Positions 1-53,439 of a stretch of 53,439 nt of DNA are shown here, piece by piece. Source of the DNA: Promethearchaeia archaeon. GTDB lineage: Archaea > Asgardarchaeota > Lokiarchaeia > Sigyniarchaeales > SOKP01. The position numbers and the translations under genes were made by a program. The stretch lies in the NCBI GenBank assembly GCA_029856235.1, contig JAHQWP010000033.1:1-53439 (forward strand). The letters run 5' to 3'. The notes below the pieces were generated by a model. The model was not told the origin of the DNA, ran no database searches, and was given only the letters and a program-made list of their open reading frames with translations. The stretch's first letter is position 1, and every line of letters begins with the position of its first letter.

Positions 1-309
1 TTCATTTTCGCATGATGTTTTCAATAACAACAAGAAAGAATAGCGTAGAACAGAATCGCGTTTAGAAAGGTTTTCTAGTAAGGATGGAATATCAATAATT
101 AATTGTTCTATTAAGAACCTTAATACGGTTCTTCCCCCGTGAAGGGATAATAACATTTCAAGGATATCTTCCATTCTTTCAAGATAATCATCTTGCGTAG
201 AGTCTCCAAGATATAGAGCGATGATGTTTACCGCATCATCGATTCTTCCATCTTTTACGAAATCCTTGATTTTACTTATTTCTGGATTATTTTGGTCTTT
301 TTCAGTCAT
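1..309 (-). CDS. Hypothetical helical protein, cut by window edge
   Basis: The minus strand is open from an ATG at 307-309 through base 1, giving 103 residues with no stop, so the C-terminus lies outside the window. The protein starts MTEKDQNNPEISK and continues with leucine-rich amphipathic segments (around LEMLLSLHGGRTVLRFLIEQ) that look like stacked alpha helices of the HEAT/ARM kind. I do not recognise a family. It has no signal peptide or membrane segment. The next minus-strand gene starts at 1312 and ends 43 bases upstream of this start, so the two may be co-transcribed. No function can be given. Confidence 0.6.
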   Translation of the reverse strand, partial: MTEKDQNNPEISKIKDFVKDGRIDDAVNIIALYLGDSTQDDYLERMEDILEMLLSLHGGRTVLRFLIEQLIIDIPSLLENLSKRDSVLRYSFLLLLKTSCENE

Positions 310-352
310 TTTACTTACTTGTTATTTCTTTAATTTTTTATCTATTTAAATT

Positions 353-1312
353 TTACACATGCAAGATATAGAAATCATTGTACAATCGATATAAAATATT
401 GAAAACCAATCTTAAATCTCGATACCTTAACAACGCGTTCGAAGATTTATTCATACGAACTTCTGGTACGACACCAATATTTAGTTTTATGGCTAAATTT
501 TCTTTTGAATCTATGTATATATTGATTTCCTTACAAAATTGGCTTAACGCGTCTAATTCTCCCGGAAATACGTTCCAAATATAGTTATCGCTTTTAGAAT
601 CTTCATTCGTAGGAGAAGTTTTGCTAATTTTTAAAAGAGCATCTTTTGGAATAATACTTTTTATTTCAACGCAATTAGAATGGTTTAGACTTAGCTTAAC
701 TTCTGGAAAATATATCCGTGCAAATAATTTGCATAAACCATATAACATTTCTAGGTTAGTAATATTTTCTCTATTCGCATTACAAAGAGCGTAATTTTCA
801 CTAATAAAGCAGACATGGATTTTATCGTCGTACTTAAAGATCATAAAATTCTTATTCTTAGTTAGAAGATATTGAAAATCTTCTTCCCTATTATTAATTC
901 TATCGTCGAAAATTTTTTTGGCTCCTTTAAAATCTTGCTTGGAGAAAAATTTATTTAGTTTTCTGTAATCACCGTGGAAGAATACATCAAAAAAATCAAC
1001 TAAATACAAATATGCATCATTAGGTTTGTAGATTACCGTTTTATTTCGGAAATCTCGAAATATAATGTTTTTATGAACGCTATAACAGAATTTAGGCTGA
1101 TCTTCGATGGTAAGTCCATTTAATAACCTGAGTTTTAGTAATGTTCTACGAGTGCAAAGTGGAGTTAACGTACACTGGATTCTATCGATTTCACATTCTT
1201 TAAAACATAAATTGTCAATTCTTTTTTTTAAGAGTTCTAACAATTCTGTTTTAATCTTAGTATCGATTTCTTCCTCTAAGAACTTATCTATATGTTCTGG
1301 TTGTAGCGGCAT
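353..1312 (-). CDS. Hypothetical protein with an N-terminal Cys cluster
   Basis: This 319-residue protein belongs to no family I recognise. The N-terminal third carries four cysteines, CFKEC then CTLTPLC (about residues 36-53), spaced Cx3C-x7-Cx5C. That could bind zinc or an iron-sulfur cluster, though the spacing fits no standard motif. The remainder is mixed alpha/beta, rich in Phe, Tyr, Lys and Asn, with no signal peptide, membrane helix or nucleotide-binding motif. The ATG start follows an AT-rich gap of about 190 bases shared with the divergent longin-GTPase gene, so both may be driven from that gap. It lies upstream of the partial gene at 1-309 on the same strand. Confidence 0.7.
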   Translation of the reverse strand: MPLQPEHIDKFLEEEIDTKIKTELLELLKKRIDNLCFKECEIDRIQCTLTPLCTRRTLLKLRLLNGLTIEDQPKFCYSVHKNIIFRDFRNKTVIYKPNDAYLYLVDFFDVFFHGDYRKLNKFFSKQDFKGAKKIFDDRINNREEDFQYLLTKNKNFMIFKYDDKIHVCFISENYALCNANRENITNLEMLYGLCKLFARIYFPEVKLSLNHSNCVEIKSIIPKDALLKISKTSPTNEDSKSDNYIWNVFPGELDALSQFCKEINIYIDSKENLAIKLNIGVVPEVRMNKSSNALLRYRDLRLVFNILYRLYNDFYILHV

Positions 1313-1499
1313 TTTTCGGAGATTTTTTAACTAAAATTATTAAATCTTACAATGTATGTAATATAAAACACAGATTCTAAACTTTTCTATTGGGTTTCAA
1401 TTAGACTTAAAGAAAATTGTAAACTATATTAATAAGAATTTAAATATATATTATTAAAGCTAATAAAAAGGTTTCCTTAAAAAAAATAATCTGAAGAAA

Positions 1500-2984
1500 A
1501 TGCTTCGCCAAATTCACATTTTTCATAAAAATGATTGTATCTATAATCACACTTATGCTCTTGCACTTGGAGACGATGAATTGAATAATGTAATTGAAAT
1601 CATTCAATCTTATATAGATATGCCTCTGATAGGCAAAACCTTCCAGAAACCCGTGTCTGAAAACTTTCAAATATTCCACCGGTCTGACAAAGACATGCTC
1701 TTTTTGTTTATTACCGATCTTGTTGACAGTATTGAGTATGTTGGACCTACTATCGAAAGTACTATTCAGAAATTTATGGAATTATTTCCTAAACCAGAGG
1801 ATATAAATACTTCTACTAACCTTAAAAGAGAGTTTGTAGATTTCTTACGAGAACAACAATATGAACTACACTCTAAAATCGCTATCGTAGGCCCTCATAA
1901 TTCAGGAAAGACCATGCTATTTAACATGTTTAAGAGTAATGAAGCTCGTCCGATTATGAATTTTGCATCAGCTTCGATCTATTCTGTCGATAATTTAAGG
2001 TTCGATTTATGGGATTTTGAACTAAAAGATAACTTCTCGCTTTTGTGGTCTAAATTCATCCAAGGTTCTGATTTAGTTATTCTTCTTTTCGACTTATCTA
2101 ATTATCATTTACGAGTGATTAATCACTTTTTAGATTTGCAAAAACAAGAAAGTAAATTCTCCAAACTTTTAATTATTGGTAATAAACGTGATTTAGTTCG
2201 ACAAGAAGATATAAGGATAATTAAAAACGAATTAAACATTTCGAATATTGCAGAAGTATCTTTAATTGACGTAGGTGCGAAAGAAAAGATTAAAAATTTA
2301 GTTGCGAAGGTTTTGAATCTTAAAAAATTACTCCCTCACAATTTCACAGAATTGTTTAACGAGGCTAAAATTGTAGAAAGTGAGGGAAATGATGTTCTTG
2401 CGATTGCCAAATACAAGGAATTAATAAAAATGTCTAATGAATATCAAGATTTTACTTATATGATTACTCTCAAGAATAAAATAGAGAGTTTACAAGAAAA
2501 AGTCGACGAACAAGCTAAAATTAGAAAGGAAATTGACGCAAAAAAGAAATTTGAAATCCCTGGGAAAATTCAATTTACTCGAAGAATTCAAGTACAACCC
2601 TTACCGACAAGTAATGCGCTAATACAAGCACCCCCCATAGAAATACCTAGATCCCCCACAAAGATCAAGCAAAAAACAGAAGATTTAATGTTATTTTCCA
2701 CAGACGATTCTTCAGACGGGGAAGAAATAGATAAAGAAGATATTACACTTGATATAAATGAAGTTATTCCAGAAGAAAAACGTCCTACATTAGAAATTGT
2801 GAAGGAAAAAGATGATGAATTTACGTTTATGCTCCAACAACTGATTGAAAAGCAAGGCAGTTCGCTAACCTTAAATTTATGCGAGCAACTTTTAATTGAA
2901 CTCCAAAAAACCTTAGCAAGACCTCTCACTTTAGAGGACCTTGAATTAGCAGCAGATATATTTGTAAAGCACGACATGTCATAA
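1500..2984 (+). CDS. Longin-like domain fused to Ras-type small GTPase
   Basis: The protein has 494 residues. Residues 1-97 alternate strands and helices like a longin/roadblock-type domain: MLRQIHIFHK opens, then LFLFITDL, then a helix ending near KFMELFP. Residues 123-275 are a Ras-superfamily G domain, with P-loop GPHNSGKT (131-138), WDFE in place of WDxxGQ (171-174), NKRD (228-231) and a degenerate G5 around DVGAKE. The G3 glycine and the Gln used for hydrolysis are missing, so hydrolysis may be slow or need a partner. Residues 280-345 form a helical, TPR-like and coiled-coil stretch, followed by a Pro/Asp/Glu-rich linker and a C-terminal helical segment. In eukaryotes longin domains act in membrane trafficking and as GTPase regulators; such a role here is inference. 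Confidence 0.85.
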   Translation: MLRQIHIFHKNDCIYNHTYALALGDDELNNVIEIIQSYIDMPLIGKTFQKPVSENFQIFHRSDKDMLFLFITDLVDSIEYVGPTIESTIQKFMELFPKPEDINTSTNLKREFVDFLREQQYELHSKIAIVGPHNSGKTMLFNMFKSNEARPIMNFASASIYSVDNLRFDLWDFELKDNFSLLWSKFIQGSDLVILLFDLSNYHLRVINHFLDLQKQESKFSKLLIIGNKRDLVRQEDIRIIKNELNISNIAEVSLIDVGAKEKIKNLVAKVLNLKKLLPHNFTELFNEAKIVESEGNDVLAIAKYKELIKMSNEYQDFTYMITLKNKIESLQEKVDEQAKIRKEIDAKKKFEIPGKIQFTRRIQVQPLPTSNALIQAPPIEIPRSPTKIKQKTEDLMLFSTDDSSDGEEIDKEDITLDINEVIPEEKRPTLEIVKEKDDEFTFMLQQLIEKQGSSLTLNLCEQLLIELQKTLARPLTLEDLELAADIFVKHDMS

Positions 2985-3112
2985 ATTCTCATTTCTTTTT
3001 TTGATTCTATATAAAGATATTTTTTATTAACAAAAGCAAATCTTATTTGTTTATCTATATTAAAATCGCTTATACAAAATGTAATAGAAAAAATAATCAA
3101 TTATATAGAAAT

Positions 3113-4606
3113 ATGAATGCTATAGAAGAACTTAAAAAAGAATTTAGTGAAATAACTCGCCTTAATTATATTCGTTCATTACTTGGATGGGATGAACAGG
3201 TTAATTTACCTAAAGGGTCGTTTGGAGCGAGAGCTGAACAGAATGCACTCATGAGTAAAATAGTCCACGAACGACTGATTTCTGATAAAATTGGAAAATT
3301 AATAAAAGAAGCTGAAAAGTTATCAGATTTAAATTTAATTGATAGTGCCACTTTACGCGAAGCTAAAAGAGACTACGAACAAGAGGTTAAATTACCGACC
3401 GAGTTAGTCGAAGAAATCTCGAAGACCTCTTCCCATGGATATATAAAATGGGTAGAAGCAAGGGAAAAAAATGATTTTTCTATTTTTCAACCCCTTTTAG
3501 AAAAATTGATAGAGCTCAAAATTCAGGTTGCAGAGAAATTAGATACTCACCCCGATCCATACTCGACTCTCATCGATCTTTACGAGCCTGGAGCAACATA
3601 TGATTGGATTGCTAATATTTTTAACAAATCAAAGCAAAATCTCAACCGTATAATACAAAAATTGAATACTTCAAGCGATAAACCGGATTTTTCAATTCTT
3701 ACACAAAAATGGAACGTAAATAAGCAATGGGATTTTAGCATGGAAGTTATTAAAGGGCTGAATTACGATCTTAATAAAGGACGTCAAGATAAATCGGTAC
3801 ATCCATTTACTACATCATTGTCTTCATCAGATACTAGATTTACAACTCGGATCGACGAAGATTTCTTCTCACCATGCATTTTTGGCTCGATTCACGAATG
3901 TGGACACGCGTTGTATGAGATGGGATTTATGGAGGAGATACACGATTCAGTTTTGGCAGATGGGGTCTCGATGGGAATTCACGAATCCCAGTCGCGCATG
4001 TGGGAAAATATGGTAGGACGGAGTATGGAATTTTGGAAATATTGGTATCCTATACTTAAAAAGAGTTTTCCAAACAATTTAAAAGATAAGAATGTTAATG
4101 ATTTCTATCGAAGCGTCAACACAGTGCAACCCTCATTGATTCGTGTGGAAGCTGATGAAGTTACTTACGGAATGCACATTATTCTCAGATTTGAATTAGA
4201 AAAAGACATCATAGAGGGTAATGTTCGAGTTAGCGAATTACCCGAGCTGTGGAACGAAAAGATGGAAAAATTACTAGGAATAACTCCCCCTACTAATTCT
4301 GATGGAGTTTTGCAAGATGTCCACTGGTCAGGGGGTTCTTTTGGGTACTTCCCAACGTATTTCTTGGGAAATCTATATGGAGCTCAATTTTATAATACCG
4401 CCCTTAAACAACAACCTTTATTACCTAATAAATATGAAAATGGAAACTTTTCTAGCTTGCTAGCGTTTTTAAGAGAAAATATTCATCAATATGGCAGAAT
4501 ATATCAAGCGAGAGATTTAGTAAAAAGAGTAACCGGAGAAGATTTAAATCCAGACTATTTTATTGAATATTTAGAGAAGAAATTTTATCCAATTTATAAC
4601 GTTTAA
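3113..4606 (+). CDS. M32 metallocarboxypeptidase (Taq type)
   Basis: A zinc-dependent carboxypeptidase that removes C-terminal residues from peptides, expected in the cytoplasm because there is no signal peptide. The zinc site HECGH is at residues 261-265. The family motif HESQSR follows at 290-295, and a conserved block containing EADEVTYGMH lies further on. Its 497 residues match the usual length of about 500. I chose the ATG at 3113 because the protein then begins MNAIEELKKEF, a typical M32 N-terminus; the open frame extends upstream to 3047, but those residues look non-coding. It lies 128 bases after the longin-GTPase gene. A ten-T run follows the stop. Confidence 0.93.
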   Translation: MNAIEELKKEFSEITRLNYIRSLLGWDEQVNLPKGSFGARAEQNALMSKIVHERLISDKIGKLIKEAEKLSDLNLIDSATLREAKRDYEQEVKLPTELVEEISKTSSHGYIKWVEAREKNDFSIFQPLLEKLIELKIQVAEKLDTHPDPYSTLIDLYEPGATYDWIANIFNKSKQNLNRIIQKLNTSSDKPDFSILTQKWNVNKQWDFSMEVIKGLNYDLNKGRQDKSVHPFTTSLSSSDTRFTTRIDEDFFSPCIFGSIHECGHALYEMGFMEEIHDSVLADGVSMGIHESQSRMWENMVGRSMEFWKYWYPILKKSFPNNLKDKNVNDFYRSVNTVQPSLIRVEADEVTYGMHIILRFELEKDIIEGNVRVSELPELWNEKMEKLLGITPPTNSDGVLQDVHWSGGSFGYFPTYFLGNLYGAQFYNTALKQQPLLPNKYENGNFSSLLAFLRENIHQYGRIYQARDLVKRVTGEDLNPDYFIEYLEKKFYPIYNV

Positions 4607-4614
4607 TCTTTTCA

Positions 4615-4624
4615 TTTTTTTTTT
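4615..4624 (+). terminator. Poly-T terminator
   Basis: Ten consecutive T residues lie 9 bases after the carboxypeptidase stop codon. T-rich tracts on the coding strand are the usual intrinsic termination signal in archaea. No hairpin is present. Confidence 0.5.
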
Positions 4625-4704
4625 AATTTGGAATAATTATAAATTACTAAGAGTCTTATATATAGAAAACAACCCTATGAACAATCCAAGCGCAAAAGAA
4701 TAAA

Positions 4705-5304
4705 ATGTTATTAGGAGTCAAAAAATATTCAGAAAAACTACTTCTGCCCTTAGGTAAGAAGTTAAAAAGAATACCTGCAAATGTAATAACAACTTTAGGC
4801 TTAACATTTGCAGGATTAGCATTTTTATTCTTGATTTTTCATCATTTACCTTTAATCATAATTTGTTTAGCATTAATAGAGTTTTTCGACCAATTAGATG
4901 GTGTTGTAGCTCGTCTTCAAGGACCAACTAAACTTGGATCGTTTTTGGATTCCACATTAGACAGAATTGGAGATTATCTTATTTTTTTTGGGATTATCCT
5001 CGGGGGATATACTGAAATTTATATAGGCTTGATAACCCTTGCTGGCGCATTTCTGACGTCATATACTAGAGCGAAAATCGAGAGTTTAGGAATCCCAAAT
5101 TTATGTGGGGTTGGTTTAATGGAGAGAACAGATAGAGTCCCAATTATTTTGATCGGATCGATTTTACAAATATGGTTCCCGTTGGCTATATGGTGGACGA
5201 TGGTTTTACTCGCAATTGGGACAAATATTACAGTAGTCCAAAGGATCGTGTATGCTTTTAAGAATTTCTCTAAAAAAAAAGAAGATAAATCTCCTACTGA
5301 ATAA
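4705..5304 (+). CDS. CDP-alcohol phosphatidyltransferase (probable archaetidylinositol-phosphate synthase)
   Basis: This integral membrane enzyme transfers a phosphoalcohol head group onto CDP-activated archaeal lipid. The family signature D-x2-DG-x2-AR-x8-G-x3-D-x3-D is complete: D62, D65-G66, A69-R70, G78, D82, D86. Several hydrophobic helices follow, and the total of 199 residues is normal. Length and sequence style fit the archaeal inositol-phosphate branch best, but the acceptor (inositol phosphate, serine or glycerol phosphate) cannot be fixed by reading. It stands alone on the plus strand, 98 bases after the carboxypeptidase. A PIG-L-type deacetylase elsewhere in the window may act on inositol lipids, but nothing here links the two directly. 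Confidence 0.88.
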   Translation: MLLGVKKYSEKLLLPLGKKLKRIPANVITTLGLTFAGLAFLFLIFHHLPLIIICLALIEFFDQLDGVVARLQGPTKLGSFLDSTLDRIGDYLIFFGIILGGYTEIYIGLITLAGAFLTSYTRAKIESLGIPNLCGVGLMERTDRVPIILIGSILQIWFPLAIWWTMVLLAIGTNITVVQRIVYAFKNFSKKKEDKSPTE

Positions 5305-5424
5305 CTTCACTAAAATTGGTTATTATTGATTCTGATATTATATAAAACATATTTATATAGAAAGAGTTGTAATAAACATTTAATATGTAATTAAATTAAT
5401 TCATTTTCTCTCAAATACACACAT

Positions 5425-6387
5425 ATGATTGTTTCAGAGATTAATATTAAATTAGCTATACTAGGTCAGTGGGGGGTTGGTAAAACTTCGATTGTAAATA
5501 CTTTTGTAGGAAAAAACTTTCCCGCTATGTACATTCCCACAATTGGAAGTAATATCGCCAGAAAGGAGTATAAATTAACATCTAATCACATTAGATTAAA
5601 TATTTGGGATATTGGGGGGCAAAAAAGTTTTAATCCATTAAATCCAGTATTTTTTAGTAATCTTGATTCCGCTTTGTTAATTTTCGATTTAAGTAATCCT
5701 AAAGAAACGTTACAAGAATTAATACAGACCTATATGAAAAATCTATCTCAATACTCTCCAAAATGTATTTCATATTTAATAGGAAACAAATCTGATTTAA
5801 TAAAACCAGAAGATTCAGAAATTCTTTTAAACAATATTCGTCAATATCAAATCGAAGGTTTTCCTATTATTTTTATCTCAGCGAAAACCCAAGATAATAT
5901 TTCTGAGGCATTTTCACTGGTAATTTTTAATTTTTTGAAAAAAGTCGAAAAAGAGAGTAAAGAAAAAGAATTCACCGGTATTTCCAAGAAATTTTTAGAA
6001 TCTATTAATAAAACTGAAGGAGATTTAGATCATTTAATCATAAATTTAGAAGAAATTGATCCTAATACACTCCATAATAAAATTACTCCTACTATTATTA
6101 AAAAAAACGTTAGATTAGCTGAAATCGAAGATTTCCCTCTTAAAGAAATTAAAGATCTGACAAAAGCTCAAGAACTTGATGTTGACAAGAGCTTAATTAA
6201 AGAAAACATTATAGATGCGTTTAAAAATAATTTATCAATTATTTCTGATATTATATCAGGCTTAAAAAGAGCTCCAATTGATTCTCTTATCATTAATATC
6301 GATAAATCGTTAGATGACCTGGAAAATTTAAAAAAAGACTTCGTATTAAAACTCGATTCGATTTTAGAATTAGAATCGAACAAATAA
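5425..6387 (+). CDS. Rab/Ras-like small GTPase with long C-terminal helical tail
   Basis: A GTP-binding switch protein of 320 residues. The G domain (1-170) is canonical: P-loop GQWGVGKT (14-21), switch-I threonine in PTIGSN (T39), WDIGGQ (61-66), NKSD (121-124) and ISAKT (151-155). The tail of about 150 residues is charged and helical and has no prenylation-type cysteine, so membrane attachment would need another route. Most Ras-family proteins are about 180-200 residues long, so the tail is an addition and may bind partners. A coiled-coil protein follows immediately downstream on the same strand and is the obvious candidate partner. The effector and GTP-cycle regulators are unknown. Confidence 0.9.
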   Translation: MIVSEINIKLAILGQWGVGKTSIVNTFVGKNFPAMYIPTIGSNIARKEYKLTSNHIRLNIWDIGGQKSFNPLNPVFFSNLDSALLIFDLSNPKETLQELIQTYMKNLSQYSPKCISYLIGNKSDLIKPEDSEILLNNIRQYQIEGFPIIFISAKTQDNISEAFSLVIFNFLKKVEKESKEKEFTGISKKFLESINKTEGDLDHLIINLEEIDPNTLHNKITPTIIKKNVRLAEIEDFPLKEIKDLTKAQELDVDKSLIKENIIDAFKNNLSIISDIISGLKRAPIDSLIINIDKSLDDLENLKKDFVLKLDSILELESNK

Positions 6388-6419
6388 CAATCGTGATCCA
6401 TTTTTGCAATATCATTAAA

Positions 6420-6434
6420 AGGTGGTAAAGAATT
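6420..6434 (+). promoter_or_regulatory. Ribosome binding site deciding an ATT start
   Basis: A purine-rich AGGTGG (6420-6425) sits six bases before ATT at 6432. The downstream frame is open from 6429 (in-frame TAA at 6426-6428) and contains no ATG, GTG or TTG before the ATG at 6615. The SD position therefore points to ATT as initiator. Confidence 0.5.
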
Positions 6435-6956
6435 CCTAAAAAAGATAAAATTGAAGAAATTACGCTCAAAGATTTTCAAAATTTAATTGATCAAGTAAAG
6501 AATACCGATAATGAAATACATTTTATTAAAGAAGATATAAAATCAATCAAAAATGATATTCTCTCTAGTCAAGAAAGGATCGAACAAACCATTAAGACTC
6601 AAGAAGAGATTATTATGGATATGATCAATAGATTTAACGAAGAACTTTTAAATCATAAAACTTCCATGAAAGAGGATATGGAAAAGCTTAAAACGCAACA
6701 GGATGTCTTAAAAATATCCTATACGATTAACGAGAAGAAGCTCATGGATAAAATTGATTCTTCTACGGCTAAGGTTATTAAAAAGCATATTGAAGGAAAA
6801 GAAAGCGAGATATTAATGAAAATCTGGATCAACGAATTTAAAGATATCATAAACAATTTTGAAAAATTGAAGAAAGTAAAGCCTAAAGAATTTTCAGTAC
6901 GTTTAAACGAAATTTCAGATACTATTGAAATATTTAAGCAAAAAATTCTCGAGTGA
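6432..6956 (+). CDS. Coiled-coil protein, probable AUU start
   Basis: From ATT at 6432 the frame encodes 174 residues beginning MPKKDKIEEITLKDFQ if initiated with methionine. Almost the whole protein is heptad-like: charged Lys/Glu/Asp/Gln residues with regular Ile/Leu/Met and no proline-rich break, consistent with a long coiled coil. The first in-frame ATG (6615) would leave only 113 residues and discard a clearly coding 61-residue N-terminus. It begins 44 bases after the small GTPase stop on the same strand, so co-transcription and physical association with that GTPase are plausible. No enzyme motif, signal peptide or membrane helix is visible. A base error in the assembly near 6425 is the main alternative. 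Confidence 0.65.
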   Translation: MPKKDKIEEITLKDFQNLIDQVKNTDNEIHFIKEDIKSIKNDILSSQERIEQTIKTQEEIIMDMINRFNEELLNHKTSMKEDMEKLKTQQDVLKISYTINEKKLMDKIDSSTAKVIKKHIEGKESEILMKIWINEFKDIINNFEKLKKVKPKEFSVRLNEISDTIEIFKQKILE

Positions 6957-7232
6957 TTTAAATTTATTATACTTATTTTTTGTCTATTTTTTATCTAATT
7001 TAACTTGAAGTTGTTGACTTTCTTTAAGAGTTATTGGTTTTTGTAAGGAAATTTTGAGTATTGAGTTTTTCTTGTTAAAGACTTAAAATCTATAATTCTT
7101 AAGGGAATTTTAATTCTGTTTGACTTTATAATCTTTGATTAATAATTACTTTAAATTTGATGTAAAACAATTTAAATTCAATTATATCATCTTAATACTC
7201 ATAAGAAATTCATTTTATGGAGAGTATAAATT

Positions 7233-8555
7233 TTGACAGTCAAAACTATTATAATCGGGCATGGTGCTAGAGAACATGTAATAGGAGAGACACTGGTTAG
7301 AGACGGAGCCGATTTATACGCGTTCATGAGTTCTAAAAATGCAGGATTAGAAGATTTAAGTAAAGGGAAGATAAAAATTCACTCTGAAACAGATTTTAAG
7401 GAAATTATAGAATACTCTAAAGAAAATAAAATTGATTTCGCTGTAATTGGCCCAGAAGCACCTTTAGTAATTGGAATCGTTGATGCTTTAGAAAGGAATG
7501 GAATTCCGTGTGTAGGTCCAGGAATTGAAGCCGCTCAATTAGAAGGATCTAAAATTTTTACTAGGTCGCTTCTTGAAAAATATAAAATCACTTCAAACAT
7601 TTTTAGTAAAAGCTTCAATTCTATGGAGAATATCAAGAGCTACATCAATGAGGTAGGGGAAGAAAATATAGTCGTTAAACCAGATGGACTGACGGGAGGA
7701 AAAGGTGTAAAAGTTTATGGGGATCATCTTTTTTCTAAGCGAGATATATTGGATTATTGTCAAGCTTTAGTTGATCAGAAAGCTTCGTTTCTTCTCGAAG
7801 AAAAAGTCGAGGGAGAAGAATTTACTCTTCAGACATTCGTAGACGGCAAAAATGTAATTGGTACCCCACTCGTCCAAGATCATAAGAGAGCTTATGAAGA
7901 CGATACAGGACCAAATACGGGAGGAATGGGGAGTTATTCAATGGAAAACCATCTTATGCCATTTATTACACAGGAAGATGTAAATGAAGCAATTGAAGAC
8001 ATGAAGAAAGTTGTAGCTGCAACGAAAGCAGAAACAGGAGTCGAATATAAAGGATTCCTCTATGGTGGGTACATCAAAACTGCAAAAGGCATTAAATTAA
8101 TAGAATTTAATGCTAGACTAGGAGACCCTGAGGCAATGAACACATTACCAATCTTAAAGACAAATTTCTTAGATATTTGTATGGGAATAATCAACGGAAA
8201 TCTAAAATCAGATATTGAATTTGATAAGAAAGCTACAGTTTGCAAATATTTAGCCCCCGAAGGATATCCAACTTCTCCGAAAAAGGATGAATTAGTAGTA
8301 ATAAATAAGGAAAAATTGGAGCAAATTGGAGCAAAATATTACTACGCTTCAGTATATAGAGAAGGTGAAAATGTTTATACAACTTCTTCAAGAGCTATGG
8401 GGATCATTGGGATCGCTAACGATTTAGAGGGCGCTGAAAAAGTAGCAGAACAAGGAGTTGGATGTATTAGTGGCAAATTATTTTATAGAAAAGACATTGG
8501 AACACGGAAACTACTCCAAAAGAGAATAGATCACATGAATTCTCTATTACAATAA
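7233..8555 (+). CDS. purD: Phosphoribosylamine-glycine ligase
   Basis: Second step of de novo purine synthesis: ATP-dependent joining of glycine to 5-phosphoribosylamine (GAR synthetase), in the cytosol. The N-terminal Rossmann-like part has GHGAREHVIGE and VIGPEAPLVIGI. The ATP-grasp core has VVKPDGLTGGKGVKVY, the family signature GPNTGGMGSY, and FNARLGDPEAMNTLP. At 440 residues it is normal length and complete. The start is TTG at 7233, preceded by GGAGA about ten bases upstream; the next Met lies well inside the conserved N-terminus. No other purine genes are nearby. The 276-base gap upstream is AT-rich and presumably holds the promoter. Confidence 0.95.
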   Translation: MTVKTIIIGHGAREHVIGETLVRDGADLYAFMSSKNAGLEDLSKGKIKIHSETDFKEIIEYSKENKIDFAVIGPEAPLVIGIVDALERNGIPCVGPGIEAAQLEGSKIFTRSLLEKYKITSNIFSKSFNSMENIKSYINEVGEENIVVKPDGLTGGKGVKVYGDHLFSKRDILDYCQALVDQKASFLLEEKVEGEEFTLQTFVDGKNVIGTPLVQDHKRAYEDDTGPNTGGMGSYSMENHLMPFITQEDVNEAIEDMKKVVAATKAETGVEYKGFLYGGYIKTAKGIKLIEFNARLGDPEAMNTLPILKTNFLDICMGIINGNLKSDIEFDKKATVCKYLAPEGYPTSPKKDELVVINKEKLEQIGAKYYYASVYREGENVYTTSSRAMGIIGIANDLEGAEKVAEQGVGCISGKLFYRKDIGTRKLLQKRIDHMNSLLQ

Positions 8556-8653
8556 TATCTAGCACTAATCTAAAACTACTTGTTGATTATTCGCAAAATT
8601 ATATTTTATAAAGATCAAATTATAATAATTTCTATTGTAAATCTACTTAGATT

Positions 8654-9145
8654 ATGAGTTGGCAAGCTAAAAATGTAAATTTTAATCAACTAATAAAACA
8701 AGTGTTTCACGATAAAGAATCAGACAAAAGAGCTGAAGCAGCTAGACAACTTGGTTTCCTCCAAGATCGGCGATCTGTTAATATGTTGTGTCGCGCACTA
8801 AAAACTGAGCAAGATCCAATCGTAATAAATAGAATTATAGAAGCTTTGGGGCGTATAGAAGATGGAAGAGCTACATTAAGGATTATAGAAAAACTAGAAG
8901 AGGAAATTAAGAAACCAGAAATAGAGATTAACAAACTAAGAGTTATATTCATTATTGAAAGTTTAACTAGAATAAAAGATAGAAGAGCTTTAGAATCCAT
9001 TAGTTATTTTCTAAATTCCCTTGACGAAAAGTTGTTACAACTAGCTGAAAAAGCGTTTGATGTAATCAAACCAAACTGGCGTCAAATCATCGAGAAAGAG
9101 AGAAAACAAAAATCAATTCAGGATATTTTTAAAACACCAATATAA
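8654..9145 (+). CDS. Short HEAT-repeat protein
   Basis: A 163-residue soluble protein built from about four HEAT-like helical hairpins of the PBS-lyase type, seen in the recurring pattern AARQLGFLQDRRSV, EALGRIEDGRAT and ESLTRIKDRRAL. Such repeats form a protein-binding scaffold and carry no catalytic activity themselves. The ATG at 8654 has no upstream SD site, so the mRNA may be leaderless. It lies 98 bases after purD and before a HAD phosphatase gene, all on the same strand, but no functional link is evident. The larger HEAT protein at 20737 is a distinct gene of the same repeat type. Binding partner unknown. Confidence 0.8.
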   Translation: MSWQAKNVNFNQLIKQVFHDKESDKRAEAARQLGFLQDRRSVNMLCRALKTEQDPIVINRIIEALGRIEDGRATLRIIEKLEEEIKKPEIEINKLRVIFIIESLTRIKDRRALESISYFLNSLDEKLLQLAEKAFDVIKPNWRQIIEKERKQKSIQDIFKTPI

Positions 9146-9268
9146 CTATTTGTTATCCAAAACAGTTATTCCTTATTCTTTTAATCAAATCAATGTGATA
9201 TTAATTAAAATTATAAACAATCAAGAATCATTCATCTGAATCTACATAATAATCAAAAGTGTTAGAAT

Positions 9269-10378
9269 TTGAAAGTCAGAAAAGTATGTTGCTTTGATTT
9301 AGAGGGACCCATAAGTATTTTAGATTTCGCAGCAGAAATAAGTAAATTACTAAGCAGCAAAACTAAATTTGGATTACAAAGGTACGACATGGGGACATTT
9401 TATAAGATGTTATCAGAATACGATGATTACCTAATTGAAGTCCCAAGAGTGAAAGAAGAATTAAACATACTCGACTACCAACCAGGAGACACGCTTAGGT
9501 TAATAGCACCATTATATATATCTTCGTTTTCCGACGAAGAATTAATAATGTTAGCCAAGCAAAATTTGGGCTTATTACCAGGATGTATAGATCTTATGGA
9601 AACACTCCATAGAGATTGGGATATCTATATCATCTCTACAAGCTATTCTCACTTCTCCTACACTATAGCAAAAGCGTTAAAAATTCCCCCTGATCATGTT
9701 TTTTGCACCGAATTGAACATAAAAAGTGCTAATAAGGTTTTTCATAACATTAAGAATGATGTGGATTTACTGGTAAAAGGTATTTTCCAGCAATTTGTCG
9801 ACAGCGGTAAACATTTAAACAAAGTTATAAATGATTTAAACGATTTTTTCTGGAAAAGAAAAGAAACTGATTATGTTAAAGCTATGAACCAGATTGAAGT
9901 GCGGGGAGGAAGAAGAAAAGAATTAGCAGTAGAATCTATTTCTAATAAGGCTAATATTCCATTATCTGAAATTGTTGCATTAGGTGATTCAATTACAGAC
10001 ATAAATATGCTTCAGAGGTTAAAAGACGAAAATGGTATAGCCGTTTCATTCAACGGCAATCGATTTACTGTCAGTAGAGCAAATGTCGCAATCACTACTA
10101 CCAACAACTTAGGAACCCTACCTATCTTTGAATATAAGGATGATATTTACGCTTTTCTTGAAACTTGGGAGGATCTTTATGATAATTTTAAACTCAATCC
10201 TAAAAAAATTCCAAATAATTTAATATCAAAAGAAATTAAAAATTACTTTATCAAACATCAATTTATTCCCGAAATAGAGAATTTGAATAACAAAACTAAA
10301 GAAGAACTAGATTTGATTGTTAGAAAACAAGAAAGGATGAGAAAAATAGTAAGAGGATGGGCTGGAAATTTAGGGTGA
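9269..10378 (+). CDS. HAD-superfamily hydrolase, archaeal type
   Basis: A 369-residue member of the haloacid dehalogenase superfamily of phosphatases. Motif I appears as FDLEGP with nucleophile Asp10, motif II as IISTS (about S123), motif III is probably the Lys in RRKELAVES (about 217), and motif IV is GDSITD (239-244). Motif I has DLE where most phosphatases have DxD, so the usual second Asp general acid is absent. The sequence resembles the archaeal HAD group annotated in methanogens next to energy-converting hydrogenase genes, from memory and unconfirmed; no hydrogenase genes are here. The start is TTG at 9269, giving MKVRKVCCFDLEG, which places the nucleophile at a normal distance. The 3' end overlaps the convergent gene by 9 bases. 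Substrate unknown. Confidence 0.8.
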   Translation: MKVRKVCCFDLEGPISILDFAAEISKLLSSKTKFGLQRYDMGTFYKMLSEYDDYLIEVPRVKEELNILDYQPGDTLRLIAPLYISSFSDEELIMLAKQNLGLLPGCIDLMETLHRDWDIYIISTSYSHFSYTIAKALKIPPDHVFCTELNIKSANKVFHNIKNDVDLLVKGIFQQFVDSGKHLNKVINDLNDFFWKRKETDYVKAMNQIEVRGGRRKELAVESISNKANIPLSEIVALGDSITDINMLQRLKDENGIAVSFNGNRFTVSRANVAITTTNNLGTLPIFEYKDDIYAFLETWEDLYDNFKLNPKKIPNNLISKEIKNYFIKHQFIPEIENLNNKTKEELDLIVRKQERMRKIVRGWAGNLG

Positions 10379-10978
10379 GTTCACTTTATCTTTATTTCGA
10401 AAATATTTTTTATAGAATCTTCTTCCTTGTAGTAGATCGAATATAAAGAGACTTTGACTACCAATCCGTTTAAAGATTATCTTTAAAACGATTCCAAATA
10501 AAAAAGATATGAAAATGACTACAAATGTAGGGCGAAATAGAGTAATCATAAAAATAACAATAGGTAGATAGAATAAAATTGATAAAATAATTCGATTGTT
10601 ATTATTCTTAATATATCTTTTTTCTGCTAAGCTTGAATAGCAATCACAACAAATTAAGGGCATGCTAATGCTAAATCTGACTTCTAAATAAATCTTTTGC
10701 ATTATAGTCAACATTAGATCGATCTTATTTCCACAAAGGTTGCACTGAAAGCGAGACCGGTTTAATCTGTCTAATTCGATTTTATCTATCTCAGATTTAG
10801 GAAAATAACAATCATCATTTAGATAATGTGAACATGAAATGCATGTTAATTGTTTTTCCATTTGCCGATCCTCTAAAGGAGTCATAACTGGTTTAACGAA
10901 ATGAGGATATTTTGAATGAGACTGGCATATGACTCGTCCTTTCTCGTCGATCTCAAAAGAAGGTTCAATAACAACCAT
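10370..10978 (-). CDS. Zinc-ribbon-like membrane protein
   Basis: This 202-residue protein is of unknown function. The N-terminal 120 residues are soluble and hold several cysteine pairs (CISC, CNLC and CCDC, plus single Cys near positions 18 and 57), consistent with two small zinc-binding units. Two adjacent hydrophobic helices follow (around ILSILFYLPIVIFMITLF and VVIFISFLFGIVLKIIF), then a basic C-terminal tail. The cysteine part is therefore probably held at the cytoplasmic face. It is convergent with the HAD gene, overlapping by 9 bases, and divergent from the histidine-kinase region. Confidence 0.65.
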   Translation of the reverse strand: MVVIEPSFEIDEKGRVICQSHSKYPHFVKPVMTPLEDRQMEKQLTCISCSHYLNDDCYFPKSEIDKIELDRLNRSRFQCNLCGNKIDLMLTIMQKIYLEVRFSISMPLICCDCYSSLAEKRYIKNNNNRIILSILFYLPIVIFMITLFRPTFVVIFISFLFGIVLKIIFKRIGSQSLFIFDLLQGRRFYKKYFRNKDKVNSP

Positions 10979-11136
10979 TATATCATTAATTTACTATTAG
11001 TATTATAAAGATCAGAAATTTTACTTTAATATTTTTACACAGCAATTTTAAGGAAAGAATATAATTATTAAAAATGTTTACTAAAATATAAAATAGGAAG
11101 TTAATATCCTATAAGTTTACGAGGTTTAAGATAAAA

Positions 11137-11226
11137 ATGATTTCAAATCATGATCTCTCGTATAATATTGGTCAAGCTCTTAAAGGATGTTTTGATGACC
11201 TATATTCTGTTTTAAATCTAAACTAA
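11137..11226 (+). CDS. Possible 29-residue leader peptide
   Basis: A short ORF (begins MISNHDLSYNIGQ, ends SVLNLN) has an ATG preceded by GAGGT at 11121-11125. It ends 16 bases before the kinase start, with its stop abutting the kinase SD site (AAGGTG). Placement suggests a translated leader or a small protein coupled to kinase expression. Its short length means chance is a real alternative. Confidence 0.3.
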   Translation: MISNHDLSYNIGQALKGCFDDLYSVLNLN

Positions 11227-11242
11227 GAAGGTGAAAATTTAA

Positions 11243-13219
11243 ATGTCTAACGAAGAACTAATGGCATTGAATAAAGAATTGGAAGAGAAATTACAAGAAC
11301 GTACAAAAGATCTTAAAGATTTAGAAGAAAAATTTAAAACAATTGCAGAAAACACTCTAATGGGAATTGCGATTATCCAAGATAATAAAATTAAGTTTGT
11401 CAACAAGAAATCTACAGATTTAACTGGATATACAGTTGATGAGACGAAAGAATTAAATCCAACAGAAATTTTTGATTTCGTTCATCCAAAAGATAGAATA
11501 TGGGCTTTGGAACAATTACAAAAAAAACAAAGTGGTGCGAAGGATTATTTAACTAACTATCAGTATCGAATCATTAATAAATCCGGAGAAATTAGATGGT
11601 TAGATAATTATTCCAAATCAATCGATTATATGGGTAAACCTGCCGATTTAATCTCAGTTATAGATATAACAGAACGTAAAAAAGCAGAGCAAAAGCTAAA
11701 AGAATCCGAAGAGAAATATCGTTCCTTGTTTGAAAATATGAATACAGCTTTTGCGTATGTCGAGGTAATAGTAGATGACAACAACAAACCAATCGATTAT
11801 AGATATATTGAAGCCAATAGTCAATTTGAAGAAATGACTGGTCTAAAAGTAAGCGAAGTAATCGGAAAGACCGTAACCGAAATATTACCTGGCATTGAAA
11901 ACGATCCTGCAAATTGGATAGGGAAGTTTGGTAATGTTGGTCTCACAGGAGTTCCCTTAAATGTAATAGATTATTCAGAACCACTCGATCGATGGTATAA
12001 AGTATCTGGGTACTCGCCTAAAAAAGGATTTTTTGCTGTTACCTTTAATGATATTACTGATAGTAAACGAGCTGAAATAGAAATAACAGAATCTGAAGAA
12101 AAATATCGACATTTATTTGAGCATTCACCATTTAGCATTGTACTTATGGATTATAATGGTAAAATCGTTGATATGAATACAAAAACAACAGAACTGTTTG
12201 GATACAACAAAGAAGATATTATCGATAAAAATTATTTAACTCTCAAAGGAGTCTTCCCTAAAGAAACGAAAGCCGGGTTAAGATTAGTTCGGGATTTAAT
12301 CTCTAAAGGGGAACCAGATAATCCAATTTGGAAGCCTCAAATTACCGAAATATATAATAAAGAGAAAGAATTGATTTGGGCCGAATCTGAACTATCTAGC
12401 ATCAATATAAGTGGTCAACAAATGATTCAAATAATAATACAAGATGTTACAGAAAAAAAACTCGCTGAAGAAAAATTAAAAGAATCAGAACGAAAATTAA
12501 GAGAACAAAATATTGAATTGAAAGAGTTGGATCGATTGAAAACAGATTTTATTAGTATTGCGGCCCACGATTTGAAAACTCCACTAATTTCTGTCGGGGG
12601 TTATATTGATCTAATTCTCCTAAGAGAAAAAGAATTGAAATTAGAAGTAAAAGAAGATTTAAACAGAGTCTTGAATAATGTACATCGCTTAGAAGACTAT
12701 ATCAATCGGTTGCTGGATGTTATGAAAATAGACGCGAAGAAAATTGAATTAGTTAAAAGAGAAGAAAATATACATAATATTATTACCAACTGTCTTTCTG
12801 ATTTAGAGTTTCAAATTGGGCAGAAACATTTAACGCTTAACTTTAATATGTCCGAAAATCTTATCTTAAAAGTAGATCGCTTCAGAATTTCACAAGTCTT
12901 TTTGAATCTCCTATCAAATGCTATCAAATTTACTCCGAAATATGGGAAAATTGAATTATCATATGTAGAAGATGATCAAAATGTTGTTTTTAGCATAAAT
13001 GATAACGGAAAAGGCTTAACACACGAAGAAATGCAAAAGATATTCAGTAAATTCGTTACAATTGACCAAGGTGTTGATGGATACTCTAATCTAGAGAAAG
13101 GAAGTGGGTTAGGGTTGTATATCACAAGAGGATTTATCGAAGCTCACGGGGGAAAAATTTGGGTTGAGTCGAAAGGAATAGACATGGGTACTGAATTTAG
13201 TTTTGTTCTACCAAAATAG
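11243..13219 (+). CDS. Cytoplasmic sensor histidine kinase with three PAS domains
   Basis: A 658-residue two-component sensor kinase with no membrane helix, so it senses an intracellular cue. A short coiled coil (1-30) leads into PAS domains at about 31-147, 155-277 and 285-408, each ending in the D-I/V-T-E/D linker motif. The dimerisation/phosphoacceptor domain has H442 in AAHDLKTP. The ATPase domain has the N box (N555 and N559), G1 DNGKG (587-591) and G2 GSGLGL (620-625). All catalytic residues are present. Ligands of the PAS domains are not readable. AAGGTG ten bases upstream supports the ATG. No response regulator is encoded in this window, so it is an orphan kinase here. Confidence 0.92.
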   Translation: MSNEELMALNKELEEKLQERTKDLKDLEEKFKTIAENTLMGIAIIQDNKIKFVNKKSTDLTGYTVDETKELNPTEIFDFVHPKDRIWALEQLQKKQSGAKDYLTNYQYRIINKSGEIRWLDNYSKSIDYMGKPADLISVIDITERKKAEQKLKESEEKYRSLFENMNTAFAYVEVIVDDNNKPIDYRYIEANSQFEEMTGLKVSEVIGKTVTEILPGIENDPANWIGKFGNVGLTGVPLNVIDYSEPLDRWYKVSGYSPKKGFFAVTFNDITDSKRAEIEITESEEKYRHLFEHSPFSIVLMDYNGKIVDMNTKTTELFGYNKEDIIDKNYLTLKGVFPKETKAGLRLVRDLISKGEPDNPIWKPQITEIYNKEKELIWAESELSSINISGQQMIQIIIQDVTEKKLAEEKLKESERKLREQNIELKELDRLKTDFISIAAHDLKTPLISVGGYIDLILLREKELKLEVKEDLNRVLNNVHRLEDYINRLLDVMKIDAKKIELVKREENIHNIITNCLSDLEFQIGQKHLTLNFNMSENLILKVDRFRISQVFLNLLSNAIKFTPKYGKIELSYVEDDQNVVFSINDNGKGLTHEEMQKIFSKFVTIDQGVDGYSNLEKGSGLGLYITRGFIEAHGGKIWVESKGIDMGTEFSFVLPK

Positions 13220-13405
13220 TATCCCCTTTTTAGAGATCAGGATAATGTCAATATCTACCATAAAAAATTATAGTAAGCTGAATTTTCTTATTCAAATTGA
13301 AGGGCTTTATTTAGCAACAATTAGAAATATATAAATCTATTGTTGTTTATAAATCCTTGAAATAATAATAACCTAAATTATGTATGGCATAAAACCAAAA
13401 ATCTA

Positions 13406-15592
13406 ATGCCGAGTTTAATAATTTCTGAAAAAAATAAAGCTGCCAAACAAATCGCAGAAGCTTTAGGACCTGTTACCGTTATTAACAAAAGTAAATACCT
13501 AAAAGTATATCAAATACCCTCAAAGAATATTTATGTTGTCCCTCTTCGAGGACATATTTTAGAATATAGAAATACAGCGCAATATAAAAGCTGGACGAAT
13601 ACGGATCCAAGGGAAATTATTACAAATCCAAAATCAATTGATAAAGTAGCTACAAGCTATGCGAAACCCTACATCAATACTTTAGCCGAATATTCTAAGA
13701 TATGCGACGAATGCGTGATTGCAACTGATGCAGACATAGAAGGCTGTAATATTGGTCTTTTTGACGCCTTACCCTTTGTAATTAAGGCTAATAGAAATAT
13801 AAAAGTAAACCAATTATGGTTAAGTTCATTAGAAAAAAAGGAGATAATTAAAAAATATAAGAACCTTATACCTCCTAAATGGAGTTGGGGTGAATCAGGA
13901 GAGACAAGAGCGATTCTTGATGCAGTTATCGGATTTTCTAGCACTAGAGAAGTCACTAATACATTTCAACCAATATTGAAAGAGATTAATAACAAATTTG
14001 TATCAATTGGAAGAGTTCAAACTTCATTACTTTATTTAATATATTTAAGAGACCTTGAGATCGAAAAATTTGTTCCTGAACCATATTGGATAATAACAGC
14101 TAATTTAGACCATAAAAATTATGTCATTAAAGCCGTACATACTAAGAATCCTTTTTTTAAAGAGAAGGAATCTGAAGCAAAAGCCATATTCCAAAAAATT
14201 AAAAACGAGAAAATCGCTATCATTTTGAACAATACGAGAGAATCCATAGTAATTAATCCTCCCACACCGTTAAACACTTCTAAAGCTCTCGTATTGTTAA
14301 CTAAAACCTTAAAAATTAGCGCAAAAAATGCGATGGATACTATGAATTCGCTCTACCTAAGCCAAATTATATCCTATCCAAGAACTGAGAGCGATAAATA
14401 TAGCTCCAGTTTTGACCATATTCAATACCTCAGAAATTTCAAACCACATATTAACTATGGATCTTACACAACCAATCTATTTAAAGAGAACCGAATGAAT
14501 CCAACAACTGGAAAAGTTAACGCTGGAGACCATCCGCCCATTACACCATTATTAAGTTTAGAGCAAAATAGCTCAAAATTTGGGAATGCACTAGAAAAAA
14601 AAGTATACGATATTTTGGCGCGGCATTATTTAGCCCTTTTCGGAAAACAAGCAAAAGAATTAAGAACCAAGTTAAAGTTATCAATAAAAGATGAATTATT
14701 TACTTCTCAAATCGTAGCATTAACTCATAATGGATTTTACGAAATCGCTCCATTTCTTAAAAAAGTTTATCAACCGTTGTTCGAAATCCAGGTTCAGAAT
14801 CTTCCTGTTAGTGAAATTCTTTTGGATGAAAAAGAAACTCAGCCACCACCACATTACACAGATACGACTTTGTTAAAACTGATGGAGAGAGAACATTTAG
14901 GAACGAAATCTACGCGTCCAACTATAATTAAAATCTTAGTCGATCGCAAATTAACTTATCGAGTTGCTAGAAATCGCTTTAAAATAACTGAGTGGGGTAA
15001 ATTTCTTATTAGCGAATTAATTAAAGTCTGGTTACCATTTTTAAAACCTGATTTTACCCGATTCGTTGAACAATTACTCGAGGATGTCAAAGAAAATAGG
15101 AAAACAATGGATAATGTGGTTAATATCGTAAAAAAATTATTTCTCGATTTATTTGATAAATTCCGCAATAGCAAAAATTCGATTACTTTTCAATTTGATA
15201 GTGTGAAAGATAGTTTAAAAACCGCAATGCAACAAAATTCAAACCAGAAAAAATTTCCTCAAACTACTTCTAAATGCCCAACTTGTAAAACAAATCCCAT
15301 GAATTTGGTCACGACCTCACAAAAGAAAAGGTTCCTTGCTTGTTCTGATAGAAATTGTAAGACATTCCTTTCAGTTCCAAAAACTGGAAGGATTACCATA
15401 TTAAAATCCACGAAGTGTTTAAAGTGCGGTTTTAATGTATTCAAGATTTTAAAAAGGAATAAAGAAAAAACAACTGTTTATTATATTTGTCCGAGATGTT
15501 GGAGCGATAGTTTTAAAGAGGGAACTAATGGTTTCTGTTCTGCTTGCAAAAATTTTCAAATCTCTAAAGAGCAGTGTGTCAAAAGAAATTAA
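13406..15592 (+). CDS. topA: DNA topoisomerase IA with C-terminal zinc ribbons
   Basis: A type IA topoisomerase, which relaxes or decatenates DNA through a transient 5'-phosphotyrosine link. The Toprim domain has Glu8 (ISEKNKAAKQ) and the acidic triad ATDADIEG (D108, D110, E112). The active-site tyrosine is Y324 in IISYPRTES. The conserved core block around AILDAVIGFSSTREVT is present. After about residue 620 there are three Cys-rich modules (CPTC with CSDRNC, CLKC with CPRC, CSAC with EQC), a zinc-ribbon tail that helps bind single strands in this family. 728 residues is a normal length. No helicase domain is fused, so it is not reverse gyrase. It could equally be called topoisomerase III type. 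Confidence 0.92.
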   Translation: MPSLIISEKNKAAKQIAEALGPVTVINKSKYLKVYQIPSKNIYVVPLRGHILEYRNTAQYKSWTNTDPREIITNPKSIDKVATSYAKPYINTLAEYSKICDECVIATDADIEGCNIGLFDALPFVIKANRNIKVNQLWLSSLEKKEIIKKYKNLIPPKWSWGESGETRAILDAVIGFSSTREVTNTFQPILKEINNKFVSIGRVQTSLLYLIYLRDLEIEKFVPEPYWIITANLDHKNYVIKAVHTKNPFFKEKESEAKAIFQKIKNEKIAIILNNTRESIVINPPTPLNTSKALVLLTKTLKISAKNAMDTMNSLYLSQIISYPRTESDKYSSSFDHIQYLRNFKPHINYGSYTTNLFKENRMNPTTGKVNAGDHPPITPLLSLEQNSSKFGNALEKKVYDILARHYLALFGKQAKELRTKLKLSIKDELFTSQIVALTHNGFYEIAPFLKKVYQPLFEIQVQNLPVSEILLDEKETQPPPHYTDTTLLKLMEREHLGTKSTRPTIIKILVDRKLTYRVARNRFKITEWGKFLISELIKVWLPFLKPDFTRFVEQLLEDVKENRKTMDNVVNIVKKLFLDLFDKFRNSKNSITFQFDSVKDSLKTAMQQNSNQKKFPQTTSKCPTCKTNPMNLVTTSQKKRFLACSDRNCKTFLSVPKTGRITILKSTKCLKCGFNVFKILKRNKEKTTVYYICPRCWSDSFKEGTNGFCSACKNFQISKEQCVKRN

Positions 15593-15613
15593 AAAAAGAT
15601 ATTTGATTAAAGT

Positions 15614-15979
15614 TTAGTCCAATTTAAAACTGTATTTGTTATATGCAGCTCGAGTAAGACCTACATAGTTATCCGATATTCTGTAAGATAATTTTCCGTT
15701 TATTATTTTTTTTTCTACGTAATCGTTTTTCAGGTGATGATTTAACGAGTGAATCATTGTCCCTAAGGTTACAGCACCCATGTATTTCATTTTTTGTTTA
15801 GCTACTCTAATTAAATCCAACTCTGAGTGCCAATTCCCATCGAGCAAGGACATTAAAATGTCGTTTTTTACTGGAGTTTTAATGTTCTTTAATTTATTAA
15901 ATAGCTGAGAATAATCAGGTTTATAGTACTTTTTAAGGATTTTCGTTTGTTCAAAACTTGTATTTTGAGGTCCTTCCAT
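15614..15979 (-). CDS. Winged-helix DNA-binding-like protein
   Basis: A 121-residue soluble basic protein. The central part (NDILMSLLDGNWHSELDL through DYVEKKIINGKLSYRISDNY) reads as helix, helix, recognition helix and a beta wing, the layout of archaeal winged-helix regulators. It has no ligand domain and no cysteine, so it could be a simple transcription regulator or nucleoid-associated protein. It is convergent with topoisomerase, with 21 bases between the stops, and downstream of the actin gene on the same strand with a 133-base gap. Targets unknown. Confidence 0.6.
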   Translation of the reverse strand: MEGPQNTSFEQTKILKKYYKPDYSQLFNKLKNIKTPVKNDILMSLLDGNWHSELDLIRVAKQKMKYMGAVTLGTMIHSLNHHLKNDYVEKKIINGKLSYRISDNYVGLTRAAYNKYSFKLD

Positions 15980-16112
15980 TTTTTAACACTTTACTTAAGA
16001 TAAAAATTCTACTAAGATATAATACCAGAATAATATTTTTATAAAACTGTAATATGCTTGTAATATTACTATGATACCTTGAAAATCAAATGTTTATATT
16101 TTAAACGATGAC

Positions 16113-17225
16113 TCATAGAAGGTCGTCAGGAATGCCTTCATTGAAGTATTTCGCTCTGGTTACCCAGTTTTGTTCAAATTCAGGGATCATTGCTAAAATC
16201 GAACCCCCAACCCAAACTGAGAAAATTCGTTCCCGGGGGGCTATTATTTTGATGACTTGATTTTTTTTATTTCGGCGAGCTAGCTCAATTTCTAATTCTT
16301 GATAAATTCGAGATTTTATGTTGGGAAACATAGAAGAACCTCCTGATAAAAAAATATTGTTTAATAAATCGGGACGAACATCTAAGTCGCACATTTCAAT
16401 AACATCCATGATGGCCTCTGGGAGAGAGATTTCTTCTAATTCCATAGATGGATTGAACAGCAATTCAGGCACTTCAAACCTCTCTCTAGCTAAAGAAATT
16501 GTTGATCCATCTGGTAAGGAGTATTCTTTTTCGTATTGTTCAGCTCTTTTCAAATCTTCTTTATAATCAAGAGACACAAAACACGCTTTTTCTTTCAAGG
16601 CTCTTACGAGTTCTCGTCTAATTGAAGAATCAGTCGCAAATCCTCTTTCACCTAATATTTTTTCCATGAACCTCGTTAAAGTTCTTCCACCAATATCAAG
16701 ATACTTAATTGCGTGGTCTAGTTTATATCCTTGATAGATGGGGGTTATTCTTGTAAGACTATCTCCGATCTCTACAACTAAGCCCGTTTGAAAACCGCCG
16801 GCGTACAAAGTAAGCATAGAGTCTAAGACAGGATAAAAAGCTCTACATTGATATTTTTCTAAGAATAATTCAAATAATTTCTTTAAATCGCTGTAGGGAA
16901 ATAAAGGATGTACCGCAAATAACACATTAACCAAGCTCGGATCTACTCTTAAATTGTAAAAAATGTAATCAATTATTTTCTCAAACGAGAGCCAGTCTTG
17001 GATTATACCTTTGTCTATGGGGTAAAAAACTTTGTACAATCCTATTGATTGGATTTCGTCTCCTACATAAAAATCGTCCTTTCTAATACCCGCATATTCG
17101 TAATCAATCTGCCTATATTTCGGTGTTCCTACGACTGTGAAGAAAACTTGAGATGGCATATCTTCACCCCCGAAACCTGCTTTAGCCGAAAATTGCCCAA
17201 TATCTAATACTACAGTAAGGTTCAT
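16113..17225 (-). CDS. Divergent actin-family protein
   Basis: A full-length actin fold of 370 residues. Matches to eukaryotic actin include AKAGFGGED near the N-terminus, YVGDE-QS, IFYNLRV, PIYQGYKLDHAI, KEKACFVSLDYKEDLK, the segment SLPDGSTISLARERF, LSGGSSMFPNI and the C-terminal IIAPRERIFSVWVGGSILA. Asp8 and Lys15 (actin D11 and K18) remain. By hand alignment, Gln137 of actin is Asp135, Asp154 is Glu152, His161 is Arg159, and the first phosphate loop GSG reads GQF. Three residues important for ATP hydrolysis are therefore changed, as in some actin-related proteins. It may form filaments with altered turnover or act as an Arp-like regulator. A TATA box about 25 bases upstream implies a leaderless mRNA. 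A polyproline protein is encoded 2 kb away. Confidence 0.9.
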   Translation of the reverse strand: MNLTVVLDIGQFSAKAGFGGEDMPSQVFFTVVGTPKYRQIDYEYAGIRKDDFYVGDEIQSIGLYKVFYPIDKGIIQDWLSFEKIIDYIFYNLRVDPSLVNVLFAVHPLFPYSDLKKLFELFLEKYQCRAFYPVLDSMLTLYAGGFQTGLVVEIGDSLTRITPIYQGYKLDHAIKYLDIGGRTLTRFMEKILGERGFATDSSIRRELVRALKEKACFVSLDYKEDLKRAEQYEKEYSLPDGSTISLARERFEVPELLFNPSMELEEISLPEAIMDVIEMCDLDVRPDLLNNIFLSGGSSMFPNIKSRIYQELEIELARRNKKNQVIKIIAPRERIFSVWVGGSILAMIPEFEQNWVTRAKYFNEGIPDDLL

Positions 17226-17243
17226 TTCTTAAACTGACAAATT

Positions 17244-17252
17244 ACTTATATG
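17244..17252 (-). promoter_or_regulatory. TATA box of the actin gene
   Basis: Read on the minus strand, CATATAAGT is preceded by a purine-rich AAAGAGG that resembles a BRE. Its centre lies about 23-25 bases before the actin ATG, so transcription would start at or next to the start codon (leaderless). Confidence 0.55.
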
Positions 17253-17437
17253 CCTCTTTAGGTAAATTAACAATTTAACCTATTTATTTTTAGCCTAATA
17301 ATATCGGATGGGTAAAAATAGTACAAATTTTAATTTCAACAATTTCTATCTCTTTTTTCTATTATTCACTTTTTTTGAAGGATTTAATAAGGCATTAAAT
17401 ATTTTTTCAACAAATACACATTGATTCATAAATTACC

Positions 17438-18370
17438 ATGTCAGAGGCAGTTGTAGCGAGAACAATCGGAATTGATTTTATTTACTTAGATATACTTTTT
17501 ATAATAATTTGGGTAAGCTTTTTAATCAAGAGAAAGTATTGGACCCCAATTAAATGGGGATTACTAGGTTGGATAATTTATATTTTTGTAGACTATGTGT
17601 ATTGGTATTTAATTACTCAAACAAGGCATTATACTGGGCCTTTAGATCCTTTTCTTTTCTTTTTGTGGTTCTGCATTTCACCTGGATTTGTCCAATTCTC
17701 ATATGTAATTGTAATGTTTGAAAAGAGAAATAAGAATGAGTTGATCTTTTGGACTATGTTATTTTACATCGGTTGGACGCTAGTTTCCGTAGGATCCCAG
17801 CTTTTACCTCTTAACGATATAATAATTGAAGTATATAGAGATATGAACGTTGAAAACCAAAGATTAAACGAACTAATAATGGTACTTGTCAATATTATTA
17901 TTGCAGCTGCTTTATATTATAAAAAAAAGCTAAGATTAGAAGATATCCTATATCTATTTTTGGTAGGAACGTTAGTTGAATTTGGTCTTGAATTTACTCT
18001 TTCAGTTTCCGGAATCCGTCAAGAACAAGGTGGTTGGAGTTTGATAACAATGTTAGTAAATACATTAATCGAATTTAATCTGGGTATCATTTTAATGTAT
18101 CTGCTATGGGTACCGTTTAAAATTCGAAAACATGGAAAGTATTACTTTCAGCTAAGTTTTAGAGATTTAAAGAATATAAAGACGGATTTTGATGCAATCG
18201 CCTCTCTTAGTAGAAATAGGAATATAAACGATAAACAAATGAGAAATTATTCTAAATTATATAAATTACGAGATTTTTTATCAGATTTAGAATATTATGC
18301 AAAGACATATAATATTAAACCTATTGAATCGGAATTAGAGCTGAAGTTAAAACAGTATTGGATTAGATAA
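17438..18370 (+). CDS. Seven-helix membrane protein, unknown function
   Basis: A 310-residue protein with about seven hydrophobic helices in the first 230 residues, for example around ILFIIIWVSFLI, WGLLGWIIYIFV, FWTMLFYIGWTLVSVG and NLGIILMYLLWVPF. A soluble basic tail of about 75 residues follows and would be cytoplasmic. Aromatic and acidic residues within the helices (FVDYVYWYL, EFGLEF) hint at a bound ligand or ion, but I recognise no family. It is divergent from the actin gene across a 212-base gap and convergent with the PIG-L gene, with only two bases between the stops. A sensor or small transporter is possible; this is a guess. Confidence 0.65.
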   Translation: MSEAVVARTIGIDFIYLDILFIIIWVSFLIKRKYWTPIKWGLLGWIIYIFVDYVYWYLITQTRHYTGPLDPFLFFLWFCISPGFVQFSYVIVMFEKRNKNELIFWTMLFYIGWTLVSVGSQLLPLNDIIIEVYRDMNVENQRLNELIMVLVNIIIAAALYYKKKLRLEDILYLFLVGTLVEFGLEFTLSVSGIRQEQGGWSLITMLVNTLIEFNLGIILMYLLWVPFKIRKHGKYYFQLSFRDLKNIKTDFDAIASLSRNRNINDKQMRNYSKLYKLRDFLSDLEYYAKTYNIKPIESELELKLKQYWIR

Positions 18371-18372
18371 TA

Positions 18373-19119
18373 CTATACTAGTAAAATTCTTAAGGGAGTA
18401 TAAGTAGTATCAGGTATGTAAGCTTCTCCATATTGAGAATTTATCTCATTCCCACGTAAAATAGCTGTATCTTCTGCCCATTCAAGAATTCTTTCTAATA
18501 CTTCTTTCTGTGATTTATATACACTATTAAAGATTTCTTTTTTTTTCTGCCAGTATTTTTCGATATCTACTACTATAAAAACTGAACCTTCTACATATTG
18601 GAACTTGCACGATGGGGATTCGTAATAATAAACTCCTAAGGGCGTCCAGTTTCTCTCATAACCTCCATATGCTTTACCCGTTGAACAATGATAGATTGCT
18701 TCTTTTGAGATTAAGGATAAATTCCTATGAACACGGTGAAAATCTGAATAATGAGGTAGTAAGATAATTTGCGGTTTTATATCTCTTATTAAGTTCGTTA
18801 TTTCCGAGATATGTTTGCTATTGACATTTAATTCATCGTATCCTAATTCGATTATCCTGCATTTCAAAGTTGTCTGAATTAATTCAAGTTCTTGCTGTCT
18901 TTGATTTTCTATCTCTGATTTTTGATCGTATCTTGCATATCCACCCAATCCACTTGTTGCTACAACTACGAATAGTTCAGAACCCAAAGCCTGATATTTA
19001 AGTATCGTTCCACCACATGATATTATTTCATCATCTGGGTGACCCGCAAAGACCAATATACGTTTAGGAACTACTACGGGAATATCGTTATCGCTAATAA
19101 TAGAATTGTTATTCTCCAT
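18373..19119 (-). CDS. PIG-L/LmbE-family N-acetyl-sugar deacetylase
   Basis: A zinc-dependent de-N-acetylase of 248 residues. The signature AGHPDDE (residues 25-31) gives the zinc ligands His27 and Asp30 and catalytic Asp29, and a later HxxDxHxxH-like segment (HYSDFHRVH) supplies the third ligand. Relatives deacetylate GlcNAc-phosphatidylinositol in eukaryotes and GlcNAc-inositol or diacetylchitobiose in bacteria and archaea; the substrate here is open. No signal peptide is present, so it is cytoplasmic or at the inner membrane face. It lies 115 bases downstream of the proline-rich gene on the same strand and may share its transcript. Confidence 0.88.
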   Translation of the reverse strand: MENNNSIISDNDIPVVVPKRILVFAGHPDDEIISCGGTILKYQALGSELFVVVATSGLGGYARYDQKSEIENQRQQELELIQTTLKCRIIELGYDELNVNSKHISEITNLIRDIKPQIILLPHYSDFHRVHRNLSLISKEAIYHCSTGKAYGGYERNWTPLGVYYYESPSCKFQYVEGSVFIVVDIEKYWQKKKEIFNSVYKSQKEVLERILEWAEDTAILRGNEINSQYGEAYIPDTTYTPLRILLV

Positions 19120-19234
19120 CTCTATTAAATATCTGATAATTTAAAATAAAAAGTTGTTGAATGAAAAAGTAAAAACTAAGAATTAATTAAATAAAAGACT
19201 AAAAACAATAACAAAAAATATTAAAAGCTGTTCT

Positions 19235-19927
19235 TTAATCTCCTCTCATTATTTTCTTTAAGCGATTCAATTCTTCTAACATTTCGTCGCGTAAAGAACT
19301 CAATCCACCACCAGCTTGAGGTGCCGCTGCTACTGGTGATGTTGTAGGCGCGCCAGGTGGTCTTGCAGGAATACCTGTAGCAGGAGCTGCAGGTGGAGTT
19401 GGTCTTTTAGCAAATGATGGTGTTTGAACCACTCCCTTATTTGGTGCTTGAGGAGGACCACTTCCAGCAGTAGGAGGCAATTTTGGTGCGGGTGGTAAAT
19501 TAGAGCGTTTAGGGGGTCCACCTGTAACTGGTGCCTTAGGAGGTGCTCCACTTGCAGGTCTTTTTGGAGGGCCGCCTCCAGGTGATTTAGGAGGGCCACC
19601 AACCCTAGGTGAAGCGCTCGCTGTAGCAGTTGGTGGTGCTTGTTGTGCAGCTCCAGTGCCACCACTTAGTAAATTAAACAAAGTACTGGCGGCGGCAGTT
19701 TTTGCTTGTCCCCCAGAAGGACCTACGACTTTTTTAGAGGATGTGCTAACAGTTTTTAATTCTGGTTCAATAGAGACATCTTTCAAATCTTTCAAGGCTT
19801 TGTTTAAAGATTTTTTAAAATCGTTAATCCCTTTTACAGTTTCTTCTAAATCGTCAGAAAGGGATGTTAAACCTTTTTTCATAAAGTTTACGACTCTCTC
19901 CATCTTCTTATATTCTTTCGAAACCAA
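19235..19927 (-). CDS. Proline/glycine/alanine-rich protein with helical ends
   Basis: A 230-residue protein in three parts. Residues 1-50 are a charged coiled-coil-like helix. Residues 68-207 are low-complexity Pro/Gly/Ala with repeated GPPK/GPPQ/APPK units (about 111-114, 119-122, 128-131, 137-140, 157-160) and PPAP-type runs. Residues 208-230 form an amphipathic helix (SSLRDEMLEELNRLKKIM). The codons are much richer in G+C than flanking genes because of the composition. I know no family for it. The layout of oligomerising helix, polyproline arm and terminal helix recalls eukaryotic VASP/WASP-type actin regulators, where polyproline binds profilin. That is analogy, strengthened only by the actin gene 2 kb away. 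The start is given as TTG (19927); the ATG at residue 9 is an alternative. Confidence 0.75.
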   Translation of the reverse strand: MVSKEYKKMERVVNFMKKGLTSLSDDLEETVKGINDFKKSLNKALKDLKDVSIEPELKTVSTSSKKVVGPSGGQAKTAAASTLFNLLSGGTGAAQQAPPTATASASPRVGGPPKSPGGGPPKRPASGAPPKAPVTGGPPKRSNLPPAPKLPPTAGSGPPQAPNKGVVQTPSFAKRPTPPAAPATGIPARPPGAPTTSPVAAAPQAGGGLSSLRDEMLEELNRLKKIMRGD

Positions 19928-20194
19928 CTTCCTATCAATTCCTCTAATTTTTTTTATTTTTTTATGGAATAATATACAGTTATAGTAGTAATTGTATTAT
20001 ATTAATTTATATTTTTATTTTTATTTTTTTATAGTACTTATATCGCATCTTAGTTTTCACCCTAACTAAATTAGTTCTTTACAAGTCACAATTTCTTCGA
20101 AAAAAAAATACAATTAAAAATACCAAATCTAATATAATTATATATCATATTTCATTTGTATCTTTAATAATTAGTTTACAATATTAATAGGTGT

Positions 20195-20467
20195 ATGATT
20201 ATTCCAAAGAGAGAACTCTTCATCAAGCGTGTGTATGAAATAGTAAACGAATTGAAAATTCCTTTAATCGATGAAAGGGTATATGAAAAAGCTAACTTTA
20301 GTACTGGCTCAGCTGTAGCGAATGTAGTATTTAAGTTCGAAGAGGATGAATCAGTAATAAGGGGTTTTTTAGGTTTAGCTGAATACTTTCATACTGTCGT
20401 AATAAAGGTTAAAGATCAATTTTATATCCCTCATGCAACGATCCTTTTTAAATTGCTCAGTTCGTAA
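20195..20467 (+). CDS. Small hypothetical protein
   Basis: A 90-residue soluble protein opening with MIIPKRELFIKRVYEIVNEL. It appears alpha/beta with a helical start and two hydrophobic strands near FHTVVIKV and FYIPHATILF. I recognise no family and see no cofactor motif. An AGGTG immediately before the ATG is too close for a normal SD site, so the start may be leaderless. It is divergent from the proline-rich gene across an AT-rich 267-base gap containing long A and T runs that could hold both promoters. A T-run follows the stop, suggesting a single-gene transcript. Confidence 0.6.
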   Translation: MIIPKRELFIKRVYEIVNELKIPLIDERVYEKANFSTGSAVANVVFKFEEDESVIRGFLGLAEYFHTVVIKVKDQFYIPHATILFKLLSS

Positions 20468-20474
20468 ATTTCTA

Positions 20475-20482
20475 TTTTTTTT
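20475..20482 (+). terminator. Poly-T terminator
   Basis: Eight T residues lie 8 bases after the small protein's stop, followed by further T-rich blocks. This is consistent with archaeal intrinsic termination. Confidence 0.4.
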
Positions 20483-20736
20483 ACTTTTCTTTTATAACAT
20501 ATAGAGGTACGAATTCCTCAATGAGTTTCATTTTTTATATACAAAAAGCATAAGCGCTAATTTAAAAAAAGATGTTTTCAATCTACATAAGCATAATTAA
20601 ATAAAACTCTTCTCTCTTAGTTTGACTTTCAGTGAAAAATTCATCTGCCTTAAATTCACTTAAGAATAAAAATACGAACTCGATTCTAGAGTTAGTAACT
20701 TTTTTTATTGAAAAAGATGGATAAAGTATTAGGAAA

Positions 20737-22251
20737 ATGGGATTTCAAGAATTTAAAATAGACTATCTTAAAACTACTATTCCTGAAAATAAAGTGAGTA
20801 AGCTCAAGACGATTGGAAGTATTATTGATAAAGATAGCTTGAGTTTTTTTGCTACGCAATATAAAAACGAATCAGATGGTAAAGTAAGAGCAGCGATTAT
20901 CAATGTTGTCTCGAAAAATTTACCTGAAATTTCAGCTCCATTGTTAATTAAAGCTCTTACAGACAATTTTTTAATATCCAGAAAATCAGCAGTATTAGCG
21001 CTTGGAAAAATTAAACCCCTTTCTGCTTTAAAACCGTTATTAAACATGCTTAGTAACCCCTCTTTAGAAATTAGAGAAGACGTGATTAGATCAATCGTGA
21101 ATATAGGAAAGCTAGGAGATATAAGTGGGATTAGTATTCATTTTGATGCAGGTAATATTCATGTTAAAAGATCAGTTCCAATTATCCTGGGTAGAATTCA
21201 AAGCGAAGACTCAACAAATTATTTAAAAGAATTACTTCATAAAAGCGATCCTGAAGTTAGACTTAATACTGTTAAAGCTTTAGAAAAAGTAATTCAATTA
21301 AAGGACGCAAGAATAATAATCAATTTACTGGAAGATGTTGATAATGATGTTAAAAAGGCTAGTATTAAAGCTTTAGGTGTAATTAAAAGTAAACGCGCGA
21401 TTGGTCCACTCTTAAAGTTATTAAAAAATAAAGATGAAGACATTCGTAATTTATCTGTTCAATCACTAAAGCAGATATTTGGTTTGCTTGATTCCTATGA
21501 AAAAATTTATGAAAGTGCAAACAGCAGGAACATGATTGAGAGAAAAGAAGCAATAAAGTTATTAGGTCTGATTAAAGATCAGAAATCTATTGACTATATG
21601 ATTAAATCATTCAAGAGTAGCGATAATAAAATCAGAAAATTAGCTTATAATTCGCTCATTCAGATCTCTAATGATAGGGTTCCAATTCAGGTTCTTGAAG
21701 GCCTTAACTCTAAAGAATGGAAAATAAGGAGTTTCTGTGCAAAATTAGTAGGAAAGTTAGGAAATGAACAAGAAATTTCCATATTATTAACTCTCTTAAG
21801 TGATCCTGATAATAGAGTGCGAGATATCGCTATTGAGGCTTTGTCCAAAATAAGCAATCAAACATACATTAATGAAGTAAAAACACTTTTAGATTCTACG
21901 AATTGGAAAACTAAACGAGCAGCTGTAAAGCTATTAATTAAATTAGGGGGCGAGGATAGCCTAGAGGTTCTGTTACCTTTAATTAACGATGATGATATAT
22001 ATATAAAAAGTTGGATTGCTTTAGCATTGGGAAAATTCGAAAACATTAGCGACATTACCCCATTCATAGAGATGCTTAAAGACGGCGATCCAAAGATTAG
22101 AATTGCTTCTGCAAAAGCTCTAAGTCAAATAGGAAACAAAGAAGCGTTGGAACCTTTAGCAAGGTCATTATGGGATGACGATTGGAGTGTAAGAAAGGAA
22201 GTGGAAAATGCTCTAAATAAAATAGATTCTGATTGGTTAAAATCTCTATAG
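20737..22251 (+). CDS. HEAT-repeat scaffold protein
   Basis: A 504-residue protein made almost entirely of HEAT repeats of about 31 residues, roughly 15 units. Recurring motifs are IRKLAYNSL, VRLNTVKALEKV, VKKASIKALGVIKS, VRDIAIEALSKISN, IRIASAKALSQIGN and VRKEVENALNKI. Each unit has the Asp/Asn-x-x-V/I-R/K and A-L pattern of PBS-lyase-type HEATs. Such superhelices bind other proteins and lack enzymatic residues. No signal peptide or membrane segment is present. The single ATG start has an AGGAAA just upstream. The 269-base upstream gap is AT-rich without a recognisable gene. The partner is unknown. Repeat proteins of this kind are common in Asgard archaea, so context gives little. Confidence 0.88.
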   Translation: MGFQEFKIDYLKTTIPENKVSKLKTIGSIIDKDSLSFFATQYKNESDGKVRAAIINVVSKNLPEISAPLLIKALTDNFLISRKSAVLALGKIKPLSALKPLLNMLSNPSLEIREDVIRSIVNIGKLGDISGISIHFDAGNIHVKRSVPIILGRIQSEDSTNYLKELLHKSDPEVRLNTVKALEKVIQLKDARIIINLLEDVDNDVKKASIKALGVIKSKRAIGPLLKLLKNKDEDIRNLSVQSLKQIFGLLDSYEKIYESANSRNMIERKEAIKLLGLIKDQKSIDYMIKSFKSSDNKIRKLAYNSLIQISNDRVPIQVLEGLNSKEWKIRSFCAKLVGKLGNEQEISILLTLLSDPDNRVRDIAIEALSKISNQTYINEVKTLLDSTNWKTKRAAVKLLIKLGGEDSLEVLLPLINDDDIYIKSWIALALGKFENISDITPFIEMLKDGDPKIRIASAKALSQIGNKEALEPLARSLWDDDWSVRKEVENALNKIDSDWLKSL

Positions 22252-22389
22252 ATTTATTTGTAATTTTTCATACTTTTACATTTTTGGCTAAGAATCAATT
22301 ATTAAGGAGGATTTTTATACCTAAATTCCCATATTATAGAATAACTAAGATTTATACGATAAATATTACTCAATTTAGGGTTGAAAATT

Positions 22390-24810
22390 ATGAATAAAAA
22401 CACAAAAAATAAGCAAATAGTATTGATTGTTTTAGCAGTTTTCCTTACAACATTTAATTTGAGTGGACTATTTTCACCAGTTAAAGCAGGACCAGATATT
22501 CCTGAAGAACACAATAATAACGGCTGGCATTGGGGAATAGATATTGGTGATGAATTATATTGGGAAGTAGAAGTAGTAATTACAAACTATTCGAGTGGAG
22601 ACGTTACCATGATGTTTAAAGACATCTGGATTTACAACATAACTTCAATTGAAAATGTTACATTTGATTGGTTAGGAGTAAACGAATTTTCTCAAGTTAA
22701 CGCAACGCAATGCTACCATAATATTACCGAAGGAGTCATAGTTCCTTATGGACCATCGTCAGAATTTATATCATTTGGATATAATAATTCAGATAGTATA
22801 CAACACAAGGTTCGCGCAGGGATGAGTGCAGCTCCACAAATCCTTCCAATTAACGGTTCTAGTTTTGATGTTGGCGTTTTAGCTGATATCCTCAACGAGT
22901 CTTTTTATGGTCCTCTTTCTATGCACGGTTATAACCAATTCAGTAGTTATTCTTCAAACATTGGAGATAATAGTATTTCATTTTTTAACTCAACTGATAA
23001 CTATTACATGTATTTGGAATATAATCCAACTGACGGTGTAGCGGAATATGCAGAAGCGTACATAAGAGTTACTATGGGAGATTTAATGTTAATTAATGTG
23101 ACAATGCAAAGAGTAATGGATTATGATATAACTGACGAAATAGAGTGGGGCGTTAATATAGGAGATACCTTTTTTTACGATTGGACTGAAGGTGGTATGG
23201 GTAGCTATTACGATATCAAAATAGAAATCGTAGATTTTATAGAAAGAGAACTTCCAAAATCGAATAATGCGTTTATGGAGGGAGATATTAACATGGTTTT
23301 TCAAGCAGTTGTTGCTAACTTGTCGGTCTGGGACGGGATTGAATATGAAATTGAAGAGGATAATATGCCTATAGGGATGGCTAATAATTTCTACTTCCAA
23401 TATTTCGATGAAAATTTTTCACCGGAATTTAATTTTGTAATTCCTAGTAACACATTGAAGGAAGATATAGAGTACATGTGGAATCTGGATTCTCTCAGGA
23501 TTTGGGACGCACCATTTGATGAGATTCAAATTATTGAGAATGGGAACTTTGATTTTATGCTAAGAAATTCTTCTGATAACTTTAAAGTAGAAATGACGAT
23601 CGATAAATCAACAGGAATAACACAATCGTTTATGATTCACGAATCTGGTGACATTCAGTTATACTACGAGATAAAAGATATGACTCTCGTCGAGTGGAAC
23701 GTAAATATTGGAGATATCATCTATTACAAGCAAAATACTCACGATGGAGAGATGTACAGGAGGGCAATTATCGCATTCACAGACGGCGAATTCATCAATT
23801 TGACTCAATGGGAGGTGGATAGCGGTGGAGCCTTCACGAAAATCCCGGGTCAACCGGAGTTACAATTCTTTAAGGCAATGATTGCAGAATTTGAAGAATT
23901 TGACGAAGACACAGGGACTTGGCAAGATATGGGAGACGATCTTTTCCTCGAAGCGAATACATATTGGCCAATATCTCCAGCGGCTATGTTTGGTAGCGGT
24001 TCTCCTCCATTATTCGTACCGATAGGGTTTACAGGAGTAGATCTTGCCAATGTCTTAGCATTGCTCAGTAGTGTATTTGATGAGTCGACTTTTAACGAGG
24101 ATCACATAATTCTTCGAAATTCGACACTTGACAGGCAATTAGACACTTACATTGATGTAACCACGGGGGCTATAACATTTATGGGAGGGTGGATGAATAT
24201 GCCAGGTGGAGACGACACAACTTGGACGTACATGACTTTTTATCCAATGCATAACGAAACGCTTCTCTCTGGAACCAACAATATACAAGTCCCTAATGAA
24301 GCTATAAGCGAAATTTCGATTTCAAACATTATAGCGATTACGAATAATACAGGTGTAGAGTTGGTTACTGCCCTTTTAGACATGAATCCTATAAACACAA
24401 CCCTCACTAATGGAACAGTACTCTACTACAACGATCTTCTAATTACCAATATGACGGGACTAGAGAACTTAACTTTTTACCTCAAATTTGATGGATCATT
24501 CGATCTAGACAACTATAATCTGACCTTTTGGGTGTGGAACATGAGTGGTAACAATCAATGGGAAGCAGCTCCTTCATCAGCAGCAAGTTGGTTTATATAT
24601 GATTACGATGACAATTCACTGACAATGAACTTCCCTATTAGCGGTAGTTCAGGAACCTTATCTATCTTCATGGCAATCTCATATATATATATTGGCCCTC
24701 CTGTTGATGACGCAATTCCCGGATTTTCGTTGTTAACGACCTTTGGCTTTCTTATACTAGGTTTAATTGGTTTAGTAATGATCCACTACAAAAAAATTAA
24801 GAAATTATAA
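22390..24810 (+). CDS. Large surface protein with signal peptide and PGF-type C-terminal anchor
   Basis: An 806-residue exported protein. A basic start and hydrophobic stretch (KQIVLIVLAVFLTTF) form a signal peptide. The C-terminus IPGFSLLTTFGFLILGLIGLVMIHYKKIKK is a PGF-type sorting signal: PGF, one hydrophobic helix, then a basic tail, which in archaea is processed by an archaeosortase. Between them the sequence is beta-rich and acidic with many N-x-S/T glycosylation sequons. A motif W-x-V/I-x-IGD-x2-Y/F-Y recurs near residues 48, 253 and 436, marking three related domains of about 190 residues. I chose the ATG at 22390 over the TTG at 22381 because it gives a normal signal peptide. Function beyond cell-surface display is unknown. 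Confidence 0.82.
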   Translation: MNKNTKNKQIVLIVLAVFLTTFNLSGLFSPVKAGPDIPEEHNNNGWHWGIDIGDELYWEVEVVITNYSSGDVTMMFKDIWIYNITSIENVTFDWLGVNEFSQVNATQCYHNITEGVIVPYGPSSEFISFGYNNSDSIQHKVRAGMSAAPQILPINGSSFDVGVLADILNESFYGPLSMHGYNQFSSYSSNIGDNSISFFNSTDNYYMYLEYNPTDGVAEYAEAYIRVTMGDLMLINVTMQRVMDYDITDEIEWGVNIGDTFFYDWTEGGMGSYYDIKIEIVDFIERELPKSNNAFMEGDINMVFQAVVANLSVWDGIEYEIEEDNMPIGMANNFYFQYFDENFSPEFNFVIPSNTLKEDIEYMWNLDSLRIWDAPFDEIQIIENGNFDFMLRNSSDNFKVEMTIDKSTGITQSFMIHESGDIQLYYEIKDMTLVEWNVNIGDIIYYKQNTHDGEMYRRAIIAFTDGEFINLTQWEVDSGGAFTKIPGQPELQFFKAMIAEFEEFDEDTGTWQDMGDDLFLEANTYWPISPAAMFGSGSPPLFVPIGFTGVDLANVLALLSSVFDESTFNEDHIILRNSTLDRQLDTYIDVTTGAITFMGGWMNMPGGDDTTWTYMTFYPMHNETLLSGTNNIQVPNEAISEISISNIIAITNNTGVELVTALLDMNPINTTLTNGTVLYYNDLLITNMTGLENLTFYLKFDGSFDLDNYNLTFWVWNMSGNNQWEAAPSSAASWFIYDYDDNSLTMNFPISGSSGTLSIFMAISYIYIGPPVDDAIPGFSLLTTFGFLILGLIGLVMIHYKKIKKL

Positions 24811-24822
24811 CTTGAAAATCAA

Positions 24823-24832
24823 TTTTTTTTTT
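24823..24832 (+). terminator. Poly-T terminator
   Basis: Ten T residues lie 12 bases after the surface-protein stop and are followed by more T-rich DNA. No hairpin precedes them. Confidence 0.5.
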
Positions 24833-25048
24833 ACTATTTTCTTTTAGGTGCAACTAATTCCGTTTAAAATAATTCATGTTACTTCCTCCGTTTTTATAAA
24901 AAGAATTAATATTATTAATAGAATTTTAATTTCTAAATTATTAATTAAAAGATATATAGGAACTTTTAAATAAGTTAAAGCCTTCTTAAATATTAACGAG
25001 AATGAATGAAAAATTAACTTTAGATTCATCTGATGATGATGATGACAT

Positions 25049-25603
25049 ATGGAAGCTCGAGATTCTAAAGGTAAAATCATTAAAGAAACCTTTCCGTCTG
25101 AAATGGTTTCCATTGTGGGCGACATCCTTGCGGGAATCGTGCTTTCTCTTTTAATTGTCTCATTTGAGAGCTTTCTTTTATTAATTCTAATTATACCAGC
25201 CTTACTATCTCTTAGGGGAAATTTAAGTGGCCCCTTTATTGCTCGTACTTCGCGAGATTTTATTATCGGTGAATTTAATAAGAAATCGTGGTTTGAAAAT
25301 GTTCTAGCTACCCTTTCTCTGTCGTTATTAACTGCGTTAGCTATTGGAGTTTTTAGTATCCTTATTAACTTCTTGTTAATAAGGCTCTACATTTTTCACA
25401 TGGGGCTGTTAATCGTGATTCCTGTTATTTCTATAGTGTTAACTTTATCGATATCAATTCCGTGCTCCACATTCTTGAATTTTTTAGCATTCAAGCGAGG
25501 ATTAGACCCAAATAATGTTGTAAATCCCGTGATGACCGCGATTGACGACTTTTTTACGGTAATTTGTTTCTATCTAACAATAATTATGTTGGGGGTACCT
25601 TAG
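25049..25603 (+). CDS. MgtE/SLC41-like divalent cation transporter, first half
   Basis: A 184-residue membrane protein matching one MgtE-type transmembrane domain. The hallmark segment is PALLSLRGNLSGPFIARTSR after the second helix, and a Pro/Asp-containing end reads NPVMTAIDDFFTV. About five helices are present. In full-length MgtE/SLC41 this module forms the Mg2+ pore; archaea often encode two half-size copies side by side, as here. It would pair with the next gene to form a complete transporter in the membrane. The in-frame stop at 25043 fixes the ATG at 25049 as the earliest start. The soluble CBS regulatory region of bacterial MgtE is absent; control may come from the PhoU/TrkA-C protein downstream. 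Confidence 0.82.
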   Translation: MEARDSKGKIIKETFPSEMVSIVGDILAGIVLSLLIVSFESFLLLILIIPALLSLRGNLSGPFIARTSRDFIIGEFNKKSWFENVLATLSLSLLTALAIGVFSILINFLLIRLYIFHMGLLIVIPVISIVLTLSISIPCSTFLNFLAFKRGLDPNNVVNPVMTAIDDFFTVICFYLTIIMLGVP

Positions 25604-25605
25604 AA

Positions 25606-26157
25606 GTGGATTATTTTAAAAAGATCTTCAAAGAATCGATAATTGTTGTTTTAATTAGTTCTATAATGGGACTCTTTTCTGGAACGCTTTTATCTAATAG
25701 TGAACGAGTTTTATCTAGTTTCCCCATTATTTTACTTGTATTGCCTTCTCTAAATTCTTTAATAGGCGATATATCAACTGTTTTAGTGTCTCGACTTACA
25801 TCTCACCTTTATATAGGAACCTTATCTCCTAAAATTCAGCCTTCGGAACGATTAAAACAAGATTTTTATGGGTTGCTGATAACAATTTTATTAAGCTTAG
25901 TTGCATTAATAAGCCTAGGATACTTACTGGGAAGTGTAACTGGAATAGAAATCGTTAATCCTTTGTTGATTATATCAATTATAATTGTTACTATTTTGAT
26001 TCTATTTGGGCTTATGTTTGTGTTTTTATTTATGGGTTCCATATTAATTTTTAGGAAAGGGAAAGACCCTAATAATTTTTTAATTCCAATGGTAACATCT
26101 TTAGCAGATTTCTTAACCCCATTATTTATTATAATCTTAATCCAATTATTTATTTAA
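25606..26157 (+). CDS. MgtE/SLC41-like divalent cation transporter, second half
   Basis: A 183-residue partner of the preceding gene. It repeats the same module: PSLNSLIGDISTVLVSRLTSHLYIG is the counterpart of the Gly-Asn-rich pore segment, and NNFLIPMVTSLADFLTP is the counterpart of the C-terminal motif. About five hydrophobic helices are present. The start is GTG at 25606, two bases after the upstream stop, because GGGGGT at 25591-25596 is well placed and the resulting MDYFKKIFKES resembles the family N-terminus. A TTG further upstream (25564) would add 14 unlikely residues. Tight spacing implies translational coupling with the first half and a two-subunit transporter. Specificity for Mg2+ rather than another divalent ion is inferred from family only. 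Confidence 0.8.
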   Translation: MDYFKKIFKESIIVVLISSIMGLFSGTLLSNSERVLSSFPIILLVLPSLNSLIGDISTVLVSRLTSHLYIGTLSPKIQPSERLKQDFYGLLITILLSLVALISLGYLLGSVTGIEIVNPLLIISIIIVTILILFGLMFVFLFMGSILIFRKGKDPNNFLIPMVTSLADFLTPLFIIILIQLFI

Positions 26158-26182
26158 GTAATCAAACGAGAGTGAGAAAATA

Positions 26183-27436
26183 ATTAAAAAGAACGAAAAA
26201 AGAAAGAAGTTTCAGTACCAGCCTGTATCATTAAAAGACATTTTAAAAGAGATGAAACAGAAGATCGATTTGATGATTGATCTTGCTTACAGCGCTATCA
26301 AATTTAGCAGCAAAGAAATTGCGGATGAAACTTCTAAAATTGAAAAAAGAATCCACGAGTTAACATTTTTATTAAATTTACAAATTATTCAAACTCAAAC
26401 TGGCGGTTTTAAAGAAGCTAAAGCTTTAGAACCTATTGTTGTTATGGGTTATTCTATTGATAAAATCTCCGATGCATTAGCGGATATAGCTCGAGTTGTA
26501 TATATTAATAGCGATATTTCTGATTTTACACAATTATTTTGGGACGATGTTCCCGAACCTATTGTAAAAATCACCGTCAATGATGCTTGTGAATTCATTG
26601 GCATGAAACGAAAAGAAGTGCATTTTAGATCAAAATACGGAGTGGATTTAATAGCGATCAAAAGAAAAGATAATTGGTTATTCGAAAAAGACAATGAAAT
26701 TCAAGTTGAGGATATATTAATAATAAAAGGAGAAATTGAGCCAATCAAAGAACTGAAAAAATTAACGTTTGATACTGAAGATTTTTCTTTCCAAATTGAT
26801 GATTTGCAGAAAGAATCTGAATTCGATCTGACTAATCCTGAAGTATTCGATAAAATTCAAGAACTCAAAAAAGATTACATAACAATCACAGATCTTTCAG
26901 AAACAATGATAGAATTAGCCTTAGCAGCGTTATTTTTTAAAAGTTATGAAGTAGCTGAGGATGTATTAGAGATGGAATCTATAATGGATGGCCTTAATAT
27001 AATTTTTGAAAAGGATCTTTTAAATTTAACACAATTACTTGATAATCCGAAGAATTTAACAGGAATTATGCGTATAATATTTTCTTGCGAGTTAATTTCA
27101 GATGCAGCAGCCCATTTAGCTGAGAATATTTTAAAAGGTTTTGAACCTCACATAATTCTTCAAAAAGCTATTGAAGAAACTCCAGAAATAGTTGTTCGAG
27201 AAACTATCTCAACAGATTCATATTTTAAAGAGAAAACCTACAAACAGTTACAAGACCAACAATATAAGCGAGGATTTCATATTATTGCATTGAAAAGAGA
27301 AAATAAATGGATTTACAGCTTTAAATCTGATTTTCTTTTTGAAGTGGGGGATCTTTTAATCGGTTTAGGTCCTAAAGAAACGGTAGATCAATGGAGAAGA
27401 TGTGTCCATCCCGAATTCTCAAAGGAGGAAAGATAA
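26183..27436 (+). CDS. PhoU-TrkA-C regulator of the adjacent transporter, probable AUU start
   Basis: A soluble protein of 417 residues with two similar halves. Each half has a PhoU-like helical bundle (LMIDLAYSAIKF and MIELALAALFFKSYEVAED) followed by an RCK/TrkA-C ligand-binding domain (IGMKRKEVHFRSKYGVDLIAIKR, and YKRGFHIIALKRENKW). Proteins of this layout accompany archaeal MgtE-like pairs and probably gate or sense ions. The first ATG is 26252, but the upstream in-frame stretch ending FQYQPVSLKDILKE is the characteristic family N-terminus. With no ATG, GTG or TTG in frame after the stop at 26159, the best start is ATT at 26183, six bases after GTGAG; ATA at 26180 is the alternative. The gene ends two bases before the hexuloisomerase start. 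Confidence 0.8.
   Translation: MKKNEKRKKFQYQPVSLKDILKEMKQKIDLMIDLAYSAIKFSSKEIADETSKIEKRIHELTFLLNLQIIQTQTGGFKEAKALEPIVVMGYSIDKISDALADIARVVYINSDISDFTQLFWDDVPEPIVKITVNDACEFIGMKRKEVHFRSKYGVDLIAIKRKDNWLFEKDNEIQVEDILIIKGEIEPIKELKKLTFDTEDFSFQIDDLQKESEFDLTNPEVFDKIQELKKDYITITDLSETMIELALAALFFKSYEVAEDVLEMESIMDGLNIIFEKDLLNLTQLLDNPKNLTGIMRIIFSCELISDAAAHLAENILKGFEPHIILQKAIEETPEIVVRETISTDSYFKEKTYKQLQDQQYKRGFHIIALKRENKWIYSFKSDFLFEVGDLLIGLGPKETVDQWRRCVHPEFSKEER
27421..27430 (+). promoter_or_regulatory. Strong SD site deciding hexuloisomerase start
   Basis: AAAGGAGGAA lies inside the end of the PhoU-TrkA gene, eight bases before the ATG at 27439. It selects that ATG over the in-frame ATG at 27391. Confidence 0.75.
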
Positions 27437-27438
27437 GA

Positions 27439-28035
27439 ATGAATAAATCTAATTCAAATTTAATACAAGAAAGATTTTTAAATACTCTTATAGAAATCGC
27501 AGATCAAGTAAAAAAAAATTCCGAATTTATTGATATTAATCAAGTCTTAAAATTAATAGATTTAATCGTAAAAACTGATTCAAATAACGGACGGATTTTT
27601 ATTTATGGGGCGGGAAGATCTGGATTTATTGGCCGTTGCTTTGCTCAGAGATTGATGCATCTCGGTATTAAATCTTGTTTTGTTACCGACGCAGTTACCT
27701 ATCGCTATAGCAAAGGGGACTTATTAGTATTAATAAGTGGAAGCGGTGAAACAACCTCACCTAAAGCTATCGCAGAAGAAGCGAGAAAAATCGGTGGAAA
27801 AATTGCGTTACTTACAGGAAATCCTAAAAGTACAATAGCTATGGTATCTGATCTGACCATTAAAATTGAGGGTAAAAGTAAAGAGAAAGCGATTACACAA
27901 GAAACTTTAGCTCCATTTACTTCACTATTCGATATTTCTACTCTCTCCATATTAGATTCAATTGGAGCCTCGTTAATGCTTGTATTAGGAGTAACCGAAA
28001 AGAATATTGATGAACGACATGCTTCAATAGAATAA
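27439..28035 (+). CDS. hxlB: 6-phospho-3-hexuloisomerase
   Basis: A SIS-domain isomerase of 198 residues that interconverts 3-hexulose-6-phosphate and fructose-6-phosphate. In archaea this is part of the reversed ribulose-monophosphate route that supplies pentose phosphates. Sugar-phosphate loops are visible at YGAGRSGFIG (about 56-65) and ISGSGETTSP (99-108), and the end LMLVLGVTEKNIDERHASIE is typical of the family. Length is normal. It follows the PhoU-TrkA gene by two bases with a strong SD, so it belongs to that transcript. The partner hexulose-6-phosphate synthase is not in this window. A generic SIS sugar isomerase is a less likely alternative. Confidence 0.88.
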   Translation: MNKSNSNLIQERFLNTLIEIADQVKKNSEFIDINQVLKLIDLIVKTDSNNGRIFIYGAGRSGFIGRCFAQRLMHLGIKSCFVTDAVTYRYSKGDLLVLISGSGETTSPKAIAEEARKIGGKIALLTGNPKSTIAMVSDLTIKIEGKSKEKAITQETLAPFTSLFDISTLSILDSIGASLMLVLGVTEKNIDERHASIE

Positions 28036-28058
28036 AATAAAAACTAAGAAGGATTTGG

Positions 28059-28457
28059 ATGCACGATTATATAGAAGTAAGATTTATTTCCGAGAGAAAA
28101 GGACGAGGAGCTTTTGCGAAAAAAATTATTGAGAAAGGTACTGTAATCGATATTGCAAATGTAGTCTTAATACCCAATAAAGAATATAGAAAGATTGAAA
28201 AAACGCTTTTATACGACTATTGCTATATTTGGGAAGATCCAAAGCATAAACCGTCTTTTAAAAACGCCATCACATTAAGCGTTAGCCAATTCATCAATCA
28301 TTCATATTCTCCTAACTTAAAGTACTTATACGATTATGAGAACAAAGCAATAGAGTATTCTGCTATAAAAGATATTAATGAAGGAGAAGAACTCACAGTT
28401 AATTATAATGGGTTGGTAGATGACACCAGTCCCCTATGGTTCAATGTTCAGGATTAA
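28059..28457 (+). CDS. Minimal SET-domain methyltransferase
   Basis: A 132-residue protein consisting of little more than a SET domain, which transfers a methyl group from S-adenosylmethionine to protein lysine. The N-terminal KGRGAFAKKIIEKGTVI corresponds to the SET-N beta strands. The knot motifs are FINHSYSPNL (NHS at 80-82) and GEELTVNY (109-116), with the expected Asn-His and Tyr. No zinc pre- or post-SET is present. The target is unknown; chromatin or ribosomal proteins are possible. AAGGATTTGG just upstream supports the ATG. It follows the hexuloisomerase by 23 bases and overlaps the convergent endonuclease IV gene by 17 bases. Confidence 0.88.
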   Translation: MHDYIEVRFISERKGRGAFAKKIIEKGTVIDIANVVLIPNKEYRKIEKTLLYDYCYIWEDPKHKPSFKNAITLSVSQFINHSYSPNLKYLYDYENKAIEYSAIKDINEGEELTVNYNGLVDDTSPLWFNVQD

Positions 28458-29328
28458 GTTTTGGTACTATTAAATCTCTAAGAGTTTTAAGGTTCATTTT
28501 ATCTTCTTTCAAATCCTTACCCTTTGGAGTTTCTAAAATTCCAGGAATATCTTTAAATCTATCGTCGTTTAGCAAAAAGCCAAACGCCTCCTTTCCAATC
28601 TTTCCTTGTCCTATGTGAGTATGACGATCGACTCTCGATCCTAATTCTTTTTCCGTATCGTTTAGATGGAATGCAAAAAGATATTTTAATCCAACAATAT
28701 CATCAAAATCGTTCCACATTTCGTTGTACTTCTTTTTAGTGGTGAAATCATAACCCGCGGCAAACGAATGCGCTGTGTCAAAGCAAATTCCAATCTTGGT
28801 TTTATCCTTAATTTTATCAATTATTGCTCTAAGGTGGTGAAATTTATTCCCCAAGCCTTTGCCTTGCCCTGCAGTAGTCTCTAGTAATATTTTAACTTTA
28901 GATCCTTTAGTTTCATTCATCAATTTATTTAGCTGAGTAGCGATCTGAACAAATGCTTCTTCTTTCGAGATTTCTTCCTTATCTTTAATAGGGATAACTC
29001 CGGGATGCATATTTTCATACTCAATCCCTAGTTGGGTAACCTTTTGAAGTTCATCCAACATAGCGCTGTAAGATTTCTCTAATTTTTCGCTATCGATACT
29101 TGCTAAATTGATTAAATAACTGTTATGACTTATAACTGGCCATATTTCGTTTTTAAAATCTTCTTTTGTTTTAAGAAATTCATCGATAGTTTTCTGATCT
29201 AAAGGTTTTGTTGACCAAGAGCGAACATTTCTTATAAAAACTTGAATTGATTCGCACTTAAGTTCTCTGCCCTTATGGAAAGCCATGTGTTTGCCCTCTG
29301 AAACGCTCATGTGAGCCCCTAATCTCAT
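28441..29328 (-). CDS. nfo: Endonuclease IV (apurinic/apyrimidinic)
   Basis: A 295-residue TIM-barrel DNA repair enzyme that cleaves 5' of abasic sites using a trinuclear zinc centre. The N-terminus MRLGAHMSVSEG, the block GICFDTAHSFAAGYD, and HLNDTEKELGSRVDRHTHIGQG are family signatures carrying most of the His/Asp/Glu ligands. Length is normal. It is the third gene of a minus-strand run after the FAD oxidase and iron-sulfur protein, with only 29 bases between the iron-sulfur gene stop and this start, so it is likely co-transcribed although functionally unrelated. Its 3' end overlaps the convergent SET gene. Confidence 0.95.
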   Translation of the reverse strand: MRLGAHMSVSEGKHMAFHKGRELKCESIQVFIRNVRSWSTKPLDQKTIDEFLKTKEDFKNEIWPVISHNSYLINLASIDSEKLEKSYSAMLDELQKVTQLGIEYENMHPGVIPIKDKEEISKEEAFVQIATQLNKLMNETKGSKVKILLETTAGQGKGLGNKFHHLRAIIDKIKDKTKIGICFDTAHSFAAGYDFTTKKKYNEMWNDFDDIVGLKYLFAFHLNDTEKELGSRVDRHTHIGQGKIGKEAFGFLLNDDRFKDIPGILETPKGKDLKEDKMNLKTLRDLIVPKLNPEH

Positions 29329-29357
29329 ATTTAAAACACCTATAGAAAAAAAATGTA

Positions 29358-30533
29358 TTAATTATTTGAGATTTCGAACTCAATAATGTCTAAAATCTCT
29401 ATTAGATCAATTACTTCAAAGTCCATATTAAATTTACTGTTAGCATCACTAAGATTAGTCCTGCAAAATGGACATACGGACGAAATTACAGAAGCACCTG
29501 TCATTTTCGCTTCCTCAAGTCTTTCCTTTGATATTTCAACTGACCATTCAGGATATCCGATTTTCACACCGCCCCCAGCGCCGCAACACCAAGCGTTTTC
29601 TCGATTTCTTTTCATTTCTACTAATTTTAATCCCGGTATCTGTTTGTAAATTTCTCGAGGTATTTCATAGATACCCATATGCCTTCCTAAATGACATGGA
29701 TCGTGGTAAGTAACAGTTTTATTGTAATCTGAAGTAAATTTTAATTTTCCATCATCTAACAGCTTTTTAATTAAATCTACGGTGTGATATATCTGAAAAT
29801 CATAATCAGCCCCATATTTCAGCCAATCTTTTTTTAGAGTACGATAACAACCCGCACATGATGTAATAACCTTTGATGCTCCCGCGTTGTTTATTTGAGT
29901 AATATTATGATTTATGAAATTTTTAACAGAATTAATTTGACCTGTTCTTATTACTGGGCTACAACAACAATGTTCATCAACCAATGTAAAATCAATTTTT
30001 GCTTTCTTTAGAAATTTTAAAGTAGCATCTCTTAAGTTTTTTTGCCGATAATTAGATGTGCAACCTATAAAATAAACCCATTCTGCCTTGTCTGGTAAAT
30101 CGTATAACTTCTTTAAATCTTCGTTGTCTGAATTTTGTTCGCCATATGGATTTGACATTTCAGGGTTCTCTATCCGTTCAATTAAAGCCTTTTGCTTCTC
30201 GGGACAAAATCCTTTTATTACAGCTTCCGCTCGAGCAGCTTCAATAATGTCCACCAGAAAATCATTAAATTTCTCAAACCTGCAATTTTCCATACAGTTT
30301 CCGCAAGTAGAACACGCATATATTACATTTGCTACATTTTGACTCCATGAGAGTTCCCCACTTATCAAACCATAAATTAACCACAACCTTCCACCTGTGG
30401 AATAAGTCTCAAATCGGAACTTTTTATAGCTAGGGCAATTAAAATCAGAATAATCGTAGGTAAACTTACAATAACCACATCGAAAGCACCTATGAACTAT
30501 ATCTTTCCAATCTTGTTCAGTTTTTAAAGTCAT
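29358..30533 (-). CDS. HdrD/GlpC-like iron-sulfur electron-transfer protein with CCG domains
   Basis: A 391-residue soluble protein. The N-terminal half binds two 4Fe-4S clusters: CFRCGYC with a distant Cys, and CSTCGNCMENC. The C-terminal half has the cysteine-rich CCG domains (HCCCSPV with CAGC, and WCCGAGGG with CPFC), which in heterodisulfide reductase HdrD coordinate the catalytic cluster. It starts one base from the end of the FAD oxidase gene, so the two form a complex resembling glycolate or lactate dehydrogenase (GlcD plus GlcF/GlpC) that oxidises a 2-hydroxyacid and passes electrons on. With no membrane segment, the electron acceptor is unclear. Confidence 0.88.
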   Translation of the reverse strand: MTLKTEQDWKDIVHRCFRCGYCKFTYDYSDFNCPSYKKFRFETYSTGGRLWLIYGLISGELSWSQNVANVIYACSTCGNCMENCRFEKFNDFLVDIIEAARAEAVIKGFCPEKQKALIERIENPEMSNPYGEQNSDNEDLKKLYDLPDKAEWVYFIGCTSNYRQKNLRDATLKFLKKAKIDFTLVDEHCCCSPVIRTGQINSVKNFINHNITQINNAGASKVITSCAGCYRTLKKDWLKYGADYDFQIYHTVDLIKKLLDDGKLKFTSDYNKTVTYHDPCHLGRHMGIYEIPREIYKQIPGLKLVEMKRNRENAWCCGAGGGVKIGYPEWSVEISKERLEEAKMTGASVISSVCPFCRTNLSDANSKFNMDFEVIDLIEILDIIEFEISNN

Positions 30534-31904
30534 TTATTTAACCTCCCAATTTCCTGGATTCATGATCCCATTTGGGTCTAATAAATTTTTAATGTTCTTT
30601 AGAAGTTTCTTATAATTAGTATCCATTTTTTCTAGAATTAGTTGTTGTCCCGCTAATTCTGCTTTCCAAGGAATCCCTCCAATCTCAAGAACAGCCTTAT
30701 TAGTTTCGTGTAATGCATCTCGCGCATTTTCCATATCTTTTGGATCCGCACGATTAAAAGAATAAGTAAAAAAAAACATTACAGCGTGACCTTGTCCTAT
30801 AAGTCGAGCGCCCAGCGTAGGAATAATTTCGTGGTTTAAAGAAATTTCGGAACCAATTTTAATCATCTCAGGGATTAATTTAAGTGGCACGAATGCCCCA
30901 ACATATTCAAAGCCTCCTCCTTTCCTAAAATCTGCCGCAGTTGCTGCAAATTGTGGTTTTTCCAGAAATATTTCTTCAAGTCTTTTTGGAACTTTCATGT
31001 ACCTCGACTTTGACTCGCGATATAGTTTCTTAAGGATTTTTGTTTTATTATTTATTTCGTCTTCAGATTCTCCAGTGATATAAACCATAATAGTTACGTA
31101 TCCTTTCATCCAATCGGGTTTATCTGCAATCCCTAGTAAAATATCTTCAGCAACATCATCAAATGTTATGTTTGAAATTAATTTTGGGAGTGTTTTTGGG
31201 TCTTTACATAAACCAAAAACCAGAGTTCTTATCTTATGTTTAGGGAATAATTTAATAGAAAGCTTTGTAATAATACCTATGGTACCAAATGAACTAGTAA
31301 ACATACCAATAAAATCTGGAATGGGACCTCTTGTGAACCAATAATCTGAAACCGCACAAGAGCCTAATTTATATAGTTCTCCATCAGGAAGTATAACTTC
31401 TAATCCATTAATCATAGAACCGTGATCTCCAAATTTTTGTGACAAATAACCAGATCCATGAATTAACGCGTTACCGGCAATTGTAATTGAAGGAGGTGCA
31501 TCAGGAACCGGTGGCTGTAAATCGGGATGATTAGTGTTTAAATACGCTAACAGCTGTCCTGAAGTTACTCCTGCTTCGATAAGGGCAAACCGACTTAATT
31601 CGTTAATTTCAATTATTTTGTTCATGCGTTTCATATCCATAACTATACCTCCTTTAATGGGAATTACAAGCCCACTTAATGTTAAACCACCTCCCATAGG
31701 AACAATTGGAATTTTTTCTCGATTTGCTAGTGTTACGATCTCTTGGACTTCCTTAGATGTAATTGGCATCACTACGAAATCTGCGGGTCGTGAAAGTGAC
31801 GCTCCCGGATCTTGGGAGTAAATATATAAATCTTCCGAACGATTAGAAACATAATCCTTCCCAACAATATCCTCCAACTCTTTTAAAATATTAATTTCGC
31901 TCAT
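30534..31904 (-). CDS. FAD-linked 2-hydroxyacid dehydrogenase (GlcD/D-lactate type)
   Basis: A 456-residue flavoprotein of the PCMH/VAO fold. The FAD pyrophosphate loop is visible at PIVPMGGGLTLSGLVIP, followed by NALIHGSGYLSQKFGDHGSMI, and a C-terminal substrate domain ends NPNGIMNPGNWEVK-like (LLDPNGIMNPGNW). It probably oxidises D-lactate or glycolate; the exact acid cannot be read. The stop codon abuts the start of the iron-sulfur subunit, giving a tight two-gene unit. The ATG lies 176 bases from the divergent membrane-protein gene, where the promoter must be. Length is typical for GlcD. Confidence 0.9.
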   Translation of the reverse strand: MSEINILKELEDIVGKDYVSNRSEDLYIYSQDPGASLSRPADFVVMPITSKEVQEIVTLANREKIPIVPMGGGLTLSGLVIPIKGGIVMDMKRMNKIIEINELSRFALIEAGVTSGQLLAYLNTNHPDLQPPVPDAPPSITIAGNALIHGSGYLSQKFGDHGSMINGLEVILPDGELYKLGSCAVSDYWFTRGPIPDFIGMFTSSFGTIGIITKLSIKLFPKHKIRTLVFGLCKDPKTLPKLISNITFDDVAEDILLGIADKPDWMKGYVTIMVYITGESEDEINNKTKILKKLYRESKSRYMKVPKRLEEIFLEKPQFAATAADFRKGGGFEYVGAFVPLKLIPEMIKIGSEISLNHEIIPTLGARLIGQGHAVMFFFTYSFNRADPKDMENARDALHETNKAVLEIGGIPWKAELAGQQLILEKMDTNYKKLLKNIKNLLDPNGIMNPGNWEVK

Positions 31905-32080
31905 TATTTACAACTTTTATATTGAATTATCCTTTTTGCTAGAATTATTCGAATAAAAATTCAAATTTTTCTTTAATAATTCAGAATACATTTTTTTCTA
32001 TTTAAATTTATAATTTCCCAAAGTTTTTTACAAGATAACTTAAATAAATAAGCAATTACCTATCTAAAACAATTTTATAG

Positions 32081-32626
32081 ATGAGCATTCGTGGTAAAAA
32101 AGAAGGTTTGTATAGACTTATAGGTTCATTTTTGTTATTATTAAGTTTCTTCTTATCAATCTTCTTTAGTATACTGGTTTTAGGCGATTTAATTTTATCG
32201 CTGCTTTTAATTTTAATGATTGGTCCTCCATTTCTGATGAGTATTCTCTTAAAACTAGAGCAAAATTTTATAGTGAAAAATTCAATAAAATTCACCATTT
32301 TAGTTATTATAATAGAAGTTGTATTAAATTCAATTACTCTCCCCATTTATAGCAATTTGCTTATCGTAAGATTTGTTTTAATCGAAAGCTTAGATTTTTT
32401 ATTAATAGTTTGTTGGCATTTCTCGCTTTCACTTTATAAGAAGCACAAGCTTATTTTCATTATAGGTGGTTTTAGTAGTTTTGTTTTAAATATTTTATTA
32501 ATGTTAAATCTAAATCATTTATTCATAATCAACATAAGTCTAATGTTAACTCTATTTTTAGGGTTATTGCTGATTTTCTCAGCCGAATTAATAATGAAGA
32601 AAAAAGGGTTGTTAAACTATATTTAA
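32081..32626 (+). CDS. Hypothetical multi-pass membrane protein
   Basis: A 181-residue, very hydrophobic protein with about five helices, for example LIGSFLLLLSFFLSIFFSIL, LVIIIEVVLNSITLP, HFSLSLYKKHKLIFIIGGF and SLMLTLFLGLLLIFS. Positive residues cluster at the N-terminus (MSIRGKKEG) and the C-terminal tail, suggesting both are cytoplasmic or an odd count misjudged by eye. No conserved polar motif stands out and I do not recognise the family. It is divergent from the FAD oxidase and convergent with the aldehyde oxidoreductase, with 18 bases between stops. Confidence 0.55.
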   Translation: MSIRGKKEGLYRLIGSFLLLLSFFLSIFFSILVLGDLILSLLLILMIGPPFLMSILLKLEQNFIVKNSIKFTILVIIIEVVLNSITLPIYSNLLIVRFVLIESLDFLLIVCWHFSLSLYKKHKLIFIIGGFSSFVLNILLMLNLNHLFIINISLMLTLFLGLLLIFSAELIMKKKGLLNYI

Positions 32627-32644
32627 TTAATAGATTTAAAGATT

Positions 32645-34363
32645 TTAATCGAGCTTCTTCCAAAAATTCTGTAATTCTTCTTTCGTAAATGTAAATTTTA
32701 AACCACTAGGTTCAGAAGGCTCTTCTTTTAAAAAATCGGGGACATCATCCATATCCTTGGTAATACCTGCTTTTTCGTTGAATGATAACTCGATTTTAAG
32801 GATATGTTTACCGATATTAATTACGTCTTCTCGAGTCAAATTTAAATTATACATTGCGTTAATAGCTGCTGTTACAATTTCCATGTTCTCATAACTTGGT
32901 CCTATGAAATAACAGCATCCCATAGAATCTAAAACCGTAGTATAAACTTGCAATTCAAATGATAAATCAAATTTGCCATCGTTTTTAGTAAGTTCTCCAT
33001 AATTTTTGTTTTGACTTGCTACTCTACCAATTATAGCAGCTCCACTGGTGTGATCGGCTCCCATTGGGCTTGTAGCATAGGTAACACCCATACCTTTAAA
33101 GACTCTGGGATCATATGCCGAAATACCCTGTCCCTTAATTTCTGGTACTCGCTTTGCATTTAATTTCTCTCCAATATTTTTAACCCCATTCCCGTATAAC
33201 TTACCTATTTCGGTATTCTCCCGGATTTCTTTATCTAGGATGGTAAAAACAGAATCTGAATCACCCCAGGAAAGTTTACCACAATCCATAGCGACACCAG
33301 CGGTACCACCGAATTCAATAGTATCGATTCCAATATCGTCGCATAAATGATCAATTTTAGCTAAGCTATCCAAGTCGTCAATAAGTAAATTACTTCCGTT
33401 TAAACACATAGTTTCATATTCAAGGCTAGAAGTTATATGGTTACCGTTCTCGTCTACAACCAAATTAGAGCATTTTATAACGCAATAAGGAGAGCATGCT
33501 AAATTTTTCTTACCCCCTCTTGCAACTACGAGATCGTGGAGTTTTTCTCCACTAATGTTCGAAATATTGTCGAAAGACCCCATTTGAAAATTTTTCGTTG
33601 GTAATCCTTGATGTTCGCTCATTATTCTCATACTTAATGCTGTCCCAAATTTAGAAAAGACTTTCTTAGTATCAGCTAGTTCCTTAGCAAAAGGAGTTGA
33701 TGCCTCTCTAAACTTTTTTAAATCGTGCATTTTTACTTTTGATTCTTTAGTGGGGATAATTACAACGGCTTTAATGCCTTTGGAACCCATGACTGCACCT
33801 AATCCACCTCGAGCAGCGTGTCTACTTGGATAACCTTCCAAATCATTGGCAGCAACAGTCGCTGAGAGCATCATATGTTCACCTGCGGGGCCTATAGAAT
33901 AAATACCAATATTTTCTCCATATTTACTTCTTAATATTTGATGCAATCCGTAATTTCCTAAGCCTTTATATTCGCTACTAGGTATTAACTCAATCCCTTT
34001 CTCGTTAATTAAGACTATTTTTAATTCTGAGGATTCATCTTCAAAAACTAAGGCTCTTATACCGTATTTAGCGAGCATGAGTGAAGGTCTTCCTCCCACA
34101 TTTGCTTCCTTTATACCGTTTGTTAATGGACTTTTGCTACCAACTGATGTTCGAGCAGAATTTGGGAATGGGCTTCCGGTAAGTATCCCGTTTGCTAAGA
34201 TTAGCTTATTATCTGGGCCGAGTGGATCGCATTTAGGAGGAACTTCATCGTGAACGATTTGTGAAGTTAAACCTCGGGCACCTAACAAAAAATATTTTGA
34301 ATCTTGAGAAATTTCTTCGTAATTAATTTCAAACGATTTTACATTGATTCTTACAATCTGCAT
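32645..34363 (-). CDS. aor: Aldehyde:ferredoxin oxidoreductase (tungstopterin)
   Basis: A 572-residue tungsten-pterin enzyme that oxidises aldehydes to carboxylic acids with ferredoxin reduction, in the cytosol. The pterin-binding N-terminal domain contains RHAARGGLGAVMGSKGIKA (181-199). Three cluster ligands lie in CSPYCVIKC (C290, C294, C298), with a fourth expected near DSMGCCYF. The block around YATSPMGADHTSGAA is also typical. All domains are present. Family members differ in aldehyde range (AOR, FOR, GOR types) and this cannot be set by reading. The nitroreductase gene lies 64 bases upstream on the same strand and may be co-transcribed. Confidence 0.93.
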   Translation of the reverse strand: MQIVRINVKSFEINYEEISQDSKYFLLGARGLTSQIVHDEVPPKCDPLGPDNKLILANGILTGSPFPNSARTSVGSKSPLTNGIKEANVGGRPSLMLAKYGIRALVFEDESSELKIVLINEKGIELIPSSEYKGLGNYGLHQILRSKYGENIGIYSIGPAGEHMMLSATVAANDLEGYPSRHAARGGLGAVMGSKGIKAVVIIPTKESKVKMHDLKKFREASTPFAKELADTKKVFSKFGTALSMRIMSEHQGLPTKNFQMGSFDNISNISGEKLHDLVVARGGKKNLACSPYCVIKCSNLVVDENGNHITSSLEYETMCLNGSNLLIDDLDSLAKIDHLCDDIGIDTIEFGGTAGVAMDCGKLSWGDSDSVFTILDKEIRENTEIGKLYGNGVKNIGEKLNAKRVPEIKGQGISAYDPRVFKGMGVTYATSPMGADHTSGAAIIGRVASQNKNYGELTKNDGKFDLSFELQVYTTVLDSMGCCYFIGPSYENMEIVTAAINAMYNLNLTREDVINIGKHILKIELSFNEKAGITKDMDDVPDFLKEEPSEPSGLKFTFTKEELQNFWKKLD

Positions 34364-34427
34364 AAATAAAATAAATTAAGGTAATATTTTACCTTTACTT
34401 CTTCATGAAATGGGATTTCAATGTAAA

Positions 34428-34943
34428 TTAGAATTTATCGTAATGTACGATTTCTTTAAGGGATTTTCGATCCGTTACTTCTCCCTTTTCTTTCATAGGA
34501 TACCCTAATGGAGTTAATGCTAAAACTCTGAATTTCTTTGGTATCCCAAGTACTTCTTGCACTTTGGCCTCATTGAACCAACCAATCCAACAAGTGGCTA
34601 ATCCTTCAGCGGTTGCCGCTAAAATTAAATGTTCAAAACAGATTCCACAATCTAAAGGAAAATACTTTATCCCATTTGAATTACTACCAGATCCAGACTC
34701 AGAAATAATCCCTACTATAAACATGGGCGCTTCAACAAACTTCTGCGCTTGACCAACTGCGTTCCATACTTTTTTTACCGTTTCAAGGTCTTTAACGACA
34801 ATATATTCCATGCCTTGTTTATTAGCCCAAGTTGGAGCCAATCGTGCAGCCTCTAAAATTCGATTAACTTTTTCCTCTTCCGGCATATCGGATTTATATA
34901 CTCTATAACTTCTTCTTTTTCTCAAAACATCGTAAAATTCCAT
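34428..34943 (-). CDS. Nitroreductase-family FMN oxidoreductase
   Basis: A 171-residue FMN-binding NAD(P)H oxidoreductase. The N-terminal RKRRSYRVYKSDM and LEAARLAPTWANKQ segments bind the FMN phosphate, and the end GLATCWIGWFNEAKVQEVLG with ALTPLGYPMKEKG is typical. Residues near the middle (GIISESGSGSNSNG) form a short insertion. Start: I prefer the internal ATG at 34943 (MEFYDVLRKRRS) to the ATG at 34955, since the family N-terminus begins there. The natural substrate is unknown; family members reduce nitro compounds, quinones or flavins. It precedes the aldehyde oxidoreductase on the same strand. Confidence 0.87.
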   Translation of the reverse strand: MEFYDVLRKRRSYRVYKSDMPEEEKVNRILEAARLAPTWANKQGMEYIVVKDLETVKKVWNAVGQAQKFVEAPMFIVGIISESGSGSNSNGIKYFPLDCGICFEHLILAATAEGLATCWIGWFNEAKVQEVLGIPKKFRVLALTPLGYPMKEKGEVTDRKSLKEIVHYDKF

Positions 34944-35105
34944 TTTACAAACCATATTTAATAATTTTCTTAATTATACTAAACGAGGTATAATCCTAAA
35001 ATCTTATTGTTTTTGATTAAATACTGACAGATATGACCGTATTATTATTATTTGTATCCCATTGTATTCCCCCATTATGTTGTTGTATAATTTTCAAGAC
35101 AAAGA

Positions 35106-35114
35106 TTTATAAAT
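35106..35114 (+). promoter_or_regulatory. TATA box upstream of TFB
   Basis: TTTATAAAT with a purine-rich AAAGA in front matches an archaeal TATA/BRE element. It lies about 120 bases before the TFB ATG, so if used it gives a 5' leader of roughly 90-95 bases, unlike the leaderless actin gene. Confidence 0.45.
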
Positions 35115-35233
35115 GCAGATTGGATACATACATATTATTACATTATTAAAGTCGTAACATCATCTAATTTTTTATACAATTTCATGTTTAGATGGTACTA
35201 TGTTGATTATTAATACATTTTTTGTGATATAAT

Positions 35234-36166
35234 ATGAATAGCAATTACCGTGATCTAATAAAAACTAAAAATATTGATCAAGATAATTTGCCGTCTGCTA
35301 AAAAAGCTGATTGTTGTAACTCGCCATCCATCGAAGAACGCGATGGTAATAAAGTTTGCCTTAACTGTGGTATGATCGCAGAGCGAACATATGTAGGCAA
35401 TGAGAGAAGAGCTTATACTGTGGAAGAAATACAAAATCGAAGAAGGACTGAACCTCGTTGGCGAGATTTTGGACCAAGAACGATGCTTCCAACCACAAAA
35501 ACCGATTCAAAAGGCAAATCAATAGGTCCTAAAGAACAAGCGTTATTTTCACGTTTATCTAAAATTCAAAACTCGTTAATCTCTAGTATAGAAAGGAACT
35601 TTTGGGAGGCAAAACCTAAATTAAAAATGTTAACTTCAAAATTAAACATTCCAGAATATATTTCAGAAACCGCTTGGAAGGTTTATAGTATTGTTGCTAA
35701 GAAGAAGTTAACAATGGGAAGATCTATTAACGGCTTCATAGCGGGTTCCCTATACGCAGCGATAAGAGTTCATGATTTTCCACGATTGTTAGATGAAGTG
35801 TGTGAGGCTTCTTTAACTCCGAGAAGAACTGTTCATAGATCTCTAGCTATGATTATCAGAGAAGTTTTACCCCAATTAGGTTTGAGATATCAACCTATAA
35901 CAGCTGAAAGTTTAGTTTTCAGGTTTGGAAACGAATTAGACTTACCTATGAAGGTTCAAAAGGTTGCAATCGACATGTTAAGAACAGCATCTAAGAACGG
36001 TTTAGCTCGAACGGGGAAGGACCCTAAAGGATTAGCTGCCGCTTGTATATATATAGCCGCTAAGGACGGAGCGATTCGACGAACTCAATCTCTTGTGGCT
36101 GATGTGGCGAAAATCACAGAAGTCACTTTACGTAGCAGGGCAAAACAAATAAAATCAAGGCTTTAG
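35234..36166 (+). CDS. tfb: Transcription initiation factor TFB
   Basis: The archaeal TFIIB homologue, which bridges TBP-bound promoter DNA and RNA polymerase. The N-terminal zinc ribbon (residues 27-45) has an unusual adjacent pair Cys27-Cys28 in place of the first CxxC, then a normal CLNC (42-45). The B-reader/linker region follows (RRRTEPRWRDFGPRTML). Two cyclin-like core repeats cover about 110-310, with typical GRSINGFIAGSLYAAIRV and PKGLAAACIYIAAK helices. 310 residues is full length. A second, divergent TFB-like gene lies 0.8 kb downstream. The gene stands alone with a long upstream region of 278 bases. Confidence 0.93.
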   Translation: MNSNYRDLIKTKNIDQDNLPSAKKADCCNSPSIEERDGNKVCLNCGMIAERTYVGNERRAYTVEEIQNRRRTEPRWRDFGPRTMLPTTKTDSKGKSIGPKEQALFSRLSKIQNSLISSIERNFWEAKPKLKMLTSKLNIPEYISETAWKVYSIVAKKKLTMGRSINGFIAGSLYAAIRVHDFPRLLDEVCEASLTPRRTVHRSLAMIIREVLPQLGLRYQPITAESLVFRFGNELDLPMKVQKVAIDMLRTASKNGLARTGKDPKGLAAACIYIAAKDGAIRRTQSLVADVAKITEVTLRSRAKQIKSRL

Positions 36167-36263
36167 ATTCCCTAAAGCTAAATAAATCATCTTGATCGAT
36201 TAAAAAGTATTAATTCCTTTTTTTTATTCTCAAACTAAAAGAGCAGTTTATGTTAAATTATAT

Positions 36264-36821
36264 TTAACTATTAGAGGTTTCTTCTTCTTCTTGAATTAGA
36301 AGCACCCACTTAAGACCAATACCCCCAAAAATTAATCCGGAGATTAAGAAGCAACTTACAACAACAGTAAAATAATACCACATTATAGTCCCTAATAAGG
36401 ATTGCGTAAGAATCACGTTTTGAAGGGTATCTGGTATAATTGTGTTTATAGTACTATTCCCTAACAGAGCTATGAAACTTGTTTTAATAAAACCCCCGAT
36501 TATCAGAAACAAACCAATAAGTAGTAAAAATTTAGCAAGGGTGAAGTTTTCGATTTTATTCTTTTTTGCAGCATTAAAAATCGAATAAGACAAAACAATA
36601 AAACCACAAATTACACAAAGCAAAAAGATCCATAAAAGTATTGCGTGAATATCCATAAAACCAGATTCAAAAATAATGTGAATAATACTATACTGCGAGC
36701 TATCTAAAGTTAAATTAATCAGGGTGCTAAAAAATATTAAATCAAGGAGTTCAACAACAGAAAGCAGAATAAATATAATACTAAAAATTTTTAACCATTT
36801 AAGAACAGCTTTTCTTTCCAA
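36264..36821 (-). CDS. Hypothetical four-helix membrane protein
   Basis: A 185-residue membrane protein with about four helices, around IFSIIFILLSVVELLDLIFF, ILLWIFLLCVICGFIVLSY, FLLLIGLFLIIGGFIK and WYYFTVVVSCFLISGLIFGGIG. A short acidic C-terminal tail (QEEEETSNS) would be cytoplasmic. No recognisable motif or family. It sits between the two TFB-type genes on the opposite strand. Nothing indicates a role in transcription. Confidence 0.55.
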   Translation of the reverse strand: MERKAVLKWLKIFSIIFILLSVVELLDLIFFSTLINLTLDSSQYSIIHIIFESGFMDIHAILLWIFLLCVICGFIVLSYSIFNAAKKNKIENFTLAKFLLLIGLFLIIGGFIKTSFIALLGNSTINTIIPDTLQNVILTQSLLGTIMWYYFTVVVSCFLISGLIFGGIGLKWVLLIQEEEETSNS

Positions 36822-36994
36822 TTTTTACCAACTCATTGTTTTTAGAAAAAAATTTAATATTCTATATTTTTTTAAGAATCTTTTATATTATTTTTAATTT
36901 GATGGTTTAATATAAAAATTTTATAAACATGGAACTAATATTTTTTTTGACTATAGCGAAAATTAATAAATGAATTCACTCAAATGATAAATTT

Positions 36995-37957
36995 TTGAAC
37001 GATAATAAGAATGTTTCCGCTGAAGATAACGAATGTGAACATAAGAATGTAAGACAAGAAGGAGGCTTTTTTGTCTGTCAAGATTGTGGTTTAATTGAGA
37101 AAGATCAAATCGCTTTTGAAAGAACTCGTGTTCCAGAATTTTATTCCGATTCTCAATTAGAATACGAGAGAAAAATAAGAATAAATGATTCAAAAGCAAT
37201 TCAGGATCCAGAAACAAGAAAACGCTACGAACAGATAAATATTTTAAATAAATGGTTCCAAGACTCTCAAAGTAGTTTTACTGAACAAAAGAAAACGATT
37301 AGTATGTTGAAGAGTTATGGTATTGGATTAAATATTGACACCACTAAGTATATGGAAATTAAAGATAAGTATTTACGATATAACAAATATCATCGTCAAA
37401 CTTACGAAAATATGGTCATAATATTCCTCGCTATCATCTGGATGGAAATAAAAGAAACGACTAATGTAAGAATTGAAGACTATATCAAATCTTCTAAAGA
37501 ATTGGGACACAAAATAAATAAAAAAATGCTTAATAACGCCATGTTAAAAGTTAAGCGCACGGATAAAAGATTGAAAGGATTTAAAAACGCGCCCAACCTA
37601 GAACAGGAAATTAAGAATAAAATTAAAATTCTTTTTCAAAAAGATTTAAACAATATCCAATATGAAAGAGTTAAACAACATTTTCAGAACGAACAAGAAT
37701 ATACGAAATTAAAAGTGGAAATGCAATTATTAGCAGATAAACTTTTACAGATAATTGCATACGATATGATTCTAAACTTAAACTACAAAGCGTTCACGGC
37801 TGGCCTGATTTATTATATAGGACAAACATTAGAAAATCGCAAAATTTTTACCCAAAGTATTGTTGAACACACTAGCAGATTCTCAAGTACTACAATTAGA
37901 AAGAAGTATCATGTATTAGTTGATATTTTGGGAGATCCGCAAGGATTTAAAATCTAA
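36995..37957 (+). CDS. Divergent TFB-like protein
   Basis: A 320-residue protein with an N-terminal TFIIB-type zinc ribbon (CEH at 14-16, CQDC at 29-32, then GLIEKDQ). The body is helical and only weakly like the cyclin repeats of TFB: it lacks the clear GRSxxGxxAAALY-type helices, and the region after the ribbon is long and charged. A helix near LNYKAFTAGLIYYIG and a final helix near TIRKKYHVLVDILG recall the second cyclin repeat. The start is TTG at 36995, as no ATG precedes the ribbon. It could be an alternative initiation factor with its own promoter set or a TFB-derived regulator. Function is inferred from the ribbon only. Confidence 0.7.
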   Translation: MNDNKNVSAEDNECEHKNVRQEGGFFVCQDCGLIEKDQIAFERTRVPEFYSDSQLEYERKIRINDSKAIQDPETRKRYEQINILNKWFQDSQSSFTEQKKTISMLKSYGIGLNIDTTKYMEIKDKYLRYNKYHRQTYENMVIIFLAIIWMEIKETTNVRIEDYIKSSKELGHKINKKMLNNAMLKVKRTDKRLKGFKNAPNLEQEIKNKIKILFQKDLNNIQYERVKQHFQNEQEYTKLKVEMQLLADKLLQIIAYDMILNLNYKAFTAGLIYYIGQTLENRKIFTQSIVEHTSRFSSTTIRKKYHVLVDILGDPQGFKI

Positions 37958-38062
37958 TCATTTAACTTATTAAGGGATTAGAGAAAAGAATATATAATTA
38001 AAAATGTTTAAATCAATATTTATTATAAATTGATGTAATCTAAGTAAGGGATAGATAAAGAG

Positions 38063-40930
38063 ATGAATCAAGCCCAACCTCCTTCGGATATAGCTTATTT
38101 TCAACCTTTAGAAAGTTTAATTGCAACATTTCAAACAGACATTAATAGTGGTCTTAGTACCTCAGATACAGAAAAAAGACAACTAGAATATGGCTACAAT
38201 GAATTACCAAAAATTAGAAAATCATTATGGAAAATATATCTCGCACCAATATTTAATTTTTTAATTATTATTTTAATAATTTCGGGAACAATTGTTATAT
38301 TACTTGGAGATCGGACGTCGACAATCATTACTTTTGCAGTCGTAGTTATTAATTCTATTACAGTAATAACTCAACAGTATAGAGCTCAAAAAGCTTTAGA
38401 AGCCCTAAGGCAAATTGCTGCTTTAAAAACGGTTGTTTTACGTAATGGAATTCAATTTGAGATTCCTAGCAGAGAATTGGTTTTAGGAGATATCGTTTTG
38501 TTAGAGCAAGGTGATAAAATCGGTGCAGATGCAAGAATTATTGATTTAATAAATTTAACTATAGACGAAGCGCCACTTACTGGAGAAAGCGAACCGGTAG
38601 AAAAAAATAACAAACCGCTAGAAGACCGCAAATTATCCCTTCAAAAACAAAGTAACATGGTGTTCATGGGGACTTATATACATACTGGGAGAGTAAAAGC
38701 ACTTGTGACCGGAACTGGACTTAACACTGAGATTGGTAAAATTTCAAGTCAACTTAACGAAATGGGAAGTATTGAGGATATTCCATTAACAAGAAAATTA
38801 AATAGATTAGGGTACATTCTCGGAACGATAGTCATTATTTATCTAATCATCTTAATTGTGTACAAATTTTCCATTCTAGGACTAGAAGGTTTATTCTTTG
38901 GTGATAACATACGTGACGCAATTATCTCTTCTATTTTAAGGGCAATGGGAATCATGCCTATCAATTTACCTCTATTAACAACCCTCGTTCTCGTCACGGG
39001 GGTACTTAATATGGCTCAAAGCGGAGTAATTATAAAAAATTTATCAGCAATTGAATCTCTTGGTCGAGTTTCAGTAATTTGTTCAGATAAAACGGGAACA
39101 ATAACTAAAAACGAAATGACCGTTGAAAGAATTTGGATAAACAACAATGAATACGAAGTAACTGGTTCAGGATATGACCCTGAAGGGAACATTCTTGAAG
39201 ATGGAAACGAAATGACTCTAAAGGAAAATCTAACATTCATAAAATTCATTGATTCAAGCGTATTAAATAACAATGCTAAATTAGTTTATGAGGACGTAAA
39301 AGTCCGATTAAAAGAATCAAAGGAAATTGCCGTAAGAAAGGCCTTAGGATCGCCAACAGAAGCCTCATTAATAGTGTTAGCTGAAAAAGCCGGATTTATT
39401 CCTTATGATCTGAAAAATAGATACTCAATTTTAAAGGAGTTTTCGTTTAGTTCTGAATTTAAACGAATGACAACTGTATGTAATCTTAATGGAGATGAAA
39501 CCAGCATTTTAGCATTCTCAAAAGGTGCTCCAGAGAGGATTTTAGATATAGCAACTCAAATTGAAATAAATGGAGTAGAAGAGAAATTAACTGAAAAAAT
39601 AAAAACTCTCTTAATCGATAACATTCAAAAACGAGCGAATCAAGGATACCGAACTTTAGCTATTGGTTATAAGAAACTTGAGAGTGAACAAGAATTAATA
39701 AGACAAAATATTGAAAATGAACTCGTTTTCTTAGGATACGTTTCAATATTAGACCCTCCAAGACCTGGAGTTAGAGCATCAGTAGAGGAGAGTGAAACAG
39801 CTGGTATAAAAATTTCAATGATCACAGGTGATCACCCAGCAACAGCCAAAACTATTGCATCTCAAATGAGAATATATAAGGAAGGAGATTTAGTAGTAGA
39901 GGGTTCTGAAATTAGTAATTTAAGTGATCGAGACTTTGAAAAAGTTACTGTATTTGCGCGAGTCAATCCCTCAGACAAAGAGGTGATAGTAAAAAAGTAC
40001 CAGTCGGAGGATCACATCTGCGCTATGACAGGCGATGGCATTAACGACGCGTTAGCTTTAAAATTAGCAAATGCAGGAATAGCCATGGGAATTACTGGAA
40101 CAGATGTTGCAAAGGAAACTGCTGACATGGTTATAAGTGATGATAACTTCACATCAATAGTTAGGGGCGTAAAGATTGGTCGCGGTTTATTTGCAAGAAT
40201 ACGAACAATAATATATTTTTTTATTTGTTTAAATCTAATGGAATCAGTTATTTTTTTTACTTATGAATTCGTTCCATTTTTTGATTTATTTAGCTCAGAA
40301 TGGCAACATATTTATATCTATGGAATTGTTCATTCTTTACCTGCTCTAGCCTTAGTAATTGATAAACATCCTAAAGATGTTATGAAAGAACCTCCAAGAG
40401 ACGAAGAACAACTGTTGAATAAGAATATGTGGATACTTTTGGTAATCCATGCCGTTTTAATGGGAATAGGGTTAGTTTTGGTACTTCAGCTAACTTTAGG
40501 AGGTGCATTCCCCCTAAACGAATGGAATCTTAATCCTGAAATTAGTTATTTACCAATTGGCTCAACTCCTGACGAGTTACTAGCTCAAAAGGCAAGAACT
40601 ATGTTTATTACAACAGTGTATATCCTTGAAACTATGTTTATCTGGAGTATAAGACGCCCTAACAAAAACTTATTTAAAAGTTTAACAGAAGAATTTAGCC
40701 TTGCTTTATTTATAATTTGTTTATTAACTCTCACATTACATATTCTCTATGTGGTATTTTCACAGCAAGTAAATTATTACGTAAATGACGAGTTTGGACT
40801 TAACTTTCAAATTAATATTATGTTTCTTAGCGGCTTTGATTGGTTGGTATGTATTGCATTAGCATTTCCAGGTTTAATAGGAATAGAAGTTTTTAAGTAT
40901 ATTGCAAGAAGAAAAAAGATTATCTTCTAA
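38063..40930 (+). CDS. P-type cation ATPase 1, atypical ion site
   Basis: A 955-residue type II-like P-ATPase with about ten helices. The catalytic set is intact: TGES (173-176), phosphorylated Asp342 in SDKTGT, nucleotide-site FSKGAP (486-490), DPPR (564-567) and TGDGIND (656-662). The ion site is not standard. In helix 4 the SERCA PEGLP motif is PINLP (299-303), with Ile300 in place of the Ca2+ ligand Glu309. In helix 6 Asp800 corresponds to His757. In helix 5 Asn724 and Glu727 (SERCA Asn768, Glu771) remain. The transported ion is therefore uncertain; calcium by the usual mechanism is unlikely. It is followed by a similar ATPase gene, 177 bases downstream. Confidence 0.9.
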   Translation: MNQAQPPSDIAYFQPLESLIATFQTDINSGLSTSDTEKRQLEYGYNELPKIRKSLWKIYLAPIFNFLIIILIISGTIVILLGDRTSTIITFAVVVINSITVITQQYRAQKALEALRQIAALKTVVLRNGIQFEIPSRELVLGDIVLLEQGDKIGADARIIDLINLTIDEAPLTGESEPVEKNNKPLEDRKLSLQKQSNMVFMGTYIHTGRVKALVTGTGLNTEIGKISSQLNEMGSIEDIPLTRKLNRLGYILGTIVIIYLIILIVYKFSILGLEGLFFGDNIRDAIISSILRAMGIMPINLPLLTTLVLVTGVLNMAQSGVIIKNLSAIESLGRVSVICSDKTGTITKNEMTVERIWINNNEYEVTGSGYDPEGNILEDGNEMTLKENLTFIKFIDSSVLNNNAKLVYEDVKVRLKESKEIAVRKALGSPTEASLIVLAEKAGFIPYDLKNRYSILKEFSFSSEFKRMTTVCNLNGDETSILAFSKGAPERILDIATQIEINGVEEKLTEKIKTLLIDNIQKRANQGYRTLAIGYKKLESEQELIRQNIENELVFLGYVSILDPPRPGVRASVEESETAGIKISMITGDHPATAKTIASQMRIYKEGDLVVEGSEISNLSDRDFEKVTVFARVNPSDKEVIVKKYQSEDHICAMTGDGINDALALKLANAGIAMGITGTDVAKETADMVISDDNFTSIVRGVKIGRGLFARIRTIIYFFICLNLMESVIFFTYEFVPFFDLFSSEWQHIYIYGIVHSLPALALVIDKHPKDVMKEPPRDEEQLLNKNMWILLVIHAVLMGIGLVLVLQLTLGGAFPLNEWNLNPEISYLPIGSTPDELLAQKARTMFITTVYILETMFIWSIRRPNKNLFKSLTEEFSLALFIICLLTLTLHILYVVFSQQVNYYVNDEFGLNFQINIMFLSGFDWLVCIALAFPGLIGIEVFKYIARRKKIIF

Positions 40931-41056
40931 ATTATTTGAGACAAAAATAAATGAAAAGAAAGGAGATAACTCGAATTTTATTTTTAGCTAATATTTTTAT
41001 TAAATAAAAATACTATAAAATAAAAATAAGCATTTCTATAGTCTATTTATTATATA

Positions 41057-41070
41057 TTTTTATAAATATT
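41057..41070 (+). promoter_or_regulatory. Probable TATA region of ATPase 2
   Basis: TTTTTATAAATATT lies about 40 bases before the ATG at 41108. An SD-like GGGAGA (41095-41100) follows seven bases before the ATG. ATPase 2 therefore probably has its own promoter and is not expressed only by readthrough from ATPase 1. Confidence 0.4.
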
Positions 41071-41107
41071 AACTTAAAAATCATCAAAAGTCGCGGGAGA
41101 ATTCCTC

Positions 41108-43978
41108 ATGGAAGAGATTTATTATAATATGGATTTAGATCAGATTTATAGCAAGTTTGAAACTAATTCGTCTAATGGTTTGACAGATGAAGAGGCCCAA
41201 AAACGGTTGGAACTTTACGGGTTAAACGAAATTCCTAAAGCATCTAAAGGATTTGTTAAAATTTATCTTGCTCCTTTATTCAATTGGCTTATAGTCATAT
41301 TCTTAGTTGGAGCTTTAATATTATTTCTAGCAGCTATTTTAGGCAGCCACGGAGATTTAGTTTTTATTATTGTCACATTAGGTATAGTAGCTCTTAATTG
41401 CTTCGTAGCTATTATTCAACAATATCGAGCTACTAAAAAATTAAGCGCATTACGAGAAATGACCGCGCCTACTACAACTGTTATTAGAAAAGGTCAAAAA
41501 GCAGATATTCAAACGAAGAATGTCGTTTTAGGAGATCTATTAGTTTTAAAGCAAGGAGATCGAGTACCGGCAGATTCACGGATAGTTCAATCATCAAATC
41601 TAGAAGTTAATGAATCTAGTCTTACAGGGGAATCGGAACCTGTGCGAAAAAGTCAAAATAGTTCTGCTTTAGGGAAAGAAATTGTTTCAATTGCTGAAAG
41701 ACATAATATGATTTTTTACGGGACATTTATCACAACAGGTAATGCTACAGCAATCGCCGTAAAAACAGGAAGGGACACTGAAATTGGAAAGATTTCTCAA
41801 GGATTAGAAGACGCTGGAACTTCAGACATTCCTATCCGACAGAAAATGAATAATTTTGGCAAATGGCTTGGTTTAATCGTTGCTGGTTTTTGGCTTTTTA
41901 TATTATTAATCCTATGGGGTGTGACTGGTGAGATCGATGTGGTTAAGAGTCTGAATTCAGCTCTGGATTTATTACCGATTAATATCCCGCTCCTCGTAAC
42001 AATTATTTTGATAACTGGTGTTTTAGCGATGGCTCATCACGGAGTAATTATTAGAAATTTAGCCTCAGTAGATAGCCTTGGTCGTGTAAGTGTAGTTTGT
42101 TCTGATAAAACTGGTACTTTGACTAAAAATCAGATGTCTATTGAGCACGTTTGGACAAACGGTTCAACATACAAAGTAACAGGAAGCGGTTATAGTCCTG
42201 AAGGGGATATCATATTAGTCGACGATCCAAAGAATTCTGTTATGGTGAAACATATCGACGATTTTCCACAACTTAAACTGTTGCTTACGTCAGGATTTTT
42301 AAACAACAACTCGGCTTTAGTAAAAAATGAAGTTGTGGTTTCGGGAAGAGTAATTCCAAATTGGAACGTAATTGGTTCTCCGACTGAAGGAGCTTTAATG
42401 GTACTATTTCAAAAAGGGATGGGGGATTATTTACTTGAAGATTATGAATATGTAAAAGAGCACCCATTTGATTCGAAGGTAAAGCGAATGACTAAAATTT
42501 ACAAACGGGATGGGAAGTTTTACTCCTTTACTAAAGGTGCAAGCGAAATTTTAATGCCGTTATGCGAAAAGGTTTTATACAAAGATCAAGAGTTAGACCT
42601 CAATAATGAAATGAAAGACAAAATAATGGAGATCGCAGATGTCTATGCTGAACAAGGGTTTAGAATTTTAAGCTTGTGTTATAAAAAATTAGACGCCATT
42701 CCGGCAGAAGACAAAAAAAGTAGAGAATTATGCGAGTCTGATATGATATATATTGGTTTTGTAACTATACTCGACCCTCCCCGAGAAGGTGTAAAACAAA
42801 GCGTCGAAGAATGTCACAATGCGGGAGTAGATGTTGTAATGATTACTGGAGACTCGATTAAGACGGCTCGCGCTATTGCTAAACAAATCGGGATTATTCA
42901 AAAAAAGGATGAAGTTGTACTAGAGGGAAAAGATATAAAAGAAGTAAAATCTTTCTACGATTTTAGCAAAATAAAGGTATTTGCCCGGGTATCACCTGAA
43001 CATAAGCAAGATATTATAGAAAAATATCAAGACGCTAAACAAGTAGTGGCAATGACTGGTGATGGAGTTAACGACGCTTTAGCTCTGAATATGGCGGATG
43101 CAGGAATCGCAATGGGGATACAAGGCACCGATGTTTCTAAAGAAGCTTCTGACATGATTATAAGTGATGATTCTTTTACATCAATCGTTACTGGGATAGA
43201 ACAAGGGCGTGGAATATTTTCCCGTATCAGAGCAGTAGTGTTTTTCTATATTTGTATCAATGTATTCGAAGGCATCGTCCAATTCATCTTATCAGTAATA
43301 CTTAATCTACCATATTTTTTGGATGAAGCATTTAATTTTCAATGGATTTTCCTCTCTGTTACTCTACACATTTTTCCGGGTCTTATCCTTACGTTTGACA
43401 GAACTTCAAAGGACGTTATGAAAGAAAAACCCCATGATGAAGAAGAAATCTTAGCAAAAAATACCTTAATTCTTATGTCTATATTTGGAGCATTATTAGC
43501 AACAAGTATGATTGTTGTCTATTTCACGACAATTACAGGATTTTATCCGGTATTTCCAGAGAATATTAACTTTGGAGGTTTAAGCGAAGCTTACATAACA
43601 TTTCCAGAATATGTTGTCGATATAGGTTGGGTATATCCTAACGAGGCAAAAACTCTTACGATGCTAATGGTGACATTATTTTTCTGCGAATCATTTTTAG
43701 TATTGCAAATTAGAAGGCCTAATAAATCTTTAATTAAAAGTATTAAAGAAGACAGCACTCGATTCATGTATTTACTAATTGGATTCTTATTCGCTGTGTT
43801 TCTCGCGTTAATGTATATCCCTGGAGTCCAAGTAACGCTTGCTGATTGGGGATTAAATTTCAGATTTATGTTCCTTACAGCTTTTGATTGGTTAGTATGC
43901 TTTTTGATTTCGCTTATCTGTATCGTATCTTTTGAATTCGTTAAATATTTTGCTCGTAGATCTGGCATATTTTTCTAA
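41108..43978 (+). CDS. P-type cation ATPase 2, atypical ion site
   Basis: A 956-residue paralogue of the preceding gene. TGES is at 173-176, the phosphorylated Asp333 is in SDKTGT, and FTKGAS, DPPR and TGDGVND are all present, so ATP-driven cycling should work. Helix 4 reads PINIP (290-294), again with Ile (291) where SERCA has Glu309. Helix 5 has NVFEG, keeping the Asn and Glu. Helix 6 reads TLHIFPG, with His at the position of SERCA Asp800. Both tandem copies share these changes, so they mark a subfamily and not decay of one copy. The cargo is unknown. Complete helices 7-10 follow. Confidence 0.9.
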   Translation: MEEIYYNMDLDQIYSKFETNSSNGLTDEEAQKRLELYGLNEIPKASKGFVKIYLAPLFNWLIVIFLVGALILFLAAILGSHGDLVFIIVTLGIVALNCFVAIIQQYRATKKLSALREMTAPTTTVIRKGQKADIQTKNVVLGDLLVLKQGDRVPADSRIVQSSNLEVNESSLTGESEPVRKSQNSSALGKEIVSIAERHNMIFYGTFITTGNATAIAVKTGRDTEIGKISQGLEDAGTSDIPIRQKMNNFGKWLGLIVAGFWLFILLILWGVTGEIDVVKSLNSALDLLPINIPLLVTIILITGVLAMAHHGVIIRNLASVDSLGRVSVVCSDKTGTLTKNQMSIEHVWTNGSTYKVTGSGYSPEGDIILVDDPKNSVMVKHIDDFPQLKLLLTSGFLNNNSALVKNEVVVSGRVIPNWNVIGSPTEGALMVLFQKGMGDYLLEDYEYVKEHPFDSKVKRMTKIYKRDGKFYSFTKGASEILMPLCEKVLYKDQELDLNNEMKDKIMEIADVYAEQGFRILSLCYKKLDAIPAEDKKSRELCESDMIYIGFVTILDPPREGVKQSVEECHNAGVDVVMITGDSIKTARAIAKQIGIIQKKDEVVLEGKDIKEVKSFYDFSKIKVFARVSPEHKQDIIEKYQDAKQVVAMTGDGVNDALALNMADAGIAMGIQGTDVSKEASDMIISDDSFTSIVTGIEQGRGIFSRIRAVVFFYICINVFEGIVQFILSVILNLPYFLDEAFNFQWIFLSVTLHIFPGLILTFDRTSKDVMKEKPHDEEEILAKNTLILMSIFGALLATSMIVVYFTTITGFYPVFPENINFGGLSEAYITFPEYVVDIGWVYPNEAKTLTMLMVTLFFCESFLVLQIRRPNKSLIKSIKEDSTRFMYLLIGFLFAVFLALMYIPGVQVTLADWGLNFRFMFLTAFDWLVCFLISLICIVSFEFVKYFARRSGIFF

Positions 43979-44051
43979 CCTACTTTTTATTTTTTAAAAA
44001 CAACTATTTTTAATCGTTAATTTTTTAATATTTGCTGAAATCCTAGTATAC

Positions 44052-44597
44052 ATGCTAAAAGGAAAGCGCATCAAGTTTGCTCCACTTGATAGGAAACACA
44101 TTGATAAATTTCTAAAATGGTTTAACGACCCCGAAATAACGCAATACTTAATGATGTATAAACCATTGACTCGTGATTGGGAAGAAGAATGGTTCAATGC
44201 GCTTAAAAACAGAGAAGATACTGTTCATTTTTCAATAGTTCTATTAGATGAAGATGATCCCGAAAAAATCATTGGAAATTGTGCCATTCATAATATAAAT
44301 CCTAAAAATCGAGCGTGTTCTTGTGGCATTACAATCGGAGAGAAAGAATACCAAAGCAAAGGATACGGTACCGAAGCGATGGAGATGTTAATTGAGTATG
44401 GTTTCAACACGTTAAACATGAATAGGATCGAATTAACTGTATATGATTTTAATACTCGCGCGTATAAGACGTATCAAAAAGTTGGATTTGTCGAAGAAGG
44501 AAGAAAACGACAGGCAAGGTATCATAACGGCAAATATTACGACGAAATAATTATGGCTATCCTAAAAGAAGACTGGGAAAAAAGAACAAGAGAGTAA
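44052..44597 (+). CDS. GNAT acetyltransferase (RimJ/RimL type)
   Basis: A 181-residue acetyl-CoA-dependent N-acetyltransferase. The acetyl-CoA pyrophosphate loop QSKGYG is at 101-106. The following helix GTEAMEMLIEYGFNTLNMNRIEL and the C-terminal TYQKVGFVEEGRKRQARYHNGKYYDE are typical of the RimJ/RimL group, which acetylates ribosomal protein N-termini or small molecules. The acceptor is unknown. The start ATG at 44052 has no clear SD and may be leaderless. It stands alone after the ATPases; the DUF362 gene downstream has its own SD. Confidence 0.9.
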   Translation: MLKGKRIKFAPLDRKHIDKFLKWFNDPEITQYLMMYKPLTRDWEEEWFNALKNREDTVHFSIVLLDEDDPEKIIGNCAIHNINPKNRACSCGITIGEKEYQSKGYGTEAMEMLIEYGFNTLNMNRIELTVYDFNTRAYKTYQKVGFVEEGRKRQARYHNGKYYDEIIMAILKEDWEKRTRE

Positions 44598-44696
44598 ACC
44601 AAGTTTTTTCTAGACTTAATTCTAAAATAAATTAATTTTTAAAATAGTTAATATTCAATTCAGTAATAATTATTTAAAAAGAAATGGTGTGAATAT

Positions 44697-46010
44697 ATGA
44701 CTAAATCAATTGTATCGGTTGTTAAATATGAAAAACCTCTAGAATCTGTCCGTAAGGCTGTTGAGTTATCCAAATTATTTGATGATTTACCGAAAGAAGC
44801 AAAAGTATTTATCAAACCAAATATTGTTTACTGGAGCAGTGGACCTCATCCTAAATGGGGAGTAATCACTACATCTCGGGTTATGGAGGATGTTGTTACC
44901 ATTCTAAAAGAAAAAGGAATTGATAACATAACAATTGCCGAGGGATTTGGTAGTCCTGAAGCTGCTCAAGATGCTTTCAAGAAGTTAGGGTATAACGACC
45001 TTAAGGAACGATTTGGTGTAAAGCTGATTAATACTGGTGAGAGACCACATGAGAAAATAGATATGGGGTGCGATTTTCTAGTAAATTTTGCCTCTGACGC
45101 TCTGAAAGCTGATTACATTATTAGTTTGCCTGTTTTAAAAACTCATAGTCAAGCAGTAGTAAGTTTAGGAATAAAAAATCTCAAAGGATTTATCAGCATT
45201 CCATCACGAAAGAAATTTCATAGTGCTGATCCTGTAAAAAGCCTTCATTTCAACGTTGCAAAGCTCCCTAATAATATCCCTCCGTGCTTAACACTAATTG
45301 ACGGAATTTATACGTTAGAACGTGGCCCATCCATGGATGGAAAAGCTCATAAAACGAATTTATTAATCGCATCTAAAGATATACTATCGGCTGATATCGT
45401 AGGCGCGAAAGCATTAGGCATAGAGCCTTCGGACGTGCCACACTTAGTACAAGCTGCTGAAGATAGAAATAGATCTACAAGTATTTCAGAAATTGAGATT
45501 GTTGGGGAAAAAATAGAAGATGTAGCTACACATCACGAATGGAAGTTCATTTATAACGACGCTGGTGATTTACCACTTCCTTTTTATAATAGACAATTTA
45601 AGGGATTAAAGTACAGAGAATATGACACTTCTATGTGTACCTACTGTAGTACGATTAATGGATTATTACTAGTACTACTGAAAAACGCATGGAATGGTGA
45701 AACATTTGGCGGTATCGAATTTCTAACGGGGAAAATAATGGAACCTTCCCCGGGCATGAATAAAACAATCTTAGTCGGCCAATGTCAATATAATAAAAAT
45801 AAAGATCATCCCAATATCAATGAATTAGTACCTATTAGAGGGTGTCCACCTTCAATGGAGGACATTAAAAATGCGTTTGAAACCTGTGGAATAAAGGTTA
45901 ATCCTCTTATGTTTCAAGGAGGATCTGGTATGGATATGGGGGGAGTTATCTTTTTACAAAAATACAAAGGTAAACCTGAGTTTGAAGAGTCGTTCTATAA
46001 ATTGAAATAG
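44697..46010 (+). CDS. DUF362-domain protein
   Basis: A 437-residue soluble protein of the DUF362 family, found widely in archaea and anaerobic bacteria. Family marks are VFIKPNIVYWSS near the N-terminus, LPVLKTHSQAVVSLGIKNLKG in the middle, and ADIVGAKALGIEP. The biochemical role of the family is not settled. Some members are fused to ferredoxin domains, but this one carries no CxxCxxC cluster motif; CTYC near residue 317 is isolated. GGTG ten bases before the ATG supports the start. A T-run follows the stop. Confidence 0.85.
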   Translation: MTKSIVSVVKYEKPLESVRKAVELSKLFDDLPKEAKVFIKPNIVYWSSGPHPKWGVITTSRVMEDVVTILKEKGIDNITIAEGFGSPEAAQDAFKKLGYNDLKERFGVKLINTGERPHEKIDMGCDFLVNFASDALKADYIISLPVLKTHSQAVVSLGIKNLKGFISIPSRKKFHSADPVKSLHFNVAKLPNNIPPCLTLIDGIYTLERGPSMDGKAHKTNLLIASKDILSADIVGAKALGIEPSDVPHLVQAAEDRNRSTSISEIEIVGEKIEDVATHHEWKFIYNDAGDLPLPFYNRQFKGLKYREYDTSMCTYCSTINGLLLVLLKNAWNGETFGGIEFLTGKIMEPSPGMNKTILVGQCQYNKNKDHPNINELVPIRGCPPSMEDIKNAFETCGIKVNPLMFQGGSGMDMGGVIFLQKYKGKPEFEESFYKLK

Positions 46011-46016
46011 TCTTTA

Positions 46017-46023
46017 TTTTTTT
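46017..46023 (+). terminator. Short T-run after DUF362 gene
   Basis: Seven T residues lie six bases after the stop, ahead of the convergent ABC permease gene. A weak intrinsic terminator is likely. Confidence 0.35.
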
Positions 46024-46087
46024 AAAATTGAATCTTAAAAATAATTTTTCTTTCTTCTATCCTGTTCAAATGCACAAATCTATTTGA

Positions 46088-47974
46088 TTAAGGAATGTCT
46101 TGTTTTTGGAAGATTATAGTTGCAAGGCTAAAGAATGCTATCGTCAAACTTACCATTATAACTATGATCGTAGAAGGAGTAAGAGTTAAAGGAGTAATCT
46201 CTATTCCTAAAAGTCCTCCATAACTACCTATCGAACCAAATAACCCTCCGATATTAGAGATCCAAACCTTTCCTAATTGCTCGAAATAGAATGTGAAGGA
46301 AAATAGTAGCGGCCATTCACTTCGTGCCAACATTGGAAGAAAACTGATTATAGAAGGCAATGCCATAAAAACTATAATAGGAATGAAGTAGGCAAACCCT
46401 ACTTTCTTAAAAACACTTGAGGAAAACACAACGATAGCTGTCAATGGGAGAAGTGCTATAAGACCGATTAGAAAAATATATCCTCCTATGGATAATATAT
46501 CTGCAAAATAGATTGGATCGACGTAAAAAATTGATCCTAATACAAATGAAATTGAAACACAAATCATAGTAATAACTATCATTACCATGAAGGCCAAGAT
46601 TTTTCCCCAAAGAAATTCCCAACGTCTCACTGGTTTACTAAAAAACCATGATAATGTTCCATTCTTTTTTGCGTTAGCAACTGAACCCGCTCCTACACTG
46701 ATACTAAAGATTAGCCCAAAATATAAGATATAAATACTTAGGATCATAGAAATCAAGTCCCTGATACCATCAATCGCAATCGATCCTACCAAACTTGTTA
46801 TTACCATAAAGGAAAAAAATAATATTATCCCCGGAGTAGCGCTCGTTATAGCCAGAATAAGAAGTTTTTTCTTACCTGCAACTAATTCGGTTTTAAAAAT
46901 TGACCCAACTGAACTAAAATAACCACGATTTTGCTTTTTTTTTACCCAAATTATCGTTCCTGTGATCAAACCTGCGATTACCACAATGGTTATAAAGAAA
47001 GGAATCCATTGAAATGGGGGATAGCTGATTTGTTCAATAATAATAGTTGAAGTATACCTATTACCTCTACTGTCAATGGAAACAATTGATACATTATGTT
47101 TTCCTGGGTCTGGAATGTGTACCTGATAACTGCTGGAATATAGATCGTAATAACCAGAACCATTAATTTCAGCGTAAAATTGGTTATCTAAGTAAATTTC
47201 AAATGTAATGTTGAGATAACCATCTATAATAGGGCTATCCCATCCTACCCAAGTTAGATTAATAATCCTCTCGGAAGTAGAATAACTAATATTGAAGGTC
47301 AGTACACTAAATCTATATGGCCCGGTAATAGCATTTAATGGTACCACTAGATCATTTAAAAAAAGGATATTAGAATTCGTAATATAGGTACGTGAGGATG
47401 GCAATCCATTCAACGATACTAGACTAATCTGAGAATTAATAATGTGAATTATCCCTGCAATTCCAAATTCATTGAGTGTGGCGAGATTACTACCATTTAA
47501 AATTATGTTAGCTGAATCAAATTTCCAAACTGTTGTGGTTGGGGTGTGGCAATCAAATAATTCCATAGATGTATCGTCTCGACATTCAATAGAACCTCCA
47601 ATTGTTGAATTTTCTACAAATAAAGTTGAAAGATCTGACATAACCACATTTTGTGTAATGTTCGAAGTTTGAAGTACAAACAGCCCCCCAATATTGAACA
47701 TGTAGATGCTACCTTGTAGTGTAGAGTTCACTATACTAACACTTGCGGTGAACTTTATAATAATATCGTCCTGAACCGTTTGGTTTTCAATTAGAATATT
47801 TCCACTGGAATAAGTAATTCCATTTTGATGAGGAGTAGAAAAGTCTTGTGCCAGATTTTCTAAGTTTTTGTCAAGTAATATTGAGTATTGGAGGATAAAA
47901 CTACCTACAAGGAACAAACAAAGGATCAAGATGGGAATTTTAAATTTTTTTATTTTCTGAGAAACTTCAATCAT
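46088..47974 (-). CDS. ABC-2 type permease with large extracytoplasmic beta domain
   Basis: A 628-residue membrane subunit of an ABC exporter. After an N-terminal helix (about 12-31) comes an extracytoplasmic region of nearly 290 residues. Residues 50-210 look like stacked beta turns (NSTLQGSI, NSTIGGSI, NSQISLVSL, NSNILFLND) resembling a right-handed beta-helix. Residues 218-316 form an Ig/fibronectin-like sandwich with many N-x-S/T sequons. A helix at 322-344 leads into an ABC-2 permease core (365-625) with about six helices. Standard ABC-2 permeases lack this ectodomain. The start ATG overlaps the ATPase stop by 4 bases, so the two are coupled. Cargo is unknown; an envelope component or polymer is an inference. 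Confidence 0.8.
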   Translation of the reverse strand: MIEVSQKIKKFKIPILILCLFLVGSFILQYSILLDKNLENLAQDFSTPHQNGITYSSGNILIENQTVQDDIIIKFTASVSIVNSTLQGSIYMFNIGGLFVLQTSNITQNVVMSDLSTLFVENSTIGGSIECRDDTSMELFDCHTPTTTVWKFDSANIILNGSNLATLNEFGIAGIIHIINSQISLVSLNGLPSSRTYITNSNILFLNDLVVPLNAITGPYRFSVLTFNISYSTSERIINLTWVGWDSPIIDGYLNITFEIYLDNQFYAEINGSGYYDLYSSSYQVHIPDPGKHNVSIVSIDSRGNRYTSTIIIEQISYPPFQWIPFFITIVVIAGLITGTIIWVKKKQNRGYFSSVGSIFKTELVAGKKKLLILAITSATPGIILFFSFMVITSLVGSIAIDGIRDLISMILSIYILYFGLIFSISVGAGSVANAKKNGTLSWFFSKPVRRWEFLWGKILAFMVMIVITMICVSISFVLGSIFYVDPIYFADILSIGGYIFLIGLIALLPLTAIVVFSSSVFKKVGFAYFIPIIVFMALPSIISFLPMLARSEWPLLFSFTFYFEQLGKVWISNIGGLFGSIGSYGGLLGIEITPLTLTPSTIIVIMVSLTIAFFSLATIIFQKQDIP

Positions 47975-48912
47975 TTTACAATCCCCCCAAGCTGTTCAGA
48001 GTCTAGCGCTTTCATAAATATTTGTTCAATATCTAATCCAGTAGTTCGAAATTCCTTAATAGTGATATTATTTTGAAGGGAAATGTTCGCAACTACTTGC
48101 CAAATTTTATCAGATTTCTCAGTATTAAGTATAAGTGAATCTCCTTCTTCAGTAATATTTGATACAATAGAGGAAAGACCTTCACGGAATAATTTATGAT
48201 TAGGGCTGATTATTATTACTTGAGTTTTCAGTTCCTCATTTAACTCATCGATACTTCCCTCCATTATAAGACGACCATGATTAATAATGGCAATAGAATC
48301 AGCATTCATTTTTTGAATCTCAGGTAAAATGTGGGTGGAAATGAAAATAGTTTTACCCCTCTTTTTGAGATCCTTAAGAAGCTCAATAATTTGATTTCGG
48401 CCAACAGGATCCAAATTCGATGTAATTTCATCCAAAATTAGTAGTTCAGGATCATTCATGAGAGCTTGAGCTATACCTATTCTTTGTTTCATTCCAGCAG
48501 AATATTTTGCTATAATACGTGATCTCGCGTCAGATAAATCCACAAGCCGAAGAAGATCGTTAATTCGTCTCTTTGTTTCTTGAATCGGCATCTGAAAAAT
48601 CGAACCAATATAGGTAAGAAGCTTTTCTGCTGTCATAGATAGGAAATAGGTTGGATGTTCAGGGACATATCCAATTCGTTTGTGGATATCCATCGTATCT
48701 TTCCCATTAATATCATTTCCAAATAGCTCTATACGCCCTTCTGTTGGAAACAATGAACCAATCATCATTTTTATTGTAGTGGTTTTTCCCGCTCCATTCG
48801 GTCCTAAAAGGCCGTAAATACCCCCAGTAACCTTTAAATTTAAATTATTGACTGCTACAACATCTTTAAAATTTTTAGTTAGCCCAAAAGTCTGAATAAT
48901 AGGATTTTTCAA
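47971..48912 (-). CDS. ABC exporter ATPase subunit
   Basis: A 313-residue ATP-binding subunit paired with the overlapping permease. Walker A is GPNGAGKT (37-44), the ABC signature is YSAGMKQRIG, Walker B plus Glu is LLILDEI, and the D-loop is SNLDP. A switch His follows in STHILPE. The C-terminal 80 residues form the extra domain common in drug/polymer exporter ATPases. The start is TTG at 48912 with GAGGT eight bases upstream. The reverse-strand layout places it first in a two-gene unit. Substrate unknown. Confidence 0.93.
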   Translation of the reverse strand: MKNPIIQTFGLTKNFKDVVAVNNLNLKVTGGIYGLLGPNGAGKTTTIKMMIGSLFPTEGRIELFGNDINGKDTMDIHKRIGYVPEHPTYFLSMTAEKLLTYIGSIFQMPIQETKRRINDLLRLVDLSDARSRIIAKYSAGMKQRIGIAQALMNDPELLILDEITSNLDPVGRNQIIELLKDLKKRGKTIFISTHILPEIQKMNADSIAIINHGRLIMEGSIDELNEELKTQVIIISPNHKLFREGLSSIVSNITEEGDSLILNTEKSDKIWQVVANISLQNNITIKEFRTTGLDIEQIFMKALDSEQLGGIVK

Positions 48913-49086
48913 ATAGTAGAACCTCGATCTATTCTAGAGATCAAGAATTTTTAATTAAAAATAATATATTACTTTAACTGAATTTTTAATCATAAGATCA
49001 TGGAGCTTAAAGCTCAAAACTTAATATTTATAAAGAAATAAAGCGAACTTTATATAATTTAAATCAAAAATATCTTAGAAATTCTA

Positions 49087-49842
49087 ATGGCAGATTATGA
49101 TCCGCTTTTCTATGAAAAGTTATTTAGTTTTATCAAATATCTAGATAGTTTTAGTTTGCGAAATATTACAGAAATAGTTACCTATTTACTAGTAGCACTG
49201 CTTATCTACCACGGATATAAGAAATATGGAAAGAAAAAAATCGCACTTTTCTTCTTGGGGGGTTTTCTTTTAACAGGGTTGGAAGAAAATTTCATGGTCA
49301 TCCAAGGTTATTTCTATCTCTTCGGTGGTCCTACGTATTATTACGATTACCATTCTTATTTGTTTTGGATCGGAGCTATACCCATTGTAGTTTTGTGTGC
49401 GTGGTTCGTATTGACATATTCTTCGTTTCAAATAGCTGAAATAGTTGTCTCGAAGGATTCAAGTAAAGCACTTTTAAAGAAATTATTACTGGCGGGATGG
49501 ATGGGCACTTCTATAGATTTTGTAATTGATCCCATCATTATTAGAAGATATGGCTGGATTTGGCTAAATGTGAAAGAACATGCAGTTTGGTTTCTCCAAG
49601 TACCTGTTACCAATTTTATAGGGTTTTTCCTATTTGTAGTTTCATTTAATTATTACTTCATATGGTATTGGGAGAAATACACTCGCAGACACGATGCATG
49701 GTCGTCAATAAAGACAAATGGAATATATTTCATATTAGTATTATTACCACTTCTATTTGTTATCGAGATCATCATAATTTGTTCAATTTTATTAACACCA
49801 TTGAAAGGAATCGATTTTTCATGGTGGCCGTGGTTGAATTAA
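49087..49842 (+). CDS. CruF-like (DUF422) membrane protein
   Basis: A 251-residue protein with about six membrane helices. Family-type motifs are FLLTGLEENFMVIQGYFYLFGG, AGWMGTSIDFVIDPIIIRRYGWIWL and VPVTNFIGFF, which match the carotenoid-hydratase-like group (CruF, DUF422) that adds water to carotenoid ends. No other carotenoid genes occur here, so enzymatic activity is uncertain. It precedes a small two-helix protein by 17 bases with a clear SD, probably as one operon. Divergent from the ABC exporter. Confidence 0.65.
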   Translation: MADYDPLFYEKLFSFIKYLDSFSLRNITEIVTYLLVALLIYHGYKKYGKKKIALFFLGGFLLTGLEENFMVIQGYFYLFGGPTYYYDYHSYLFWIGAIPIVVLCAWFVLTYSSFQIAEIVVSKDSSKALLKKLLLAGWMGTSIDFVIDPIIIRRYGWIWLNVKEHAVWFLQVPVTNFIGFFLFVVSFNYYFIWYWEKYTRRHDAWSSIKTNGIYFILVLLPLLFVIEIIIICSILLTPLKGIDFSWWPWLN

Positions 49843-49859
49843 GTCTGGAGGGATAACTT

Positions 49860-50108
49860 ATGAAAAAATTAAACACATATTGGAAATATCTACCATTTGT
49901 TGGGTATTTAGGCTTTTTTTTAATGCAAATAATCATTGGACTTCTTTTAATTTCAGGATCACTGCCTCCTGTGACTCTAGGGCTTACAGATCCTCCATTG
50001 TATCAAGATTTGACTTATATTGACTTATTGGTCTTGTTATCTATGAATATTCCTACTTTTCTAATCGTTGCTATAGCTTTCAAGAAAATTAGGAATAAAA
50101 AGCTGTAA
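49860..50108 (+). CDS. Small two-helix membrane protein
   Basis: An 82-residue protein with two hydrophobic helices (LPFVGYLGFFLMQIIIGLLL and DLLVLLSMNIPTFLIVAIAF) and a basic C-terminal tail. The SD site GGAGGG eight bases before the ATG supports it, and its stop lies upstream of the broken-gene junction. It probably works with the CruF-like protein. Family unknown. Confidence 0.6.
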   Translation: MKKLNTYWKYLPFVGYLGFFLMQIIIGLLLISGSLPPVTLGLTDPPLYQDLTYIDLLVLLSMNIPTFLIVAIAFKKIRNKKL

Positions 50109-50159
50109 GACTAAAGAAAAAAAAAGAAATTATTTTGTAATTGGGGATATTATTTTCAT

Positions 50160-50297
50160 TTAATCTTTTACTAAATACGCCCAATAATGAATTCCTGTCA
50201 CAGGACTAACACCACCCATGAAAAATGACACACAATTAACAACCTTCCAACCCTCTTGGAGTTTATCGTTAACTAGCTTCTCAAATTCGTAGGAAAC
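50160..50297 (-). pseudogene. 5'-truncated DUF4177-like small protein
   Basis: On the minus strand a frame ending at TAA (50160-50162) encodes YEFEKLVNDKLQEGWKVVN and ends HYWAYLVKD. This matches the pattern of small DUF4177-like proteins (E-x-x-I-N-x-L-x-x-EGW, hydrophobic strand, Y-x-Y-L-K). There is no start codon, and the frame hits a stop at 50304-50306, so the N-terminal strand is lost at the junction with the luciferase-like fragment. Confidence 0.5.
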
Positions 50298-50810
50298 GGT
50301 TGGTTACCGTTTAATCTTAGCTTGGAAAAGTACAAGGAGAGTTTGGAAAAGATTCAAACTCATGCTCAAAGTAAAGGGCGTAATATAAATGAGATCACCC
50401 CAGGAATTATCCTATCGGTAATAACAGACGAAAATAAGGATGAATGCGATAAATTGCTCGAAACACCTCTTTCTAAGAATGAACTACTTACTGCTTCTCG
50501 CGATTTTTTTCAGAGTCAAGGGATTTCACATCCACTAGGAGATGATTTCAACGGACTTGTTGATTATATTCCTACTAAATATGATAGAGAGACGTTATTG
50601 AGGGCATATGATAAAATCTCATTGAAAATGTGCAAAGATTATTATTTAAATGGAACACCCGATGACATCATTGAGAAATTAGAAAAATATATTAAATTAG
50701 GGGCAAAACACATCGTTTTAGGTGATATTACGAGTGCTTGTGATATTCTCAAGTCACAGAGCTCGTATTTCTGTGTAAAAAAAGTACTAGATTATTTTAA
50801 GGGTATATAG
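50292..50810 (+). pseudogene. C-terminal fragment of an LLM (luciferase-like) F420/flavin oxidoreductase
   Basis: The frame begins within GNGWLPFNLSLEKYKESL, an internal family block, and ends normally, covering about 170 of the usual 320-340 residues. The N-terminal half of the barrel, including most cofactor contacts, is missing. An in-frame stop lies at 50274-50276, and the only initiator candidate, TTG at 50322, falls inside the conserved block. Family members include F420-dependent methylene-H4MPT reductase. The remainder reads SKGRNINEITPG, then a long helical end. It faces the broken DUF4177-like gene head-to-head, which suggests one deletion removed both 5' ends. A bad assembly join is the alternative. 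Confidence 0.7.
50294..50312. repeat. Perfect hairpin at the broken-gene junction
   Basis: AAACGGT, five bases TGGTT, then ACCGTTT: seven-base perfect arms. It lies exactly where two truncated genes meet. Confidence 0.7.
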
Positions 50811-50833
50811 AATAATACAGAATAACAAAATTT

Positions 50834-51604
50834 TTATTTAAATCCTTGACAGAAAGAATTCACATTTTTAGGTAAGACTTCATGATTATACCCCCCCTCT
50901 AAAAGCGCATATCTTCTTCCCTGGCATAACCTCTCAGAGTATATTTTCATTAAATTACCTAATTCTCGATAATCTTCAGGATGTAAAAGATGTCCCCAAT
51001 CTTCAATCCCTTGATCAAAACCGGCTGAGGCTACAAAGATATCAATATTATCTAATTCTTCTAAGTAGTTTTGTACTTCTTTGATGTAGTTAGTTCTTCC
51101 ACTCGCTTCAGGATTTAGGATGTTAACTTGAAAATCATCGTCTCGAAATGTTAAGATATTAATGTTTCCATCCCCCGTGTGTAAATCGAAATCGAGTATG
51201 AACGCTGATTTAATTTTACCCTCAGAAAATAATTTTAGCAGACTTACACTTATATTGTTAAAGTAGCAGAAACCCCAACACGAGTCCGCTGAGGCATGAT
51301 GTCCTGGGGGTCTAATTACTGCGAAAGTAGGATTACCGTTATAAGCTTCTTCTGCTGCTAAAATTGCTCCTCCGGCCGCAAGTGACGCAAGTTCAAACAA
51401 TAAAGGATTACGATTTATATAGCTATAATGCCTTTCAGTATGAGCTCTTAGTATATCCTCTTTAGCAGCTGTAATTGGTTCGATGAATTCAAATTCTGTA
51501 TTATTTGAAAGAATTTCTATTATCCCTTCTAAGCGTCCAGATGCCGCTGCGGGGTCCATTGCATAGCCTGAATTGTAATATTTTTTGTGAAAAACTATTT
51601 TCAT
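50834..51604 (-). CDS. Histone deacetylase-superfamily enzyme
   Basis: A 256-residue zinc hydrolase of the arginase-like HDAC fold. Visible site residues are the RPPGHHA motif (98-104, His102-His103), zinc ligands in DFDLH (Asp140, His142) and GFDQG (Asp197), and the catalytic Tyr in EGGYN (Tyr239). All are present although the protein is shorter than classical HDACs (about 340). Related prokaryotic enzymes deacetylate acetylpolyamines, acetoin-related proteins or proteins with acetyl-lysine; the substrate here is open. It is convergent with the luciferase-like fragment and divergent from the secreted protein gene. Confidence 0.9.
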   Translation of the reverse strand: MKIVFHKKYYNSGYAMDPAAASGRLEGIIEILSNNTEFEFIEPITAAKEDILRAHTERHYSYINRNPLLFELASLAAGGAILAAEEAYNGNPTFAVIRPPGHHASADSCWGFCYFNNISVSLLKLFSEGKIKSAFILDFDLHTGDGNINILTFRDDDFQVNILNPEASGRTNYIKEVQNYLEELDNIDIFVASAGFDQGIEDWGHLLHPEDYRELGNLMKIYSERLCQGRRYALLEGGYNHEVLPKNVNSFCQGFK

Positions 51605-51803
51605 TTTCGTGTGTAATTAGTATGATTCATTATTGTGGAGTGAATCAACCAAAAAATAAATAGTTACTTACATATGTTTTGAGAATTTAAAATTTAAAAG
51701 ACTTAAATTTATAATTAAAATCTTTGATATTTAATGTATATTAAAAAGGGTTTTGAGATAATTAAACTCTGAATTTTTTAAAATAGTAAAGGTGAAATTT
51801 CAT

Positions 51804-53439
51804 ATGGAAAAGAAAAGGATTAGGATCTCTTCACTGATAGTTCTACTGTTTCTTGTTTTAATATTAAATTTTGGTAATGATACTAGCTATTTTAATTCGT
51901 ACTCTCTCGAGAGTGATGTTGGACAGCTTAAAACCTCCGCAACTCCAGTTAATGGAAAGTCATTATTGGTTAATCAATATGCAAATATTTCTAAATCCAT
52001 AGTAGGAGACACAATATTTCCTAAAAATTTGAGTTTTAATCTAGCACCTGATTGGACATCTAAAAATGTAACTATAAATTATGAAGGAGTAGCACAGAAA
52101 AAAGATTGGGTAACTAATGGAGATTTTGACTCAGACATGAGTAATTGGACTTACTACGAGAGCGGGACATATTGGTCTAACGAGGGGTATTACAGTGGTA
52201 CTGGAAACCCTCCCGGATGTGTTGGGTTTCGAGCGGCTGAAATGGGTGGAGGAGATATAGCATATTTTGAACAAAATATAACTATTCCTGAAGAATTTGA
52301 TTCGGGTGATGCAATACTTTCTGCAGATGTTCGAATGGCTTTTAGTGGAGGTAGATTTAATGGATGTCTTTTTGTCTCCTTAATAATCGATAATAATGAA
52401 ATAAACAATACAGCACATGCTGAGACTATTCAAAGTGGTGCATGGGTACCCCTTGGTATTACATATGATCCTTTAACATATGGACATATTCTTCCTAATA
52501 CAGCAACTTTAAGAGTCGGGGTTTATGGATATGAGGATGATTCAATTATTTCTTGGCAAGAATTTTACTTTGATAATGTTAAATACGAACCTTGGACTAA
52601 ACCGAATGTTTCGAATATAATTATAGCTAATGATATTGAATTTAATCAAAATTATACTTATATTAACACAGATTATGGGGAAGGATATTCATTCATCGAT
52701 GTAGAGAGATATCGAAGTGTCAGTGATTCTATTATTTTTACAATATACCAAAACTTATCAGATATTATAGATTTCAAGATAGAAAGTTATACAATAAGTT
52801 CGTCCGCAATAAAATCTTTCAATTCCTCATTTTTAGGATCCCCGGGTAGCTACTACACACTTGAAGCGAACGTTACCTGGCAGGTTGAGTTTTCAATTAC
52901 ATCTATTCCTGATGGTTATACTAGTTGGGTCGAAATAGAAAAACCGCGTGATTGGGTATTTAACCATATTATTGATGGCTTTGAGGCAGAACAGATCGGA
53001 AATTGTATAGGCACAGAATTTGGTTCTAATAAATTGAAGATACCAAATTCTATATTAACTTTTGGTCTTTATAAGCTTGAAGCTGTCAGTGAAAATTATA
53101 TTACAAAAGGTAATATGGCTATAAAGGATCAAAATCAATTTTTTAACTACTCCAAATTCACTTATAAGAGCATTTTTCAAGTTAATATTAGCTTAAATAG
53201 CACCATTTCTCTTCCGAATACAAAAATTAATACTACAATCTATTTTCCAAATAATACTATCTTCATACATGAGACTAAAACACCCTCCTCATATAATGTT
53301 AAATTTGGTAATTATACTGTTGAGAAAAGTATGCCGATAGGTTCTTATAGAGCAGAAGTAGTGTGGACCAACAACCAATCCTATTTAAATATAGATAAAA
53401 TTGGATTTTTGGAATTGAAATTCTCAATTTGGCATCATA
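51804..53439 (+). CDS. Secreted modular protein, 3' end beyond window
   Basis: The frame is open from ATG 51804 to the last base (545 residues, no stop). The SD site GGTG is nine bases upstream. Residues 1-24 form a signal peptide (IRISSLIVLLFLVLILNF). Residues 102-262 look like a carbohydrate-binding-type beta sandwich, opening NGDFDSDMSNW and closing WQEFYFDNVKYEPW, a layout seen in CBM4/9-like jelly rolls. The rest is beta-rich with many N-x-S/T sequons. A C-terminal anchor like that of the surface protein at 22390 may follow outside the window. Ligand unknown. Confidence 0.8.
   Translation, partial: MEKKRIRISSLIVLLFLVLILNFGNDTSYFNSYSLESDVGQLKTSATPVNGKSLLVNQYANISKSIVGDTIFPKNLSFNLAPDWTSKNVTINYEGVAQKKDWVTNGDFDSDMSNWTYYESGTYWSNEGYYSGTGNPPGCVGFRAAEMGGGDIAYFEQNITIPEEFDSGDAILSADVRMAFSGGRFNGCLFVSLIIDNNEINNTAHAETIQSGAWVPLGITYDPLTYGHILPNTATLRVGVYGYEDDSIISWQEFYFDNVKYEPWTKPNVSNIIIANDIEFNQNYTYINTDYGEGYSFIDVERYRSVSDSIIFTIYQNLSDIIDFKIESYTISSSAIKSFNSSFLGSPGSYYTLEANVTWQVEFSITSIPDGYTSWVEIEKPRDWVFNHIIDGFEAEQIGNCIGTEFGSNKLKIPNSILTFGLYKLEAVSENYITKGNMAIKDQNQFFNYSKFTYKSIFQVNISLNSTISLPNTKINTTIYFPNNTIFIHETKTPSSYNVKFGNYTVEKSMPIGSYRAEVVWTNNQSYLNIDKIGFLELKFSIWHH

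Follow-up and report, generated by a model that had tools for sequence, protein, structure and literature searches.

What does a protein with a proline-rich arm do beside an actin-family gene in a lokiarchaeal genome? This question is raised by a gene at positions 19235 to 19927 (minus strand) of the window, the term used here for the whole stretch of 53,439 nucleotides that was analyzed. The initial annotation had likened the encoded protein to the VASP/WASP-type regulators of eukaryotes and raised the possibility that it binds profilin or actin through its polyproline. By comparison with other Asgard genomes, the near-invariant part of the protein was found to be its C-terminal segment, not the arm.

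Parts of the proline-arm protein and its actin-family neighbor

The gene encodes 230 aa from a TTG start and comprises, in order, a coiled coil, a short hydrophobic motif, a proline-rich arm and a putative C-terminal docking segment. Because full-length orthologues were found in 18 of the 24 genomes of the same genus (the window's own included; matches were detected in 19 of the 24) and the TTG start is kept at the identical place in 18 of 18, the open reading frame is, on comparison of these sequences, a real gene. Letters of the GAGG or GGAG type were found upstream of the TTG start in the genus orthologues. The orthologues are 71-94% identical to the window protein, and conservation in the genus alignment falls in three places, namely the first ~50 residues, the short motif KTAAASTLFxLLSG and a near-invariant stretch formed by the last ~24 residues. 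Among the 18 orthologues, the intervening proline-rich arm differs in both length and sequence and is the least conserved part of the protein. Promoter and terminator scans of the gene gave signals at the level of shuffles, and no RNA element was detected near it at gathering score. Also near the locus, at positions 22381-24810 (plus strand), an 809-aa protein with a secreted look and a hydrophobic C-terminal end is encoded, for which no Pfam match was found.

The N-terminal helix, initially described as coiled-coil-like, was confirmed as a likely coiled coil. Residues about 4-52 (19772..19918, minus strand) display a hydrophobic peak at 102.9 degrees per residue and are conserved in the 18 genus orthologues; the 3.5-residue hydrophobic (heptad) periodicity of the first ~50 residues was reached by none of 5000 shuffles. 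The coiled coil is followed by a second conserved short motif, KTAAASTLFNLLSG, at residues 76-89 (19661..19702, minus strand), with two hydrophobic residues, any residue and two further hydrophobic residues.

The Pro/Ala/Gly-rich arm, with its GPPK-type units, occupies residues about 90-208 (19304..19660, minus strand). The composition first ascribed to it was borne out (33 Pro, 22 Ala and 16 Gly in the 117 residues 89-205), and its length, put at about 140 residues, proved somewhat shorter, with the proline-rich stretch covering residues ~87-210. Profilin-binding proline runs are of about five or more. The longest run is 2 in the window protein and in six of seven other proteins measured from its own GTDB family (f1), the seventh having one run of 4; runs of 5 to 7 were found in single carriers of the C-terminal segment from families f12, f13, f16 and f17. 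Profilin-like genes are possible, with three matches below the Pfam cut-off (the best at 23.6 vs 25 bits) in a loose search; of the 14 bacteria and archaea used as controls, two likewise gave matches below the cut-off.

The gene had also been noted for G+C-rich codons. Its G+C content does exceed that of the window (44.9% vs 32.3%), but its codon use is not peculiar: third-position GC (22.1%) is below that of all seven neighboring genes measured (23.8-34.2%) and therefore gives no sign of foreign codon use. The excess is a matter of amino-acid composition only (Pro, Ala and Gly codons). A foreign origin deduced from G+C was rejected, the third-position GC being ordinary.

The protein ends in a near-invariant, putative docking segment (residues 209-230, LSSLRDEMLEELNRLKKIMRGD; 19238..19303, minus strand) that recurs as an Asgard-wide module. 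Among the genus orthologues the segment GGGLSSLRDEMLEELNRLKKIMRG is invariant or nearly so, and its pattern, SLRxEMLxELxRLKxIM, spans ~17 residues. The segment reads as a probable helix, and in this respect the initial description of a C-terminal helix was retained; the amphipathic character given to that helix was not, as hydrophobic moments were no better than those of shuffles (p >= 0.05) in 14 of 16 sequences and for the family mean. Within the window's genome the proline-arm gene is the only carrier of the segment, the next match having an E-value of 1.1.

The view that the protein belongs to no described family held in Pfam and NCBIfam. The window protein matched 0 Pfam families at E<=0.01, and nothing above chance was found in Pfam, NCBIfam or PDB for this protein, for a 90-aa protein encoded nearby or for the C-terminal segment. 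The segment gave no significant sequence match among solved chains in a PDB sequence set with a floor of 20 residues, below which the 17-residue peptide of arcadin-2 falls. Among the matching open-licence PMC papers listed, none described the protein in its title or the beginning of its abstract. As judged from its matches, the proline-arm protein is an undescribed Asgard protein, present in Lokiarchaea and in most other Asgard archaea examined.

As the initial annotation had stated, an actin-family gene (370 aa; 16113..17225, minus strand; Pfam Actin E 3.2e-89; 41% identical to the best-scoring actin of the genome) lies about 2 kb away on the same strand. Of 42 loci, 24 had 10 kb on both sides and were taken, partly from the profile used, to belong to the window's own GTDB family; in every one of these 24 the proline-arm gene is followed on the same strand by an actin-family gene, at a median of 1.6 kb from the start of the proline-arm gene. 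An actin-family gene is also present in all 13 f1 loci that were retrieved separately. By contrast, tblastn with the three actins of the genome detected no actin in 45 carrier loci from 22 other families, which together span 573 kb with flanks of about 8 kb at most, and none was found near secondary or variant carriers in 18 loci (flanks again of about 8 kb at most). The gene order with actin thus holds for the window's own family and not beyond it, and the actin neighbor, present in 24/24 loci there vs 0/45 elsewhere, is real but lineage-specific.

In the same 24 loci, a 121-aa gene located after the actin gene (15614..15979, minus strand; no Pfam match) was found throughout, and the genes between the actin and proline-arm genes come and go: a PIG-L deacetylase gene (18373..19119, minus strand), which also adjoins the carrier in family f2, is a variable neighbor in 15 of 24 loci and a 310-aa gene is present in 1 of 24. 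A third actin-family gene of the window's genome (G000:C105:4496-5485) was observed in a long open frame of about 508 aa, with 38% identity to the best-scoring actin over 325 residues.

Distribution of the C-terminal segment

Using a profile of the full-length protein, matches were found in 77 of 227 Asgard genomes, and several of the weak matches were different proteins with only the C-terminal segment in common. A 25-column profile of the segment (A3) matched 194 of the 227 genomes at E<=0.02, a count in which the genomes of the 23 seed peptides (taken from full-length-profile carriers) are not independent, most matches are non-seed, the carrier was not read in every genome, and five genomes (G003, G010, G103, G115 and G152) are included where a secondary carrier only was seen. 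Among the 45 high-quality genomes (completeness of 90% or more, contamination of 5% or less), 40 were matched by the segment profile, and at the level of genera 54 of 61 had a match. Exactly one match (E<=0.02) was counted by eye in 161 of the 194 matching genomes, a few of these matches being to a secondary carrier (G003, G010). By family, the f5 matches were secondary carriers only, and f9, f21, f22 and f24 had no match at E<=0.02. When a 392-genome set of relatives, taken to be the same 227 Asgard genomes plus about 165 other archaea, was searched at E<=0.001, 188 of the 189 matching genomes were Asgard and one was that of another archaeon. This sole non-Asgard match, in a 0.6-Mb archaeal genome (G265), is an internal NPLRQQMLAEMDRLK in a 585-aa protein (L197:91-1845, plus strand; E 1.5e-5) and may be a chance match.

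In Lokiarchaea the segment was also detected in Sec23/24-like, DUF4140-like, zinc-ribbon and weakly UBR-box-like proteins and in a Ras-like fusion. In the Sec23/24-like carriers (L229:2-1510, plus strand; L230:1300-2964 and L236:1306-2961, minus strand) it lies after the beta-sandwich part; L230 and L236 matched Sec23_trunk and Sec23_BS over the Pfam cut-off (Sec23_trunk 3.6e-8), and L229 is similar by eye. In the DUF4140-like carriers (L227, L231, L233 and L234) it lies near the C terminus, the Pfam match of the two that were scanned (L227 and L231) being just under the cut-off with an E-value of 1e-5; in the three DUF4140-like loci viewed (L248, L249 and L250) the carrier is followed on the same strand by another gene, whose product starts with a sequence like IPTRKK or IPSRKK. 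Carriers of zinc-ribbon type (CPxC..NH or similar) were L235, L237, L239, L244, L201, L202, L080, L085 and L087, of which the L080 protein is fused to a Ras-like GTPase. The UBR-box-like carrier has a weak Pfam match (E 0.018). At least two copies of the segment are present in one protein in L085 and L087, and by eye in L232. That several unrelated proteins contain the segment, in some cases more than once, is an argument for a docking motif recognized by a common receptor.

A second Pro-rich, coiled-coil-like protein of about 140-152 aa was observed in the same genus (L092:6894-7313, L093:314-748 and L094:6560-7015, all on the minus strand). It terminates in a variant of the docking segment, SLRGAIMGELKSLFAKRK or a close match to it, and is encoded near a coiled-coil-like gene. 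The L092 protein gave nothing over the Pfam cut-off; the helical part of this second protein is presumably reminiscent of small WASH/WAVE-complex subunits.

Two anchor classes and the 90-aa gene

Carriers from the window and 49 further loci, with between one and eight taken per family, were sorted by their N-terminal parts into two classes across the 21 GTDB families with readable carriers. In the cytosolic coiled-coil class (nine families: f1, f2, f3, f4, f7, f18, f19, f20 and f25), a soluble coiled-coil-like N terminus precedes a short hydrophobic motif (LFxLLSG, LIxLLTG, VFxMF or LWxLLSG type). In the membrane-anchored class (12 families: f8, f10, f11, f12, f13, f14, f15, f17, f23, f26, f28 and f29, with f11 counted as membrane by sequence at a hydropathy of 1.70, just under the cut of 1.8), a hydrophobic membrane-spanning stretch is followed by a helical region. 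The carriers of f6, f16 and f27 were cut by contig ends and are outside these counts, and one f26 locus (L180) gave no carrier by pattern. In both classes the proline-rich arm comes next and then the segment, with 5-11 residues from its conserved core to the end of the protein; this common ending is partly an effect of selection, since an open reading frame was retained only if at least eight prolines preceded a segment lying close to its C terminus. The N-terminal parts of the two classes have no profile relation (hhalign probability 0.8%). The second motif was alignable in the 19 cytosolic-class sequences compared, with degenerate forms such as IFGIVED in some of them; inspection by eye of 12 membrane-class sequences did not reveal it.

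When 47 loci and the window were compared for their neighbors, three gene families recurred, each in seven GTDB families: a presumed ribose-5-phosphate isomerase, a presumed tRNA-splicing endonuclease and the 90-aa gene. The first two, named by reading of their sequences, recur near membrane-class carriers (the endonuclease additionally near those of f4 and f7); the recurrent neighbor of the cytosolic carriers is the 90-aa gene. In the window this gene of unknown family is located at 20195..20467 on the plus strand, and it is linked to cytosolic-class carriers in eight GTDB families. Its family was found in 88 of the 227 Asgard genomes, covering nine of nine cytosolic-class families and f6, and one of the 12 membrane-class families, f28. 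The f28 cases are two congeneric genomes, and in the one whose carrier was read, that carrier is membrane-anchored. The 90-aa family gave no significant relative in Pfam, NCBIfam or PDB, nor was arcadin-1 (5LY5) found.

The two genes were within 3.5 kb of each other in 60 of 76 genomes (those of the 88 with both coordinates, using the best match of each), in eight families and in three relative orientations; among the other 16 genomes, 15 had the carrier and the 90-aa gene on different contigs and one had them 24 kb apart. The pair is divergent in 42 of 45 f1 cases and co-directional in the other 3; outside f1, it is convergent in four families (f7, f18, f20 and f25), and both genes point the same way in f2, in f6 and in the f3 case where they lie close together. 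As the linkage survives these changes of orientation, it suggests that the 90-aa gene and the carrier form a functional pair. Among genomes of the window's genus, both genes were absent from G003, G005 and G023, by an assembly gap or by loss; G005 is 99% complete and had chance-level segment matches only. In G013 and G015 the 90-aa gene was present and the main gene absent, and in G010 a short end piece of the 90-aa gene was all that was found of it. We infer that the 90-aa protein may bind the coiled coil or the second motif, which is a candidate contact for it, and may thereby replace the membrane anchor.

Candidate receptors of the segment

Our first-ranked reading, held tentatively, is that the window protein represents, in Lokiarchaea, a tethered adaptor found across Asgard archaea, the C-terminal helix of which would dock on an actin-family protein as do arcadin-2 or ParR. 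In the sequences, a near-invariant segment ends a variable arm, and the anchor is either a cytosolic coiled coil tied genetically to the 90-aa protein or a transmembrane segment with a helical region. By this model, the coiled coil or the membrane would gather several copies of the adaptor, the arm would serve, to judge from its composition and variability, as a flexible spacer, and the segment would fold as a helix and dock into the groove of one conserved Asgard protein. Docking is proposed because the segment is near-invariant at the end of a variable arm and present in other proteins, and the presence of two or more copies in one protein fits it. The best receptor candidate, as a guess, would be a member of the actin family, bound much as crenactin is by arcadin-2 or ParM by ParR. 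The adaptor could then sequester or position actin subunits, or anchor filaments on the membrane or the 90-aa partner, and the Sec23/24-like, DUF4140-like and zinc-ribbon carriers would be further clients of the same receptor. ParR is likened here by role alone, its DNA-binding part not being seen in the Asgard protein.

An actin-family receptor is ranked first because of the gene order in the window's own family, an Asgard-wide occurrence that parallels that of Lokiactin (present in all Asgard lineages, according to the available part of PMC9834061) and a likeness to arcadin-2. In the portions of PMC5173319 at hand, arcadin-2 of Thermoproteales is described as a core, a non-conserved linker and a short conserved C-terminal segment, a layout also seen in the Asgard protein. 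The same portions report that whole arcadin-2 binds crenactin with a Kd of 31 nM, that its last 17 residues lie in the hydrophobic groove of crenactin, which is used by the D-loop, and depolymerise crenactin on their own, that binding is credited partly to a tryptophan, and that ParR is an adaptor in the groove of the actin-like ParM filament (PMC5173319). Set beside arcadin-2 by this description of architecture, the Asgard adaptor may perhaps work in a like manner, although we would not put this above an even chance. The arcadin-2 gene is reported in the same source to cluster with an actin-family gene; an actin neighbor of the Asgard carrier was found in all 24 loci of the window's own family and in none of the 45 loci of other families. 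The two also differ: the tryptophan of the arcadin-2 peptide is absent from the Asgard segment; the Asgard arm is proline-rich; and 12 of the 21 families with readable carriers are membrane-anchored. In a search of crenactin neighbors for an arcadin-2 sequence, an actin was found in 0 of 80 non-Asgard archaeal genomes (every second of about 165) at a strict E-value, at which the control genomes gave no match either.

It is possible that the segment binds an actin-family protein. Like the WH2 motif of the WASP family, it is a short, putatively helical C-terminal element preceded by a proline-rich arm, and its M-L-x-x-L resembles the LL-x-x-I with which WH2 starts; by the same pattern, however, its LKK element comes about three residues too early, and no WH2 match was found among ten C-terminal peptides by HMMER, the filters of which drop weak matches. 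Against an actin receptor stand the 45 loci of 22 other families with no actin gene, the missing tryptophan, the amphipathicity that did not reach significance, the Sec23/24-like secondary carriers, which have no obvious actin role, and the absence of the gene from some good genomes.

A non-actin receptor for the same tethered adaptor is as likely. It could be an ESCRT component (for example, the MIT domain of Vps4 or the winged helix of ESCRT-III, by analogy with the recruitment of CdvB by CdvA) or a coat or GTPase factor; a chaperone or degradation hub common to the carriers is a further candidate. The confinement of the actin link to one family is in favor of such a receptor, as is the presence of the segment in protein types as unrelated as the Sec23/24-like, DUF4140-like, zinc-ribbon and UBR-box-like carriers and the Ras-like fusion, and the 12 families with membrane-anchored carriers are consistent with a role in recruitment to membranes. 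For an ESCRT receptor in particular, no ESCRT gene was recognized by eye among the carrier neighbors listed, and the fit to the MIM1 pattern, (D/E)xxLxxRLxxL(K/R), is limited to the hydrophobic spacing and the final lysine in an alignment read by eye, the R and D/E positions not fitting. CdvA of TACK archaea resembles the window protein in combining a coiled coil with a conserved C-terminal peptide, which in CdvA serves to recruit a partner; by contrast, the PRC-barrel that forms the N terminus of CdvA in the available text of PMC10936438 has no Pfam match in the window protein.

The segment could alternatively be an oligomerisation helix similar to the Ena/VASP tetramerisation domain, within a multi-armed scaffold whose arm or coiled coil does the binding. 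The window protein shares with Ena/VASP a proline-rich arm and a short helix at the very end, and one of the secondary carriers (L232) matched VASP_tetra weakly (E 0.034), but such an E-value is expected by chance with about 40 proteins scanned singly against Pfam, and none of ten C-terminal peptides matched VASP_tetra. The window protein differs from Ena/VASP in having no EVH1 domain in Pfam, no tetramerisation-domain match and no long proline runs; moreover, the proteins with two or more copies suit docking better, and the conserved charged residues would go beyond the need of a plain coiled coil. We therefore consider oligomerisation unlikely. Most improbable is recruitment of profilin-actin by the polyproline arms as in VASP or WASP, for which the arm between helices, the actin-family neighbor and the possible profilin-like genes speak, since the actin link is limited to one family and the arm is variable with proline runs of 2 at most in the window protein, and since Loki profilin-1 and -2 are reported in the part of PMC8410842 consulted not to bind VASP polyproline, with the caveat of its authors that weak binding by Loki profilins may have been missed.

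Returning to the tethered adaptor, one short helix and one conserved cytoskeletal or membrane-remodelling receptor may constitute an Asgard-specific docking code, the helix being displayed by the adaptor, whether membrane-anchored or with a coiled coil and the 90-aa partner in place of that anchor, together with the Sec23/24-like and other clients. Such a code, which we advance with reserve, would already have been in the last common Asgard ancestor, linking its actin or membrane machinery to clients. Present in most Asgard genomes searched and in one other archaeon of the set, the module appears to be a conserved component of how Asgard cells are organized. Should the helix bind something other than actin, the peptide would be a bait for that receptor in cultured Lokiarchaea. 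Should it bind actin, the protein would be an undescribed type of Asgard actin adaptor that connects actin with membranes or with the 90-aa partner, and would bear on the origin of eukaryotic cell architecture.
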